Below the pieces are notes generated by a model. The model was not told the origin of the DNA. It searched no databases and worked only from the letters and a program-made list of their open reading frames with translations. Of a stretch of 64,000 nucleotides of DNA, positions 1 through 64,000 are shown piece by piece; the stretch's first letter is position 1, and each line of letters starts with the position of its first letter. Source of the stretch: Spirochaetae bacterium HGW-Spirochaetae-1 (GTDB lineage Bacteria; Spirochaetota; UBA4802; UBA5550); NCBI GenBank assembly GCA_002839375.1, contig PGXY01000011.1, positions 248,001 to 312,000 on the forward strand, given 5' to 3'. A program made the translations under genes and the position numbers.

Positions 1-1836
1 GGAAATAACCACATCATGCTTTCTTGCTATTTTTACGATATCATCGAGATATTTAATATCTATTATGGCGTAATTAGGTGACAGCTTTTCGATGAGCCCG
101 CTCTTCTTTTTGCTGAAAGCCAGTTCATCGAGAAAGGTGGGATGGCTCGTTTGAAGCAGCACGGCCTCGGTAACGGTTATTCTCAGGGTCTGTCGTGACC
201 ATTCATTGAGCAGAAACTTCATATTCTGGGGTATCTGATTTTTAGAATAGGCATTCAGCGTGTCGATGAATGTCTTCAACGGCAGGCCGCGTTTATGTGC
301 CGTAACAATGGATGACCGGGTTATCATGGCGTTGAGGATGACATCGTCCCTGGTGATTTCCGTGTGTGTCATGATATGATAGAGGCTCAGCGACGAAATC
401 TCCTCCGAGGGAATGATGAGGCTGAAATCCGGGTTTATATAGATGCATTTTTGGGGCTCGGGAATCGTGACGGTGGTTTTTACCCTGGCGGTGCGTGATG
501 CGATTTCAATCCCGATCTCGGAAAGCTGGGCATGGCCTTTTATGATGTCGATAATGCCGGTGACGCACAAAAGGTTCAGTGCTGACATGAACTGTTCCGA
601 CATGCTCTGGCGGAGATCAATTGTTTCCTGCAGGGAATTGCGCGCCGGTGCTGAAGCCAGGAGTCCCGTAACGGTGATGATCCTGAGATGCTCCAGTGTC
701 GCCTCGGGAAGCTTTGTCATTGTTTTCAGGATAGATGAAATTACCCTGTAAGACGGTATGTCTGTCATGGGAAGAAAAAGCTCGTTGAAATTATCAGTCA
801 GTTCCAGGCTGTGGAGTATTTTCATCAGAAGCGATTGCGGTTCCTCGAAATCGTCTTTAAGTGATGAGATGGAAATGGAGGCCACGTCCTTGTGCATGGA
901 CAGGCATTTCATCCTGTTGAGGAAGAACAGCGCCAGCTGTGCCGTCTCTTCGGGGTCGATATTTTTTCCCGTTATCTCTTTGATTGCTATCATGGAATCG
1001 GTGATTCTTTTCTGGTCTATTTTCCTGAACTTCATCTGCTTGGTGAGGAACAGACCAAAGGTGGATATGGCGTCATAGGTATAGAGGATGTTCAGAACGA
1101 AGCGGTACTGGTTACGGATATCATCCGTCGAGGGAACGTCGTGTTTTTTCAACTCCCCGATTATCGACGGCGCAAGTTTTTCGTTCAGAATGATAAAAGT
1201 GCGGAATTCAGGAGATATTGTGTGTACGATTGATGCCAGGCGCTCCTGTACTATGTAGCTCATGGTTTTATTGAATGATGACGGTGTTATCAGCGCCGTG
1301 GCCTCTTCAAAGGATAGGATGCCTCCCGCCGCGGCAAGGTGCCTGAGAAACTGCACTATCTTCGCGTCGGGAATTTTCTGCAAAAGGCCGGCATCGCCGG
1401 CCCTGGTTTCCAGAGCGGTTTTAATTTTTTTCAGCCTTTCATGTACATCGGCGGTGTCTTTAATATTGATGAGTTCGGCAATCTCGCTAATGCCGTAGAT
1501 TTTATCAAGCTTATTGGTGAGGAGCTGCCTGTTTTTGATCACATAAAGGAGAAGTTTCTGTGAAAGGTTCGTGGTATGGATTTCCAGTTCCGGAACCGTT
1601 GTATGTGTCGCCTTTTCCAGTTCGCCCAGGGTGGCTCCATCACCGTCGTCATAGACGGATTTAATTATTTCCAGTTCCTTCGCGTTCAGGGACTTCAGTA
1701 CGGCATGGATGCCGGCCGCCGACAGGATGGCCTGCTGGATATCCTTTTCATTGTCGGGTTTACAATGGAGGATTTTTGCGATTTCATTTTTTTTATCGCC
1801 GCTTAGTTTTTTCTGGATGTCTGATAGTGATTTCAT
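1..1836 (-). CDS. Helicase_C_3 (XPB/Ssl2-associated) domain protein, 3' end missing
   Basis: This minus-strand frame is open for 612 codons from ATG at 1836 to the window edge, so the stop codon lies outside. It begins MKSLSDIQKKLSGDKK. The first ~450 residues are mostly helical, with short stretches that look like winged-helix units (for example around the YGISEIAELINI segment). The last ~150 visible residues look like the helicase C-terminal domain 3 family: an INPDFSLIIPS strand, then a segment like SLYHIMTHTEITRDDVI and a helix starting KFLLNEWSRQ. In other bacteria, proteins with this domain are commonly encoded beside an XPB-type DNA helicase and are thought to act with it in DNA repair. 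I infer that such a helicase may lie just left of the window. Plus-strand frames across this region are shadows. The family call is by eye; the open frame is certain. Confidence 0.75.
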   Translation of the reverse strand, partial: MKSLSDIQKKLSGDKKNEIAKILHCKPDNEKDIQQAILSAAGIHAVLKSLNAKELEIIKSVYDDGDGATLGELEKATHTTVPELEIHTTNLSQKLLLYVIKNRQLLTNKLDKIYGISEIAELINIKDTADVHERLKKIKTALETRAGDAGLLQKIPDAKIVQFLRHLAAAGGILSFEEATALITPSSFNKTMSYIVQERLASIVHTISPEFRTFIILNEKLAPSIIGELKKHDVPSTDDIRNQYRFVLNILYTYDAISTFGLFLTKQMKFRKIDQKRITDSMIAIKEITGKNIDPEETAQLALFFLNRMKCLSMHKDVASISISSLKDDFEEPQSLLMKILHSLELTDNFNELFLPMTDIPSYRVISSILKTMTKLPEATLEHLRIITVTGLLASAPARNSLQETIDLRQSMSEQFMSALNLLCVTGIIDIIKGHAQLSEIGIEIASRTARVKTTVTIPEPQKCIYINPDFSLIIPSEEISSLSLYHIMTHTEITRDDVILNAMITRSSIVTAHKRGLPLKTFIDTLNAYSKNQIPQNMKFLLNEWSRQTLRITVTEAVLLQTSHPTFLDELAFSKKKSGLIEKLSPNYAIIDIKYLDDIVKIARKHDVVIS

Positions 1837-1985
1837 AGTAAAAAAGTTGTGGACACTGTAATGAGGCTATTTTATATAGACCCAGTTATTTGTGCAATAA
1901 ATTTTGTATTCTGTTTGTCGTAAATTACTGAAATATCCGATTTTGATTAGAAAAATTTGGTGTTCTGCCGAAAAAGGAGCAATAT

Positions 1986-3068
1986 ATGGTCCAATTTTTT
2001 CGTTTTGATAAAACTAAAATTCAGGAAAAGGCTTATAACGTGGTTGTTGGTCCTGCCGCTGCCCGTTTTTTCCTGAAGAGAACAGCGTATCTTATTCTCT
2101 TTATTTATTCCACCTTTTTTCTTGCCGTGGCTATACCTTTTGTACAAACGCCCTTCATTCCCATATATTTTGTCGGCAGTTTGGCAACTACCATATATAT
2201 GGCCCGTTTCGTCAACCATTGTATTAAATTTCTGAAATATCGCAACGGCAGCATAAAAATATCTCCCGCAGGCGCGGAGATAAAAGACAGTACAAAGACC
2301 TTTACGATACCGGCCGATGACATTACCTATATGGAGTATAACATCCTGGGGAACCTCCTCATCCGGGAGAAAAACGCCGTAACGTCATTTCCCGTGACTC
2401 TCCTGGCCGATGAAGATCGCGCAGTTCTCCTGGGATCACTGGAAGACATGGCGCCGAAAAGGACACGGCTTTACCGCAAGGTATGGGAGTTTGTTGACGC
2501 CATCGCCGTTGCCCTGGTACTGGCTGTGCACATCATACAATATGTAGTGCAGGCCTATTATATCCCCACGGGCTCCATGGAGGATACACTTCTGGTGGGA
2601 GACCATCTCTTTGTGGAAAAAATAACTTATGGACCCATCATTCCTCCCATGCTCGGGATGGAAAAACCGAAGCACCTCAATGTTCTGGGAATACGCGGTG
2701 TGAACCGCGGTGATATTGTTATTTTCCGGCCGCCCCATGAACAGGACAAGGATTATATAAAGCGATGCATCGCCATCAGCGGCGATAAATTGGAGATAAA
2801 GAACGGTTCGGTGTACGTCAATGGTGAGAAGAAGGAAGAGCCTTATGTAAAAGGCGTCACCTATGATGAGAATACCAGGAGCAAGGTTCAGGGGATTGTG
2901 CCCCCGGGTAAGATCGTGGTCCTGGGCGACAACCGTGAGAATTCCATGGATGGCAGGTATTTCGGTTACCTGGATATTGAAAGAATAAAAGGGCGCGCCT
3001 TCGTCCTTTACTGGAATACGGAACAGGTTAAGAAGCTCGATTTTTCGCGGATCGGCCTGATACGCTGA
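1986..3068 (+). CDS. lepB: Signal peptidase I with N-terminal membrane/PH-like extension
   Basis: Type I signal peptidase (S26), which cleaves signal peptides from exported proteins at the outer face of the cytoplasmic membrane. The catalytic serine is Ser197 in PTGSMEDTL and the general-base lysine is Lys259 in DYIKRC; the conserved GDNRENSMDGRYFG box follows. At 360 residues it is longer than many bacterial enzymes. Residues 1 to ~165 form an extra module with two hydrophobic helices (~27-70) and a beta-rich part (~80-150) resembling bacterial PH-like membrane domains. A third membrane helix just precedes the catalytic serine. An AAGGAG box sits about 7 bases before the ATG. The gene is divergent from the helicase-associated gene and precedes a penicillin-binding protein, so both neighbours act at the cell envelope. 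The peptidase call is firm; the PH-like label is tentative. Confidence 0.93.
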   Translation: MVQFFRFDKTKIQEKAYNVVVGPAAARFFLKRTAYLILFIYSTFFLAVAIPFVQTPFIPIYFVGSLATTIYMARFVNHCIKFLKYRNGSIKISPAGAEIKDSTKTFTIPADDITYMEYNILGNLLIREKNAVTSFPVTLLADEDRAVLLGSLEDMAPKRTRLYRKVWEFVDAIAVALVLAVHIIQYVVQAYYIPTGSMEDTLLVGDHLFVEKITYGPIIPPMLGMEKPKHLNVLGIRGVNRGDIVIFRPPHEQDKDYIKRCIAISGDKLEIKNGSVYVNGEKKEEPYVKGVTYDENTRSKVQGIVPPGKIVVLGDNRENSMDGRYFGYLDIERIKGRAFVLYWNTEQVKKLDFSRIGLIR

Positions 3069-3083
3069 TCGCCCGTATCAAGG

Positions 3084-3111
3084 GCCTGCGCCTATTCCGG
3101 CCGGCGCAGGC
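3084..3111. repeat. GC-rich hairpin between lepB and the PBP gene
   Basis: Perfect 9-bp inverted repeat GCCTGCGCC / GGCGCAGGC around a 10-base loop. No T-run follows on either strand, so it does not look like a standard terminator. It could stabilise the lepB mRNA 3' end or pause transcription before the next gene. Confidence 0.5.
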
Positions 3112-3161
3112 GTGTACGGTGCGGCCCATGAACGGTACGATGTGAGCATGTAAAATTCAGC

Positions 3162-5012
3162 ATGAACCAGAAGGTCTTCAAAGGCAGAGTAATCGCATCG
3201 GCAATCATCATCATTGGTGTTTCCCTCATATTTTTCATCAGGCTTTTTTCCCTTCATTTTTCCCCGAAACTGACGGTAGCAGATCGTAAAAAACCCGAGG
3301 TACGCCGCGGGCTTATAAAGGACCACAACGGATATATCCTGGCCATGAGCATCAGATCCGAATCTCTTTTTGCCAATCCCGGGGAAATGGATGATCGGGG
3401 TGCCGCGGCCCGGCTTATTGGTCCAATTATCGGTGCGCCGCCACAGTGGGTGCTCGAGAGAATTTCGCAGGAAAAAAAGTTTGTCTGGCTGAAGAGAAAG
3501 CTCCCGGGCGATACCGCTGACAGGATACGCGCTCTCAATATAAGGGGACTGTATTTTAGAAATGAATACAAAAGGGTCTATCCGCACGGAGACCTGGCGG
3601 CCAACGTTCTGGGCCTGGTGGGAATTGATAATCGTGGTCTGGAAGGAATCGAATTCTATTTTAATGACATTCTTTCCGCGAAAGAAGAGATCAGTTCCGC
3701 CTCCGATATCGACGAGATTGTCATGGGGCGGAACGTCAATCTCACCATCGACCGCTTCATACAGTATACCGCCCAGAAGGAACTGGACGCGGCGGCGCTG
3801 GCATGCAACGCGAAGCAGGGGGCCGTTGTGGTCATGGATATTAAAACCGGTAAAATTCTCGGTATGGCCAAGTATCCCTCCTTCAATCCAGGTGATCGAT
3901 CGACCCTGACAGGTGAGGCACTGCGGAATTTTGCCGTCATCGATTCCTTTGAACCCGGTTCCACCATGAAAATCATTTCCCTGGCCTCCATGCTGGAGAA
4001 CGATCCGTCGGTCCTCAAAAAATGGGTCACCTGCAGCGGCAGTATCGTAATCGGCGATACTACCATTGGTTGTCCGCGGTCTCATGGGCATATAGGAATG
4101 CCCGATATAATACGGTATTCCTGTAATGTGGGAATCATCGAATCAATGAAAAAGTACAGCAAAGAGTCCCTGTATAAAACGCTCGATTCCTTCGGCTTCG
4201 GCAAAAGGACCGGCATTGAACTTCCCGGCGAATTCGACGGCATACTCAGGCCTCCTTCTGCATGGTCGGGCCTTTCGAAATATTCAATCTCCATAGGGTA
4301 CGAAATTTCAGTAACCTCGCTGCAACTCGTATCTGCCTTTGCTGCCATTGCCAATGGGGGTGTCTACAACAGCCCTTCCATCATTGAATCCATCGAAAAC
4401 GGCAGCGGCGGCATAATCCAGGAATTCTATCCCCGCAGCAGGGGAAAAGTCGTGAATGAAAAAACAGCGCGTATTCTCCTGCAGCTCATGCAGGGAGTCG
4501 TCCGGGACGGCACCGGTGCCAGGGCCGGCTCCCGATACTATGCCGTGGCAGGGAAAACTGGTACCTCGCAGAAGTATTCCCGTCGCGGCGGCGCCTATTC
4601 GGACCGATCAATGTCCTCGTTTATCGGTATCGCCCCAGTATCGGCCCCCTCCCTGTGCATTCTAATCGTTCTCGATGATCCCGGTGGAAGTGAATCGGGA
4701 GGGGAGGTGGCTGCGCCGGTTTTTGCCCGTATAATTGACCGCGTGCTGCCACAGATGGGCGTGAAAGGCGAGGTCCTGAAGGCCGCTGCGCCTCTTTTCT
4801 CCCGTGAGCGGTCCAGGAATATCGACGCCAGGCTTATGCCCGATTTTAGAGGGAGGAGCCTGGAGGAAAGTGTGTATATCCTGACAAAAATTCAAAAACA
4901 GGTCAGTGTCGAATATGCCGTGCAGGGGACGGGAAAAGTCCAGTCGCAGAAACCTGTGCCGGGGACTGCTCTCCGGCATAATGATACACTGGTTTTATAC
5001 CTCGGGGAATAG
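3162..5012 (+). CDS. Penicillin-binding protein, FtsI/SpoVD-like transpeptidase with PASTA domain
   Basis: Class B penicillin-binding protein that cross-links peptidoglycan as a D,D-transpeptidase. It has a short cytoplasmic start and one membrane helix (~8-28), then the pedestal domain and the transpeptidase domain. The three active-site motifs are present: STMK at Ser267-Lys270, SCN at Ser320-Asn322, and KTG at Lys465 in AGKTGTSQK. The last ~65 residues form one PASTA-like unit (MPDFRGRSLEES to the end), as in FtsI/SpoVD proteins that bind muropeptides. The length of 616 residues fits this group. The ATG is used because no better in-frame start with a ribosome-binding site is visible; the site before it is weak. 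There is no mraW/mur/ftsA cluster around it, so whether it is the division-specific PBP or a second class B enzyme cannot be settled here. Confidence 0.9.
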   Translation: MNQKVFKGRVIASAIIIIGVSLIFFIRLFSLHFSPKLTVADRKKPEVRRGLIKDHNGYILAMSIRSESLFANPGEMDDRGAAARLIGPIIGAPPQWVLERISQEKKFVWLKRKLPGDTADRIRALNIRGLYFRNEYKRVYPHGDLAANVLGLVGIDNRGLEGIEFYFNDILSAKEEISSASDIDEIVMGRNVNLTIDRFIQYTAQKELDAAALACNAKQGAVVVMDIKTGKILGMAKYPSFNPGDRSTLTGEALRNFAVIDSFEPGSTMKIISLASMLENDPSVLKKWVTCSGSIVIGDTTIGCPRSHGHIGMPDIIRYSCNVGIIESMKKYSKESLYKTLDSFGFGKRTGIELPGEFDGILRPPSAWSGLSKYSISIGYEISVTSLQLVSAFAAIANGGVYNSPSIIESIENGSGGIIQEFYPRSRGKVVNEKTARILLQLMQGVVRDGTGARAGSRYYAVAGKTGTSQKYSRRGGAYSDRSMSSFIGIAPVSAPSLCILIVLDDPGGSESGGEVAAPVFARIIDRVLPQMGVKGEVLKAAAPLFSRERSRNIDARLMPDFRGRSLEESVYILTKIQKQVSVEYAVQGTGKVQSQKPVPGTALRHNDTLVLYLGE

Positions 5013-5078
5013 GATTGACCATTTCCGCATTTTGACAATAGGGATGATCGTATTGGGAACATTGGGTGGGTGAGTATG

Positions 5079-5151
5079 TGGGTTGCCCGGGGCTCGAACC
5101 CGGGACCTACTGATTAAGAGTCAGTTGCTCTACCAGTTGAGCTAGCAACCC
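5079..5151 (-). tRNA. tRNA-Lys (anticodon CTT)
   Basis: The reverse strand folds into a cloverleaf: acceptor GGGTTGC pairs with GCAACCC, and the anticodon loop is CTCTTAA, giving CTT for lysine codon AAG. The T arm carries GGTTCGAGCC. The discriminator base is A and no CCA is encoded. Its 5' end abuts the encoded CCA of the upstream tRNA-Gln, so the two are probably one transcript. Confidence 0.95.
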
Positions 5152-5225
5152 TGGCTGAGGGACCAGGAATCGAACCTGGGTTTGCGGGGCCAGAACCCGC
5201 CGTCCTGCCGCTGAACGATCCCTCA
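5152..5225 (-). tRNA. tRNA-Gln (anticodon CTG)
   Basis: Reverse-strand cloverleaf with acceptor TGAGGGA pairing with TCCCTCA and anticodon loop TTCTGGC, giving CTG for glutamine codon CAG. The tail GCCA, including CCA, is encoded at 5152-5155, unlike in the adjoining tRNA-Lys. There are no spacer bases between the two, so processing must cut exactly at the junction. Confidence 0.95.
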
Positions 5226-5421
5226 ATATGGATATTGATAAGTGCCGGTCAATAAAAATCAAGAAAATAAATAGTAAGCATTTAAAAAATGGATAAATAT
5301 TTTCCGGATTTACCCGGTCGGATTTATTGCGTATTCTCTTTCATATTATACTTCTGTGATACGCGGCGGCAAACGATAATTATGATATAGATATTTAAAT
5401 CAGTATGAGGGCAGAGGGCGT

Positions 5422-7296
5422 ATGACGGGACATTATGAAAAGAACCTGGCGGTTTTACGGAACAGGGACGCTGAAATGGCATCGCATGTTGACCGCCTGC
5501 ACGATGACCCATTAATTGAAGTGGTTGAGACAAAGGAAGGCGCGCCGGTCCCATCCATGCTGCTTGGAGAAAAGAAAAATTTTCTACACAGCCGTTTTGA
5601 TCCGGAAAAGGAGGCGGAGCGGTTCATGGGAGAAATCAATACTGCAGATCATGACCTCTATATCGTCATGGGTTTTGCTTTCGGCTATCATGTCGAGTCT
5701 CTTTTAAAAAGAATATCCCGCGATGTAATCGTACTGATAATAGAAAAAAACGGTTCTCTTTTCAGAAAGGCTCTGGAGCAGCGTGACCTGGCAGGAGTTC
5801 TCGGTGACAGCCGTGTCATGATCCTCCTTGATCCTCCCGAGGATGTCATCGCCGACCGGTTGAAGGGCAAGGCATCGAAGAATGTTTCCTTTATCACCCA
5901 CCGTGGTTCCCATCAGGTCTATTCCGGATATTACGGCACTGTGCTGGAAATCTGCCGGTCCTACCTGTCTACGAAGGAAGTAAATATTGCCACACTGGCC
6001 AAGTTCGAAAAATTGTGGAGCTCCAATATCGCAAGAAATATACAGTACTATGCGGATAATCGGGGTGTTCAGTCACTCTATGGAAAACTGCAGGGGATTC
6101 CGGCCATTGTCGTGGCGGCGGGGCCCTCCCTTATGGAGAGTCTGGATTTTATAGAAAGAAACCGTGACCGCGCCGTCATTATATGCGTTGATACGGCTTA
6201 CCGGATTCTCCTGAAGCGCAATATAGTTCCCCATTTCTGCATCGCCGTCGATCCCCAGGTCATCAATGCCCGTTATTTCGAGGGAGTGCCTCTGACGGAT
6301 ACGGTACTGGTGGCGGACCCCATGGTCCATCCGTCGGTTTTTCATCTTTTCAGGGGACGTTCCATGACCACGGGTCTTGTTTTTGACATGATGAAGTGGA
6401 TCGAGAGGATATGCGGCGACAAGGGAGAGATGACTCACGGGGGTTCAGTGTCCACCAACGCCTTTGACCTGGCCAGGAGACTGGGATGCTCGCCGGTTTA
6501 TCTCACCGGCCAGGACCTGGCCTTTACGGGCGGCCTGGCCCATGCCAGGGGCTCGTACCTTGATGAACAGATACATCTCAGGACGAGCCGCGTCAATAAT
6601 TCCCTGATGTTCAACCGGTACCAGCTCACGGCATTGCCGCCGGTATACGTGAAGGGAATACGGTCGGAAAAGGTCAGGACCAACCAGAAGATGATGATAT
6701 TCCTGGCCTGGTTCCAGAAGCGGAAGGATGAAGCGCTGGTCAATGCCACCTGCGATGGCGCGTTCATGACGGGGATACGCCATGTATCGTGCCATGACAT
6801 CAACCTGGAGAAAAGGGATATTCCCGTATCATCCGTGATCGATGGTCTCATGGCATCCATCAGGGAATCGATGAAGGACGCGGCGACCGTACGGAAAAGG
6901 CTCATTGATCGCATCAATGCCATGCTCAGGGACCTGGACACGCTTATTCCCCACCTGGAAAAGGCCGTGGGGTTTTCCGGAAAGCTGATAGATCTTTTGT
7001 CGCAGGCGGGGCAGGACCAGGGAAAGCTGGACTATATCCTCAGGAAACTTTCGGAGATCGACAGGACGATAGAGACGAAGAAAGAGGTCAAGGACATGAT
7101 AAGTCTCACAAGCCAGCGGGCGATCCACACAATCAGCGAAGGATACGATATTGATGCCTCCGACGCTGGTCTTTCCAGTGAAGTTCTTGTGGCCCGGAGA
7201 TCCCGCTTTCTTTACAGCGGCCTCTACGAGGCGGGCCTTTTCAACAGGAAAATATTAATGAAGATGCGGACCATGCTGGGGGAAGAAGCCTCCTGA
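5422..7296 (+). CDS. DUF115 / MptE-like motility-associated glycosyltransferase-family protein
   Basis: A 624-residue cytoplasmic protein of the 6-hydroxymethylpterin diphosphokinase MptE-like (DUF115) family, also annotated as motility-associated factor (Maf) glycosyltransferase family. The core begins near residue 228 with AIVVAAGPSLMESLDF, a nucleotide-binding glycine loop. It continues with VIICVDTAYRILLKRNI and the acidic HFCIAVDPQ strand, then a GGSVSTNAFDLARRLG segment and the LTGQDLAF motif. The C-terminal ~150 residues are helical. Known Maf proteins transfer nonulosonic-acid sugars to flagellins, but spirochaete homologues are uncharacterised and no flagellin or sugar-synthesis gene is adjacent. 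A second family member starts at 63421. The gene is convergent with thrC, 2 bases apart. Family call good, substrate unknown. Confidence 0.85.
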   Translation: MTGHYEKNLAVLRNRDAEMASHVDRLHDDPLIEVVETKEGAPVPSMLLGEKKNFLHSRFDPEKEAERFMGEINTADHDLYIVMGFAFGYHVESLLKRISRDVIVLIIEKNGSLFRKALEQRDLAGVLGDSRVMILLDPPEDVIADRLKGKASKNVSFITHRGSHQVYSGYYGTVLEICRSYLSTKEVNIATLAKFEKLWSSNIARNIQYYADNRGVQSLYGKLQGIPAIVVAAGPSLMESLDFIERNRDRAVIICVDTAYRILLKRNIVPHFCIAVDPQVINARYFEGVPLTDTVLVADPMVHPSVFHLFRGRSMTTGLVFDMMKWIERICGDKGEMTHGGSVSTNAFDLARRLGCSPVYLTGQDLAFTGGLAHARGSYLDEQIHLRTSRVNNSLMFNRYQLTALPPVYVKGIRSEKVRTNQKMMIFLAWFQKRKDEALVNATCDGAFMTGIRHVSCHDINLEKRDIPVSSVIDGLMASIRESMKDAATVRKRLIDRINAMLRDLDTLIPHLEKAVGFSGKLIDLLSQAGQDQGKLDYILRKLSEIDRTIETKKEVKDMISLTSQRAIHTISEGYDIDASDAGLSSEVLVARRSRFLYSGLYEAGLFNRKILMKMRTMLGEEAS

Positions 7297-7298
7297 TG

Positions 7299-9927
<2,629 letters not shown>

Positions 9928-9983
9928 GCAATTATACCCTTGTCGGTGATATGTGTCGTTTTGAAAAACACAATTGCTTTCCG

Positions 9984-10057
9984 CATCGGGCAGATAAGCG
10001 GGGATTTCTCCCCATAACAGACTGCAGAGGCTTGCAGTCTGCCGGACATGCCCGATG
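9984..10057 (-). ncRNA. Candidate three-way-junction leader RNA of hom-thrC
   Basis: Read on the minus strand, this 74-base element folds into a perfect three-way junction. P1 is 9 bp (CATCGGGCA at 10057-10049 with TGCCCGATG at 9992-9984). It encloses a 9-bp hairpin (CAGACTGCA / TGCAGTCTG at 10041-10018, loop AGCCTC) and a 5-bp hairpin (GGGGA / TCCCC at 10013-10000) capped by a GAAA tetraloop. The GNRA loop appears only on the minus strand, so the RNA would be in the hom transcript. A promoter-like sequence ends just upstream and the hom start codon is ~57 bases downstream. I could not match it to a known riboswitch class. It may be a metabolite-sensing or protein-binding leader; no terminator-like U-run is present, so any control might act on translation. 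Confidence 0.6.
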
Positions 10058-10069
10058 GACAATAAGTGC

Positions 10070-10090
10070 AGTATAAAACCGATTTGTCAA
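10070..10090 (-). promoter_or_regulatory. Probable hom-thrC promoter
   Basis: On the minus strand a TATACT -10-like hexamer (10075-10070) lies immediately before the leader RNA and would place the start site near its first base. A perfect TTGACA (10090-10085) is nearby, but only 9 bases upstream of TATACT. It would instead pair at 17 bases with a poorer -10 (ACTTAT). The exact pairing is unresolved. Confidence 0.45.
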
Positions 10091-10151
10091 TAATTGTTTG
10101 TAGGCATATTTTAATTTAGTGCATGTTTGCCCGGGAGGCATATAGGCGCAT

Positions 10152-12491
10152 TTATTTTGATTTTTCCACTTTAAATTTATTCGCGATGGTTTTCATTTTA
10201 TCGGACTTGTCTTTCAATGTCTCGGCGGATTCGGCTACTACCTGTGCAGAACCGGCAACGGTCTGGACCGATTCATTTACCCTGGAGATGGCCTTCAGTA
10301 TTTCGGAACTGGTGATCTTCTGTTCCCCCGTTGCGCCTGCTATCTGTTCGGACATTTGATTGATGTCCTCCACATCGATCATGATCTGTTCGCTTCCGCT
10401 GATCTGTTCCGAAGCCGATACGGCGATTTCCTCGATGAGTTTTGCGGCGATCTCTATCTTGTGGATCATGTCCGTGATAGCCGTAGCGGTTTGGGTTACC
10501 AGTCTGGCCCCGTTTGCCACATCGGCCCTGGTTTTCCGTATAACTTCCTCGATTTCCTTGGTGCTCTGGGCAGTGGCGTCGGCAAGTTTTGATATCTCCT
10601 GGGAAACGACGGCAAAGCCCTTCCCGTGTTCGCCGGCCCTTGCCGCTTCGATGGCGGCATTGAGGGATAGGAGGTTTATCTGGTCCGAGATGTCGTTGAT
10701 CATTCCCACGATGTCAACAATTCTTTCCGAAGATTTGGATATCTGTGCTATGCTCAGCGTCGTCTCCTGGAGCATCTTCTCCGTGTTGCGGGCGTTTTCT
10801 ACCGTGGTTTTGGTTTCCCTGCTCACATTGGAGGAATATTCGGCGACAGTCTTTGTTGCCGCCGTAAGTTCCTCCATGGCGGCCGTGGTCATTGATACCC
10901 TGTCGGCCTGCTTTGAAGCGGCGTTTGCGACGCTGTCAATTGTGGCCATGAGCTCTTCATTGGCCGATGTCGTTTCCTCGAGAGAAGCGGCCTGGTTCTG
11001 TGATTCTGTTTCAAGCGACCTGCTCGCCTGGGCAAGATCCTCGGCGTTCTGGTACAGGTCATAGGTCATATCCCTTATATTTGTGAAGGCTTCCTTGCTG
11101 CGTACGATCATGACGTTGATGGAACCGATCAGTTCGTCGATCTCACTGCGCATGGCGTTTTTATATACCGTGCAGTCCGGGCAGTAAGCGCACTTGTCTC
11201 CGGGGTTTACGGGAGCTCCCTCATTACAGAGCGTGCCTTCAATATCCCAACAGGCCCGGTTGGGACTGTCAAAGGCGGGACACTCCTTCCTGGTGCAGTG
11301 TTTGGCGTCTTTGCATTTTATGTAATGAGTCTGCGGGATAAAGAGACTCAGATCCCCCTGGCTGACCTGTGCCGCCACATCGATAACCTGCCGCAGTCTT
11401 CCTGTTATGCGTCCGGCGATGAAGTTGCTGACGAAGAGCAGTGACGGTATGCCTCCGAGAATGACAACGAGGATGATGAAGAAGATGATATCCATGGTGT
11501 GCATTATATCGGAATAGGCCGCCCTGGCGACGATGATCCAGTCCCATTTCGGGTAATAGGTGAAAAAGGCGATCTGTTCGCTCACGGTGCCGCTGCTGTC
11601 CCTGTAGTAGTAGGTTGTTTCCCCCTCTTTCTTTTCGACGATCTCCCGTATGAATTTTTTTCCCGAAACGGCGTCCTCCTGATCCTTGAGGTTCTGTCCC
11701 TGGAAAATGGGGTGCCACACAGCCTGGTGTTGGGAGTTCAGGACATAGATATAGCCCCTGGAAGCAATTTTCGTGGATTGCAGCATGTCAAAAACGGCCG
11801 ATTTCGGCGCAGGAACGCCGGCGTACAGGGCGCCGATGACGGTGCCCTTATTGTTCCGTATCGGTTCGTAATGGGTTATGGTCCATTTTCCCACGACCAT
11901 GGCCCGTCCCCGGTAAGCCTTACCTGAAGAGATGGTGCGGAATACCAGGCTTTCGCTGGGGATATATGTATCAATGGCCCGGGAGCCGTCGGTTTTTTTT
12001 ACATTGGTGGCTATCCTGATCAGCCTGTTGTCATAGAGCTGGAAAATCGTTGATGTTGCGCCTTTCACGGCTATACGGTCGGTGATGGCGTCCACGTCGT
12101 TATGATTATTGTAAAAAGCGCCGGCATCGGATCGCATTGTTGGCAGATCGACGGCTGTTGTTTCCCCCGTATCCTGGTTGGTCACCGTTACCCTGCGGAA
12201 TGTCTTTTCGAAGCGGATATTGCGGTGCCGGGTGAATTCATTTTTTGCTACGGTCCAGGCTTTATCAATCTCGTTCAGAAGTCGCCGATCAAGTTCATCG
12301 CTCTGGATCTCGCACATGGTCTTGATATTGTTAACAGCGTTCTGCATGGTTTGCTTCGTCTGTTCCAGGATGGATTGGCGTGCGAAAAAGAATATTATAA
12401 GAAGGGAGCCCACCAGTGGGATAATAGCGGCCATGGACATGTATTTGAATATAGTTCCTTTTAGTCCATAGAAGAATTTTCGGAAATTCAT
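10152..12491 (-). CDS. Methyl-accepting chemotaxis protein with Cache-type sensor and eight-cysteine module
   Basis: Chemoreceptor of 779 residues. An N-terminal membrane helix (~15-35) is followed by a large extracytoplasmic region (~36-330) resembling a Cache sensor, with [17 protein letters not shown] and [16 protein letters not shown] strands. A second membrane helix (~332-355) and a HAMP-like segment follow. Residues ~393-443 hold an eight-cysteine cluster ([30 protein letters not shown]) like the two-CW modules of some chemoreceptors, which could bind a metal or sense redox. The signalling domain ends the protein, with the highly conserved hairpin [19 protein letters not shown]. The AAS-rich methylation helices flank it. 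It is probably transcribed alone, with ~290 bases of AT-rich DNA upstream. Confidence 0.93.
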
Positions 12492-12810
12492 GTATGTGCC
12501 TCTTTTACTCTTTGATTATTCCCGCTAGCTGCTGAAGCGTTGCTTTTCAATGCATATCCATGCTAATGAACAATTGTTAACTGTCAATGTATTCTCTCAT
12601 CAATTATTGCGGTAACGTAAATTAATTGTTGTTTAAATATGAGGTGGTCAATGCAGATCAGGCAATCGCACTATTCATATTGATTTAATTATAGTACTAC
12701 TCGATAATAATGTCAATGATGGCGAAATATTTTTTTAAGCTTGTATTAGGGACAGTATGCCGTCACAATAGTATTCATTATTGAAAAAAGGTTCTTGGGA
12801 ATGCGGGTGT

Positions 12811-14061
12811 ATGGAAAGACATTTCGGTTTTGTCTCAACGCGGATTGCAGGTAATGACGGTGTAAGCCTGGAAACGGGGAAATGGGCGGCCGTGCTTTAT
12901 AAGATGGGGCACCGTTGTTTTTATTTTTCCGGTCTGAATGACAGGCCCGGGACGGTTGCATTCACCTGTGAAGAGGCTTTTTTTCAACATCGGGAAATCG
13001 AAGAAATCAATGCGGGGCTCTTTGGCGTCGAACAAAGCATAAGGGAAATCCATGATCGTGTCGGGGTGATGAAGAATAAAATACTGGACGATCTGTCGGA
13101 ATTCGTAAAGAAATTTTCCATTGACATTCTGGTCGTTGAAAACGCCCTGGCGATTCCCATGAACATTCCCCTGGGGCTGGCCCTCTGTGAATTCATAGCA
13201 CAAGGGAATGTTCCCGTTATTGCCCATCACCATGATTTCTACTGGGAGCGGGACAGGTATGCGGTACACAGCGCGGTAGATTATCTGGAAACGGCATTCC
13301 CGCCCGATCTGCCCACGGTGGAACATGTCGTCATAAATACTCTTTCGGCACGCTCCCTCAAATTACGTCGGGGAATCGAAAGCATGGTAATACCCAACGT
13401 CCTTGACTTTTCAGCGCCGCCTCCGGCAATAGGGACATCACTCATAGGCCGGGTCCGTGATGCGGCCGGATTAGCTCCCGGCGATCCCATGATTCTGCAG
13501 CCAACGCGGATCATTCCCAGGAAGTGTATCGAAAGATCCATCGAACTCGTCGCGCACCTTGAAATGCAGGAGCCGGTCCTGGTCATATCCCACCCTTCGG
13601 GTGATGAAGGAGATGAGTACAGGGATGTGATAATCCGTTTCGCCGGCGAAAGGGGTGTACGCCTGGCCTTTCTCGATCCCGGTGCCGGCGGGATCGCGGC
13701 GGAATTTTCACTGGAGGCGATTTACGGGGCTGCAGACCTGGTAACCTATCCATCGTCCTGTGAGGGTTTCGGCAATGCCCTCCTCGAGGCCGTATATTAC
13801 GGGAAACCGGTCCTGGTGAACCGCTATCCCGTCTTTATTGCCGATATCGAACAGAGGGGATTCAAACTGATACTTATGAATGATGCAATTTCATCCGATA
13901 TTGTACTTGGAGTGAAGGGAGTCCTGGCTGACCGTTTGGGCCGTGAAGAAAAGGCCCGGATAAATTATTCAATCGCCGCGAAATACTATTCCTTCGATGT
14001 GCTGGAAAACTCGCTTCGCGCTCTTCTTGAAAGGCCGGGCCTGCGGGGTGTTTCAGCATAA
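12811..14061 (+). CDS. GT-B fold glycosyltransferase (GT4-like)
   Basis: Probable GT4-type glycosyltransferase using a nucleotide sugar. The N-terminal half opens with HFGFVSTRIAGNDGVSLETG, a glycine-containing start typical of GT-B enzymes, and contains DILVVENALAIPMNIPLG and a histidine-rich VIAHHHDFYWERDR motif. The C-terminal half has the donor-site strand ILQPTRIIPRKCIERSIEL and the EX7E motif in SCEGFGNALLEAVYYGKPV. The open frame starts at TTG 12781; I prefer ATG 12811 (MERHFGFVST), because the extra ten residues look unconserved. No ribosome-binding site is clear for either. Acceptor unknown: the nearest genes are chemotaxis and c-di-GMP related, not a polysaccharide cluster. Confidence 0.8.
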   Translation: MERHFGFVSTRIAGNDGVSLETGKWAAVLYKMGHRCFYFSGLNDRPGTVAFTCEEAFFQHREIEEINAGLFGVEQSIREIHDRVGVMKNKILDDLSEFVKKFSIDILVVENALAIPMNIPLGLALCEFIAQGNVPVIAHHHDFYWERDRYAVHSAVDYLETAFPPDLPTVEHVVINTLSARSLKLRRGIESMVIPNVLDFSAPPPAIGTSLIGRVRDAAGLAPGDPMILQPTRIIPRKCIERSIELVAHLEMQEPVLVISHPSGDEGDEYRDVIIRFAGERGVRLAFLDPGAGGIAAEFSLEAIYGAADLVTYPSSCEGFGNALLEAVYYGKPVLVNRYPVFIADIEQRGFKLILMNDAISSDIVLGVKGVLADRLGREEKARINYSIAAKYYSFDVLENSLRALLERPGLRGVSA

Positions 14062-14135
14062 CGGATTTAATTTGCAGGATACATAAACGAGACGGAAATG
14101 ATTCATCCAATTAACGAAAAACGGGAGGTTTACTG

Positions 14136-14552
14136 ATGGCAATACCGACATTGGGAGAGATGCTTGTAAAGGATGGTGTAATCACAGGGGAGCAGCTTGA
14201 TCGGGCCCTGGCCCTTCAGAAGAGCAGGAGAGATCAGGTTAATCTCATCGGTATTATACTGATAAAGCTCGGTTTCATAGACAAGGTCACCTTCATAAAA
14301 TACCTGGAACTCCAGACGGAGATGGTGACGGCAAGCCATAGGGAAAAATTTGTGCCCAGGATCGGTGAGCTCCTTGTTCAGAATGAAGTGATAACCAGGG
14401 AACAACTCGAAGAGGCTATTGAAATTCAGGACAGGCGAGGCTCGGGGCCCCTGGGAATAATTCTGATAAATCTGAAACTCATTGATCAGGATCTGCTGCT
14501 GAAGTACCTTCTCAAGCAGATACAGTACGCCCTGGGTGATGATAATGAGTGA
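14136..14552 (+). CDS. Stand-alone tandem MshEN-like (GspE/PilB N-domain) protein
   Basis: A 138-residue protein made of four copies of a ~24-residue unit resembling the (R)LGxxLxxxGxIxxxxLxxxLxxQ motif of MshEN domains. The copies lie at residues 5-28 (TLGEMLVKDGVIT), 37-60 (LIGIILIKLGFID), 75-98 (RIGELLVQNEVIT) and 105-128 (PLGIILINLKLID). Two copies make one MshEN domain, so this is two domains with no ATPase attached. MshEN domains of type II secretion and type IV pilus ATPases bind cyclic-di-GMP. Here the motif arginine survives only in copy 3, and that copy lacks the usual glycine, so binding is uncertain. A GGGAGG box lies 7 bases before the ATG. It follows a glycosyltransferase by 74 bases and may share its transcript. 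Confidence 0.75.
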   Translation: MAIPTLGEMLVKDGVITGEQLDRALALQKSRRDQVNLIGIILIKLGFIDKVTFIKYLELQTEMVTASHREKFVPRIGELLVQNEVITREQLEEAIEIQDRRGSGPLGIILINLKLIDQDLLLKYLLKQIQYALGDDNE

Positions 14553-14575
14553 CGGGAGCCTCCCGGCACGCTGTT

Positions 14576-15289
14576 TCAGATTTCAATTTCCTTGCATATG
14601 ATCATGGGCGTTTCCTCTTCTTCGGGGGAAACGCGGTATAGAACGTCATGCCTGCCGGCGATAAGGCTTCGCGCCTGAAGGAAATCCTTGTATGACGATT
14701 TTACCCCGCACACCTTCACGATAACGGAATCTGCCAGTGAAGCACCGCGCACATATATTTCCCGGTCACGCAGGAATTTTTCCTCCGGCAATTCATTTTT
14801 TTTCAGGGAAAAGGTGGGTGAGAAGATAATTCTCGCTTGGTTGTCGCGCATGAATAGAAAACTTTCATCGTGAAAAACATCGGCGCATATGAGCACGCCG
14901 AAATTATATCCGTAGGCATGAAAAACCCTGTAATCGTCACCGGGAGTAATTTTTCCCACTTCGGCGAAGAAGAGATTTTTTTTTCGGTAAAAACCCAGTT
15001 CCCTGCCGCGGTCGTAAATGAAGGTAGTGTTGTACATGTTTCCCGCCTGCACCTCGGGCATGGTACCGCCGATTACTACCGTATCCAGCTCTTTCGAGAG
15101 GACGGCTATGCGCTTTTTCTGGAGCCTTTCATTATGGTCGGTCTGTCCGTGGTTGCCCAGAACCGTGTTGACGAAAAAGTATTCCGGGAAGCAGACAAAA
15201 TGGGGCCGGAATTTTCTCATAACTGCAGCATCGTCATGAGAAATGGTTGTACCCAGAGGCTTCTGGTAGAGAACGATCCTTGCTTTCAT
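14576..15289 (-). CDS. Carbon-nitrogen hydrolase (nitrilase superfamily)
   Basis: Nitrilase-fold amidase-type enzyme. The Glu-Lys-Cys triad is visible: Glu in VCFPEYFFV, Lys in YRKKNLFFAEVG, and Cys in FGVLICADVFHDE. The GGTMPEVQAGNMYNT segment between them is also typical. At ~237 residues it is slightly short for the family (260-300), mainly at the C-terminus. I choose ATG 15289 (MKARIVLYQK) over a TTG eight codons upstream; a CAGGAT box is close to it. The substrate cannot be predicted. It is convergent with the MshEN-like gene and divergent from the ECF sigma factor gene. Confidence 0.8.
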   Translation of the reverse strand: MKARIVLYQKPLGTTISHDDAAVMRKFRPHFVCFPEYFFVNTVLGNHGQTDHNERLQKKRIAVLSKELDTVVIGGTMPEVQAGNMYNTTFIYDRGRELGFYRKKNLFFAEVGKITPGDDYRVFHAYGYNFGVLICADVFHDESFLFMRDNQARIIFSPTFSLKKNELPEEKFLRDREIYVRGASLADSVIVKVCGVKSSYKDFLQARSLIAGRHDVLYRVSPEEEETPMIICKEIEI

Positions 15290-15459
15290 ATCCTGACAAT
15301 TATTATCGTGCAACTGTATTTAAGAAAGAACTTTTTCAGTATTTAATCTTCCGTGTTAAAAAAACCATGAGAAAAATTGTCACTTTTCACCACCTCCTTA
15401 CGCTTAGAGTATGATGATTGATTGGGGTCAATCCACTACCACGAGGGGAGAAAATACAA

Positions 15460-15996
15460 ATGAAAATGAATGCAGGTCATTATGATGATATGTTTACTTC
15501 AATGTACAGCATGTATTATGAACGGGCGGCACGGCTGATATTTCGCATAACCGGCAATGATGACATCAGCCGTGAATTAGCGCAGGATGTTTTCATCCAG
15601 GTTTACAAAAATATTGCCCGCATATCATCGGAGAAGGGGAGCCTGAAATTTTATATACTGACGATTGCGCGCAACAGGGCCATTGACTACCTGAGGAAAA
15701 GGAGTGTGGAGGAAGCCAGGTACAGGGAAAAGTTTCTTGAGGAGGTTGCGCTTGATGGAAAATTTTATGACGCCATTGAGAACTGTTTTATCGAAGGGGA
15801 AATCTTCTCGACGCTCCACGATACGATCAATGAGTTCCCTGAAACGGAACGGCTGGTTTTTATCGGAAAAAATTTTGAGAACAAAACATTCGCCGATTTA
15901 TGCCAGAGTTCAAATCTTTCATTTTATAAGATCAAGAAAATTGAACAGAAAATAAGGGGCAGGATCAGAAGATCCATAGCGCCTTTTTTTTCATGA
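15460..15996 (+). CDS. ECF-type RNA polymerase sigma factor
   Basis: Extracytoplasmic-function sigma-70 family factor. Region 2 is recognisable from YYERAARLIFRITGN through RELAQDVFIQVYKNI to LTIARNRAIDYLRKRS. Region 4 is divergent: the helix-turn-helix area reads ENKTFADLCQSSNLSFYKIKK. Start ATG 15460 is 9 bases after GAGGGGAG; the frame stays open to 15418 but without a site. The last residues are basic (IRGRIRRSIAPFFS). No anti-sigma gene adjoins it: downstream are two hairpins and then a helicase gene. The signal that controls it is therefore unknown. It could regulate itself or its divergent nitrilase-like neighbour. Confidence 0.87.
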   Translation: MKMNAGHYDDMFTSMYSMYYERAARLIFRITGNDDISRELAQDVFIQVYKNIARISSEKGSLKFYILTIARNRAIDYLRKRSVEEARYREKFLEEVALDGKFYDAIENCFIEGEIFSTLHDTINEFPETERLVFIGKNFENKTFADLCQSSNLSFYKIKKIEQKIRGRIRRSIAPFFS

Positions 15997-15998
15997 AA

Positions 15999-16042
15999 TT
16001 CCTGCCGTAGTGACAGATCGCGGCCTGTCATTACGGCAGGAA
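15999..16042. repeat. Long 18-bp hairpin after the sigma factor gene
   Basis: TTCCTGCCGTAGTGACAG pairs with CTGTCATTACGGCAGGAA over all 18 positions with a single G-U pair, around an 8-base loop. It starts two bases after the stop codon. No T-run follows on either strand, so transcript-end protection or a repeat element is as likely as a terminator. Confidence 0.6.
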
Positions 16043-16104
16043 TAAAAAGTACTTGAAAATATATCGCTTTTATCCATTATGTCTCATGTAGGTGATCTTT
16101 TTTT

Positions 16105-16136
16105 ACAATCCCCCTTCAGGTAAGGGGGATTGTTTT
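16105..16136 (+). terminator. Probable terminator upstream of the SNF2 helicase gene
   Basis: Perfect 12-bp stem ACAATCCCCCTT / AAGGGGGATTGT with loop CAGGT, followed by a short TTT. It would end transcription from the sigma factor gene. The short T-run makes the call moderate. Confidence 0.55.
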
Positions 16137-16260
16137 AGGTCCCTGCCGTAAATTTATTTATACTATTATACTATGCGCTTTAGGCTGATTGATTCCTGAC
16201 TCAGGATGCCGGTAGTACCTTCCCCGGAAATAGTGCGGACAGAATAAACGATATAACCCG

Positions 16261-19098
16261 ATGAAAGCTGAATTCATACAGGATGAACAGGATCTCTTTT
16301 CCTACTCGAAAGATGACCTGGCGACGCGGCATGAAGCCGCTCCCCTGGCGGACATTGACGGCGAATCCGCTGTGAAGGAAATCATCAGGAGCGGTCATAT
16401 CCCCGCCGATGACCGTTTCTATCTGAAAACCGAGTCCTATATCCTCCAGCTGGCCTATGCCTATAATAAAATACTGTCTCTTTCCAATTCGCGCACCAGG
16501 ATTCTCGCGCACCAGGTTGAGAGCACGTATAAAATAGTGAACGCCCTGAATCAGCGTTTCCTCATCGCCGATGAGGTGGGCCTGGGAAAGACCATAGAGG
16601 CCGGCCTTGTCATCAAGGAGCTTATTTACCGCTATGGATACCGCCGCATCATGATTGCATGCCCTGCATCGCTTTTGTACCAGTGGCAGGCGGAGATGAA
16701 GAGCAAGTTTAACGAAAATTTCATCATCATGGACCGCAAGACCCTGTCCCGGGCCCGTAAAGCGGCAGGGGCCGGCGGCAATGCCTGGGAAATTCATGAC
16801 AAGATCATCTGCTCTCTGGATTTCATCAAAAGCGACAGTTTTTCCGATGAGATGAAGAATACAGCCTGGGATGCCGTTATATTCGACGAGGCCCACCGTC
16901 TGCGCAGAGATGCCCAGCACAGCACACTTGCCTATACCGTGGCGGAAATTATCTCTGAAAAAACAAAGTCCATGCTCCTTCTCTCGGCCACACCGTTCCG
17001 CGGCAAGCTGGAGGAACTGTATTATCTCATAGCTCTCCTGGACAGAAATATCCTGGGACCTTTTCAGTCCTTTTATAATGATTACTGCATGAACAACGCC
17101 GATGTGGCGGCCCTGCGGCGGAAATTATCGGAGGTCGTGATCCGCCGAACAAAGAGGGAAGTGGGAGGATTCACCCTCAGGCACGCCCGGACGATTCGGT
17201 TCGACCTGTATCCCGATGAGCGGAATCTCTACGAAGAAACGACCAGGTATGTCGTCGAGGAATTCAACCGCGCCCTCCAGACCGAGAACAGGGCCGTGGG
17301 ATTCGTCATGACCGTTTTTCAAAAGCTCCTGGATTCATCGTCGTACGCACTGCTGTCGGCACTGAGGAACAGGCACAAGCGTCTCGAGGATCTCGTGAGC
17401 CGGGCCGGAAGCAGCGCTGCCATTGTTACTGACCTTAAAAACAGGACAGACGATGATATGGCCGAGGAGGAAAACGAGGAAAACATCATCGACGCAACAC
17501 TGGAAAAAACCCTGGAAGAGCTGAAAGTCGAAATGATGACCATAGATCGGCTCATAGGGCTTGCCGAAAAGATAGATGTCGACAAAAAAGGGGAAAAACT
17601 TCTCGAGCTTGTTCAGGCCCTGGTCCGGCGCGGCATCAAAAAGTTTCTCATATTCACCCAGTTTCGTACTACCCAGGATTATCTTTTCAACCTGCTAAAG
17701 GACTACCGAACCGTGGTCTTCAACGGGTCCATGAGCGGCGAGGAAAAGGAGGAGGCGATCCTGTGCTTCAAGGGCGACAGCGAGATACTTATAGCCACGG
17801 AGGCCGGCGGCGAGGGGCGAAACATGCAGTTCTGCAATGTCCTGATAAATTATGATCTTCCCTGGTCCCCGCTGAAAATTGAACAGCGTATCGGAAGAAT
17901 TCACCGTTTCGGTCAGCCCAAAGATGTATACATCTATAACTTTTCAACCACGGGGACCGTGGCCGAACGGGTCCTGGAGGTTCTCACCCATAAACTGCAC
18001 CTCTTCGAGGAATCGATCGGCCCTCCCGATGTCATGCTCGGCCAGATTGAGGATGAACTGAAGCTGGGGAACCTCATTATGGATATGGTGACGGGGCGCA
18101 AAAAGGAAAAGAACATCGATGAAGAGATCGACGGCAGGATTGCCCTGGCGAGACAGAACTATGAAAAGCTGTCGGAACTGACCGTTGCCGATAAAATGGA
18201 TTTCAACTATGACGAGTATTACCGCATAACGTTGAAGGAACGCCAGTTCACCAATCACCGCATTGAAAATTTTGTGAAAAGGCTCCAGGAGGAGGATGAT
18301 TATCCCCTGCGGTTCCTTTCAAAGCAGCACCGGGGAAACAATCTCTATCCCGTTAAATATAATGATGAGGGCATCAGTGGGAAATACGGCACGTTTGACA
18401 GCCTGACGGCACTGGACAATGAGAACCTGGAATTCCTGGCCTTCGGCCATCCCATAATTGACCGGTTCATACGGCACGCCCAGAGTCCCGATTTCGGCGG
18501 GTTTGCCGGCATCAAGATGATAAAATGGGACCGACAATGCACGGCCTTCATGGTAAACTATGTAGTCACCTATCGTTCCGTGCAGGAAACGAAGGAACTT
18601 GTACCGGTATGCGTGGTCATGGAAGGGGATCTCGATGACCATTTGCTGGCCGAACTGGAACTCGAGGCCGTTGAACAGGAGCCCATGGAGGGATCGGCCG
18701 GCATTGAGATGGAACGGATAAGCGGCTTTCTTTCCGACAATGCCGATGAGCTTTTCGCCGGTGGACGGGCCCGCCTGCTGGTGAAGGTCCGCGAAAGAAT
18801 CACGTATATGAGCGACAGCCTGGATTTTCGCATAGACCCGCACCTGGAAAAGATTCGCAATTCCTATGATAAAACGATAAAGGAACTGGAAGAAAAGCTG
18901 GAGCTCCAGGAGAGCAGGATGAAGTGGTACGGCAAGGATATGCGGAGCGCCGTGACGCGGACCACGAACCGGATCATGAAGGCTCAGAGGGAGAAGGAAC
19001 ATCTCATCGATACCTACAAGGGATACCTGGGCATAACCTATTCTGTCAGGGTGCTGAATGCCGGTGTATTGCTAACGGGAAATCAAAAGGGGGTGTGA
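16261..19098 (+). CDS. SNF2/RapA-like superfamily 2 helicase
   Basis: A 945-residue SNF2-family ATPase that probably translocates on double-stranded DNA. Motif I is DEVGLGKT at residues 104-111, motif II is DEAH at 209-212, and motif III is LLSATPFRG. The C-terminal helicase lobe has KFLIFTQFRTTQDYL, IATEAGGEGRNMQF and the motif VI segment QRIGRIHRFGQ. The final ~300 residues hold a coiled-coil stretch (~855-920). The layout resembles RapA/HepA, which recycles stalled RNA polymerase, but the same ATPase also serves several phage-defence systems. No nuclease, methylase or other defence gene is beside it, so I do not call it defence. The ATG has no clear ribosome-binding site. Confidence 0.88.
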   Translation: MKAEFIQDEQDLFSYSKDDLATRHEAAPLADIDGESAVKEIIRSGHIPADDRFYLKTESYILQLAYAYNKILSLSNSRTRILAHQVESTYKIVNALNQRFLIADEVGLGKTIEAGLVIKELIYRYGYRRIMIACPASLLYQWQAEMKSKFNENFIIMDRKTLSRARKAAGAGGNAWEIHDKIICSLDFIKSDSFSDEMKNTAWDAVIFDEAHRLRRDAQHSTLAYTVAEIISEKTKSMLLLSATPFRGKLEELYYLIALLDRNILGPFQSFYNDYCMNNADVAALRRKLSEVVIRRTKREVGGFTLRHARTIRFDLYPDERNLYEETTRYVVEEFNRALQTENRAVGFVMTVFQKLLDSSSYALLSALRNRHKRLEDLVSRAGSSAAIVTDLKNRTDDDMAEEENEENIIDATLEKTLEELKVEMMTIDRLIGLAEKIDVDKKGEKLLELVQALVRRGIKKFLIFTQFRTTQDYLFNLLKDYRTVVFNGSMSGEEKEEAILCFKGDSEILIATEAGGEGRNMQFCNVLINYDLPWSPLKIEQRIGRIHRFGQPKDVYIYNFSTTGTVAERVLEVLTHKLHLFEESIGPPDVMLGQIEDELKLGNLIMDMVTGRKKEKNIDEEIDGRIALARQNYEKLSELTVADKMDFNYDEYYRITLKERQFTNHRIENFVKRLQEEDDYPLRFLSKQHRGNNLYPVKYNDEGISGKYGTFDSLTALDNENLEFLAFGHPIIDRFIRHAQSPDFGGFAGIKMIKWDRQCTAFMVNYVVTYRSVQETKELVPVCVVMEGDLDDHLLAELELEAVEQEPMEGSAGIEMERISGFLSDNADELFAGGRARLLVKVRERITYMSDSLDFRIDPHLEKIRNSYDKTIKELEEKLELQESRMKWYGKDMRSAVTRTTNRIMKAQREKEHLIDTYKGYLGITYSVRVLNAGVLLTGNQKGV

Positions 19099-19112
19099 GC
19101 ATTCCTTCCGGA

Positions 19113-22100
19113 TCAATTCAGTGAATCCTGGATTGCCGAGGGATCAAATGAGGCCCTGAGTTTCTTTTCGAAATCTTCTGCGGTGAGGGGAGGATTGAAG
19201 AGGTATCCCTGGTAATGGTCGCACTTCTGCTCATGGAGAAAATCGAGCTGGTCTTTTCTCTCAATACCTTCGGCCACTACCTTGAAGCCCAGGTTGTGTG
19301 CCAGGTCAATAATAGTGGTCGCCAGTGTCATTGATTTTATGTTTTGCGGTACCTCATCTATGAAAGTCTTGTCTATTTTCAGCGTATCGATGGGGTAATC
19401 CTTGAGCTTGCTCAGGGAGGAATAACCGGTACCGAAATCATCGATGGAGATGGAAATTCCCAGTTCATGCAGGCTGTGCAGCTTTTTGATGTTTTCTTCC
19501 TCGTTCTCCATGATACCGCTCTCGGTAATTTCCAGCTCAAGCCACTGTGGCGCCATCCCCGTCTCATGCAGAATGTTGTTTATCGTTTCGATAAGATTGT
19601 CCTGCCTGAACTGGAAGGGCGAAATGTTGACCGATACCTTCATGGGTGGGAACCCCATATTCTGCCATTTTTTATTCCAGCGGCATGATTCCCGCAGAAC
19701 AATGTTGCCGATTTCAATGATCATGCCGTTTTTTTCCGCCAGGCCGATGAAGTCCAAAGGCGGCACTGATCCGCGCAGGGCCGAGTTCCAACGGATAAGT
19801 GATTCCATGCCGATGATATTACCGCGGAAATCAACCTTGGGCTGAAAAAAGGTTTCAAATTCATGATTATTGATGGCGTCCTTCAGTTCCTGCTCCATCT
19901 TGATCCTGTTCAGGAGCCCGTCATTGAGCTCCGCGTCGAAGAGCTGGTAGGTGTTTCGTCCCTTTTCCTTGGCGTTATACATGGCGTTTTCGCTGTTATT
20001 GATCAGCATTTCGGCGTTATCGCCGTCATTGGGATATACGCATACTCCCAGGGATGCCGTGAGATAAAATTCCAGATCTCCCAAGACAAAGGGTTCCGTG
20101 AAGGATTCGAAGGTCTTCCGCACCACATCGATGATATCGTCGGCGCTTGCGAGATCGGAGAAAAGTGTCATGAACTTATCTCCATCGAACCGAGAAACGA
20201 TATCATCCTCGCGATATGTCACTTTCAGTCTGCCGGCGATGCTTTTGAGCAGCAGGTCGCCGATGGCTGAGCCGTGAATGTCATTTATGTGTTTGAAGCG
20301 GTCCAGGCCTATGCACATAACGGACAGTAGGTTTTCTTTGCTTTTCCGCTGGGATTTCATTATTTCAGACTGAAGTTTGGCCAGGAACATTTTTTTGTTT
20401 GGCAGGTCCGTGAGGGAGTCGTAAAAGGTCAGTTTATGCACATTTTCTTCGGCTATTTTTCTTTTGGATATATCCATGAAAACGGTTTCGATTTTATCGT
20501 CATTCAGATATAGTTTTGCCGTTACTTCCGCCCAGAAGGTCATGGAGTCATTTTTTATGAACTGCAACTCGTAGTTGTGGATTGTCTCGCGTGTTTTCAG
20601 TTCATGGAGGAGCTGATTCCGGTTCTGGGGATCGGCGTAGAATTCATCGATGGTTCTTTTGTTGACCACTTCCTCTTCGGAGGCAAAGCCGAAGAGCTTC
20701 AGGGCATGCTCGTTCACCTTGAGGATCATGCCGTCCGAGGCCCGGGTCGTGGCCATTCCCACCAGGGCGTTTTCATAAAGGTGACGGTATTTCATCTCGC
20801 TGTTCAGGATATCTATCTGCCGCAGCACCAGTTCCTCGTTCATGCTCTCGAACTTCCTGGCGGCCGTGACCAGCTCTTCGTTCTGCTCCCTGATTTTTCT
20901 CTCGGCATTTTTCTGTTCCGTGATATCCCTGGAAAAAATGGCGATCCGACTGACCTCGCCTTCATGGTCCAGGATGGGATAGGCGTTGATGTCGAAGATG
21001 TATCCCTTGCGTTCATCCTCGAAGCGGCATTGCTCCTTTGTAACCAGGATGCTTTTGAACCGGTTGAGGCGGTCCTTCTGCCCGGTCTCCTCAAGATGCT
21101 CGAAGTAATTATGGCCGATAAAATTTTTAAGGTAGTTTTTATATTGTTTCGACGTCGAGCTGTTTGCGATGAGAATAACTCCCTCGTTATTAAGCATGAA
21201 AACGGTGTCTGTAGTGGCGTTAAGAAGGGCCCGGATTGCCGATTCCTTTTCGCGGATGGATTCTTCGTTGTGCATAAGTTCATTCTGCGACGCGATGAGC
21301 TCCTCGTTCATGGCCTCGAGCTCTTCGTTGCTTGCCGCCAGTTCCTCATTCTGCTGTTGAATCTTCCGTTCCGCCACCTTGCGCTTGGTAATATCAGTAG
21401 CGGTGCCCGTTGCCCCGATGACCCAGCCCGAATCGTCGCGGATGAGGATCAGTGCTATGATGAAATGTATGGGAGTGCCGTCCTTGGCAAAATAGGTCGT
21501 CTCGTAGCGGGCCGAATTTCCCTTTCTTCTAACGAGCTCGCGAACGATGGCCGCTTCGTGCTTCGCCAGTTCTGGTGTGGTGAATTCGGCAAAGTTGTGA
21601 CCGATTATTTCCATCTGCCGGTATCCCATGACACGCTCCGCTGCGCGGTTCATAAAGGTATAGTTACCCTTTATGTCGCCGGACCAGATTATCTCGTCGG
21701 CCATCTCTACCAGGGTCCGGTATTTCTCCTCGCTTTTTTTCAGATCTCTCTGGAAGTTGATGAGCTCGTCATTGGCGCTTTCCAGGGCATTGTTGATCAC
21801 TTCAAGCTGCTGGTTTTGCTCGGCGACGGCCTGTTCGGCCTTTTTGGCCTTTATCAGGGCGCTTGTGTCGATGTTGAAAATCTGGTACGATGCGATGCCC
21901 ATGAAGAGCATGACGATGATATTATCCATCAGGTAATCAAAGGTTATGTACTGCGACAGGGCGTATTGGGAACTGATTGTAAGCCCATAGAAAATGAGGA
22001 TCGCTATATTGACGGCATAATAGAGAATTATTAGTATACGCCTTTTCACGGTGAGAAGCGGAACCATGATGAGAATTCCCGGTATATATACGATGGTATC

Positions 22101-22427
22101 CATGCGGGCCAGGAGTGGCTGGTTTGTGTCCATGAAGAGTACGTACCAGACACCGCTCATGAGAGTGAGAATGCTGAGGTGTGAAGCGATCTGGTAAAAG
22201 CCCATTCTGAGAATAACCAGGGAGACGACGGTGAAAATGCAGATTGTAATGACAGGACCGAAGAAAGTCGCAGACAGGTGTCCCCGGTAAATATACATTC
22301 CCAGGACCACGGGCGACAGTACCATGATTGCCAGCAGTACTGATAAAAGGACACGGGATTTTTGCTGAATGATGTAATCTGAATCCCTGTATCGTTCAAG
22401 GAAATAATTGATTATTCCGGGTATCAT
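19113..22427 (-). CDS. Membrane PAS/GGDEF/EAL protein, probable c-di-GMP phosphodiesterase
   Basis: A 1104-residue signalling protein. Six predicted membrane helices fill residues ~20-190, followed by a coiled-coil linker, three PAS domains separated by helical linkers (each marked by DITKRK/DITEQK/DISKRK-like ends), a GGDEF domain and a C-terminal EAL domain. The GGDEF signature is degenerate (SRFDGDKF, near residue 747), so cyclase activity is unlikely. The EAL domain keeps its metal and catalytic residues: Glu875 in MESLIRW, ELEITES, SIDDFGTGYSSL, and the later AEGIE. It therefore probably hydrolyses cyclic-di-GMP, with PAS and membrane inputs controlling it. ATG 22427 follows GAGGTTTG; an in-frame TTG precedes it directly. 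Its membrane module resembles that of the chemoreceptor at 38304-39674. Confidence 0.9.
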   Translation of the reverse strand: MIPGIINYFLERYRDSDYIIQQKSRVLLSVLLAIMVLSPVVLGMYIYRGHLSATFFGPVITICIFTVVSLVILRMGFYQIASHLSILTLMSGVWYVLFMDTNQPLLARMDTIVYIPGILIMVPLLTVKRRILIILYYAVNIAILIFYGLTISSQYALSQYITFDYLMDNIIVMLFMGIASYQIFNIDTSALIKAKKAEQAVAEQNQQLEVINNALESANDELINFQRDLKKSEEKYRTLVEMADEIIWSGDIKGNYTFMNRAAERVMGYRQMEIIGHNFAEFTTPELAKHEAAIVRELVRRKGNSARYETTYFAKDGTPIHFIIALILIRDDSGWVIGATGTATDITKRKVAERKIQQQNEELAASNEELEAMNEELIASQNELMHNEESIREKESAIRALLNATTDTVFMLNNEGVILIANSSTSKQYKNYLKNFIGHNYFEHLEETGQKDRLNRFKSILVTKEQCRFEDERKGYIFDINAYPILDHEGEVSRIAIFSRDITEQKNAERKIREQNEELVTAARKFESMNEELVLRQIDILNSEMKYRHLYENALVGMATTRASDGMILKVNEHALKLFGFASEEEVVNKRTIDEFYADPQNRNQLLHELKTRETIHNYELQFIKNDSMTFWAEVTAKLYLNDDKIETVFMDISKRKIAEENVHKLTFYDSLTDLPNKKMFLAKLQSEIMKSQRKSKENLLSVMCIGLDRFKHINDIHGSAIGDLLLKSIAGRLKVTYREDDIVSRFDGDKFMTLFSDLASADDIIDVVRKTFESFTEPFVLGDLEFYLTASLGVCVYPNDGDNAEMLINNSENAMYNAKEKGRNTYQLFDAELNDGLLNRIKMEQELKDAINNHEFETFFQPKVDFRGNIIGMESLIRWNSALRGSVPPLDFIGLAEKNGMIIEIGNIVLRESCRWNKKWQNMGFPPMKVSVNISPFQFRQDNLIETINNILHETGMAPQWLELEITESGIMENEEENIKKLHSLHELGISISIDDFGTGYSSLSKLKDYPIDTLKIDKTFIDEVPQNIKSMTLATTIIDLAHNLGFKVVAEGIERKDQLDFLHEQKCDHYQGYLFNPPLTAEDFEKKLRASFDPSAIQDSLN

Positions 22428-22529
22428 CAAACCTCGATAAAAATTAAAAACCGACCATCCAGACTTGTTTTAATTTGCCTTTGTGGCAGGTAACTGTCAA
22501 GACTATTAAAATTATATTGCTTATTTTTC

Positions 22530-22538
22530 TGATATAAT
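22530..22538 (+). promoter_or_regulatory. Possible extended -10 element
   Basis: TGATATAAT matches an extended -10 (TGnTATAAT) in the 346-base AT-rich gap between the GGDEF/EAL gene and the protease gene. The -35 region is poor. It may be a second, upstream promoter for the protease genes. Confidence 0.3.
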
Positions 22539-22646
22539 GTATTTTAATCAGAATAAAAACTTACCATTATTTCCCTCATTAGTGCAAATTGTCTATATTC
22601 GTTAACCCTGATTCATGCCGTGATTGTATAAGACGGGTATTGCATG

Positions 22647-22676
22647 TTTACATAAGGAAAACAGCTTCATTATAAT
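22647..22676 (+). promoter_or_regulatory. Probable promoter of the protease-inhibitor genes
   Basis: TTTACA (22647-22652), an 18-base spacer, then a perfect TATAAT (22671-22676). The -10 sits inside a perfect 14-bp palindrome, TTCATTATAATGAA at 22666-22679, which could also be an operator. It would give a ~100-base leader before the protease start at 22786. Confidence 0.5.
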
Positions 22677-22785
22677 GAAATGTTCCCTGGATTTATTTTC
22701 GGCATAAACCTAAAAGTACTGGAAAAATGTATGATTATTAATTATGATATGAGGGTATTTATTTAACGCCCCAGAGGTGACAGAT

Positions 22786-24120
22786 ATGAAAATGATTACA
22801 GTGGGAAGAAAAGGTACTATATTAATCATCCTCCTGATGGGAATTGCATCCATCATGCTGCTCTCAAACCGGATTGTTTCATTGAAGAATGAAGGATTCG
22901 CCCAGAACATGTCCAGGACCGATATTCGCAACCGCTACGAAAAGGACAGGGAAGGCATAATGCGGAGCCAGGAAGAGATGAAACAGCTCATGAAGGGTAT
23001 TGTCGCCGATATCAAGGAGCGGAATCTCAAGTTCCGCGTAGAGCTGAATGAACAGATGAAGTATCAGATCGCCCAAATAACGGGTGCCAAAGAACCCGAG
23101 GAAATAGAAAAGGATGCGTCGGTCCGGTGGGGATGGGGACAGCGGCAATGGAAACGCTATTTCGGTACTTATTACGATATCCTGGGAAGAAAAAAATCGG
23201 AAGATGAGAAGCAGGAACAGCTGGAAAGGCGCCGGAAGCTGGCCGAAAATGAGAAAAAGCTGGAAGAGCAAAGAAGACAATTGGAAGAGGAAAGGCGCCT
23301 GGCCGAGGATAAACAGAGGGAACAGGAAGAGGCCGCGAGGCTGGCAGAGGAAGAGAAGCGGCTCGCCCGGGAAAGGAAGCGTCTGGATGAAGAAAAAATG
23401 AAACTCAATGAAAAGAAGATAGAGACTGATATAGATAACGCGCCGTCGCCTTCGGCCGTGGCCTTTACCTGGCTCGGCAGGCAGAAAATGACCCCGGTGA
23501 AAAACCAGGGTACCTGCGGCAGCTGCTGGGCCTTTACTTCGGCAGCGGTTCTTGAGGCCAATTTTATGATCAGGAACGGCAAAGAACTGGACCTCTCGGA
23601 GCAGAACATTCTTGACTGCGCCGTCGATGAGAGGGGCAAGGACGCGGGAAGCTGTGGCGGCGGATGGTACGGCGGGGTGTTTCATTACTTTACACAGAAG
23701 AGCGCGGTTACGGAGACAACTACTCCCTACAAGGGGCGTGAAAGCGTGTGCCGTCAGCCCGTGAAGGAAAACTACCGCGTCGCCGCCTGGGGCTATATCA
23801 GGAAAGACGCCGGCATTCCCTCCGTGGATGAGATGAAGGATGCGCTGTGCAAATACGGCCCCGTTGCCGCCTGCGTGAAGGTGACGCCGGCGCTGCAGGC
23901 GTATAAAAGCGGCATCTTCGATGAGCATGCCGCGGTCAGCGGTCCCCGCGACATCAATCATGCCATAACGATCGTGGGATGGGACGATTCGAAGAAGTCG
24001 TGGCTCGTTAAGAATTCCTGGGGGCCCCGGTGGGGCGATAACGGATATTTCTGGATAGAATACGGATGCAATAATATCGGATACGGCGCGACCTGGCTCG
24101 TCGTTGTACGTGATCAGTAG
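22786..24120 (+). CDS. Papain-family (C1A) cysteine protease with signal anchor and coiled coil
   Basis: Exported or membrane-anchored papain-like protease of 444 residues. A hydrophobic signal-anchor helix (~10-28) is followed by a long charged coiled coil (~45-215) rich in Glu, Lys, Arg and Gln. The C-terminal ~225 residues are the peptidase. The oxyanion Gln and catalytic Cys247 lie in NQGTCGSCWAF, His392 in INHAITIVGW, and Asn410 in LVKNSWGPRWG. Disulfide-type cysteines (SCGGGW, SVCRQ) are also present. There is no recognisable inhibitory pro-domain; the coiled coil takes its place. ATG 22786 is 8 bases after AGAGG; the GTG at 22777 would overlap that site. The next gene, 26 bases on, encodes a chagasin-like inhibitor of exactly this protease class. 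The target is unknown. Confidence 0.92.
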   Translation: MKMITVGRKGTILIILLMGIASIMLLSNRIVSLKNEGFAQNMSRTDIRNRYEKDREGIMRSQEEMKQLMKGIVADIKERNLKFRVELNEQMKYQIAQITGAKEPEEIEKDASVRWGWGQRQWKRYFGTYYDILGRKKSEDEKQEQLERRRKLAENEKKLEEQRRQLEEERRLAEDKQREQEEAARLAEEEKRLARERKRLDEEKMKLNEKKIETDIDNAPSPSAVAFTWLGRQKMTPVKNQGTCGSCWAFTSAAVLEANFMIRNGKELDLSEQNILDCAVDERGKDAGSCGGGWYGGVFHYFTQKSAVTETTTPYKGRESVCRQPVKENYRVAAWGYIRKDAGIPSVDEMKDALCKYGPVAACVKVTPALQAYKSGIFDEHAAVSGPRDINHAITIVGWDDSKKSWLVKNSWGPRWGDNGYFWIEYGCNNIGYGATWLVVVRDQ

Positions 24121-24146
24121 GCATACGGAAAGGAGGCAATTGGCAT

Positions 24147-24545
24147 ATGACGGCAAAGGGAAAAAAAATGGTACTAGCGGGGATGCTGGTCGTGGCGGCG
24201 GGATTGTTTTCGTGTTCGCCCAGGGCCGCACTTATACTGACCGACGAGAGCAACGGCAAATCATTCAGGATCGAAAAAGGAAAGATTCTTGAAGTGAGAC
24301 TCAGCGCGCAGATGGGAACGGGATACAGCTGGAAGTGGAAAATGAACGATGAGTTCTTCACGGAAGAGAGGGAGCAGGATATTATAACCGCGGAAAAAAA
24401 CAAGACCGGGGATGTGGATATTCAGGTGTTCAGATTACGCCCTCTCGTTTCGGGAGAGACGGAACTGGAATTTATTCTTGACCGGGCCTGGGAGAAAGAC
24501 AAGGCTCCGCAGAAGGAATTCTCCGTCAGGGTAGTCATATATTAA
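24147..24545 (+). CDS. Chagasin-like (I42) cysteine protease inhibitor lipoprotein
   Basis: A 132-residue lipoprotein: signal peptide with lipobox LFSC and lipidation at Cys23. The mature part matches the chagasin/I42 family, beta-sandwich inhibitors of papain-like proteases. Their three inhibitory loops are seen here as GTGYSW at 57-62 (family NPTTGYxW), the middle LVSGETE turn at 100-106, and DRAWEK at 112-117 (family RPW; here Ala replaces Pro). It ends with the EFSVRVVIY strand. AAGGAGG lies 11 bases before the ATG. The gene is 26 bases downstream of a papain-family protease and surely co-transcribed with it. I infer that it restrains that protease in the envelope; host- or prey-protease inhibition is an alternative. 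Confidence 0.82.
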   Translation: MTAKGKKMVLAGMLVVAAGLFSCSPRAALILTDESNGKSFRIEKGKILEVRLSAQMGTGYSWKWKMNDEFFTEEREQDIITAEKNKTGDVDIQVFRLRPLVSGETELEFILDRAWEKDKAPQKEFSVRVVIY

Positions 24546-24610
24546 ATTTGGTGATTCCGGTGCGTAAATAAACTGGTATCCGCCTTTAGCGCGGATGAGA
24601 TGCGGGAACG

Positions 24611-25240
24611 ATGGCATATCCTGAAGCTTCTAAAAACACGGAATTGAAGAATGTCCGGAATTTAAAAATAAAGCCCGTTTCCGTGGTGGTAATCGGTTCA
24701 TCCACGGGCGGTGTTCCGGTCTTAACACGCATATTGTCGGCGCTGAAAGAATTTTCCCCGCCTATAGTGATAGTTCAGCACATGCCCCGGGAGTACACGG
24801 GCCCCTTTGCCGAGAGGCTGAACAGGCTTTCCATAATATTCGTGGCCGAGGCCTCCAACGGAGACCGTCTCTACCGCGGACATGCCTTTGTGGCGCCGGG
24901 AGACTCCCATGTACTTCTGCGCAGGGACGGGCAGGGCTATTTTATCGAGGTCAATTCCGACGAGCCGGTGAACCGCTTCAGGCCATCGGTGGATGTTCTT
25001 TTTGATTCCGCGGCCCGTATTCCCGACAGGGACATCGTGGGAATCATTCTTACGGGCATGGGCAACGACGGGGCTGCCGGTCTGCTGAAAATGAGGGAAA
25101 AGGGCCAGGTCACCGTGGCCCAGGACGAGAATTCCTCAGCCGTTTTCGGTATGCCCCGTGAGGCCATCATGAGGGGCGCGGCGGCCCATGTCATGAGCGT
25201 TGATGAGATCACGGCCTTCATCAACGGCCTGGACGAATGA
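24611..25240 (+). CDS. CheB-type methylesterase domain without receiver
   Basis: A 209-residue protein consisting of the CheB catalytic domain only, which removes methyl groups (or deamidates) glutamate positions of chemoreceptors. The triad is present: Ser31 in VIGSSTGG, His in VQHMPREYT, and Asp in LTGMGNDGA. Standard CheB proteins are ~350 residues with an N-terminal receiver domain; this has none, so it is either constitutive or controlled by other contacts. It follows the protease-inhibitor pair by 65 bases, which include a short ATCCGC/GCGGAT hairpin, so it may or may not share their transcript. No cheR, cheA or cheW is in the window, but two chemoreceptors are. It is convergent with the alpha/beta hydrolase gene, 5 bases apart. 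Confidence 0.88.
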   Translation: MAYPEASKNTELKNVRNLKIKPVSVVVIGSSTGGVPVLTRILSALKEFSPPIVIVQHMPREYTGPFAERLNRLSIIFVAEASNGDRLYRGHAFVAPGDSHVLLRRDGQGYFIEVNSDEPVNRFRPSVDVLFDSAARIPDRDIVGIILTGMGNDGAAGLLKMREKGQVTVAQDENSSAVFGMPREAIMRGAAAHVMSVDEITAFINGLDE

Positions 25241-25245
25241 TTGGT

Positions 25246-26037
25246 TCAGGACGACGGTGAAAGCATGAATGCAGCGATACGGGAATAGAATGTTTTGGGA
25301 TTGTCAATCATGGGGAAATGGCCGCTGTTCTCGATGGAGATTATCGGTATTACTCCAAGTTTTTTGAGCACGGGAAGAGCGGCGTTTTTGTCACCATGCA
25401 CATAGGCCGACCTGCAGGGCAGTGTTCTGAAAAGCTCCAGCAGCCGGCCGCTGCATGAATGCTCCACCAGGGAAAGGGCGCTCCTGTTCAGACCATCGTC
25501 ATCGGACATCTTCACCCCGGCATACCAGTGATGCAGGCCCCGCTCCGGCGAATGGGCCGTTATAATCCGCAGGTGCCCCAGGAGCTGCCGCCGGTAATGG
25601 CCCAGTTGCGCCGATGCCGCTTTCCTGCTCACGGCGCAGTCCTCTGTTACAAGATTTCCTTCAACATTGATAAATGAAATGAGACGGTCTCCAAGTCTCT
25701 CCGTCATGAGGAGGCCCACGGCCCCGCCCATGCTGTGGGCCACGAGATGCACCCGGGGATGGCTGAATTTTGTCAGTATGGCAAGGCAGATATCGGCGTG
25801 ATCGTTCATGGTGCAGGAATAATGTGCCGGTTTTGATGATCTGCCAAAGCCGGGAAGATCGACGGCGAGGAGTGAAAAGGGGAGCATGGTTTCCGCTTCC
25901 CAGGCCCCGGTGAAAGAATCCATGGAGCATCCCAGTCCATGGATGAAGAAAACCAGGTCTTTGCCGCCCTCCCGGAAGAGACCGGCGATTCGCAGTGTTT
26001 CCTGTCCCGAAGCTATTTCATAGTAACCGGGTTCCAT
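25246..26037 (-). CDS. Alpha/beta hydrolase
   Basis: Alpha/beta-hydrolase-fold enzyme of ~263 residues. The oxyanion segment FFIHGLGCSMDSF, nucleophile elbow VAHSMGGAVGL (catalytic Ser), acid residue in YVHGDKNAALP and histidine in ENSGHFPMID are all recognisable. It is the last gene of the icmF-cobO group, 16 bases after the cobO stop, so it may act on a CoA ester or acid from that pathway; this is inference. ATG 26037 is chosen over an upstream GTG at 26046; TGAGG lies ~9 bases before it. Confidence 0.82.
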   Translation of the reverse strand: MEPGYYEIASGQETLRIAGLFREGGKDLVFFIHGLGCSMDSFTGAWEAETMLPFSLLAVDLPGFGRSSKPAHYSCTMNDHADICLAILTKFSHPRVHLVAHSMGGAVGLLMTERLGDRLISFINVEGNLVTEDCAVSRKAASAQLGHYRRQLLGHLRIITAHSPERGLHHWYAGVKMSDDDGLNRSALSLVEHSCSGRLLELFRTLPCRSAYVHGDKNAALPVLKKLGVIPIISIENSGHFPMIDNPKTFYSRIAAFMLSPSS

Positions 26038-26053
26038 GGCCTCCACGCCTCAT

Positions 26054-26584
26054 TCAGAATTCAATGCCGCTTCGCGCCTGTATCTTTTCCCTGTAATAAT
26101 GCTTAATTTCCTTCATTTCAGTCACGAGATCACAGAGTTCCATGAGATCCTCCGTGGCTCCCCGGCCGGTCAGAACCAGTTCCATGCCCGCCGGTTTGGC
26201 GCGCACAAGGCCGGCGATTTCCTCTCCGGTGACGAGCTTGAACTTTTGGGCCGTTACTATTTCGTCTAGGATCAATATGTCATATTCTCCGCCCGTGAGT
26301 GCTTTCCGTGCGCGTTCATATCCCCGGCGCGCCAGGTCGTAGTGTTCATGGAAGTTCGTTCCGTCGGGCATGCAGAACCTGTCGCTTCCGTACTGTTCGA
26401 TGGTAATGGCCGGCCCGAGCGTTTTTATCGAATGCAGTTCGGCATAATCCTGCCCCTTCATGAACTGGATCATGAGGGTCTTCAGGCCCGCACCTGCCGC
26501 GCGGAGGGCGAGTCCCAGGGCAGCCGTGGTCTTTCCCTTGCCGTCTCCCGTGTAGAGCTGTACATATCCCTGTCCAATGGCCAT
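26054..26584 (-). CDS. cobO: Cob(I)yrinic acid a,c-diamide adenosyltransferase
   Basis: CobA/CobO/BtuR-type ATP:corrinoid adenosyltransferase, which adds the adenosyl group to cob(I)alamin to make coenzyme B12. The P-loop GDGKGKTTAALG is at the N-terminus, followed by MIQFMKGQDYAE and the DILILDEIV strand. Its 176 residues fit the family. It starts 5 bases after the icmF stop codon. This links cofactor activation directly to a mutase that needs adenosylcobalamin. A PduO-type enzyme would look quite different. Confidence 0.94.
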   Translation of the reverse strand: MAIGQGYVQLYTGDGKGKTTAALGLALRAAGAGLKTLMIQFMKGQDYAELHSIKTLGPAITIEQYGSDRFCMPDGTNFHEHYDLARRGYERARKALTGGEYDILILDEIVTAQKFKLVTGEEIAGLVRAKPAGMELVLTGRGATEDLMELCDLVTEMKEIKHYYREKIQARSGIEF

Positions 26585-26589
26585 GGCGT

Positions 26590-29500
26590 TTACATGTTCC
26601 TCCGGTATTTTCCGCCGACGCTGTAGAGCAGTTCGCTTATCTGCCCCAGGCTGGCCACGCGCGCCGTGTTCATGAGCTCTTCGAATATATTCTCACCGCT
26701 CTCGGCGACGCTGCGCAGTTTTTCCAGGGCAACGTGGGCTTCGGCGGCATGGCGCCCGTGAAAGGTCTTCAGATTGTCGAGTTGTGACTGTTTTTCCTCA
26801 TAGCTTGCCCTGGCCAGCTGCACGTCCTGCCGGGATGATTCCTGCGAAGCGGCTTTGTCGTCCAGGTAAGTATTGACGCCGATGATAGGGTACTCGCCGG
26901 AGTGTTTTTGATGCTCGTAGACCAGGGATTCCTCCTGAATCTTGCCCCGCTGATAATGCGTTTCCATGGCTCCCAGGACACCGCCGCGCCTGCTGATTGC
27001 GTCGAATTCCTTCAGCACCGCCTCTTCCACCAGGTCCGTGAGTTCCCTGATGATGAAGCTGCCCTGAAGCATGTTCTGGTTTTTAAAGATTCCGTATTCC
27101 TTCATGATGATGAGCTGGATCGCCATGGCCCGGCGCACCGATTCCTCCGACGGTGTGGTGACCGCCTCGTCGTAGGAGTTGGTGTGGAGTGAGTTGCAAT
27201 TGTCATTCAGGGCCATGAGGGCCTGGAGCGTCGTCCGTATGTCGTTGAACTGCATTTCCTGGGCGTGGAGGGAACGGCCCGAGGTCTGGACATGGCATTT
27301 CAGGCGCTGACTCTGCTCATTCGCACCGTACACGTATTTCATGGCGATGGACCAGATACGCCGCGCGACGCGGATCAGCACATTGTATTCCGGGTCCATG
27401 CCGCTGGAAAAGAAGAAGGAGAGGTTCGGGGCAAAATCGTCGATATGCATGCCGCATCCCAGGTAGTACTCCACGTAGGTAAAAGCGTTGGAGAGGGTCA
27501 GGGCCAGCTGCGTTACGGGATTGGCCCCGGCCTCGGCTATGTGGTATCCGCTGATGCTCACGGAGTAGAAGTTCCGGATCTTCTTATCGATAAAAAACTT
27601 CTGGATGTCCCCCATCATTTTCAGGGCAAAACCCGTGGAAAAAATGCAGGAGTTCTGGCCCTGGTCCTCCTTGAGGATGTCGGCCTGGACCGTGCCGCGA
27701 ATGTTTTCAAAAACGAAGGTGCGTATGGCGTCCAGTTCCGCCGGTTCCGGTCCGCGTCCCTTTTCCGTCATGAACCGGTCGAGCTGCTGATCTATGGCCG
27801 TGTTGAAAAAGAAGGCCAGCATGATGGGGGCCGGGCCGTTGATGGTCATGGATACGCTGGTCATGGGCGAGCAGAGGTCGAAGCCCGCGTAGAGCTTTTT
27901 CATATCGTCGAGCGTACAGATGCTGACGCCGCTTTCACCTATCTTGCCGAAGATGTCCGGTTCCGTCGTCGGGTCCTGGCCGTAGAGCGTCAGTGAATCG
28001 AAGGCGGTGCTGAGGCGCTTGGCCTCGTCGTTCCGCGAAAGGTAATGGAAACGGCGGTTGGTTTTCTCAGGGGGGCCTTCACCGGCAAACTGGCGCTTCG
28101 GGTCCTCGCCCTCCCTGCGGAAGGGGAAGACGCCGGCGGTGTAGGGGAAATACCCCGGGAGATTTTCTTCTCGCATCCACCGCACCGTATCGGCCATGCT
28201 TTCAAAGCGCGGCAGTGCGATGCGCGGGATTTTCAGCCCCGAGAGGGAGAGGCTGAAGAGGTGCGTGATATTCTCGCGGCCCCTGATTTTCACGGCCAGT
28301 TTTTCCTGTTCATAGGCTTCCTTTATTTCGTTCCAGCCGTCCATGAGGTGTTTCACCTCAGGGTCAAGGGTGGTCTCGATTTCACGGACAAGTTCAGGGA
28401 GCCCCTGGAGGCGGGCATCGTCGAGGAGTATTTTCGCCGATTCCAGTTTTCGTATGACCGCTGTTTCGGCGCCTGTTTTTTTGTGATAGTTCAGCACGGC
28501 CCGGGAAATAATACTCAGGTAATGTTCCCGCTCGGCAGGTATCACCGACAGGCTTTCGGGATGTTCCCGGGAAAAACCCGTTTTAGGCGGAACGGGCCAG
28601 TCGATGAGACCGCGTTCTTTCAGCATGTTGAAGCAGAGGCTGAAGAAAAGAGTCGTGCCCGGGTCCGAGAAATTGCTGGCCACGGTACCTATAATGGGGA
28701 GGTCTTCATCGGCTCCCTGGAAGACCGAGCGGTTCCTCCGGTATTGCTTGCGCACATCGCGCAGGGCGTCGGGGGAGTTCTTGTGGTCGAACTTGTTTAT
28801 GACGATGATGTCGGCGTAGTCCAGCATGTCGATCTTTTCCAGCTGCGACGGGGCGCCGAATTCCGAGGTCATGACATAGACCGACATGTCGCAGACCTGT
28901 GTGATCCAGGTGTCGCCCTGGCCGATGCCAGGGGTCTCTATGACGATGAGGTCGAAGCGCGCAGCCCTGAGCACGGCAATGAAGTCCCGTATGGTGTCCA
29001 GCATATCCTGGCCCGAATCCCTGGTGGCCATGGACCGCATGAAGACCCGTTCAGGATCGAGAAAGTTCATGCGTATGCGGTCCCCTAAAAGTGCGCCGCC
29101 GGTTTTTTTCCGTGTGGGGTCGACGGCAAGGACGGCCAGGCTTTTGCCGGGATACTGAGCGGCGAAGCGGCGGATGAATTCGTCCTCCAGGGAGCTTTTT
29201 CCCGACCCCCCGGTACCGGTGATGCCCAGGACCGGTGTATTCGAGGACAGGGCAGACAGTTCGCCGCGGAGAGCGGGAAAAGCGGCGCTGCTCACGCCCA
29301 GGTCCTTCTCGGCCATGGAAAGGAGTTCGCTCACGACGAGCCCGTCGCGCGAAGCGAGCCGCTCCTTCCAGTCCCGGGGCAGGGGAGGCGAGGCAAAGGC
29401 CGCGGTGCGGGAAATCATGTCGTCGATCATGCCCGCGAGGCCCAGGTGATGGCCGTCCTCGGGCGAGTAGATATGCTCGATGCCGTATTCATGGAGCTCA

Positions 29501-29835
29501 TGGATCTCTTCCGGAACTATCACGCCCCCGCCTCCGCCGAAAATCCGTATGTGGTCCACGCCGTTTTGCACAAGAAGGTCTTTTATGTATTTAAAGAATT
29601 CCATGTGGCCGCCCTGGTAGGAACTGGCCGCGATGGCATGGGCCCCTTCCTGTATGGCCGTATGGACAATCTCCCGGGCTGAACGGTTGTGGCCCAGGTG
29701 AATCACCTCGGCCCCGGCCTGCTGCAGGAGCCTGCGTATGATATTGATGGACGCGTCGTGACCGTCGAAGAGGGTCGTGGCCGTGACAAACCTGATTTTA
29801 TCCTTTATCGGAGCGTTTTTATCAAGGGAATTCAT
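26590..29835 (-). CDS. icmF: Fused isobutyryl-CoA mutase
   Basis: Fused acyl-CoA mutase that interconverts isobutyryl-CoA and butyryl-CoA (some relatives act on pivalyl- or isovaleryl-CoA) using adenosylcobalamin. Domain order is that of IcmF: an N-terminal B12-binding domain (FDGHDASINIIRRLL, cobalt-ligating His; later SYQGGHMEFFKY), a MeaB-like GTPase chaperone with P-loop GTGGSGKSS (Lys213), a linker, and the large mutase subunit (FPYTAGVFPF, SVSMTINGPAP, NSLHTNSYDEA). Its 1081 residues are normal for the fusion. A near-consensus promoter lies just upstream, and TGAGG precedes the ATG. The two downstream genes, cobO and an alpha/beta hydrolase, are tightly spaced. Role: branched or straight short-chain acyl-CoA metabolism. 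Confidence 0.95.
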   Translation of the reverse strand: MNSLDKNAPIKDKIRFVTATTLFDGHDASINIIRRLLQQAGAEVIHLGHNRSAREIVHTAIQEGAHAIAASSYQGGHMEFFKYIKDLLVQNGVDHIRIFGGGGGVIVPEEIHELHEYGIEHIYSPEDGHHLGLAGMIDDMISRTAAFASPPLPRDWKERLASRDGLVVSELLSMAEKDLGVSSAAFPALRGELSALSSNTPVLGITGTGGSGKSSLEDEFIRRFAAQYPGKSLAVLAVDPTRKKTGGALLGDRIRMNFLDPERVFMRSMATRDSGQDMLDTIRDFIAVLRAARFDLIVIETPGIGQGDTWITQVCDMSVYVMTSEFGAPSQLEKIDMLDYADIIVINKFDHKNSPDALRDVRKQYRRNRSVFQGADEDLPIIGTVASNFSDPGTTLFFSLCFNMLKERGLIDWPVPPKTGFSREHPESLSVIPAEREHYLSIISRAVLNYHKKTGAETAVIRKLESAKILLDDARLQGLPELVREIETTLDPEVKHLMDGWNEIKEAYEQEKLAVKIRGRENITHLFSLSLSGLKIPRIALPRFESMADTVRWMREENLPGYFPYTAGVFPFRREGEDPKRQFAGEGPPEKTNRRFHYLSRNDEAKRLSTAFDSLTLYGQDPTTEPDIFGKIGESGVSICTLDDMKKLYAGFDLCSPMTSVSMTINGPAPIMLAFFFNTAIDQQLDRFMTEKGRGPEPAELDAIRTFVFENIRGTVQADILKEDQGQNSCIFSTGFALKMMGDIQKFFIDKKIRNFYSVSISGYHIAEAGANPVTQLALTLSNAFTYVEYYLGCGMHIDDFAPNLSFFFSSGMDPEYNVLIRVARRIWSIAMKYVYGANEQSQRLKCHVQTSGRSLHAQEMQFNDIRTTLQALMALNDNCNSLHTNSYDEAVTTPSEESVRRAMAIQLIIMKEYGIFKNQNMLQGSFIIRELTDLVEEAVLKEFDAISRRGGVLGAMETHYQRGKIQEESLVYEHQKHSGEYPIIGVNTYLDDKAASQESSRQDVQLARASYEEKQSQLDNLKTFHGRHAAEAHVALEKLRSVAESGENIFEELMNTARVASLGQISELLYSVGGKYRRNM

Positions 29836-29871
29836 GTAAACCTCAGATCAGTTATGTATATTTTTCCCGCG

Positions 29872-29900
29872 ATTATGGGAACGGGGGCCCCTGCTGTCAA
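29872..29900 (-). promoter_or_regulatory. Strong sigma-70-type promoter of icmF
   Basis: On the minus strand: TTGACA (29900-29895), exactly 17 bases, then CATAAT (29877-29872). The spacer is GC-rich and holds GGGGCCCC, a palindrome. The start site would fall near 29865, giving a ~30-base leader. Confidence 0.65.
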
Positions 29901-30069
29901 GCATTGTGTCTGAAAAAGACCTTCCGGGCCCTGTTAAAGGCCCTTTTTCAGGGTATTTTATCATGTCCGTCACCCCTGTCAGGGTTCAGGCGGATATTTT
30001 TCTTCCTGTGATTATAAGATAGCTATTAAGGGGTGAAGATTCCAGTCGGCGCAGATACGATATGCCCCG

Positions 30070-30111
30070 GGGCTCCGCACAGACGCGATTAATCATGTCT
30101 GTACGGAGCCC
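30070..30111. repeat. 15-bp interrupted hairpin
   Basis: GGGCTCCG and ACAGAC pair with GTCTGT and CGGAGCCC, with a single C-A mismatch between the two helices and a 12-base loop. No T-run follows. Function unknown. Confidence 0.55.
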
Positions 30112-30281
30112 AATGCAGGCATTATATCGCAAACCGGCCTGTTCCGGCCCGATTACCATTGCCTCCCCCGTGTTTAATAATTAATACGCACGCTGTTAAC
30201 CGGGATTTAAAAGATTTTGGTGAAAAATAAAAAAAATGATTTTTCCCGGGCTGGACCCGGCTTGCCTTCATGGGCGATGGA

Positions 30282-30336
30282 ACGGAGCATCTACGGAGCA
30301 TCTACGGAGCATCTACGGAGGAGCGACGGAGGAGTT
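30282..30336. repeat. 11-bp tandem repeat array
   Basis: Three exact copies of ACGGAGCATCT (30282-30314) followed by two diverged copies, ACGGAGGAGCG and ACGGAGGAGTT. The period is 11, about one helical turn and not a multiple of three, so it is not a protein repeat. It might be a phased protein-binding array or slippage product. Confidence 0.75.
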
Positions 30337-30512
30337 GAGGCCGGTACCGGCACTTCCAACGTCGTGTTGGTCGCGCTCACTCAGGTGCCGGCGGTGGCTG
30401 GGACTTATTGTTGCCGGTAACTAGTTCTGTGCACGCTGCGGAGGCACGTCGTGTGCCATCCTCACGTGCAGCCCAGGCGCTCGCACATCCTTGATGCTCG
30501 CTTATCTGCTTG

Positions 30513-30533
30513 TGATTATTCCATCCGGAACTT
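30513..30533. repeat. Left copy of 21-bp direct repeat flanking the MNT/HEPN pair
   Basis: Twenty-one bases starting TGATTATTCC and ending CGGAACTT recur exactly at 31486-31506. The core is TTCC-ATCC-GGAA, an inverted repeat. Directly after this copy stands GGGATTTCTG, which also recurs downstream (31615-31624). Confidence 0.7.
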
Positions 30534-30613
30534 GGGATTTCTGTGGCGTCGGTTCCCGGCCGGAATATCTCTATGTGCAGGTCTTGTATCGACTGTTGTA
30601 ACGCTAAAATAAC

Positions 30614-30642
30614 TTGACAACCCGGTATTATGATATTAGCAT
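30614..30642 (+). promoter_or_regulatory. Candidate promoter of the MNT/HEPN pair
   Basis: Perfect TTGACA (30614-30619), 17 bases, then TAGCAT (30637-30642), a partial -10 match. It lies just upstream of the MNT gene start. Confidence 0.4.
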
Positions 30643-30675
30643 TCCAGTATAGACAAAAGGTGGGAAGTGATATTC

Positions 30676-31002
30676 ATGAATAAAGCAATAATAGACGAGG
30701 CCGCAGCCGTCCTGAAATCAGTTCTGACCGATGAGTTCGGTGATGGCATTGAACTTACCATGTTCGGGTCAGCCGTAAGGGGCACCTATGACAGGGAATC
30801 TGATATTGATATTCTGGTTCTTCTTCCTTTTGAACCTACCACAAATATTGAGGAGACTATTTTCGGAATCGCTTTCGATATTGAACTGAAGTATAATATA
30901 GTTTTCGGATTGATCGTATATTCAGGGCGATTCTGGAACTCAGAACTGGCAGCGACAATGCCTTTACACAGGAACATAGAAAGAGAGGGTGCCCGGATTT
31001 GA
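30676..31002 (+). CDS. MNT-type minimal nucleotidyltransferase (antitoxin-like)
   Basis: A 108-residue minimal nucleotidyltransferase. The catalytic motif is complete: GSAVRG, then the SDIDILV metal-binding aspartates (GS...G...SDxD). A further acidic residue lies in FDIELKY. MNT proteins pair with HEPN proteins; in characterised type VII modules the MNT partner inactivates the HEPN RNase by adding AMP groups. Here the stop codon overlaps the TTG start of a HEPN gene by 4 bases, which supports such a pair. ATG 30676 is chosen; an in-frame GTG at 30667 is possible and lies closer to the AAGGTGGGAAG site. Confidence 0.88.
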   Translation: MNKAIIDEAAAVLKSVLTDEFGDGIELTMFGSAVRGTYDRESDIDILVLLPFEPTTNIEETIFGIAFDIELKYNIVFGLIVYSGRFWNSELAATMPLHRNIEREGARI

Positions 31003-31382
31003 CTCCTCACAATGAGCTTATTCGCTATCGTAGATTAAAAGCCGGGGAAACCCTTCAGGACGCGGTGATCCTTGTTGAAGCGGGAAGATTACATTCGGCG
31101 GTAAACAGAATTTATTACGCACTATTTTATGAAGTTTCCGCGCTGCTTCTGACGAAAGATTTAAGTTCATCGAGACATAGCGGAATTAAGGCGTTGTTCA
31201 ATGAACACTTTGTTAAACTGGGCGTTGTTTCAACACATACCGGACGTTTTTTCTCCACCATGTTTGAATTCCGGCAGAAAGGCGATTACAGTGATTTCGT
31301 CACCTTTGAAAAAGATAAGGTATCGGAATGGCTTGTCATGGCCGGGGAATCAATTAAAGAGATCGAAGGCATTTTTAAATAA
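30999..31382 (+). CDS. HEPN-domain protein (toxin-like partner of MNT)
   Basis: A 127-residue all-helical HEPN protein. It shows the family's central helix AVNRIYYALFYEVSALLL, then SSRHSGIKALFNEHFVK and a final RQKGDYSDFV segment. In many HEPN RNases an R-x(4-6)-H motif is catalytic. On this central helix the spacing Arg-x6 ends in Tyr, not His, so RNase activity is doubtful unless another Arg/His pair serves. It starts at TTG inside the MNT stop codon, implying translational coupling. Probable toxin-antitoxin or stress module; it is bracketed by a 21-bp direct repeat. Confidence 0.85.
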   Translation: MTPHNELIRYRRLKAGETLQDAVILVEAGRLHSAVNRIYYALFYEVSALLLTKDLSSSRHSGIKALFNEHFVKLGVVSTHTGRFFSTMFEFRQKGDYSDFVTFEKDKVSEWLVMAGESIKEIEGIFK

Positions 31383-31730
31383 CCGTACCTTATTGTCCCG
31401 CTCCCGTACGGAACGGTTTAAACTGTTCCTTATGCACCGCACATAAAAACATGCTATACGGAAAAACATGACGTTGCCTTGTTGCTGATTATTCCATCCG
31501 GAACTTTTATTTTCATACCGGTGAGCCCCTTTATCTAAAAGCGATGCGAATGCAGACGCCAGTGTCACACGCTGACAGGAAGTCAAAAAAGCGTGTGACG
31601 GACGCGCGGAGCGGGGGATTTCTGAATCGGGGTAAAAAATGATTGATTTCCATCGGGAGCATATTCTATATAGCAAAAGCATCTATAGGGGAAGTAACTT
31701 ACATTGCTGAAAAAATACGGAGACAATGAT
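31383..31730. other. Gap with right-hand 21-bp repeat and a long inverted repeat
   Basis: No gene seen. It contains the second 21-bp repeat copy (31486-31506), a perfect 10-bp inverted repeat GTCACACGCT / AGCGTGTGAC (31564-31573 and 31590-31599, 16-base loop), and GGGATTTCTG at 31615-31624. Relative to the left copy, about 108 bases separate the two shared pieces here, as if a hairpin-bearing segment had been inserted. CCGTAC / GTACGG just after the HEPN stop could form a weak terminator. Confidence 0.5.
31486..31506. repeat. Right copy of 21-bp direct repeat
   Basis: Exact copy of 30513-30533. The two copies are 973 bases apart and enclose only the MNT/HEPN genes, suggesting a cassette boundary. 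Confidence 0.7.
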
Positions 31731-32327
31731 ATGGCCGCCGAAATAAAAAAACTCAAATCCGATGACGTATACCAGCTGAAAATAACACTGAATGAAGTAT
31801 ATCCCGACATCTGGCGCAGGTTCGTTGTTGAAGCCGACATCAAGCTGCCCGATCTGCACAAGGTCATACAGACCGTGATGGGATGGGACAATGCCCATCT
31901 GCACATATTCCGTATCGATAAAAAGCTCTATTCGCCGCCCGATGAGGAGTTCGACGGTCCCTATGTGGATTACCGGAAGACCAAACTCAACCAGGTCGTG
32001 ACTGCGGAGCAGCAGAAGTTTTTTTACGACTATGATTTTGGCGACGGGTGGGAGCATACCTTGGTCCTGGAAAAAATCCTGCTGAAAGAAAAGGGCGCTA
32101 AATATCCCGTCTGCGTTGAAGGAGAACGGAACTGCCCGCCCGATGACTGCGGCGGTCCCTTCGGTTACATGGAACTGCAGAAAACCATAGCCGATCCCCG
32201 CAACGATGAATATGAAGAAATGATGGACTGGCTCGGCGGGGATTTTGATCCCGAAGAATTTTATATTGATGATATCAATGAAATGCTTCAGGAAAAGGAC
32301 TACGGCTGCATCGAACTGTTCGATTAA
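31731..32327 (+). CDS. Plasmid pRiA4b ORF-3 family protein
   Basis: A 198-residue protein of the pRiA4b ORF-3-like family, found on plasmids, near transposons and in chromosomes; its function is not established. Recognised from the YQLKITLNEVYPDIWRRF start, the HKVIQTVMGWDNAHLHIF helix, the family signature YDYDFGDGWEHTLVLEKI, and a cysteine-bearing CPPDDCGGPFGYME segment. The C-terminus is strongly acidic. ATG 31731 has ACGGAG 9 bases upstream; the frame is open to a TTG at 31704. Its presence beside the MNT/HEPN cassette supports this being an accessory region. Confidence 0.87.
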   Translation: MAAEIKKLKSDDVYQLKITLNEVYPDIWRRFVVEADIKLPDLHKVIQTVMGWDNAHLHIFRIDKKLYSPPDEEFDGPYVDYRKTKLNQVVTAEQQKFFYDYDFGDGWEHTLVLEKILLKEKGAKYPVCVEGERNCPPDDCGGPFGYMELQKTIADPRNDEYEEMMDWLGGDFDPEEFYIDDINEMLQEKDYGCIELFD

Positions 32328-32397
32328 TTGTGTTTTCGCAATAGCATGCCCCGTTGAGCCGCCATGCATGGCGAATCAACGGGGACCGGGAGAACCT

Positions 32398-33330
32398 TTA
32401 TTCAAGGACAATCCTGCGTATCTTCTGATTGTTGGTGTCGGCGATATAGATGGTCCCGTCACGGTCTATCTCGATGCCCGTGATAGTGGAGAAAGTCGCG
32501 CTCAGAAGCGCACCGTTATCCTCTCCGTCTGAACCCACTGTCCCGGCGAAGAGGGATATCGTGCCGTCCGTTGCCACTTTCCATATAACATAATTGGCGT
32601 AATCGGCGGCGTAGATCGTCCCGTCACCGGCCACTGCCAGACTATTCAGCTCCGGCGCAGTTGCACTGGTAATGGTATAGGTGTTCAGCAGCGTTCCTGC
32701 CGGTGAATGCTTCCGTATTGTATTGCCGGTGCCGCTACAGCTGTATACATTGCCCGAGCTGTCAAGGCTGACACTGTACACATAACCCACGCTGGCGAAA
32801 TCGCTTGTGGCGTTACTGTTCCCCAACTCGATCTTTCTGATCTTGCTGTTCATTGAGTCGGCCACGTAAAGGATGTTGTTGTCGCTATCAAAGGTGCAAT
32901 CATAGGGACTGTTGAAGGACACGGGATTGGTGTTTGAACTCCCCGATGCTCCGGTTGTTCCAAGAAAAGTTGAGACAACAGCGCTGCCGGTTATTTTGAG
33001 TATTTCATGATTCTCATCGTTTGCCACGTACAGGGAGCCGCTTCCATCCACCGTCATTCCCAGGGGAAAATTGAATGGATCACCGGAGGCGATATTTTCA
33101 GCGAAAAGTGAGCTGATGCCGGCGGTGTTTATTTTATACAATGTATAGGTTGCTGCTACATACAGGCAGCCCGTACCGTCACAGCACAGGGCGCGATAAT
33201 CCTGGTTAAAATCCGAATAATCCGTGACATTTTTATAGGTCTTTGTTGTGTCACCGGAATCGGAATCGCACGACGGAACAAGAAAGAGACAGCAAATCGA
33301 TAGAAAAAGAGCAAGGAAGAAATTTTTCAT
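32398..33330 (-). CDS. NHL-repeat beta-propeller lipoprotein
   Basis: A 310-residue exported lipoprotein: signal peptide with lipobox VPSC and lipidation at Cys21, followed by Asp. The rest is a set of about five or six NHL-like units of ~45 residues, each with a G(S/T)LYVAD-type strand: GCLYVAATYTLYKI, GSLYVANDENHEI, NILYVADSMNSKIRKIEL, GTIYAADYANYVIWKV, and DGTIYIADTNNQKIRRI. These form a beta-propeller, usually a binding scaffold. No catalytic residues can be assigned. Transcribed alone. Confidence 0.85.
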   Translation of the reverse strand: MKNFFLALFLSICCLFLVPSCDSDSGDTTKTYKNVTDYSDFNQDYRALCCDGTGCLYVAATYTLYKINTAGISSLFAENIASGDPFNFPLGMTVDGSGSLYVANDENHEILKITGSAVVSTFLGTTGASGSSNTNPVSFNSPYDCTFDSDNNILYVADSMNSKIRKIELGNSNATSDFASVGYVYSVSLDSSGNVYSCSGTGNTIRKHSPAGTLLNTYTITSATAPELNSLAVAGDGTIYAADYANYVIWKVATDGTISLFAGTVGSDGEDNGALLSATFSTITGIEIDRDGTIYIADTNNQKIRRIVLE

Positions 33331-33521
33331 AATAGTTAACCTCAGAAGGATTTTTTATGACCGGATGCTGTATAACAGTGCGGCATTGCCAGTGTCAATT
33401 ACTTTATGTCACCTTTATGGTGGCGGTGTCATTCCATGGATAAAGGTTCGCTATCAATCCCGCCCGCAATTGATCAATGCCAGCAGAAAAATAACAGGGA
33501 TTGTCGGGAATTATCCACCTT

Positions 33522-34091
33522 TCATCGGGCCAGCTTCTTCCCCAGTTTTTCCGCCTCGGCCAGGATCTCGCTGTTTTTTTCGATCTCGCCGGCCTCCGTG
33601 GCGCTGCCGTAGACCATGCCGGTGATTGTGGCGCCCACGTACCGGAAGGAGTCCTGGAAGCAGCGGATGGCGTTAATCGCGCCCGAGGCGACCGCGTCAC
33701 TATCGCCGTAGGTAATGACAATGCCGATTTTTTTATCGAAGGGATTTTTCCCGTACCGGGGCATGGCGAAACACCGGTCCATCCAGAGCTTGGTCTGTGT
33801 CGACATGTTGAACCAGTGTACCGGCGTGGCGATCAGCCATGCATGGGCCGCAGCGAGTTTCGGGAATAGTTTCTGCATATCGTCATTTATGACGCAGCCC
33901 TTGGCATCGGGATTCTGGCACTTCCAGCAGGCCTGGCACGGCCTTATATCCATGCCGTGAATAAAGAACGATTCCACCTCGGCCCCGGCGGACCTGGCGC
34001 CTGCTGCGACGCGTTCTGCAAGGATCGCGCTGTTTCCTTTTTTGCGCGGGCTCCCCAAAAGGATTACGATATTTTTCTTTTCTTCGGTCAT
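33522..34091 (-). CDS. Flavodoxin-fold NAD(P)H-dependent FMN reductase / iron-sulfur flavoprotein
   Basis: A 189-residue flavodoxin-like protein. The FMN phosphate loop is at the N-terminus (LLGSPRKKGNSAILAE), the second FMN loop is ATPVHWFNMSTQTKLWMDR, and FDKKIGIVITYGDSD follows. Between them is a cysteine motif (RPCQACWKCQ, then GCVIND) like that of iron-sulfur flavoproteins. It could thus carry a [4Fe-4S] cluster as well as FMN. It probably works as an oxidoreductase moving electrons from NAD(P)H; the partner is unknown. Confidence 0.85.
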   Translation of the reverse strand: MTEEKKNIVILLGSPRKKGNSAILAERVAAGARSAGAEVESFFIHGMDIRPCQACWKCQNPDAKGCVINDDMQKLFPKLAAAHAWLIATPVHWFNMSTQTKLWMDRCFAMPRYGKNPFDKKIGIVITYGDSDAVASGAINAIRCFQDSFRYVGATITGMVYGSATEAGEIEKNSEILAEAEKLGKKLAR

Positions 34092-34189
34092 GACTGTCCT
34101 CGTTTGGTTTCGGCCTGATTGTGAATACGGTGCATATCCTATGGCATGCCGTCGGAGGAGTCAAGGAGATATTGCTGTCCCCGTGTGAA

Positions 34190-34238
34190 TGCAGGGAACG
34201 GTTTGAAACCGTTCCCTGCACACGACCCGTTCCCTGCA
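34190..34238. repeat. 15-bp inverted repeat with a third partial copy
   Basis: TGCAGGGAACGGTTT (34190-34204) and AAACCGTTCCCTGCA (34206-34220) are perfect reverse complements separated by one base. CCGTTCCCTGCA recurs at 34227-34238. It lies six bases downstream of the lipase stop on the minus strand and could end that transcript or bind a protein. Confidence 0.6.
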
Positions 34239-34243
34239 GAAAA

Positions 34244-36112
34244 TTACCAGGTCTTCGGTTCCGGAGGACTCACAGTGAAGGTGTATTCCTGGCCGGGTCC
34301 CGACATCAAACTTGTAAACAAGGTGTTGATAGCATAGCCGTTGCCCGTAAGTTTCGGGAACGTTGTGATGCCCGAGAATGTCAGGCTGCCGTCTCCCAGG
34401 GACGAGACAGGCTCGTCAAAGTCGATGGGGAAATTTATCGGTTCCACGGTGTGCAGTTTGAAGGGAACATCTATGCCGATCGCGCCTACCTGGGTTATAT
34501 AGAGATTCACCGGCATGTTCCCGTGCACATGCAGTATGCCGTCATTATCCAGGGAGGCCGTGCCTTCCATTGGAGCTGCGGGAGAAATCGTCAGCGTCAC
34601 TTCCAGTGGAAGGATCACCCAGATATCGCCCGGGAATGTCGGAACAGACAGTGTGCCCGTAATTGTATTGGAAGTCATATTTGTATCGGCCGTGAAAGTT
34701 GATCCTTCCGGCAGTTCCACGTCCTGGTCCAGCGTATTCAAGTGTATCGTTCCATTAAGGGTCCACTCGTCGAGGGAAAAAATAAAGTCACCGTCAACAG
34801 GGTTGGCTGTCGATACGGGCCGGGGACTATCCGTATCGCAGGTACAATCCGCGGAGCGGCCGTCGAACCGGTCCTTTATCCAGGAGAGTACATACGGCGC
34901 GGCCTGGAACTGGGTGGTTATATGCTCCCCGGGGAAAACCATGTAGGTGGTTTTTACACCAAGGCCGCAGTATTTTTCTTTGAGCGCCAGGCTCTGCTCC
35001 AGGGGGATGAACTCGTCCGATGTGCCATGATACATGAACAGCGGCACGTCCATGGTGCTGTTTCCCAGATCCTGCTCCAGCAGCGTTTCGTGCACGGAAG
35101 GTATGCTGAGGAGTTCATCGAGAGTAGGGCCGCCTTCAACATAGGTGGAGAGACTGGTATTCATGAAGGCAAACAATGCCTCAAATACGCAGGTGGAAAG
35201 GCCCTTCTGGATGGCCAGCTCGCCCGTGGAATTAACCAGCGTTTCAAGGGGGATGCCTTCGGGGTACTGTGACCACAGCCCGATCACCGTTGCCAGCAGG
35301 AAGCCCGAGCCGTTGTTGCCGTCCAGGTATTCGGCAACTTCAAAAAAGTCACCCGGTACTCCACCGGCCGCTACACCGACCAGGTTCATGTCCGGCGTAT
35401 AGACGGGCTGCAGCTGTCCCGCAAAGGATGCCGATTGTCCGCCCTGGGAGTAACCCCAGATGGCAACATCCGCACGTGCACTGACAGTGCTGAACGGTAC
35501 CTGTGATGCGGCTTTTATAATATCCAGCACGGCATGGCCCTGGGCAATGCCCGCCATATAGGTCGGTATGTCACCCGTTGTGTAACCGGGATTGTCGGTT
35601 ACCAGCACGGCATAATTTTTATTAAGGGCCCTGGCGATATTGGATATCTCGTAGTCCGTCCCTTCCATGAGCTGTATCGACGGCGCACAGCTCTGGCAGA
35701 GGCCGTGAGTGCCAACCGCATAACTGATGATGGGGCGCCTGCTCCACCATGACCAGATCTTTTTCGGGACCAGTACCGTACCGGTCACTATGTTAGGAGC
35801 TCCAATCGCGTCCGTGGAGCGGTACATGATTATCCATGAGTTCACCTCAGGGGCCCCCGGCAGGGTTATGGAGGCTCTACGATAGGAGATGAGATCGCCG
35901 TGATTGCCCGCCGGCAGCGTGGAAGGAGGTGTATAAAAAGCCTCCCCTGACGGGCCAATAATTGAAGATATCGCCTCGGTTTCCGTTAAGCCCGCATCTG
36001 ATATCAGGTCAGTTGAATCATCATTTGTTGCAACATCGCAGGATATAGTGAATATTGAAATAATGAAAATAAGAAAAAATGATACGTGTCTTCTGTTATA
36101 CATTCGTTTCAT
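34244..36112 (-). CDS. Secretory-lipase-like alpha/beta hydrolase lipoprotein
   Basis: A 622-residue exported lipoprotein. The signal peptide ends in a TISC lipobox (Cys25). Residues ~40-430 match the secretory lipase (LIP) group: the GTVLVPKK strand, YAVGTHGLCQSCAPS, nucleophile Ser in IWGYSQGGQSASF, acid in YHGTSDEFIPLEQS, and His in VFPGEHITTQ. The C-terminal ~180 residues are beta-rich and of unknown fold, with a short cysteine pair CTCD at the junction. It probably hydrolyses lipids or esters at the cell surface. AGGAGGT sits 10 bases before ATG 36112; the frame runs open to 36151. Confidence 0.85.
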   Translation of the reverse strand: MKRMYNRRHVSFFLIFIISIFTISCDVATNDDSTDLISDAGLTETEAISSIIGPSGEAFYTPPSTLPAGNHGDLISYRRASITLPGAPEVNSWIIMYRSTDAIGAPNIVTGTVLVPKKIWSWWSRRPIISYAVGTHGLCQSCAPSIQLMEGTDYEISNIARALNKNYAVLVTDNPGYTTGDIPTYMAGIAQGHAVLDIIKAASQVPFSTVSARADVAIWGYSQGGQSASFAGQLQPVYTPDMNLVGVAAGGVPGDFFEVAEYLDGNNGSGFLLATVIGLWSQYPEGIPLETLVNSTGELAIQKGLSTCVFEALFAFMNTSLSTYVEGGPTLDELLSIPSVHETLLEQDLGNSTMDVPLFMYHGTSDEFIPLEQSLALKEKYCGLGVKTTYMVFPGEHITTQFQAAPYVLSWIKDRFDGRSADCTCDTDSPRPVSTANPVDGDFIFSLDEWTLNGTIHLNTLDQDVELPEGSTFTADTNMTSNTITGTLSVPTFPGDIWVILPLEVTLTISPAAPMEGTASLDNDGILHVHGNMPVNLYITQVGAIGIDVPFKLHTVEPINFPIDFDEPVSSLGDGSLTFSGITTFPKLTGNGYAINTLFTSLMSGPGQEYTFTVSPPEPKTW

Positions 36113-36185
36113 ATTATAAGTGACCTCCTTTTGGGGTATTTTATAGGTCATCTATACCCCGATGAGCGGGGTTTTGTCGTGTCAG

Positions 36186-36256
36186 AACCTGATTAATCAA
36201 AAAATGTCCATAAAAAAGCCGTCGGGACGGTATATGTGCTAATAAACCTGATTAAT
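36186..36256. repeat. 12-bp direct repeat pair
   Basis: AACCTGATTAAT occurs at 36186-36197 and 36245-36256, in the 277-base gap upstream of the lipase gene. The left copy extends into a GATTAATC palindrome. Between them is CCGTC-GG-GACGG. These could be paired regulator sites for the lipase gene, for instance for the AraC-type protein encoded next to it. Confidence 0.4.
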
Positions 36257-36389
36257 ACTATGCAGGAATTCCGCGAAGGGGGAATCTGATAATATCTGGA
36301 CAGAGGGAATGCATGAAATACCAGTAAGTCTATCTCTGTAACTTCATGCTCTTTGTGATCTTCCTGTGACCTTGATCAGCGTAGCATAA

Positions 36390-38060
36390 CTATTTTTGGA
36401 GGGTGATGAAGGGATGATTGGCGATTTTCTGCATTTTCCGGTATTGTTCCGGCGTGGTTTTCATGACTTTCAAAAAGGCGCGGTTGAAAGTGCGCAGGCT
36501 GTCGAATCCCACGGAAAAGGCAATGGTGATGATGGTGTTCTCCGTGGATGCCAATAGTCCGATAGAATCACTGATGCGGAGCTTGTTGATATAATCCCCC
36601 ATTTTCCTGCCCGTGACTATCTTGAAAATCCTGCCCAGGTTGTCGGGGTGGATATCCACCATGGCGGCCATGCCCTCGCGGGAAATATCTTCCCGGTAAT
36701 TTTCATGGATGTAGGCAAGGACCTTCTGAATTTTCTCTTCGGCCCGGTCTGTGTTCACGGTGTACGATCGTGCTGTTGACCGGGAATCGCTGATCTCCTC
36801 ATAAAGGCGCGAATATTCCGACAGGGATTTTTCAAGATTGTTTTTAACGGCGTCGATATCGTTCTGGATGGTCACATGGCGGGTGACAATGACCAGGGCG
36901 GTGCCCACGTAGAGCGTAAGGGCCGAATAATAAAAAATCATATTCTGGAACAGGGGCGGTGCGGGGATGAAGGCGAATTTGTAAAAATAGACAACCCCGT
37001 CATGGATGGCGCCCAGGATAACAATGAGGCCGAAAAAGCTGAAGAGCCGGGACAGGGGCTTCTTCGTGGCAAGGGCATACATGTGGCAAGACAGGTTATA
37101 AAAGCCGATAGCCGTAGTCACGGTGATGAGCAACAGGCCGTGAACACGGAGCCTTTCGGGCGTGGTGAAGAAAATGCCTATAAAAAGCACGATGGCAAAA
37201 TAGAACCACAGGAGCGCCTCGGTTTTTTTTCTTGCCAGTCCGTAGATCCTGTGGAGAAAAATGGGATGCGTGACATTCAGGGCAACCCAGGCGAAACCCA
37301 GAATTTTAAACCGGTTCAGCATGGTTCCATAAATGTTCCAGCTCGTACTTTGATCAAAAATAATGACGAGTCCGCAGAGAAGCTGCAGGAAGTAATACAG
37401 GTATTCCTGCGAATCCCTTTTTCTCAGGAAGTGGAAGAGTGAAATGATGAAAAAGGGAACGCCCATGGCGATGATGATGTAGCTGAAGACGATGCGGAAA
37501 AAATAGTCCAGGTCCCTGCTCTCGCTCCATGACGCGATGTCCGTGAGAGACATGTTTCCCAGGATCTCGCCGTAGGTATTATAGGAAACGCGTATGGCGA
37601 TGACATTCCTGTCCTCCCTGGTGAGGGATTTGGGGACGAGGTAGTGGCGCGGATGATTCCACGTGGAGTGCTCAGCGGGGGGAAACCGGCCCGTGGTCCC
37701 GATCCTTTCGCCATTGAAGTATGTTTCATCGGCATTGGCAATGCGGCCCAGGATGAGACCCAGGTCGCGGAGACCGAAATCATCGGGGAGCGTCAGGGTC
37801 TTTCTCAGCCAGACAATGCCTGATAGTTTTTTTTCTTTTTCCGCCAGGTAGGGCATGAAGGTTCCGGGAAGGTTTATCGTGTCCCAGGAGGTATCATCAT
37901 GGCGGGGTGTCCGGTACGCGGCGTCATCGGCCGCAATGATCTGCCAGGGGCCTGCCAGGGACAGGGAGGCGTCGGGGGATGGGCCGGACCGGCAGGCTGC
38001 AAGGCATACCATAACGGGTATGATGAATCCGGCCCCCATGTTTTGTATCCTTACTTTCAT
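36390..38060 (-). CDS. Lipoprotein-7TM (DISM-like) AraC-family transcription regulator
   Basis: A 556-residue one-component regulator. It starts with a lipobox-like signal (CLAAC, Cys23). Residues ~35-190 form an extracytoplasmic beta-sandwich resembling the DISM/GH2 sugar-binding-like domain (AGPWQIIAADDAAYR, SGIVWLRKTL, DETYFNGERIG). Seven hydrophobic helices follow (~195-400), then a coiled linker and a C-terminal AraC-type DNA-binding domain (~455-550). That domain has two helix-turn-helix units: ISREGMAAMVDIHPDNLGRI and ITIAFSVGFDSLRTFNRAF. It would sense a ligand outside the inner membrane and bind DNA from the membrane. A perfect TTGACA lies upstream. The lipase-like gene is next downstream and is a plausible target. 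Confidence 0.85.
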   Translation of the reverse strand: MKVRIQNMGAGFIIPVMVCLAACRSGPSPDASLSLAGPWQIIAADDAAYRTPRHDDTSWDTINLPGTFMPYLAEKEKKLSGIVWLRKTLTLPDDFGLRDLGLILGRIANADETYFNGERIGTTGRFPPAEHSTWNHPRHYLVPKSLTREDRNVIAIRVSYNTYGEILGNMSLTDIASWSESRDLDYFFRIVFSYIIIAMGVPFFIISLFHFLRKRDSQEYLYYFLQLLCGLVIIFDQSTSWNIYGTMLNRFKILGFAWVALNVTHPIFLHRIYGLARKKTEALLWFYFAIVLFIGIFFTTPERLRVHGLLLITVTTAIGFYNLSCHMYALATKKPLSRLFSFFGLIVILGAIHDGVVYFYKFAFIPAPPLFQNMIFYYSALTLYVGTALVIVTRHVTIQNDIDAVKNNLEKSLSEYSRLYEEISDSRSTARSYTVNTDRAEEKIQKVLAYIHENYREDISREGMAAMVDIHPDNLGRIFKIVTGRKMGDYINKLRISDSIGLLASTENTIITIAFSVGFDSLRTFNRAFLKVMKTTPEQYRKMQKIANHPFITLQK

Positions 38061-38303
38061 AATGCCCGGAAGAGTGTTTGCCTGTGAATTAATTGTCGAA
38101 TTAAGTAATCCGTTTATGAAAAGGTTAATGGTTGATAACGAATAAAAAAATCCGGCTTGTCAAGAACTATTTGTTTTAAGGAGGGCTGTGCACAAAATGG
38201 ATGCATACTATTCGGGAAATTACACCGCGAAGATACTGGCATACAGGAATGCAGATTGTTTTACCGCATTCACCATGCATGCCCGTATCCGGGGGTTGTC
38301 TCG

Positions 38304-39674
38304 TCAGATCTTTACCGGCAGACCGGCCTCGTCGTCGAGCTTAATAGCGCTCACCATTTCGGAAAGCTGTTGTGCGTGCTTCATGAGCATCTGCGCCGTG
38401 GCCGACAGTTCCTGGGATACCGCGGCGTTCTGCTGGGTTATTTCGCTGAGTTGGACCATGCCGTTGTTCACCTGCTGTATTCCCGTGTTCTGTTCCTGCG
38501 AGGCGCTGAAGATTTCCTGCACCAGCTGTGCTGTTTTTTTCGCATCCGGCACTATCTCCGAGAGGATGCTCCCGGCCCGGTCCGCCACGGATACGCTCGT
38601 TGATGCCAGCTCATTGATTTCCTGTGAGGCGTTCTGGCTTTTCTCGGCGAGTTTTCGGACCTCGCTGGCCACGACGGCGAAACCCTTGCCGTGTTCCCCG
38701 GCACGGGCCGCCTCGATGGCGGCATTCAGGGCCAGAAGGTTCGTTTGGTAGGCGATGTCCTCAATAAGGCGGATTTTTTCCGTGATTTGCCGCATGGCCG
38801 TCAGGGTCTCCTTTACAGCCACGCCGCCCTCGTCGGTTCGCTCGGCGGTTTTCTGTGCTATGCGGTCGGTCTCGCGGGCATTTTCGGCGTTGGTCGCCAC
38901 GGCTGCACCAATCTCTTCCATTGATGAGGTTATCTCTTCCACATTGGCGGCCTGGCTGTTGGTTCCTTCACTCAGGCTGCCTGCCGTGTTCATGAGTTCG
39001 CCGGAGGAATTGGTGAGCTCCATGGCGAGCTGCTGCGCCGATTTCAGTATCCCCGTGAGAATATCCTTCTGTTCCCTGTTTTTGTCCGCTTCCTCTTCGG
39101 CTTTTTTCAATGCGTTATTCGATATGGTTATGATGGCCATGGAAACAAGGTAGATAAGAGTAAACATGATGAGCGGATAGGTAATGGCGTTTCGGCTGTA
39201 TTTTGCCACTGATTCTGCGTACTGGCCTGAGGTTTGAATGTAATACAGAAGCCAGCCTGATATAAAGAGGCCCGTTGAGATAGAGAGCACCGTTCTTGTA
39301 GCGAAAAGGGCTGCCAGGGCCAGGACAAAATAGGAAAAATGCAGTATGCCCACGAAATTGCCGAAATTACCGGGCTGGGACGATATAAAAATGAGTATAA
39401 TCAGGGTCATGGCTATGATCATAAAATGCGCGGCGAAGCGGTATCGTCCCGATTTCAGTATTGCAAGGACTAGTATATACACCAGGATTGCCGCACCGTA
39501 GCCGACAGCCGATGAAAGAGCGCTTGTTCCGAGCTCGAACATGATGGTTGCCATGGCAAGGAGCAGAAACAGGGCTGCGAAGGTGAGCGCTACATACATG
39601 AGTGCGGCGGCTTTTTGTCGGACAACATAGGGAACGTTATCGTATTTTTGCAGAAAGAAGGATTTCACGTTCAT
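38304..39674 (-). CDS. Methyl-accepting chemotaxis protein with six-helix membrane sensor
   Basis: A 456-residue chemoreceptor with no periplasmic domain. Residues ~20-185 are five or six membrane helices, followed directly by a helical linker ([15 protein letters not shown]), without a clear HAMP domain, and the signalling domain. The tip hairpin is [19 protein letters not shown]. The last residues (LPVKI) do not form a CheR-tethering pentapeptide of the NWETF type. The membrane module shares spacing and many residues with that of the GGDEF/EAL protein at 19113-22427 (the Y..QK start, the G.Y..A.H turn, the ALxKA end). Probably transcribed alone. Confidence 0.92.
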
Positions 39675-39885
39675 TATTATTCTCCTTAATTATATTGCCG
39701 GGATGGGAAGACCATCAGGGCCGTTGGCTGGTATAATAGTAGCATGGGGAGGTTTCAGGTGCAATTTAAATTTTAGCAGTGAAGTATTTTTCTAAGGAAT
39801 GGGACTGGTTGACGGGGTATCTTTTTGGACGGTCCTCCGGGAAGGTACCGGCCCTAGTGTTGGGATGAATGCCGCAAATTGGAAA

Positions 39886-42303
39886 TTACTGCCTGAGCTG
39901 CGCCACGGTAACGCCGTCGCCGCCCTCGCCGTTGTCGCCGGACCGGAAATCGCTCACGTAAATTGAATATTTCAGATGCTCCCGCACGGCATGCTTAAGC
40001 GCACCCGTACCGTGGCCGTGGATGATGATCACCGTGCCCATATTGTTCCGGTCCATGCGGTCCAGTTCACTGTTCATGACTGCCAGGGCCTCGTCGGCCC
40101 TTTTGCCCCGGAGATCGATGGTGTTGTACTGCGTCTGCATGGTGAAGGGAATGCTCTGCGATTCCATTTCATTGCGCCGCTTTTTCTGCTCGGCCCGGGT
40201 CTCCCTGCTTTTGGAGGCGCCTGTTGCCGTTCCGGAGCGGTACAGGTCCGTGAGCCGGAACCGTGAACGGATGGCATTGCCCAGGAGTACCACGGCGCTT
40301 TCTCCCGCAGCGTCGACGCTTTCCACCACGGCCTCCTTTTCCAGGGAGGCAATGAAGACCCGGTCGCCCGGTGAAAGCGTGTCCGGGCTTGCCGGTTCGT
40401 ATTCCGCGGCGGCCGTTTCGCGGATTTCCTTCTGCAGCCGGCTGCTTATTCCGTCCTGGAGCGCGATGATCTCCTGCTGAAGCTCGCCGGCTTCCTTTAT
40501 GCCGGCGCCCTGGAGCCCTGTTATTTTTTCAGCGATGAGCCGCCGGTATTTCTTCAGTTCCTCGAGGAATTCCAGTCCCTGCGCCTTTTTCACGTCCCGG
40601 GTAAGCTCCCTCAGTTCCTGTTCGCGCGCGGCGATTTTTCCCTTTTCCCGGAGGGCTTCATCGCGGAGCCGGTCCAGGTTCATCCGCTCCTCCTCCATCT
40701 CGCCGCGGTACCGCTGCGTTTCCTCGAGGAGAGCTTCCATGGAGATGTCCCTGTCGTCGATGAGGGACTTCGAGCGCTCCAGGATGCTTTCGGCCAGGCC
40801 GTAATTGCGGGCAATCTCGATGGCATAGCTGATGCCCGGAAGACCCATAATGAGCCGGTACGTGGGCCGCAGGGTCTCCAGGTCGAAGGAGACCGAGGCG
40901 TTCCGGAAAGCGCTGTCCGACGAGGCCAGCTCCTTGAGCTCCGTGTAATGGGTGGTGACGATGATCCTGCTGCCGTTTTTCACCATCTCCTCCAGGATGG
41001 CCTGCGCCAGGGCCGCGCCCTGGCGGGGATTGGTTCCTACAATTATTTCGTCGATGAGGACCAGGGTGCCGGGGCCGCCCCTGCGGATCATTTCATTTAT
41101 GATGGTGATCTGTCCCGAATAGGTGGAAAGGGACTGCTGCAGGTTCTGGTCGTCGCCGATATCGGCCATGATGTCGGCGAAGATGCCGATGCGTGAATCG
41201 GCCGATGCCGGGACATGGAGCCCCATCATGACCAGGAGCACGGCTATCCCCGTGGTCTTCAGGATGACGGTTTTGCCGCCCGTATTGGCCCCGGAGATGA
41301 TGAGGCAGGTAAAGGCTCCGCCGATGGAGATATCGTTGGCCACGGTTGTGTCGGGCTGCATCAGGTAGAGCAGGGGATGGCGTGCGCCGAAGAGCTCGAT
41401 GACCGGTTCGTCGGGAATGACCGGCGCCGCTCCCCGTATAGCCGTGCTGAAGCGCGAGGCGGCGTTGATGAAGTCGATGTAGGCCAGGACCTCGATGTTC
41501 CGGTACAGCTCCGTTGCCCGGCTTCCCACGTGGTGCGACAGGTCTGTCAGGATGGCCAGTATCTCGTATTCCAGTTCCCGTTCCAGCATGATAATGCGGT
41601 CATTGAGGGGCCGCACCGCGTCGGGCTCCAGGTAGAGCGTGGCGCCGCTCGATGAAACGTCCTGCACGGTGCCTCCCATCTTGCCCTTCATGTTTGATTT
41701 TATGAGTATAACGTAGCGCTGTCCCACGGAGGTGATGATCTTTTCCTGGATGACATGTTCCGCCGAGGGGGAGTGGAGCACTTTGTTCAGGGTTTTTTCG
41801 ATGTCATCACGGGTTATCCGGATATCCCTTCTGATTCTCTTCAGTACGGGATACTGCTCCGGGCTCAGTTCAGCGTCATCGGTAATGGAGGCTTCAAGGA
41901 TTTTTGCCAGGGGGGCCAGGTCCTGGAGGGCCGTGTATTCCTCGTCCAGGGCAGGGAAAGCCTCGCGGTGTTCCTGGAGGAAATGTTTTATCCGGTGTGA
42001 TGCTCCGGCGAATTTCCTGATATCCATAAGCTCATCGAGCCTGAGAACGGCCTGCTTTTCGGCCCGAACCACCAGGGGCCCTATTTCGACGATTCCCGAG
42101 AAGTCGGGAAACCTGCCCAGAATGGCCAGTTCCTTCAGGTCCGATATCTTTCTCATCTGGCGCCGGGCCGGTTCATGTTCCAGGGGTGACAGGGTGCCTG
42201 TCAGGGCCCTTCCCGTTGTTGTGGCGCACCGTGAAGCGATTTCCTCCACGATGAGGGGCCATTCCAGTACATCGAGGACTCGTTTAGAAAGTCGGTTTTC
42301 CAT
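39886..42303 (-). CDS. mutS2: MutS2 family DNA mismatch/recombination ATPase-endonuclease
   Basis: MutS2 protein of 805 residues, the normal family size. It has the MutS core and ATPase (Walker A ISGANTGGKTVIL, Walker B TLVLIDEIIVGTNPRQG) and a long coiled coil (~505-600). The C-terminal Smr endonuclease domain starts YNTIDLRGKRADEAL and contains the catalytic-loop motif IIHGHGTGALK. There is no MutS mismatch-recognition domain. MutS2 proteins restrain homologous recombination in some bacteria and rescue collided ribosomes in others. Transcribed on its own; the ATG at 42303 has no strong ribosome-binding site. Confidence 0.95.
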   Translation of the reverse strand: MENRLSKRVLDVLEWPLIVEEIASRCATTTGRALTGTLSPLEHEPARRQMRKISDLKELAILGRFPDFSGIVEIGPLVVRAEKQAVLRLDELMDIRKFAGASHRIKHFLQEHREAFPALDEEYTALQDLAPLAKILEASITDDAELSPEQYPVLKRIRRDIRITRDDIEKTLNKVLHSPSAEHVIQEKIITSVGQRYVILIKSNMKGKMGGTVQDVSSSGATLYLEPDAVRPLNDRIIMLERELEYEILAILTDLSHHVGSRATELYRNIEVLAYIDFINAASRFSTAIRGAAPVIPDEPVIELFGARHPLLYLMQPDTTVANDISIGGAFTCLIISGANTGGKTVILKTTGIAVLLVMMGLHVPASADSRIGIFADIMADIGDDQNLQQSLSTYSGQITIINEMIRRGGPGTLVLIDEIIVGTNPRQGAALAQAILEEMVKNGSRIIVTTHYTELKELASSDSAFRNASVSFDLETLRPTYRLIMGLPGISYAIEIARNYGLAESILERSKSLIDDRDISMEALLEETQRYRGEMEEERMNLDRLRDEALREKGKIAAREQELRELTRDVKKAQGLEFLEELKKYRRLIAEKITGLQGAGIKEAGELQQEIIALQDGISSRLQKEIRETAAAEYEPASPDTLSPGDRVFIASLEKEAVVESVDAAGESAVVLLGNAIRSRFRLTDLYRSGTATGASKSRETRAEQKKRRNEMESQSIPFTMQTQYNTIDLRGKRADEALAVMNSELDRMDRNNMGTVIIIHGHGTGALKHAVREHLKYSIYVSDFRSGDNGEGGDGVTVAQLRQ

Positions 42304-42629
42304 ATAATACTGCTATGCGCCGGCATCATGGGGAGTCAAGATTTTTTTCCCTGAGCAGGGCCGATTAAATAGCCGCTTACCCATAATTTGCTTGCTATTT
42401 TTATCATCGATATTAAAAACCTATCATCTTTGATGCGTATCGCCGCTTTTATAAAAAAGATACGGCAAAATTTGTAACCAAAATCATCTGAAGGATTCAG
42501 AATGGTGTAATTGTATCTACCTCGTTTGCCGTTTTTCCGGCGGTTTTAACTTTTATTCAAATTGCATGAAATGACCTCAGCGGACCGTCAAGGGACGCTG
42601 GACGCATAAAAAATATGGAGTGGACACCT
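42304..42629. other. Divergent intergenic region, mutS2 / gld-like operon
   Basis: About 325 bases between divergent genes. It is AT-rich in the middle (42380-42560) and presumably carries promoters for both directions, but no pair of good -35 and -10 elements stands out. No RNA gene or sizeable hairpin was seen. Confidence 0.4.
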
Positions 42630-43559
42630 ATGATCAGTGCCAATGAATTAACCAGGTATTACGGTGATTTCAAAGCGGTTAACAATATCTCCTTCACCAT
42701 CCGGGACGGAGAAATTACAGGTCTTCTGGGACCCAACGGTGCGGGGAAGACTACCACGCTCCGGATGCTCACCTGCTTCCTGAAACCCTCGGGCGGCAAC
42801 ATCGTCGTGGATAATTACCGGATTGATGAAGAGCCCCTGAAAATAAAGGAGATAATAGGCTATCTGCCCGAATCGGCGCCCCTGTACGGGGACATGATCG
42901 TCTACGATTACCTTCAGTATGTTGCACAACTGCGCAATGTGCAGGATAGCGGTAGAATCCGCGAGATAGGCGAGCTCTGCGGCATAGGAGAGGTGATGCA
43001 CAAAAATATCAACGAACTCTCCAAGGGCTACCGGCAGCGCGTGGGACTTGCCCAGGCCATGATCCATGATCCCAAGATACTCGTGCTCGACGAGCCCACC
43101 TCGGGACTGGACCCGAACCAGATCATCGAGATACGCAAACTTATCAAGGAGATCGGGAAGAAAAAAACGGTCATACTCTCAACTCACATCCTCTCCGAGG
43201 TGGAAGCAACCTGCGACAGGGTCATCATCATCAACCAGGGAAGCATCGTGGCCGATGACCGGACCGAAAACCTGCAGGCGGCAAAGGGCAGCAAAACCGT
43301 GACCGTGAAGGTCAAGGGTGCCGACTTCGAAGCGCTTTCGGGCTCCCTGGCATCGCTGCCCGGCGTGGAGAAGGTGACGAACCTGGGAGACGGCGAACTC
43401 ACGGCGGCATCGGTTACCGTGGAAGGAAGCCACGACGCCCGTCCCCACATCTATGACGCCATTAAATCAAGGGACTGGACCCTCTATGAAATGAAGCAGG
43501 AACAGCGCAGTCTCGAGCATATATTCAGGGAGTTGACCATAGGAGGAAGCGATGAATAA
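42630..43559 (+). CDS. ABC transporter ATP-binding protein, GldA-like
   Basis: ATPase of a Gld-type ABC exporter. Walker A is GLLGPNGAGKTTTLRML, the signature motif is NELSKGYRQRVGLAQAM, Walker B is ILVLDEPTSGLDPNQ, and the switch His lies in LSTHILSEVEA. A C-terminal ~85-residue extension follows, as in GldA/NatA-type proteins. Start 42630 has GGAG 9 bases upstream; an in-frame ATG at 42615 has no such site. The downstream permease overlaps it by 8 bases, so the two are translationally coupled. First gene of a four-gene operon. Confidence 0.92.
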   Translation: MISANELTRYYGDFKAVNNISFTIRDGEITGLLGPNGAGKTTTLRMLTCFLKPSGGNIVVDNYRIDEEPLKIKEIIGYLPESAPLYGDMIVYDYLQYVAQLRNVQDSGRIREIGELCGIGEVMHKNINELSKGYRQRVGLAQAMIHDPKILVLDEPTSGLDPNQIIEIRKLIKEIGKKKTVILSTHILSEVEATCDRVIIINQGSIVADDRTENLQAAKGSKTVTVKVKGADFEALSGSLASLPGVEKVTNLGDGELTAASVTVEGSHDARPHIYDAIKSRDWTLYEMKQEQRSLEHIFRELTIGGSDE

Positions 43560-44262
43560 ACTGAAAGCGGCGCGCATCATCATGAACAGGGAACTGAAGG
43601 CTTACTTCGTAAGTCCCATTGCCTATATCGTTATCACAATTTTTCTTGTTTTCACGGGTTTTTTCTTTTTCAAGGATTTCTTTTATTTCAACCAGGCCGA
43701 GATGAGGAACCTCTTCCAGCTCCTTCCCCTCATGCTCTCCTTTGTCATTCCCGCCGTGACCATGCGGCTTTTCTCCGAGGAAAAACAGAGCGGAACCATA
43801 GAGCTTCTCATGACCATGCCGGTGACCTCCCTGGACACGGTCCTGGGCAAGTTCCTGGCCGGTACTGCCTTTTCGGCCATCATGCTGGCTCCCACGCTGG
43901 TCTACCTGGTGACCCTCATGATAGTGGGATCCCCCGACTTCGGTCCTGTTATCGGCGGATATCTTGGGGCCCTTCTTCTGGCCGGTGCCTATACCGCAAT
44001 CGGCGTTTTATCGTCGTCACTGAGCAAGAACCAGATAATCGCCTTTTTCCTGGCCTGGGCCCTGAATTTTTCGCTCTGGCTCGTGGACAAGGTGACCCTG
44101 TTCCTGCCCTCGAAGCTGGGTTTTTTGGAATACCTGGGATCGGACTTCCATTTTCAGAACATTGCCAAGGGGCTCATCGACACCCGGGATATCATATATT
44201 TCCTTTCAATAATGGCCATCGCCATTCTTGTAACGGTTAAAATTGTCGACGAAAGGAGATAA
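43552..44262 (+). CDS. ABC-2 type permease, GldF-like
   Basis: A 236-residue membrane permease with six predicted helices. The start NRELKAYFVSPIAYIV and the MRLFSEEKQSGTIELLMTMP loop are hallmarks of ABC-2 permeases of the GldF/NosY type. It pairs with the overlapping upstream ATPase. GldA-GldF-GldG systems were described in gliding Bacteroidota, but similar operons occur widely in bacteria without gliding, with unknown substrate. Confidence 0.9.
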   Translation: MNKLKAARIIMNRELKAYFVSPIAYIVITIFLVFTGFFFFKDFFYFNQAEMRNLFQLLPLMLSFVIPAVTMRLFSEEKQSGTIELLMTMPVTSLDTVLGKFLAGTAFSAIMLAPTLVYLVTLMIVGSPDFGPVIGGYLGALLLAGAYTAIGVLSSSLSKNQIIAFFLAWALNFSLWLVDKVTLFLPSKLGFLEYLGSDFHFQNIAKGLIDTRDIIYFLSIMAIAILVTVKIVDERR

Positions 44263-44267
44263 GCGTC

Positions 44268-46421
44268 ATGAAAATAAATATACCGGAATACATCGATAAA
44301 GTTAAAAATTATTTCACGGGAGCCGGGAAGGCTGATGATAAAAACTTCCAGCTGGCTCTCAATATAATAATTATCGTTCTCGTCAATATCGCAGCCGTCA
44401 CCTTCAACATGCGGTGCGATCTCACCCGGAACAATACCTATTCACTTTCGGAGAAGAGCGAAGAGGTTGTATCAAACCTCAAGGAAGATATGAAGATAAA
44501 GGTTTTCTTTTCCAAGGACCTGCCGGCCCAGCACTCGGCCGTGCTGCGCTACCTGAAGGACCTTCTGGATGAGTATGACTATTACGGAAACCGGCACTTC
44601 AGCTATGAAATCGTCGATGATAAGGACCTGGAGAAACAGGCCTCGGATTACGGCATTCAGCCCGTGCAGAGCCAGGAGTTCGTCGATGACCAGGTGAAGC
44701 TGCGCCGGACCTACATGGCCCTGGTGCTTCAGCACGCCGACCTGGTGGAAAAGCTTGAATCGGTGACGGAAACGCAGGGGCTGGAATACAAGATAACCTC
44801 GGGCATGGAAAAGATGGCCGTTAAGATTGACGGCCTCCTGGCCCTGGAGAAACCCATGACGCTGCGCCTGTACCTGGATTCGCGGCTTGTCCACCTTCCT
44901 ATCGACGGGATAGGCAAACTGCAGGATCAGGTAAAGGACGCGGTGCAGAAAAGCAATCTCCGCAATTATGATAAGATACGCCTGGAAATAGTCGATCCCT
45001 CAAAGGACAATTCCGGCGCGTCACTTACGGCAACCTACGGGCTTACCAGGCTCCAATGGAAGGCCATGCGCGACACCCTGGGAAGGCCCATTCCGGCCGG
45101 CGACGGTGTGCTGGGACTGGTCCTTAGTACGGAGAACCGTTTTCAGCGCCTTGACCTTGATGTGGCTCCCTCACTTTTCGGCAATTATGTCATTGCCGGC
45201 GCTGACAATCTCGAAGACAGGATCAACAGCGCCGTGGGGGTCATTCTCAGCAACAGCACCAGGGTCGGCTATATTTCCGGACAGGGAACGGCCGATATCA
45301 ACGATGAACGGAGCAGGGAAGGGGCAGTCATACTGAAACAGCTTCTGTCCGATAAATACGAGATTGTTCCCCTCGATATCGACGGAGAGGATATTCCCTC
45401 GGGAATTGGTGTGATCATAGTCAACGGGCCAAGGGAAAAGTTCTCTGACATGGCGTTGTACCGCATCGACCAGTTTCTCATGAAGGGGAACGACGCACTG
45501 TTTTTTATCGACTCATTTTTCGAAATGCAGATGCCGCAGCAGCAGAACTTTTTCCAGCAGCAGCAGCCCATCGTGCTTCCCGTGACCACGGGCCTGGAGG
45601 ATATGCTGGCCCATTACGGCATCACCGTGAACAGGGACATCGTCCTGGACGCCAACAGCGCCCGCATCAACATGGGTCAGATGATAAAGGAATATCCAGC
45701 CATGCCGGTGATACTGAAGGACGGTCTCAGCAGGGACAGTGTTATCACGCGATATCTCAACAGTGCCGTTTTCTTCAAAGCTTCGTCGCTTTCCTATGAT
45801 GAGAAAAAACTGAAGGATGAAGGCCTGTCCCTCACCTGCCTGGTGTCGACATCCGATGATAGCTGGCTCATGACGGGCCGCATCGATTTCAATCCTTATC
45901 TTATGGAAGCGAACCGTTCGGGGGATATGAAGAGCTACCCCGTAGCCGCTCTCCTTTCGGGCTCCTTCGGCAGCTATTTTAAAAACAGGGAAATTCCGGT
46001 TTCAACGAAGGATAAAAAAACCATGGGGCCTCTTACGGCAACGGCCAGGCTCGATGCCACGATCAAATCGGGAAAGACCGAGATTGTTGTCGTGGGCACC
46101 TCGGAGATATCCCGTTCCGGTTTCATGATGGATTCCCGCAAGGTGCTGTCCCGGGGCCGACGCGATGAGGTCTTTTCCAATGACCTCCTCATCCACGGCA
46201 TGGTGGACTATCTCGCGGGGAACGACTACATTCCGGAGATGCAGAGCAAGGACCTGGACTTCAATCCCCTGGATAAAACCGGTGACGCCACGCGCACGGC
46301 CCTGAAGACCGTGAATATAGCCGGTGTGCCCCTTCTCGTGATCCTGGGCGGCCTGCTGGTATGGCGCCGTCGCCGGGCCCGGAAAAAGGCACTGCTGAAC
46401 GAATTTTCTAAAGAGGTTTGA
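44268..46421 (+). CDS. Gld-type ABC transporter auxiliary protein, GldG-like
   Basis: A 717-residue protein with a membrane helix near the N-terminus (~27-47), a large extracytoplasmic domain, and a second helix near the C-terminus (~690-707, GVPLLVILGGLLVWRRRR). The N-terminal domain (NTYSLSEKSEEVVSNL, KVFFSKDLPAQHSA) and the central VGYISGQGTADIND segment match the ABC-type uncharacterised transport family that accompanies GldF. Residues ~424-440 contain a glutamine run (MPQQQNFFQQQQP). Starts 5 bases after the permease. Confidence 0.87.
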   Translation: MKINIPEYIDKVKNYFTGAGKADDKNFQLALNIIIIVLVNIAAVTFNMRCDLTRNNTYSLSEKSEEVVSNLKEDMKIKVFFSKDLPAQHSAVLRYLKDLLDEYDYYGNRHFSYEIVDDKDLEKQASDYGIQPVQSQEFVDDQVKLRRTYMALVLQHADLVEKLESVTETQGLEYKITSGMEKMAVKIDGLLALEKPMTLRLYLDSRLVHLPIDGIGKLQDQVKDAVQKSNLRNYDKIRLEIVDPSKDNSGASLTATYGLTRLQWKAMRDTLGRPIPAGDGVLGLVLSTENRFQRLDLDVAPSLFGNYVIAGADNLEDRINSAVGVILSNSTRVGYISGQGTADINDERSREGAVILKQLLSDKYEIVPLDIDGEDIPSGIGVIIVNGPREKFSDMALYRIDQFLMKGNDALFFIDSFFEMQMPQQQNFFQQQQPIVLPVTTGLEDMLAHYGITVNRDIVLDANSARINMGQMIKEYPAMPVILKDGLSRDSVITRYLNSAVFFKASSLSYDEKKLKDEGLSLTCLVSTSDDSWLMTGRIDFNPYLMEANRSGDMKSYPVAALLSGSFGSYFKNREIPVSTKDKKTMGPLTATARLDATIKSGKTEIVVVGTSEISRSGFMMDSRKVLSRGRRDEVFSNDLLIHGMVDYLAGNDYIPEMQSKDLDFNPLDKTGDATRTALKTVNIAGVPLLVILGGLLVWRRRRARKKALLNEFSKEV

Positions 46422-46423
46422 CG

Positions 46424-47395
46424 ATGAACAGAAAGCTGGCATTCAGTCTTGGCATAATAGTAATTCTTCTGGGATACATCTGGTTTTCCCGGGGAACGGG
46501 TTCCCGGAACATCCCCGATCTTCCCGACTGGGAAGGCGAAGCAACGGAGATCACCATAAACAGGCCCGGCAGCGCCATCAAACTCGTGAATGAAAAGGGC
46601 GCATGGCTGCTGAATGATGAGAAATTTTCCGCGGACCCGCAGCGCATCGAGGGGCTGGAAAACAGGCTCCGCGATCTGGAGATCACGGACCTGATTTCCC
46701 GTAAGGGATTTTTCCAGAATTATGACCTTACTCCTGAGAAGGCCGTATCCATCACGGTCAAACAGGGAGACCGTGTTGTCCGTGATCTCATGATAGGAAA
46801 AACAGGGACTACGGGAAAGCATACCTATATACGCATCAATAAAGGCGGCGATGTCTACCAGGTTTCAGGCGTTTTTACCGGTGAGACGGGTGGTACCGTT
46901 GATGATTTCAGGGACAAGACCGTGTTTCAGGTTGAAAAGGAAGCTGTAACGGGTTTTGCCGTCAATTACAAAGGAAGGACTTTTACCTTCAAAAAAGAGG
47001 TGATCGCGCCGGAAAAAACTTCTGAAGCGGAAAACGCGAAATCGAAGATAGAGGGGGCTCCCGCGGAACCGGTGAAAAAGGAAAAATGGACCTGTGCCGG
47101 TTATGAACAGGTGGCGCTCAACTCCGCCAGGATCGACGGTCTTCTTGGCACCTTTAATCCCCTCAAGGCGTCGGGATTTGCCGCCGTGGACGGGAAATCA
47201 CTGCAAAGGCCTGCTGTAATAGTGACCATCAAGGTTTATAAAAAGGATGTTATTCTCACTGTTTTTGATAAAAAAGAGGATAACAGGTATCTGGCCACAT
47301 CTTCAGAGAGCCCTTACGTGTTTTATCTCGATGAATGGAAAATTAAAAAATATTTTATTGAAAATCTGAAGGATTACTCTGATAATAGCAGGTAA
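46424..47395 (+). CDS. DUF4340 domain protein of the Gld-like operon
   Basis: A 323-residue membrane-anchored protein with an N-terminal helix (~6-22) and an exported domain of the DUF4340 type: ITINRPGSAIKLVNEKGAWLL, IGKTGTTGKHTYIRI and a late AVDGKSLQRPAVIVTI segment. DUF4340 genes regularly end Gld-like ABC operons and probably act with the GldG-like protein. ATG 46424 is 7 bases after AAGAGG and 2 bases past the previous stop; a TTG at 46418 overlaps that stop. Confidence 0.82.
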   Translation: MNRKLAFSLGIIVILLGYIWFSRGTGSRNIPDLPDWEGEATEITINRPGSAIKLVNEKGAWLLNDEKFSADPQRIEGLENRLRDLEITDLISRKGFFQNYDLTPEKAVSITVKQGDRVVRDLMIGKTGTTGKHTYIRINKGGDVYQVSGVFTGETGGTVDDFRDKTVFQVEKEAVTGFAVNYKGRTFTFKKEVIAPEKTSEAENAKSKIEGAPAEPVKKEKWTCAGYEQVALNSARIDGLLGTFNPLKASGFAAVDGKSLQRPAVIVTIKVYKKDVILTVFDKKEDNRYLATSSESPYVFYLDEWKIKKYFIENLKDYSDNSR

Positions 47396-47434
47396 GAACG
47401 GGTGTAACTACATTTAACGAAACGGGATACAGAA

Positions 47435-49831
47435 ATGAGCAATGGCAATGATATACCGAACGGATCAAATGGGTCGGATTCCAATGATCCAAACATAATT
47501 CTCGCCACGGAGATGGTACCCGAGATACTTACCATCATTCCACTTTCACAGAGACCTATTTTTCCCGGCATGATGATTCCCCTGGTCCTCTCCGGTGAAG
47601 AGATGATCAACAGCGCCAGCGTCATACTGGAGACGGATCATAAAATGGGCGGCGTTGTCCTCATCGAAAATGCCCACGAAGGGCATGTCCTTTCCAAGGA
47701 TATGTACACCGTGGGTGTGGCCGTCAAAATCCTGAAGGTTACTCCCATCGATGACAAGACTATCCAGGTTATGGTCAACGCCCTGAACCGGTTTTCTCTC
47801 ATGGAAGTGCTCCAGGAGGAGCCCGTGATCCAGTGGAAGGTTCATCATCATTATGAGCAGGAATATAAAAGCACCGACGAGATGAAGGCCTATTCCATGG
47901 CCATTATCAGTTCCGTCCGGGACCTGATAAAGTCCAACTCGCTTTTCCAGGAGGAGTTCAAACTCTTTCTGAACCGTTTTACCGCCGAGGATCCGGGGAA
48001 GCTGGCTGATTTTGTATCCTCCATGACCTCGGCCGATGCAAAGGATATCCAGGATGTCCTTGAGACCTTTGATATACGCAAGCGCGTGGAAAAGGTCATT
48101 TTTCTCCTGAAAAAGGAGATCGAGCTCAGCAAACTTCAGAAGAAGATTTCCAAACAGATAGAAGATAAGATGTCCAATCAGCAGAAGGAGTTCTTTTTGC
48201 GGGAGCAGCTAAAGGAGATCAAGAAGGAACTGGGCCTGGAAAAGGACGAGAAGACCTCGGAGATAGAAAAGATAGAGGACCGGCTGAAGGACCTGGTCAT
48301 CTCCGACGAGGCCATGAAAAAAATAGATGAGGAGCTGAACAAGCTGAGGCTCCTGGAACCCCATTCGGCCGAGTATGGCGTCAGCCGCAACTACCTGGAC
48401 TGGCTCACCACCCTGCCCTGGGGCGTGTTCTCCCATGACAATTATGATATTCAAAAGGCAAAGAAGATACTGGATCGGGACCACTACGGTCTCGATGATA
48501 TAAAAGAAAGAATTCTGGAATTCATAAGTACCGGTAAAATGAAGGGTAATATCTCCGGGTCCATTATCTGCTTTGTCGGCCCTCCCGGTGTGGGAAAGAC
48601 CTCTATCGGCAAGTCCGTGGCCGAGGCCCTGGGCCGCAAGTTCTACCGGTTTTCCCTGGGCGGCATGCGCGACGAGGCCGAGATAAAGGGACACCGCAGG
48701 ACCTATATCGGGGCCATGCCGGGCAAGATCATCCAGAGTCTCAAGACCGTGGAGGTGTCCAATCCCGTCATCATGCTCGATGAAATCGACAAGATCGGCG
48801 TCAGCTTCCAGGGAGACCCGGCCTCGGCGCTGCTGGAGGTGCTGGACCCGGAGCAGAACGCGAATTTTCTTGATCACTATATAGATGTTCGTTTCGACCT
48901 GTCCAACGTACTTTTTATTGCCACGGCCAATCAGCTTGATACCATTCCACGGCCTCTCCTGGACCGTATGGAGGTGATGAACCTCTCGGGTTATATCCAG
49001 GAGGAGAAGGTGGAAATAGCACGCAGGTACCTGGTTCCCAAGCAGATCCATGAACACGGCCTGAAAAAGGGCATGATCAAGGTGGATACCAGGGCCATCC
49101 GCGGAGTGATTGATGGCTATGCCCGTGAAGCGGGTGTGCGGAGCCTGGAGAATCATATCAAAAAAATCATGAGAAAGGCGGCCCGCCGCTTTGCCGAGGG
49201 AGATACAAAGTCCATCATCGTGACCGAAAAGAATCTGGAGGAATTTCTCGGCAAGCCCCGCTTTACCGATGAATCGCTGTATGACAAGAAGATTCCCGGC
49301 GTGGTCATGGGACTGGCATGGACGAGCCTGGGCGGCGCTACCCTATATATCGAGGCCACGGCCATTCCGGCCAGGGCGCGGGGGTTCAAGCAGACGGGCC
49401 AGCTTGGTAATGTCATGAAGGAATCAACGGAAATTGCCTATACCTATATCAGTTCACGTGTGGATAACTACGATATCGATAAGGAATTTTTCAATACCAA
49501 CCTTGTCCACCTGCATGTGCCGGCCGGGGCCACCCCCAAGGACGGTCCTTCGGCGGGTATTACCATGGCCACGGCCCTCTACTCCCTGGCGAAAAACAAG
49601 CCGATTAAAAAGTTTATCGCCATGACGGGAGAGCTCACCATTACCGGGAAGGTCCTTCCCATCGGCGGCGTAAAGGAAAAGACTATTGCGGCGAAGAAAG
49701 CAAAAGTGAAAAATATCATTTTCCCCTATGAAAACAAGAAGGATTTTGAAGAGCTGCCCGGTTATATTAAAAAGGGTTTGACCGCGCATTTTGTAAATTA
49801 TTTTGACGAGGTGCTCAAAATAGTTTACTGA
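47435..49831 (+). CDS. lon: Lon ATP-dependent protease
   Basis: Cytosolic AAA+ protease that degrades damaged and regulatory proteins. The 798 residues comprise the N-terminal substrate-binding domain ([17 protein letters not shown]), a coiled coil (~210-290), the AAA+ module (Walker [14 protein letters not shown], Walker [13 protein letters not shown]) and the protease domain. The catalytic dyad is Ser706 in [11 protein letters not shown] and Lys749 in PIGGVKEKT, with the usual 43-residue spacing. It follows the DUF4340 gene by 39 bases and may be partly read from the Gld-like operon. A hairpin terminator follows the stop. Confidence 0.97.
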
Positions 49832-49834
49832 TTG

Positions 49835-49890
49835 ATCGGCGGTTCCCTGTTTTTCGGGAAACCGCCGATACCGTTATTTTTATGTTTTTT
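49835..49890 (+). terminator. Terminator of lon
   Basis: ATCGGCGGTTCCC pairs with GGGAAACCGCCGAT (one bulged A) around an 8-base loop, 3 bases after the stop codon. T-rich DNA (TTATTTTTATGTTTTTT) follows. Confidence 0.75.
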
Positions 49891-49936
49891 ATTATTGACA
49901 TATTCAGTATCTGATTTTATGTGATTTTCATGCGCC

Positions 49937-50021
49937 GCCCAGGTGGTGGAATTTGGTAGACACGCATGGTTGAGGGCCATGTGGGAGATTTCCTGTGCGG
50001 GTTCAAATCCCGCTCTGGGCA
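49937..50021 (+). tRNA. tRNA-Leu (anticodon GAG)
   Basis: An 85-base class II tRNA. Acceptor GCCCAGG pairs with TCTGGGC; the anticodon loop is TTGAGGG, giving GAG for CUC/CUU; a variable arm is present and the T loop is GGTTCAAATCC. The discriminator base is A and CCA is not encoded. Confidence 0.95.
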
Positions 50022-50027
50022 CAGCGG

Positions 50028-50073
50028 AAAAGAAGGTGGCAAAAGATTTTGTCACCTTCTTTGTTTTTATTTT
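50028..50073 (+). terminator. Terminator of tRNA-Leu
   Basis: A 16-bp stem (AAAGAAGGTGGCAAAA / TTTTGTCACCTTCTTT, one G-U pair) with a 2-base loop, then GTTTTTATTTT. It starts 6 bases after the tRNA. Confidence 0.8.
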
Positions 50074-50115
50074 GTGAACGTTGTTGATGCTGTTCCTGCT
50101 GCTTTTCAATTCAGC

Positions 50116-50245
50116 ATTTAATAAGGGAACCTCTAAAAATCATTATATGGATGTTCCCTTGTGGGCACAAACATTTGTAAAAGAAGGTTTTAACCCCCAC
50201 TAACTCCCCCTATTAGGGAGAGAAATAACGAGGGGGTGGAAAACC
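50116..50245. repeat. Paired inverted repeats upstream of adk
   Basis: AAGGGAAC ... GTTCCCTT encloses a 22-base loop. It is followed by a C-rich/G-rich imperfect palindrome (ACCCCCACTAACTCCC ... GGGAG ... GAGGGGGTGG). The pattern resembles short interspersed hairpin repeats. Any adk promoter must lie here or in the leader. Confidence 0.4.
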
Positions 50246-50292
50246 TAATTTTTAAAGGTGCCCATAATTATTTTAACAAACAGGGGGTATGT

Positions 50293-50937
50293 ATGAATCT
50301 TATATTGTTGGGAGCTCCCGGGTCCGGAAAGGGCACGGTTTCAAAATTATTGGTGGAAAAATTCGGTCTCGTCCAGATTTCAACGGGCGATATTCTCAGG
50401 GGCGCCGTTAAGGCCGGTACACCTATTGGGAAAAAGGCACAGGAGTACATGACAAGAGGAGACCTTGTTCCCGATTCCGTTATCATGGGTATTATGGAAG
50501 AGCGTCTTCAGGAAAGCGACTGTAAAAAGGGATTCATTCTTGACGGGTTTCCACGGACAATTCCTCAGGCTGAGGATCTGAACAAACTCCTGTTAAAGCT
50601 TTCCATTAAACTTGACCTTGTCGTCAATCTCGAGGTTCCCGAGGCCGAGCTTCTCAAGAGGCTCACCAGCCGGAGAACATGCTCCAATTCATCGTGCCAG
50701 GCCATTTACAATGTCATATCCAATCCTACGAAGGTAGAGGGAGTGTGTGATAAATGCGGCAGTCCCACCATCCAGAGGGATGATGAAACCGAAACCGCCA
50801 TCAAACACAGGCTGAAAACCTACGATGAAAAAACAGCACCGCTTATCGGTTTTTACAAGAATGAAGATTATTTTATCTCCGCGGACTCAACGGAAAGTAA
50901 AACAGTCTACGATGAAATCGTAAAAAAAATGAAATAA
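50293..50937 (+). CDS. adk: Adenylate kinase with zinc-binding lid
   Basis: Phosphotransferase interconverting ATP + AMP and 2 ADP. The P-loop is GAPGSGKGTVSKLL and the AMP site includes STGDILRGAV and DGFPRTIPQAE. The lid is the long form with four cysteines in two pairs (TCSNSSC and CDKCGS), so it should bind zinc. The 214-residue length is standard. ATG 50293 follows AGGGGG closely; the frame is open further upstream but lacks conservation. A strong terminator follows. Confidence 0.97.
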   Translation: MNLILLGAPGSGKGTVSKLLVEKFGLVQISTGDILRGAVKAGTPIGKKAQEYMTRGDLVPDSVIMGIMEERLQESDCKKGFILDGFPRTIPQAEDLNKLLLKLSIKLDLVVNLEVPEAELLKRLTSRRTCSNSSCQAIYNVISNPTKVEGVCDKCGSPTIQRDDETETAIKHRLKTYDEKTAPLIGFYKNEDYFISADSTESKTVYDEIVKKMK

Positions 50938-51004
50938 AAGGAAGGATGACCGAATATCCTTTGAAATATTGAAACAAGCTCCATATTACGATATGGAAAG
51001 TCTG

Positions 51005-51032
51005 AAGCGGTTCATTGTGAACCGCTTTTTTT
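51005..51032 (+). terminator. Intrinsic terminator of adk
   Basis: Perfect 10-bp stem AAGCGGTTCA / TGAACCGCTT, a TTG loop and a run of T residues. Textbook form. Confidence 0.9.
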
Positions 51033-51055
51033 ATAATGGCGGTTGTGTGAAAGTC

Positions 51056-51061
51056 TTGACA
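51056..51061 (+). promoter_or_regulatory. -35 box upstream of the HD-GYP gene
   Basis: A perfect TTGACA ~80 bases before the start codon, just after the adk terminator. The matching -10 is weak (TAGGAA at 17 bases), so the promoter call is tentative. Confidence 0.35.
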
Positions 51062-51143
51062 GAAGGTTTATTGTGTCTTAGGAATATCTACCCTGGAGCA
51101 TTCCTGATAATGCAAAAATTATGATGTTTTGATCTTTATATCA

Positions 51144-52217
51144 ATGAAAGACAAGAAAGACAAATATATAATTCTCGCGGTGGATGACCAGCCGTCGAAT
51201 CTCCAGCTTGTTGAAAACATTCTCGGAGACAGGTTTGATCTTATATTCAGGAAAGATGCCCGGTCGGCCCTGGAGGTCCTGAAAAGAGAAAAGGTCGATC
51301 TCATTCTCCTTGATTATATGATGCCTGAAATGGATGGACTGCAGTTTTTACAGGTCCAGATGGACGGCGAAGCCCTGCGGAATATTCCCACTATCTTTCT
51401 CACGGCAGCCGATGATGAATCGGTCCTGCAGGAGGCCTTTTCTCTGGGTGCCTTTGATTATATTGCTAAACCCTTCAGAAAAATCGATCTCGTCGCGAGA
51501 ATAAATTCCGCCCTGCAGCTGGCCAAGGAGCGGCAACGGATAAAGGAACAGAATATTGAACTGATACGGCATCGCAATCATCTTCAGGAACTGGTTGAGG
51601 AGGCCACCCTGGAAATAAAGGAAAGAGAGCTGGAAATAATACACCGGCTTGTCACCACCGTGGAATTCAGGGATACGGAAACGGCGAATCATATCAAGCG
51701 CATGGCACGTTATTCAAAACTCATTGCCCAGAAGATTCTTCCCCATGATACGGAAAGAATCAATCTCATTTACCTGGCGGCCCCCATGCATGATGTGGGC
51801 AAAATCGGTATCTCCGACAATATCCTGCTCAAGCCGGGGTCCCTGTCCGAGGATGAAAAGGATGTGATGAAGATGCATTCCCGTATCGGCTATGCTATCA
51901 TGAAGGGCAGCCCCTCGGCGCTGATACAGACCGGTGCCATGATAGCCCTGACTCATCACGAAAGATGGGACGGGGACGGGTATCCCGATGGTCTGACCGG
52001 TGAGGATATTCCCCTGGAAGGCCGAATTGTCGCCGTTGCAGATGTATTTGATGCCATGACGTCGAACCGGGTATACCACGGTGCGGCCTCGATTGAAGAG
52101 GCGATTGAAACCATCGGGAGGGAATCGTCACGGCATTTTGACCCAAAATGTGTTGAAGCCTTTCTTGACCAGATCGATGCGGTCAGGCGCATAAAGGCTG
52201 AATATGGTGAATTCTGA
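51144..52217 (+). CDS. Response regulator with HD-GYP cyclic-di-GMP phosphodiesterase domain
   Basis: A 357-residue response regulator. The receiver domain (~8-125) has the acidic pair in LAVDDQPSN, the phosphoacceptor Asp in LILLDYMMPEMDG, the Thr/Ser of IFLTAAD and the Lys of YIAKPF. A coiled-coil linker leads to the HD-GYP domain (~170-350), with HD in APMHDVGKIG and the extended HHERWDGDGYP motif. It should hydrolyse cyclic-di-GMP under control of phosphorylation. ATG 51144 has no ribosome-binding site; an in-frame TTG at 51129 also lacks one. The hybrid kinase gene follows by 24 bases and is its likely partner. Confidence 0.95.
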   Translation: MKDKKDKYIILAVDDQPSNLQLVENILGDRFDLIFRKDARSALEVLKREKVDLILLDYMMPEMDGLQFLQVQMDGEALRNIPTIFLTAADDESVLQEAFSLGAFDYIAKPFRKIDLVARINSALQLAKERQRIKEQNIELIRHRNHLQELVEEATLEIKERELEIIHRLVTTVEFRDTETANHIKRMARYSKLIAQKILPHDTERINLIYLAAPMHDVGKIGISDNILLKPGSLSEDEKDVMKMHSRIGYAIMKGSPSALIQTGAMIALTHHERWDGDGYPDGLTGEDIPLEGRIVAVADVFDAMTSNRVYHGAASIEEAIETIGRESSRHFDPKCVEAFLDQIDAVRRIKAEYGEF

Positions 52218-52241
52218 GACTTTCCCGGTGAAGGGCCTGCT

Positions 52242-55028
52242 ATGAAATTGTATAACAGCATATTTAGTTTTTTTGCCCGGCAGGTATCGTACGGATTTAC
52301 CATCTATCTGATCTGCTTTCTTGCCTCCCTGGTGGCTCTTGTCTATGGAGTCATTTTTGTCAATTTTTCCATGGGCCTCTCGGCGCAAAGCGAGCAGGAT
52401 CTGAAGGTGATGATCCTGGTGGCCCGCACCATCGCGGTGCTGGGCTTTGTTCATGCCACGGCCCTGGGTATGCTGGAGCGGGTAGGTCTGCCGGCCCTGT
52501 TTAAACCGGCCCGCCACATAAACGCCTATTTCAGAAAGGTCGGGGAACGGGAAAAAATCAGCAATGAGGAGCTGCTTGCCGCCCTGCGATACCTGATAAA
52601 ATTTCCCGATTACAATATGTTCCTGACCATATTTTTCTCAGTCATCATCGTGATTATCGTTTTCACCTCGACCGTTATATATAAGTATTCCATGTTTCAG
52701 CTGCAAACCGTGGTTGCCGGAGGAATTATATCCATATACCTTTACGGAGTGCTTGCCTATACGGTCACGGATTTGACGGTGTACCGGTTCCGGAAAGCGA
52801 CGTTCGGCGCCGTTATCGAGCGGGGGCTGCAGATTCCCGAAACGTACGGGCTCAGCATCCCCAGGAAAATACTCCTGATACTGGGATACCTGATGCTCGC
52901 TGTTTTCAGCCTGATATATCTTATCCTCTATACCGATATCTCGCTGAATTATCTTGTTGTATATTTTACCATTTCAGCGCTCCTCATCATTGGCCTGGTC
53001 ATGGTTTATACCTATCCCATAATAAATGTATTTTACAGCGTACTGGCCGCCACGGACAGGCTTTCGCACGGAGAAGAGAGCCTCCTCGTCCTGGGGAATA
53101 ATGAAAAAGAGGTTATCAATTTTGCCGCCCTGTTCAACCGGTCCATAAAGGAGTTCGTATATCTCCGGAAAAATCTCGAAGTCAAGGTAAAGGAAAGGAC
53201 GGAGCTTCTGGAGAAGAAGAACAGGGAACTGCTGGAAAACGAAGAAAAATTCAAAACACTCACCGATTCGGCCCAGGATGCCATCATCATGATGGACAAT
53301 GACGGCAACGTATCGTACTGGAACAATGCCGCGGAAACCATATTCGGCTACCGGCGCTTTGAGATAATGGGAAAACCCCTTCATGAGATACTGGCGCCGC
53401 GGCATTACTTCGAGCTTTTTTCGAAAAAATTCCCCGATTTCAAAAGACTCGGCAAGGGACTGCTTCTGGGGAAGACCGTTCAGCTTGCGGCAGTGCGGAA
53501 AAGCGGCGAGGAGTTCCCCGTGGAGATATCGCTCTCGGCGTTCAGGCTGGAGCATAAATGGAATGCCGTGGCCATCCTGCGCGACAGCACGGAGCGGAGG
53601 AAAACCGAAAAAGATCTCTACGAGGCGAAGATGGCTGCGGAAGCCGCCAGCAAGGCCAAGAGCGAATTTCTGGCCAACATGAGCCACGAGATCCGGACGC
53701 CCATGAACGGCATTCTCGGGTTTTCCGAGCTCATCAAGCATGAGGCAGGTGATCCGGCCATACGGGAAAAGGCCGAGATCATCTACCGCAGCGGGAGCGG
53801 GCTCCTGGAGCTGATTAATGATATTCTCGATCTTTCCAAAATAGAGGCGGGCCGCATGGAGGTTAACTATGATACCTTCGATTTTTATGACCTGCTGCGG
53901 CAGACGCACATGCTTCATTCCATCGTGGCGGAAAAAAAAGGCCTGGGATTCAAACTTGCAATAGATGAAAATATATCACGGTATATCATTTCCGATCAGA
54001 AAAAACTTCAGCAGATACTCACCAACCTGCTGAACAATGCCATTAAATTCACTATTGAAGGTTCCGTGCTGCTCAGTGCCGAGCTGCTTTCGGGCAGTGA
54101 TGACGAACATATCATAAAAGTTTCCGTTGCCGATACGGGTATCGGGATTCCCGAGGAGTCGAGAGAACTCATATTCAAGTCCTTTGAGCAATCCGATTCG
54201 TCCACGACAAAGAATTTTGGCGGAACGGGCCTCGGGCTGGCCATAGCGAAAAGCTTTGTCGAAATCCTTGGCGGGAAAATCTGGGTTGATTCCGAAATGG
54301 GATCAGGCTCGGTTTTCTCCTTTGTCTTCAAGGCCCATACCGGTGCCGATGAGGAAAAAAATCTTTTCCCCGAGAACCAGGCCGTTGTTCCCGATATGCA
54401 GAACCTGAGCGTCCTGGTCGTTGATGATAACGAATACAACCGGATGCTTATGAAGTATCTTCTTCAGAAAAAAGTTAAAGTCATTCATGCCCTCGATGAC
54501 GGTGATCAGGTTATGAGTTTTGTCCGGGATAATCCCGTGGACCTAATCTTTCTTGATATAAAAATGAAGAACATGGACGGGGTAACGACCTTTAAACTCC
54601 TGCGGGAAAACCCGGAATACAACAATATAAGGATTGTGGCATTTACGGCGAGCGTGATCGGTGGGAAGCACGAGGAGATGATGAGTATGGGATTCGACGG
54701 GTATCTCGAAAAGCCCATATCGAAGAATTCCTTTATGCAGCTCATGAATAAGATGTATCCCTCGGGAGAGGCGGTTATCGATTTTGATGATACCGGTGAA
54801 AGTAAAAGCAAAACGGCTCCTGCTGTTATAGATCTGGCTGAATCCATGGAACATCTGCGTTCGGCCAGCCTGGACAGGAGCGGTGACCGGAAAAAAGCCA
54901 TCGATATTCTTTACGGTCTCATTGAGTCTTTTCCGGAACACGCCGAGCCTCTGTCTCTCATTCTTGAGACTATCAATAATTTTGATTACGAAAGGGCCCG
55001 CAAACTCATTGACGGCTTTCCCGTATAA
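52242..55028 (+). CDS. Hybrid sensor histidine kinase (7-8 TM, PAS, HisKA, HATPase, receiver)
   Basis: A 928-residue membrane kinase. About six to eight hydrophobic helices occupy residues ~12-275, followed by a coiled linker, one PAS domain (~335-455), the HisKA domain with His482 in NMSHEIRTPMNG, and the ATPase domain (N box ILTNLLNNAIKF, G1 VADTGIGIP, G2 GGTGLGLAI). A receiver domain (~725-845) follows, with SVLVVDDNEYN, the Asp of LIFLDIKMKNMDG and the Lys of YLEKPIS. The final ~70 residues are helical and lack an evident Hpt histidine. It is co-transcribed with the HD-GYP regulator, suggesting a pathway from a membrane signal to c-di-GMP breakdown. Confidence 0.94.
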   Translation: MKLYNSIFSFFARQVSYGFTIYLICFLASLVALVYGVIFVNFSMGLSAQSEQDLKVMILVARTIAVLGFVHATALGMLERVGLPALFKPARHINAYFRKVGEREKISNEELLAALRYLIKFPDYNMFLTIFFSVIIVIIVFTSTVIYKYSMFQLQTVVAGGIISIYLYGVLAYTVTDLTVYRFRKATFGAVIERGLQIPETYGLSIPRKILLILGYLMLAVFSLIYLILYTDISLNYLVVYFTISALLIIGLVMVYTYPIINVFYSVLAATDRLSHGEESLLVLGNNEKEVINFAALFNRSIKEFVYLRKNLEVKVKERTELLEKKNRELLENEEKFKTLTDSAQDAIIMMDNDGNVSYWNNAAETIFGYRRFEIMGKPLHEILAPRHYFELFSKKFPDFKRLGKGLLLGKTVQLAAVRKSGEEFPVEISLSAFRLEHKWNAVAILRDSTERRKTEKDLYEAKMAAEAASKAKSEFLANMSHEIRTPMNGILGFSELIKHEAGDPAIREKAEIIYRSGSGLLELINDILDLSKIEAGRMEVNYDTFDFYDLLRQTHMLHSIVAEKKGLGFKLAIDENISRYIISDQKKLQQILTNLLNNAIKFTIEGSVLLSAELLSGSDDEHIIKVSVADTGIGIPEESRELIFKSFEQSDSSTTKNFGGTGLGLAIAKSFVEILGGKIWVDSEMGSGSVFSFVFKAHTGADEEKNLFPENQAVVPDMQNLSVLVVDDNEYNRMLMKYLLQKKVKVIHALDDGDQVMSFVRDNPVDLIFLDIKMKNMDGVTTFKLLRENPEYNNIRIVAFTASVIGGKHEEMMSMGFDGYLEKPISKNSFMQLMNKMYPSGEAVIDFDDTGESKSKTAPAVIDLAESMEHLRSASLDRSGDRKKAIDILYGLIESFPEHAEPLSLILETINNFDYERARKLIDGFPV

Positions 55029-55115
55029 TAGCAAAGATGTGATAAAAAATACTTTACAAAAATGGGCCTGTTTCAATAGTAATATATAACAGTAACCGGT
55101 ATTGCATGCGTTTTT

Positions 55116-55132
55116 CCCCGCCGCGGGCGGGG
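55116..55132 (+). terminator. Possible terminator hairpin after the hybrid kinase
   Basis: CCCCGCC-GCG-GGCGGGG, a perfect 7-bp stem with a triloop, followed only by ATATTTATA. It could end the kinase transcript or pause before the tRNA genes. Confidence 0.4.
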
Positions 55133-55173
55133 ATATTTATACAGAGGCGCGTGTATCCTGCCGGCACTAAAAA

Positions 55174-55260
55174 GGAGAGATGCCCGAGCTGGCCGAAGGG
55201 GACGGTTTCGAAAACCGTTGTGGGTTATGCTCACCGGGGGTTCGAATCCCTCTCTCTCCG
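55174..55260 (+). tRNA. tRNA-Ser (anticodon CGA)
   Basis: An 87-base class II tRNA. Acceptor GGAGAGA pairs with TCTCTCC; the anticodon loop is TTCGAAA, giving CGA for codon UCG; a long variable arm follows. The discriminator base is G and CCA is not encoded. Confidence 0.95.
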
Positions 55261-55339
55261 AATTGAGTAATGAGTGAGCAGTGAAGGATGATGGGTTTTT
55301 ATTGCTGATCACTTTTCACTCTTCACCCGTCACTAAAAA

Positions 55340-55424
55340 GGAGAGGTGTCCGAGAGGCCGAAGGAGCACGGTTGGAAACCGTGTGTAGCGCAAGTTACCG
55401 GGGGTTCGAATCCCCCCTTCTCCG
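55340..55424 (+). tRNA. tRNA-Ser (anticodon GGA)
   Basis: An 85-base class II tRNA. Acceptor GGAGAGG pairs with CTTCTCC (one G-U); the anticodon loop is TTGGAAA, giving GGA for UCC/UCU; a variable arm is present. The discriminator base is G, no CCA. Separated from the tRNA-Ser(CGA) gene by 79 bases containing an imperfect inverted repeat, and upstream of dnaX. Confidence 0.95.
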
Positions 55425-55577
55425 AATCCATAACACAGGCATGAAAATGCCGGTTTCCGCATATTGATAAGGTTTTAATGATAATCGGGGCATGCTGATA
55501 TTTTTTTACTCATAACTCACTCCGGCGGACGCCGGCTCCATCAATAACACCAGGCTATTCAGGTTTGATAAGAGGTT

Positions 55578-57308
55578 ATGGCATATCAAGTAATTGCCAG
55601 AAAATGGCGACCCCAAAAGTTCGATGATGTCGTTTTCCAGGATCATATCTCCAAGACCCTGCAAAACAGCATCCGCAATGGCCGGATTTCACACGCATAT
55701 CTTTTTTCCGGCCCCCGCGGCGTGGGAAAGACTACCATGGCTAGAATCCTGGCCAAGGCACTGGACTGCGTCAACGGTCCCACCGATACCCCTTGCGGTG
55801 TCTGTGAAAACTGTATTGAAATCAAAAACGGGACCTCCTTTGATGTCATAGAAATAGACGGTGCCTCCAATAACGGTGTGGAGGATGTGCGTCAGCTGCG
55901 GGAAAATGTGAATTTTGCCCCGGTAAAAGGCAAATACAAGGTCTATATAATAGATGAAGTGCATATGGTCACCACGCAGGCCTTCAATGCCCTGCTAAAG
56001 ACCCTGGAAGAGCCGCCGCCCCACGTAGTTTTTATTTTCGCCACCACGGAGTATCATAAAATACCGGAAACTATCCTGTCACGCTGCCAGAAATTTTTCT
56101 TCAAAAAAATACCGGCTGAACCCATTGTGGAGCACCTCAAGCACATAGCGAAGCAGGAGGGCTACACCATATCGGACAATGCCCTGTACCCTATCGCCCG
56201 CGCAGCCGACGGCGCCATGCGCGACGCCCAGTCCCTGCTTGACCAGGTCATTTCATTTTCCCAGCAGAGCGGGGGCGCCATCGATATCTGCGAAGAGGAC
56301 GCACTGACCGTACTTGGTATAGTGACCATAGATAGTTTTACGGCCCAGCTGAAAAATATCGCCGGAGACAATGCCCTGGCCATCATGCAGGAAGTGGAGC
56401 GCGTGGTTACCATGGGCGTCGACATACCGAGATATGTGGCGGGATTCATTGATGTCCTGCGGTCACTGCGTCTGGTGAAAAACGGCGTTTCCATGCAGGG
56501 GCTTCTGGGTCTGTCCGATGAGGAAGCGGCCCTGATAAAATCCCTGTCGGGACTTTTTCATGATGAAGAGATGAGCCAGATATTCCGCATCGCCGTGGAG
56601 CTCCAGTCGGACCTCAAATATGCTAATAACGAACGGGTCAACCTGGAAATGGCCCTTCTGGATATGCTTGCCGTGAAGAGAAACCCATCTCTTGCGGAAC
56701 TGCTGAGGAAGATGCAGGATGTTAAAGCGGCAGACTCCGTCGGTGCCGCATCTGCTTCTCCGCGTGCGGCGGCGTCGGCCCGTCCTGAAAAAAAAACCAA
56801 GCCGGCCCCTGAAAATAAAGACATTGCGGAAGAATCCGATGTCCGTGATGCCTGGAGCGACTTTATGAAGGGGATCATAGGCGAAAAGCAGTTTTTGCAT
56901 GATATTCTCAAGCCGGCATCGATACATCTTGAGGGAAGAACACTGCATATTATTTATCCTGCGAACGAGGATAATTCTTATTATACACGTATTCTTGATA
57001 CGGAAAAAAGGAATGTCGTAAAAGAGGGCATGTCCCGGAGACTCGGCGTTGACCTGAATATCAGTGTCGGTGTTGCCGTTTCCGGCACTGCAGACCCGAA
57101 GCCCGGCGCCGCAAAGGCTGCGGAAAACAATAATGGCGGTACGGGAACCGGGCAGGGCAGGGAAGGTATATCGGAGCCGGCATCCCCCATTCCCGACGCG
57201 GTAATGATGAAAAATCCCGAAGTTGAAGGTGTGGAAGGGAATAATCCTACCATTGAGAAGATAAAAGACCTGTTCCATGGTCAGATAATAGAAAAAAAAG
57301 GAGAATGA
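55578..57308 (+). CDS. dnaX: DNA polymerase III subunit gamma/tau
   Basis: Clamp-loader ATPase of the replicative polymerase. Walker A is GPRGVGKTTMARIL, the zinc-binding cysteines are in DTPCGVCENC, Walker B is KVYIIDEVHMVT, and the sensor region includes FATTEYHKIPETILSRCQKF. Residues after ~370 form the variable tau-type extension with an Ala/Pro/Lys-rich linker (~385-415). It begins the classic dnaX-ybaB-recR cluster; the ybaB start lies 2 bases past its stop. A run of eight adenines lies at 56785-56792, a place where slippage to a shorter gamma form could be looked for. Confidence 0.96.
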   Translation: MAYQVIARKWRPQKFDDVVFQDHISKTLQNSIRNGRISHAYLFSGPRGVGKTTMARILAKALDCVNGPTDTPCGVCENCIEIKNGTSFDVIEIDGASNNGVEDVRQLRENVNFAPVKGKYKVYIIDEVHMVTTQAFNALLKTLEEPPPHVVFIFATTEYHKIPETILSRCQKFFFKKIPAEPIVEHLKHIAKQEGYTISDNALYPIARAADGAMRDAQSLLDQVISFSQQSGGAIDICEEDALTVLGIVTIDSFTAQLKNIAGDNALAIMQEVERVVTMGVDIPRYVAGFIDVLRSLRLVKNGVSMQGLLGLSDEEAALIKSLSGLFHDEEMSQIFRIAVELQSDLKYANNERVNLEMALLDMLAVKRNPSLAELLRKMQDVKAADSVGAASASPRAAASARPEKKTKPAPENKDIAEESDVRDAWSDFMKGIIGEKQFLHDILKPASIHLEGRTLHIIYPANEDNSYYTRILDTEKRNVVKEGMSRRLGVDLNISVGVAVSGTADPKPGAAKAAENNNGGTGTGQGREGISEPASPIPDAVMMKNPEVEGVEGNNPTIEKIKDLFHGQIIEKKGE

Positions 57309-57310
57309 GT

Positions 57311-57622
57311 ATGCTGAAAGGTCTTGGAGATATGGGAAACCTGATGAAACTGCAGAGAGAAATGAAAAATATTCAGAAAAAACTGCAAAAGACCCGGATG
57401 GAGGGAAAGTCCAGCGATGGTTCCGTCAAAGCCAGCGTGAACGGTGAATTCAGCCTGCTCGATATCACCATCGATCCGGCAATGGTTTCCCAGGGAGATG
57501 CAAAAAAAATAGAGAAGATGGTGGTCTCCGCCGTCAATAATGCCGTTGAAAACATGAAAAAGGAATCGGCTGCTGAAATGGCCAAACTTACGGGCGGCCT
57601 TAATATTCCGGGACTGGGCTGA
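57311..57622 (+). CDS. ybaB: YbaB/EbfC family nucleoid-associated protein
   Basis: A 103-residue DNA-binding protein of the YbaB/EbfC family, which forms dimers that coat DNA. Recognised from MLKGLGDMGNLMKLQREMKN, the coiled region IQKKLQKTRMEGKSSDG, and VKASVNGEFSLLDITIDPAM. ATG 57311 lies 7 bases after GGAG; the alternative ATG 57305 overlaps the dnaX stop but sits too close to that site. Its place between dnaX and recR is conserved in many bacteria. Confidence 0.93.
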   Translation: MLKGLGDMGNLMKLQREMKNIQKKLQKTRMEGKSSDGSVKASVNGEFSLLDITIDPAMVSQGDAKKIEKMVVSAVNNAVENMKKESAAEMAKLTGGLNIPGLG

Positions 57623-57627
57623 CCGGA

Positions 57628-58227
57628 ATGGATCACCCCTCACGGTATCTTGAGTCCCTTACGAGGGAATTTTCCAGGCTGCCGGGAATCGGCGTAAAAA
57701 GCGCATCGCGCCTGGCCTTTCACATTCTCAAGATGAGCCATGATGATGTCAGTAATCTTGTCAGGGCAATGCTCGAGGTAAAGGAGCATATCACGGCGTG
57801 CAGGATATGCGGGGGGATTGCCGACAGTGATGTCTGTTCCATCTGCTCCGACCGGGACCGCGACTCGCATACAATCTGTATCGTGGAGAATGCCAGGGAT
57901 GTGCTTACGATCGAAGGGACCAATGAATTCCACGGCCTTTACCATGTTCTCATGGGCGTCATTTCACCGCTGGACGGCATCGGGCCCGATGAACTCAATA
58001 TATCCTCGCTGCTGGACCGATACTCAGCGAAGCCGGTACAGGAGATGATTCTGGCCCTGAATCCCACCGTGGAGGGGGATGCTACGGCCCTGTACCTGGC
58101 CGGGATTCTCATGCCCCTGGGTGTCCGGGTTACCAGGATAGCCCACGGTCTGCCCGTGGGTTCGGATCTTGAGTTCGCTGATAGCGCCACCATCGTCAAG
58201 TCCTTCCGGGGACGCGTGGCCATGTAA
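57628..58227 (+). CDS. recR: Recombination protein RecR
   Basis: RecR of the RecFOR pathway, which loads RecA at gaps. Helix-hairpin-helix FSRLPGIGVKSASRLAFH is at the N-terminus, then the zinc finger CRICGGIADSDVCSICS, the Toprim domain (ICIVENARDVL, Glu and later Asp), and the Walker-B-like NPTVEGDATALYLAG end. The 199-residue length is standard. It begins 5 bases after ybaB and is convergent with der, only 8 bases apart. Confidence 0.96.
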   Translation: MDHPSRYLESLTREFSRLPGIGVKSASRLAFHILKMSHDDVSNLVRAMLEVKEHITACRICGGIADSDVCSICSDRDRDSHTICIVENARDVLTIEGTNEFHGLYHVLMGVISPLDGIGPDELNISSLLDRYSAKPVQEMILALNPTVEGDATALYLAGILMPLGVRVTRIAHGLPVGSDLEFADSATIVKSFRGRVAM

Positions 58228-58235
58228 TGAGGGTT

Positions 58236-59564
58236 TTATTTTTTTGTTTTCTGCCTTTTTTTCCCTTCAATATGAATGATGACGGGAATTCCTTCCATGT
58301 CGAACTCTTTCTGCAGTGATTTTTCGAAATAACGCACTACATCCTTCCTGAAAAGAGCGGCATTGTTCACAAAAAACTTGAATTGAGGCGGTATGGTATG
58401 TATCTGGGCCGCATAATATATCCTGATCTTGTGTCCCAGTTGCGGTAACCTGCCTGCACTCTGGAGTCGGGCAATTACCTTGTTCAGCGTAGGTGTGTCT
58501 ATCCGCTTTCCGGCCTTTTCTTTCAGCTGTATGGCCGTCTGTAGAATTTTGTTTATGCGTACCTTGTTTTTCGCGGAGATGGAAATGATGGGGAAATCAT
58601 CGGCACGGTAGAATTTAAAAATCAGTTTATCCTTGAATGCGTCGAAGGTTTTATCATCTTTTGGTATGGTGTCCCATTTATTTACGGCAAAAATAACGGG
58701 TTTTCCCACATTCTGGATCTCGTCGAAGATTTTTTTATCGGTTTCCGAGAGCCCGATCTCGGCGTCCATGACATGGATGACGATATCGCTCCCTTTTATT
58801 GAGTCAATAGTCCTGGTGAATGAATAATATTCAATGTTTTCAGTCATTTTGCTTTTTTTTCTGATGCCGGCCGTATCGACCACCTTTACCAGCTTCTCAT
58901 GAAAAGTGAAATAATCATCCACGGAATCGCGTGTAGTGCCGGGAATTTCGGAAACAACGGACCTTTCGTAGCCCATAAAGGCATTGAGAAGGGTGGATTT
59001 GCCCGAATTAGGGCGTCCCACGATGGAAATGGTGATGTCGGGTTCCCTTACAGCGGTTTTTTTCATGGGAAGCAGTTCCGTTACTCTGTCCAGCAGCAGG
59101 GGGAGATTGTAACGCTGAAGCGCCGAGATGGGAATTATTTCCTTGAAACCCAGCTCGTAGAAGTTCGCTACATTGGCCATCTTCTCGTTGTTATCCATTT
59201 TATTGACGGCCACAATTGAGGGGATGGACATTTTGCGCACCAGCTTGGCCAGGTCCCAGTCGAAGGAGTCCGGTGCCGGGTCTTCCAGGAGCAGTATGAT
59301 GGCCGACGACCGTTCCAGGTGCCTGCGCGCGTTATCCAGGATGGGCGCCGACAGTTCCGACAGGTCCGGAAGGTCGAGGCCGGGAGTGTCGGAGAGTATG
59401 AAGGAACAATCATTGTAGTGGACATTGTAGTACAGCACATCGCGGGTGAGTCCCGCATGGGCGTCGACGATGGCCTTCTTCTCCTTGATGAGAGCATTGA
59501 AGAGAGTGGACTTGCCCACGTTTCTTCTTCCGACGATTGTGACAATAGGTAATTTGCCGCTCAT
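58236..59564 (-). CDS. der: Ribosome-assembly GTPase Der (EngA)
   Basis: Tandem-GTPase needed for 50S ribosome assembly. The first G domain has GRRNVGKSTLFN, SDTPGLDLPD and VNKMD; the second has GRPNSGKSTLLN, VDTAGIRKKSK and VNKWD. A C-terminal KH-like domain and a basic tail (KKRQKTKK) complete 442 residues. Each motif is intact. Transcribed alone from the AT-rich region shared with the histone-like gene. Confidence 0.97.
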   Translation of the reverse strand: MSGKLPIVTIVGRRNVGKSTLFNALIKEKKAIVDAHAGLTRDVLYYNVHYNDCSFILSDTPGLDLPDLSELSAPILDNARRHLERSSAIILLLEDPAPDSFDWDLAKLVRKMSIPSIVAVNKMDNNEKMANVANFYELGFKEIIPISALQRYNLPLLLDRVTELLPMKKTAVREPDITISIVGRPNSGKSTLLNAFMGYERSVVSEIPGTTRDSVDDYFTFHEKLVKVVDTAGIRKKSKMTENIEYYSFTRTIDSIKGSDIVIHVMDAEIGLSETDKKIFDEIQNVGKPVIFAVNKWDTIPKDDKTFDAFKDKLIFKFYRADDFPIISISAKNKVRINKILQTAIQLKEKAGKRIDTPTLNKVIARLQSAGRLPQLGHKIRIYYAAQIHTIPPQFKFFVNNAALFRKDVVRYFEKSLQKEFDMEGIPVIIHIEGKKRQKTKK

Positions 59565-59822
59565 AGTAATACCATTTTAATTGTTTTAAAAAAAATATTA
59601 ATAAACTTTTAAGGACGCAATGACGAATAATAAACAAAGAGCTCTTAGGTGACAGTGGCGTGCCGGACATTATGCGCGCCGACAGTCGGTAGTGCTGTTG
59701 ATTATAGATTGCTCAATACCATAATCAACTATTCGATAATGGTTGCAGCGTCAAGTGATTAATTATAATTAACAGCATTACGTCAGTTATACGCAAAAAA
59801 ATTTTTTTTGCTTGCATTAAAA

Positions 59823-59842
59823 TTAATGATGAGTATCATTAA
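59823..59842. promoter_or_regulatory. Fur-box-like inverted repeat upstream of the H1-like gene
   Basis: TTAATGAT-GAGT-ATCATTAA, a perfect 8-bp inverted repeat resembling half of the AATGATnATCATT pattern of Fur-type sites. It overlaps a possible -10 (TATCAT, with TTGCAT 16 bases upstream). The operator could repress the histone-like gene. The 317-base region also has an A7T8 tract and no other gene. Confidence 0.45.
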
Positions 59843-59881
59843 CCAAGTAAAACTTAATTTAAAAATTGAGGTGTAATAAAC

Positions 59882-60097
59882 ATGGCAGGTAAATCAGTAA
59901 AACAGTTAAGCGACTCACTCAAGAGGAAGTCAGCGAAAGTGTCCAAGCTCCAGAAAGAGCTGAAGGCCGAAGAAGCCGCTGTCGGCAAACTGAAAAAAGA
60001 CATCGACGCTGCAAAGAAAAAAGAAGCTGCTAGCAAGCCCAAGCCCAAGCCCAAAGCTAAAGCCAAAGCTAAAGCCAAAGCTAAAGCAAAGAAGTAG
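59882..60097 (+). CDS. Histone H1-like lysine-rich protein
   Basis: A 71-residue very basic protein. Residues 1-48 form a heptad-like helix (VSKLQKELKAEEAAVGKLKK); residues 49-71 are a repeated KP/KA tail (KPKPKPKAKAKAKAKAKAK), as in bacterial histone H1-like DNA-binding proteins. The tail is coded by 6-bp repeats (AAAGCT/AAAGCC), which may expand or contract. GAGGTG lies 9 bases before the ATG. It probably binds DNA non-specifically through the tail and dimerises through the helix; RNA binding is an alternative. It is transcribed alone with its own promoter-like region and terminator. Confidence 0.8.
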   Translation: MAGKSVKQLSDSLKRKSAKVSKLQKELKAEEAAVGKLKKDIDAAKKKEAASKPKPKPKAKAKAKAKAKAKK

Positions 60098-60119
60098 GCA
60101 GTGTTTTATTTAACAGGTA

Positions 60120-60157
60120 AAAGAAAAAAAGAGGGATGAACCCCTCTTTTTTTCTTT
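60120..60157. terminator. Bidirectional-type terminator after the H1-like gene
   Basis: Perfect 16-bp stem AAAGAAAAAAAGAGGG / CCCTCTTTTTTTCTTT with a 6-base loop. The T-rich 3' arm serves plus-strand termination 22 bases after the stop codon. Confidence 0.8.
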
Positions 60158-60299
60158 TATCAATGCCCGCTGGACGGGTCTTCCCAATAATTTTATTGAA
60201 GTAATCGCGGGGAATGCACGATATTTTATTAAGATGTTTTAAGTGGAATCAATTGCATTTGTGTATTATAATTTATAAAACCCATGAGGTCGCGGTCTG

Positions 60300-61466
60300 G
60301 TGAAGGTAAATCAGAGAAAACAGCGTGATTTCGATACGATGGAGACAATCGAAGATGTTTTTGGCATCCTGAAGGAACAATTCAGGAACAGAAAGCTGTA
60401 TGTCCGCTATTCTGTGGAAAAAACGGAGATTGCCATCAACGAATTCCTGGATGATAACACGGTCATGGTCGTTACCGATCCTTCGTATAAAGCGGATAAG
60501 ATAATCAGCATCTACGGTCTTTCGGAAAAATACCTTGAAGTTGATTTCGAGATAGTGGAGGAGCGCGGCCCGGGCTATTTCCACTGCCGCATAATGAGTG
60601 CCCGGAGGGCCGTAAAGGGGCGGAAGGATCTGCGATTCAAGGTAAACGCCGATGAGGCCTATGCTACGAACTTCAAGATATCGAAGCATACTATCGATAT
60701 ATCGGGTTTTAATATCCCCACCAGCATAAAAGTGGTGCTGGACCAGTTCCATTCCAGCAATTCCGGCATGAGCGATATCGTTAAAGTGGATGTTTTTTCA
60801 ACGGGGGAAAGGGATTCGGTGCTGAAATATATGAAAAAGACGGGGAAAACCCTGTTTGTTCCCGATGCAGCAGACCCCAAGGCCTATGAGGCAATGAATG
60901 ATGATTTTATCGATGCCCGGGAGCTTTTCGGGGCTGAATTTAATCTCCTGGTGAAGCGAAATGTGGAAAAGGGCTATAAATCCATTATCACGGTTCCTGT
61001 ACTGTATATAACCGAGGTCTCCGATACGATACCATTCGCCTATATCCAGCTCATCTCCAAGACCGAATACTTTACCCTGGACAAGGTGCTGGATATAAAG
61101 GCCCAGTCCTTCAAGCTCGTGGACCGGATTCGCGATGCCAACACGCTGCTAATCCCGGTACACCAGGAGATAGTCGATATCAGCCGCGGCGGAGCGAAGC
61201 TCAGGATTACGAACGAGAATCTTGTGAAATCCATGCTCAAGTCAAAGGGGTTTATTTTTGATATCGTTTTCCGCCTCCAGGCTCCCATCACCATCTACGG
61301 GGATATTAAAGCCACGTACGGCGACGATAGCGGTGGCATATTCGTGGGTGTGGACTTTGAAGGCAACAGCTCCCGGAAGGACGAGATGAAGCGGTTTTAT
61401 TCCATACTGCATCCCATGGAAACGGACTACAAGGCCCGCCTGATCAAATCGCTGAAGAAAAAATAA
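60300..61466 (+). CDS. PilZ-like domain protein (DUF1577-like)
   Basis: A 388-residue soluble protein with no membrane helix. It resembles a leptospiral uncharacterised family (DUF1577-like) that carries a C-terminal PilZ-type domain. Near residue 295 the motif VDISRGGAKLRI matches the (D/N)xSxxG half of PilZ cyclic-di-GMP sites, and GGIFVGVDFEGN follows. The upstream RxxxR half may be SARRAVKGRKDLRFKV (~100-115), far from it in sequence. Start: GTG 60300 with GAGG 10 bases upstream; the next ATG is 60339. Likely a c-di-GMP receptor, consistent with EAL and HD-GYP genes elsewhere in the window, but binding is unproven. Confidence 0.65.
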   Translation: MKVNQRKQRDFDTMETIEDVFGILKEQFRNRKLYVRYSVEKTEIAINEFLDDNTVMVVTDPSYKADKIISIYGLSEKYLEVDFEIVEERGPGYFHCRIMSARRAVKGRKDLRFKVNADEAYATNFKISKHTIDISGFNIPTSIKVVLDQFHSSNSGMSDIVKVDVFSTGERDSVLKYMKKTGKTLFVPDAADPKAYEAMNDDFIDARELFGAEFNLLVKRNVEKGYKSIITVPVLYITEVSDTIPFAYIQLISKTEYFTLDKVLDIKAQSFKLVDRIRDANTLLIPVHQEIVDISRGGAKLRITNENLVKSMLKSKGFIFDIVFRLQAPITIYGDIKATYGDDSGGIFVGVDFEGNSSRKDEMKRFYSILHPMETDYKARLIKSLKKK

Positions 61467-61478
61467 CGGTTTGCGCTT

Positions 61479-62168
61479 TTATTTCCCCCGCGCCGTTTCC
61501 GCATCGGATTTTCTTGCATAAAAAGGATGGATTGTTGAATAGTGGGCCTTATTTCCCCCGGTTTTATATTTTTTTAATACCAATTCGAGGATAGCGCCGC
61601 CTGAAGGAATAAAATTATCCAGGTGCCGGTGATTTTTCAGAATTTCATCGACGATTGCGCCGTAGGGGACGATCCCGTCTCCGGCACACCATGTACGCGC
61701 GGCAGGATCGGCCTTTTGCAGAAGCTCTTCCATGCCGTAATCGCCGGGCGGAACCAGCTCCACCGTTTCCCCGGGCTGCTCGCCGTGCCCGTACAGGGCT
61801 CCGAACACTCGTTTTTTTCTGGCATCGAAGGCGATAAGAATCTGCTCTCCCGGCGATGCCGGCACCGAGGAGGCATAGAGCTCGTGGGTCTTTATCCCGA
61901 GGAGCGGGATATTCAAAATCTGGGCCAGCATCCTTGCCGTTGTTACGGCAATGCGGATACCCGTGAATGAGCCTGGCCCGATACCGGCGGCGATGAGATC
62001 GATGCTGCTCAGGTCAATGCGGGCCTCGTTCAGCAGCTTTTTCATGTTCTGGAAAATGGTGGCGGAATGAGTTCTATCCACTGTTTCATGGTGCATGAAG
62101 ACATCAGCTTCCCTGCCGAGAATGATGAATTCCAGCGGTGTTGCCGTATCAAAGATCAGGATATTCAA
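61479..62168 (-). CDS. tsaB: tRNA threonylcarbamoyladenosine biosynthesis protein TsaB
   Basis: Non-catalytic partner of TsaD in making the t6A modification of ANN-decoding tRNAs. Recognised from MNILIFDTATPLEF, the HSATIFQNMKKLL helix and the conserved IAAGIGPGSFTGIRIA loop. At 229 residues the length is typical. Its start lies 20 bases inside tsaE, so the two are translationally coupled. tsaC and tsaD are not in the window. Confidence 0.95.
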   Translation of the reverse strand: MNILIFDTATPLEFIILGREADVFMHHETVDRTHSATIFQNMKKLLNEARIDLSSIDLIAAGIGPGSFTGIRIAVTTARMLAQILNIPLLGIKTHELYASSVPASPGEQILIAFDARKKRVFGALYGHGEQPGETVELVPPGDYGMEELLQKADPAARTWCAGDGIVPYGAIVDEILKNHRHLDNFIPSGGAILELVLKKYKTGGNKAHYSTIHPFYARKSDAETARGK

Positions 62169-62577
62169 TGGTTATGCTCCTGGTATTCTCGTCGATGTAA
62201 TCAATGAAGATTCTGTGGGAATTTTCCGGCAGCCTGTTTCCCGCGTTTCCCGCCCATTCGATCACGGCCACGCCGTCTCCTTCCCAGTATTCCTCAAAGA
62301 AGAGATTGTCGAATTCGTCATCGCGTTCGATGCGGTAAAGATCAAAATGATGCAGGGGCAGTGGCCCTTCATAGGATTCCAGCAGTGTGAAAGTCGGGCT
62401 GGTGATATCATCCTCGATGCCCATGCCCAGGGCGATGCCCTTGGCGATAATTGTTTTTCCTGCGCCCAGATTGCCATGCAGGGCGAATACATCGCCTTTT
62501 TTTGCCTGTCTGCCGATTTCGCGGAAAAATTCAAGGGTTTCCTCCGCTGAATGGGTGACGATGGTCTCTTTTTTCAT
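62149..62577 (-). CDS. tsaE: tRNA t6A biosynthesis ATPase TsaE
   Basis: Small P-loop ATPase that drives the TsaB-TsaD-TsaE cycle. Walker A is GNLGAGKTIIAKGI, followed by ITSPTFTLLESYEG and HHFDLYRIE, then AVIEWAGNA. Its 142 residues match the family. First gene of the tsaE-tsaB pair; its promoter would lie in the gap shared with the TetR gene. Confidence 0.95.
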   Translation of the reverse strand: MKKETIVTHSAEETLEFFREIGRQAKKGDVFALHGNLGAGKTIIAKGIALGMGIEDDITSPTFTLLESYEGPLPLHHFDLYRIERDDEFDNLFFEEYWEGDGVAVIEWAGNAGNRLPENSHRIFIDYIDENTRSITIEYPDL

Positions 62578-62627
62578 ATGATAGTTATTCAGAATTACAT
62601 AAAATAATTGAAATAATAAACGCCATT

Positions 62628-62699
62628 TTGTATTATAACATAATATTATACAATTGAAATTCTTTTATACAACCGTTCTGTGCATGCGATTGTATAAAA
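62628..62699. promoter_or_regulatory. Four-part TTGTATAA-type operator array
   Basis: Two inverted-repeat pairs share one half-site: TTGTATTATA / TATTATACAA (62628-62637, 62644-62653) and TTTTATACAA / TTGTATAAAA (62663-62672, 62690-62699). They sit between divergent tsaE and the TetR-family gene, so the regulator may bind here to control itself. AT-richness makes chance matches more likely. Confidence 0.4.
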
Positions 62700-62808
62700 C
62701 AGAACAGCTTTTGCAATCATGATTTAGTGCTTGATTATTTGTTCAAAAGCTGGCAGAAGTGCAAAAAAAAGAATAAATCAGAATAAATGTTGAGGAGTAA
62801 ACAATCAA

Positions 62809-63405
62809 ATGATGGTTAAAAAGGAAGATAAAATACAGAAAAAGAAAAAAATCATCATAGATGCCCTGAAGGTACGTCTGAGGAACGATGTATACTCAAA
62901 AATAACGGTTCAGGATATTGCCGATGAGGCCGGGTTCTCCAAGGGTGGAGTGCTTCATTATTTTGCAACAAAAGAGGATATCTACCTGTCGCTCATCGAG
63001 GATATTTTTAATGAGTTTGATGTTGCCCACCGTCAGATTCTTCAGATGGGTCTGGAAGCCGACTCCATGGCGCCCATGTCGGCACTGGTTGGCGTCGAGA
63101 ATTTTATCCTCGATAAAACCAATATTCGGATAATTATCAACCTCATTCTCTACGCCTTCGAAGATGAGAAAATACTCAAAATACTGAAAACTTACATAAG
63201 TCGTCTCAGAATATTTTATGATAATATCATCATCAATGACAGAAAATCCGTACCCACACGGCGTCGTTCCGATCTCGATGTTAAATATCTCTCACGTATT
63301 GTACAGACCATCGTAATCTTCATCGGCATTCTCGAATCCATAGATCCCATTGAACTGGACCATGTGGAGATTGTAAAGTATGTTACATCCCTTTTAAAAG
63401 CGTAA
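62809..63405 (+). CDS. TetR-family transcription regulator
   Basis: A 198-residue TetR-type regulator. The helix-turn-helix is ITVQDIADEAGFSKGGVLHYFATKEDIYL (the recognition helix starts KGGVLHYF). The remaining helices form a ligand-binding/dimer domain without a recognised signature. GAGGAG lies 11 bases before the first ATG, with a second ATG directly after it. The DUF115 gene starts 15 bases after its stop and could be co-regulated. Confidence 0.92.
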   Translation: MMVKKEDKIQKKKKIIIDALKVRLRNDVYSKITVQDIADEAGFSKGGVLHYFATKEDIYLSLIEDIFNEFDVAHRQILQMGLEADSMAPMSALVGVENFILDKTNIRIIINLILYAFEDEKILKILKTYISRLRIFYDNIIINDRKSVPTRRRSDLDVKYLSRIVQTIVIFIGILESIDPIELDHVEIVKYVTSLLKA

Positions 63406-63420
63406 CATGTACTGAGTTCA

Positions 63421-64000
63421 ATGATCGACAAGGGGATACTGTATTCAAATCTCAATAGCGGGCTTATTTTTGAGCGGTTTTCCGCCTTTGAAAGAAATCT
63501 GGAAAAAAACCTGCCCTATATCCGGCGGCATGGTGGACTTCAGGGAATCATGCCCCTTCTGGCAGGCAAACATGTTATTATCGCCGGGGCGGGCCCTTCC
63601 CTGGAAAAGGATCTGCATTTTTTGAAAAAATATCAGTTCCGCCGGGAGCTCGTCATTATTTCCACGGATATGGCCCTCAGGCCCCTTGTGCGCAACGGGA
63701 TAGTTCCCGGATTCGTCATTTCCTGCGAAACGACTCCTGTGGATTTTTTCGGAGGACTTGATACGAGGAAGATGCGGCTCCTGGCGTTTACCTGCATGTC
63801 CGGGATCAATGTGCGGAAATGGGGGGGGGAAATGCATTTTTATAACTGGATGCTTCACGAGGAGCCCTTTAGCGCGTTATGGGAAAAGGCCGGGAAGGAG
63901 CTGGGATTTGTCGCTACGGCGAGCCTGGTCACCACGCAGGCCGTGGCCATAGCCCTGGGGTGCGGCATCCAATCGCTTCTCCTCTGTGGAAACGATATGG
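63421..64000 (+). CDS. Second DUF115 / MptE-like protein, 3' end missing
   Basis: The frame is open from ATG 63421 through the window edge (193 codons visible). The glycine loop VIIAGAGPSLEKDLHFL at ~50-66 and the strand LVIISTDMALRPLVRNGIVPGF match the protein at 5422-7296. Next comes ISCETTPVDFF in place of the other's AVDPQ strand. LGFVATASLVTTQAVAIALG and LLLCGND follow, matching the other's NAFDLARRLG and LTGQDLA parts. It has far fewer residues before the core (~50 against ~228), so it is a shorter subtype. It follows the TetR gene by 15 bases. Sugar or pterin substrate unknown. Confidence 0.8.
   Translation, partial: MIDKGILYSNLNSGLIFERFSAFERNLEKNLPYIRRHGGLQGIMPLLAGKHVIIAGAGPSLEKDLHFLKKYQFRRELVIISTDMALRPLVRNGIVPGFVISCETTPVDFFGGLDTRKMRLLAFTCMSGINVRKWGGEMHFYNWMLHEEPFSALWEKAGKELGFVATASLVTTQAVAIALGCGIQSLLLCGNDM

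Follow-up and report, generated by a model that had tools for sequence, protein, structure and literature searches.

Inhibitors of the chagasin/ICP family (MEROPS I42) include T. cruzi chagasin, Entamoeba EhICP2, P. aeruginosa ICP and P. syringae Cip1. Chagasins inhibit C1A enzymes with nanomolar to picomolar potency, and for the bacterial inhibitor Cip1 a Ki of 3.98 nM was reported against papain (PMC5014320, PMC7863939). One study describes bacterial chagasins as having no elucidated role (PMC5014320). Pseudomonas chagasins are exported, and the best-studied bacterial representatives target host enzymes.

Operons pairing a cysteine protease with its inhibitor are known from other protease families. 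In the SpeB/Spi, staphopain/staphostatin and Bacteroides Bfp/Bfi systems the protease gene adjoins the inhibitor gene, the enzymes belonging to families C10 and C47 and the inhibitors having folds other than that of chagasin. Some Bfi inhibitors are predicted lipoproteins, and self-protection has been proposed for Spi, the staphostatins and Bfi (PMC2873492). The locus described here shares this gene arrangement, whereas its components are a C1A protease and an I42 inhibitor.

A C1A protease gene and a chagasin gene lie side by side

The pair was found in a 64,000-nucleotide stretch (positions 248,001-312,000) of contig PGXY01000011.1 of Spirochaetae bacterium HGW-Spirochaetae-1, from here on referred to as the window. 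It comprises the following elements:

22786..24120, + strand: P0001, C1A (papain-family) cysteine protease, 444 aa (ORF, ATG 22786 to stop 24120)
24130..24136, + strand: Shine-Dalgarno-like AAGGAGG serving the inhibitor gene (sequence)
24147..24545, + strand: P0002, chagasin-family (I42) inhibitor lipoprotein, 132 aa (ORF, ATG 24147 to stop 24545)

The protease gene is located upstream of the inhibitor gene on the same strand, and the ribosome-binding site lies within the 26 bases that separate them, an arrangement suggesting that both genes are co-transcribed. Co-transcription has been demonstrated for operons of the Spi/SpeB kind and is predicted for P0001/P0002. A domain search of the 5.2 Mb genome identified a single I42 domain and two C1 domains. 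The second C1 protein (L003, G000:C10:23670-24278, about 520 aa) has no chagasin alongside and carries a long N-terminal region without a Pfam match; unpaired paralogues of 700-850 aa resembling it occur in relatives.

A stand-alone CheB methylesterase gene (24611-25240, + strand) follows 65 bases 3' of the chagasin gene on the same strand and is not kept next to the pair in relatives. A larger operon was rejected, as none of the flanking genes is conserved with the pair. Elsewhere in the window, adjoining nucleotidyltransferase (PF01909) and HEPN (PF05168) genes (30667-31382, + strand) have the usual composition of an MNT/HEPN toxin-antitoxin system, and a cobalamin adenosyltransferase-like gene adjoins a fused mutase-type (IcmF-like) gene (26054-29835, - strand; assigned by eye). 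A PADLOC search for anti-phage defence gave no match.

The pair is conserved in relatives

The same family and order are represented by 46 genomes. Both genes are present in 28 of them, and in all 28 they are adjacent, on the same strand and with the protease first. Neither gene is found in 15 genomes, leaving three exceptions (co-occurrence p 4e-9): the protease occurs without a chagasin in G004 (98% complete) and in G043, whose contig breaks off at this gene, while G038 (66% complete) holds a chagasin fragment without the protease. Given the situation in G004, the inhibitor is not strictly required. Within the order, protease and chagasin genes are gained and lost together, and the pair persists while its flanking genes vary between genera. 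The initial annotation had proposed the pairing of protease and inhibitor genes, which this conserved neighborhood bears out. Patristic distances of the mature protease and the chagasin are correlated (Mantel r 0.69, permutation p 2e-4, 27 pairs), which is as expected of co-inheritance, in itself no evidence of contact, and in part follows the species phylogeny.

A broader set of 98 relatives contains 37 chagasin places, of which 31 have a same-strand C1A domain within 290 bp. Since each genome encodes only one to three C1 domains, chance adjacency is expected almost never. Conserved adjacency, as in operons of the Spi/SpeB kind, was thus found both in the order (28/28) and among these relatives (31/37). 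The protease comes first at 29 of the paired places; at the other two (G054 and G066) the chagasin comes first, and these genomes represent distant families with a different C1 subfamily. The gene order is reversed in L089 (4762-7435) and L090 (4158-6904), which represent two distant families within the phylum: the chagasin gene is located ahead of a different, fn3-containing C1 protease, apparently an independent pairing.

P0001 is a C1A protease with a predicted pro-region

Alignments and modeling divide P0001 as follows:

22786..22905, + strand: N-terminal hydrophobic segment, aa 1-40 (..EGFAQ) (alignment with relatives)
22924..23100, + strand: pro-region, aa 47-105, motif IKERNLKFRVELNEQMKYQIAQITG (alignment, HMM, AF2 model, superposition)
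23104..23406, + strand: charged helical linker, aa 107-207 (coiled coil) (alignment, AF2 model)
23452..24114, + strand: mature C1A catalytic domain, aa 223-443 (VIA alignment to mature cathepsins)
23524..23526, + strand: catalytic Cys247 codon (invariant in alignment)
23959..23961, + strand: catalytic His392 codon (invariant in alignment)
24013..24015, + strand: catalytic Asn410 codon (invariant in alignment)

The C1A family profile covers the catalytic domain (PF00112, aa 232-429, E 3.9e-51), and the closest PDB sequence is pro-cathepsin H (E 1.2e-39). The oxyanion Gln241 and the catalytic residues Cys247, His392 and Asn410 are all in place and do not vary among 27 relatives, confirming the initial reading of P0001 as a C1A papain-family protease with an intact active site; proteolytic activity is predicted. 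The protein had also been called membrane-anchored, which is doubtful: the N-termini of relatives resemble signal peptides ending in ..AQ, and P0001 has ..EGFAQ.. at aa 36-40. Aa 1-40 are probably a signal peptide and the protease would be secreted.

A conserved block with invariant residues K92, I98 and G100 (27 relatives) is located upstream of the coiled coil, and an HMM built from this region (consensus EEVKKDLEALRAQIKAENWTFTVGYNEAMKYPLEQLTGLKEPEN) matches 59 of 64 prokaryotic C1A proteins that lack a fused chagasin. The template-free AF2 model of whole P0001 (pLDDT 89.2, pTM 0.82) is of high confidence at aa 60-120 (pLDDT 96-98) and superposes in VIA alignment on procathepsins K, L, S, H and B, with proenzymes ranking first. 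Procathepsin K aligns over 275 residues starting at aa 47 (Z 32.2) and rat procathepsin B over 257 residues starting at aa 68, as compared with 212 residues for the best mature enzyme, cathepsin H (Z 28.4). P0001 therefore shares with cathepsins B, H, K and L both the catalytic residues and, in the model, the propeptide. It differs from them in the roughly 100 aa of charged helical linker ahead of the catalytic domain and in a pro-motif for which the listed Pfam and PDB sequence matches gave no counterpart. Propeptide families of the I29 and cathepsin B types were absent among the Pfam matches listed, up to 25 families, for 27 full-length relatives and 53 pro-region segments, in a search whose HMMER filters may miss weak matches, and the pro-region profile retrieved no relevant chain from the PDB sequences. 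The motif resembles that of the cathepsin B propeptide, which we take to read TW.AG.N...L..L.G. Homology to this propeptide was not retained at the sequence level, given the missing Pfam and PDB matches, and the likeness is one of fold.

The linker, modeled as helices at aa 107-174 and 185-207, measures 58-180 aa among relatives (motif end to catalytic region), with 29-74% E/K/R/D/Q and a variable proline content, one relative being Pro-rich. The suggestion that a coiled coil stands in for the pro-domain was rejected: linker length and composition vary, the conserved motif lies ahead of it, and the model fits proenzymes better than mature enzymes. According to the model, P0001 would be an ordinary zymogen carrying an inserted linker.

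P0002 is a chagasin-family lipoprotein

The features of P0002 are:

24147..24215, + strand: lipoprotein signal peptide and lipobox LFSC with Cys23 (Cys invariant in 26 relatives)
24309..24326, + strand: inhibitory loop L2, QMGTGY (chagasin NPTTGF), aa 55-60 (alignment)
24483..24491, + strand: inhibitory loop L6, RAW (chagasin RPW), aa 113-115 (sequence, alignment)

P0002 matches PF09394 with 54.2 bits, compared with a curated cut-off of 27.2 (E 1.8e-14), and a phmmer search of PDB sequences returned EhICP2 as the best hit (4.5e-9) as well as P. aeruginosa ICP (2.3e-5). Its AF2 model (pLDDT 83.5) aligns with EhICP2 (Z 16.7, 108 residues) and T. cruzi chagasin (Z 15.0, 103 residues), the first unrelated fold appearing at about Z 8, which points to the chagasin Ig-like fold. 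The invariance of the lipobox cysteine marks a lipoprotein family. The initial annotation of a lipoprotein with chagasin loops GTGY and RAW 26 bases downstream of the protease gene is thus upheld.

P0002 shares profile and fold, three loop positions, the invariant L2 Thr-Gly and the L6 aromatic residue with the chagasin/ICP family and, like Pseudomonas chagasins, is predicted to be exported. It differs from characterized members in being a lipoprotein encoded beside its likely target and in its L2 loop, QMGTGY instead of NPTTGF/Y. In L2, T58, G59 and Y60 keep the positions of chagasin T32, G33 and F34 with N29, P30 and T31 altered; T58 and G59 are invariant and Q55 is nearly invariant among relatives. 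L6 retains Arg and Trp with Pro altered. The L2 change counts against P0002 acting as a brake on the protease, though exchanges of T31 in chagasin leave inhibition of cathepsin L intact. Specifically, T31A, T31S, T31V and T31A/T32A did not weaken cathepsin L inhibition, T31A and T31A/T32A weakened inhibition of cruzipain, and deletion of T31-T32 weakened inhibition of both enzymes (PMC2607524). Gly at loop position 31 is strongly associated with C1A adjacency (25/49 versus 2/88; outside the home clade 8/18). It was not retained as a mark of co-adaptation, as independent-pairs testing on the tree yielded 4 pairs (median p 1), and it may be a lineage mark only.

The chagasin as a putative brake on the neighboring protease

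We hypothesize that P0001 and P0002 form a protease-inhibitor operon in which an exported zymogen is combined with a lipoprotein brake that shields the producer, and we consider this reading probable. P0001 would be exported as a zymogen whose pro-region covers the active-site cleft and is connected to the catalytic domain by the long, variable helical linker. P0002 would be exported as a lipoprotein and retained on the producer's own membrane, where its three loops could block the active site of prematurely matured protease and of protease remaining in the envelope, thereby confining activity to enzyme released outside the cell. Co-transcription, compartment, binding, inhibition of P0001 by P0002 and self-protection as its purpose are the parts of this proposal that we infer; by analogy with operons of the Spi/SpeB kind, P0002 may be specific for the neighboring protease. 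As the pro-domain is already a brake, the chagasin may be redundant or directed elsewhere. The initial description of a self-contained regulated proteolysis system goes further than the evidence supports.

The main alternative is that the lipoprotein faces outward and, like Pseudomonas Cip1, blocks C1A proteases of predators, hosts or neighbors, gene adjacency then reflecting shared regulation of an attack-and-shield set. There is precedent for this, as C1A proteases of plant immunity are inhibited by Cip1 and a chagasin is present while a C1A gene is missing in most Pseudomonas genomes (PMC5014320). The top-scoring chagasins sampled in other phyla likewise mostly stand alone: a C1 domain was found within 1.5 kb of the best-scoring I42 loci in 3/30 cases in Chloroflexota, 5/15 in Cyanobacteriota, 1/14 in Pseudomonadota, 1/16 in Planctomycetota and 0/30 in archaea, compared with 26/30 in the spirochaete relatives, in samples that are biased to canonical high-scoring chagasins and each include their own seed genome. 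In the order, the chagasin nevertheless adjoins one particular protease subfamily almost without exception and is lost together with it, which favors the neighbor as the target, as does a clade of protease-linked chagasins. In a tree of 167 chagasin domains, based on few columns with the loop columns excluded, P0002 falls into a 41-row subfamily (SH-aLRT 95) in which 40 rows adjoin C1A genes, many of the non-Spirochaetota rows having been collected via C1A. This subfamily spans Spirochaetota, Cyanobacteriota, Acidobacteriota, Chloroflexota and Planctomycetota, and its sole solitary row (L257) lies near a contig start, where an upstream neighbor may be missing. Overall, an outward-facing inhibitor appears unlikely.

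Tandem chagasins were also observed. A Microcoleus protein (L124:2010-3140) contains three tandem chagasin domains and is encoded directly upstream of a C1A gene. Genomes G778, G768 and G788, from the group of G102 (the phylum of the Methanosarcina locus), encode 7-10 chagasin domains per genome, frequently as tandem copies; at the loci checked in this group, no C1 gene is nearby.

Fused chagasin-C1A proteins

Of the 80 C1A loci collected by similarity to P0001, many from other phyla have a chagasin beside the protease or fused to it. Single polypeptides that combine the two domains of the window pair occur in Chloroflexota, Desulfobacterota and other groups (for example L162, L168 and L169). 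An N-terminal chagasin followed by a C1A domain is found in L162, L168, L130, L132, L133, L137, L139, L149, L151, L156, L159, L165, L167, L171, L176 and L179; Pfam confirmed the fusion for L162 and L169. Across 84 proteins, the HMM detected the pro-motif in 0 of 19 with an N-terminally fused chagasin versus 59 of 64 unfused ones (p 2.4e-13), although most N-terminal fusions are from Chloroflexota, so that independent events are far fewer than 19. Desulfobacterota-like and gammaproteobacterial cases (L139, L156, L165, L151) lie outside this phylum. The absence of the pro-motif suggests that a chagasin domain is able to occupy the propeptide's place. In contrast, the window pair consists of two genes and keeps the pro-motif. 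The only C-terminal fusion, Singulisphaera L169:3066-4619, contains pro-motif, C1A domain and C-terminal chagasin, and its gene adjoins a second C1A gene.

These fusions could also be taken to mean that the chagasin, instead of restraining the protease, chiefly helps it to fold or to be sorted and thus acts as a propeptide in trans, because N-terminally fused chagasins sit in the propeptide position of proteins without a pro-motif. We consider this very improbable for the window pair, since P0001 retains its own pro-region, P0002 keeps the inhibitory T58, G59 and L6 aromatic residue, and G004 encodes the protease without a chagasin. Least credible of all is that the genes are mere neighbors whose products do not interact physically, given that the pair is kept as flanking genes change, that fusion and adjacency recur in other phyla and that inhibition of C1A enzymes by I42 proteins is established.

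More broadly, and only tentatively, chagasin may be a module that is genetically linked to prokaryotic C1A proteases, restrains them and can serve in place of a propeptide. It would back up the pro-region as a separate lipoprotein in the window and replace the propeptide when fused N-terminally, and solitary bacterial chagasins would be related to a module that was at first linked to a protease.

Significance

Both halves of the pair, the inhibitory chemistry and protease-inhibitor operons of other families were already known. Bacterial C1A-I42 operons or fusions were not found in the searchable, openly accessible literature. The abstract of Rigden 2002 reportedly notes a correlation between the occurrence of chagasins and that of papain-like proteases, and the pairing may already have been noticed there. 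The analysis also revealed a pro-region motif matched by none of the Pfam families listed and an inhibitor domain that seems to substitute for a propeptide. The best-studied bacterial chagasins act on host enzymes, whereas an order that inherits a chagasin and one C1A protease as a unit offers a natural cognate pair, making the hypothesis of an endogenous target directly testable.
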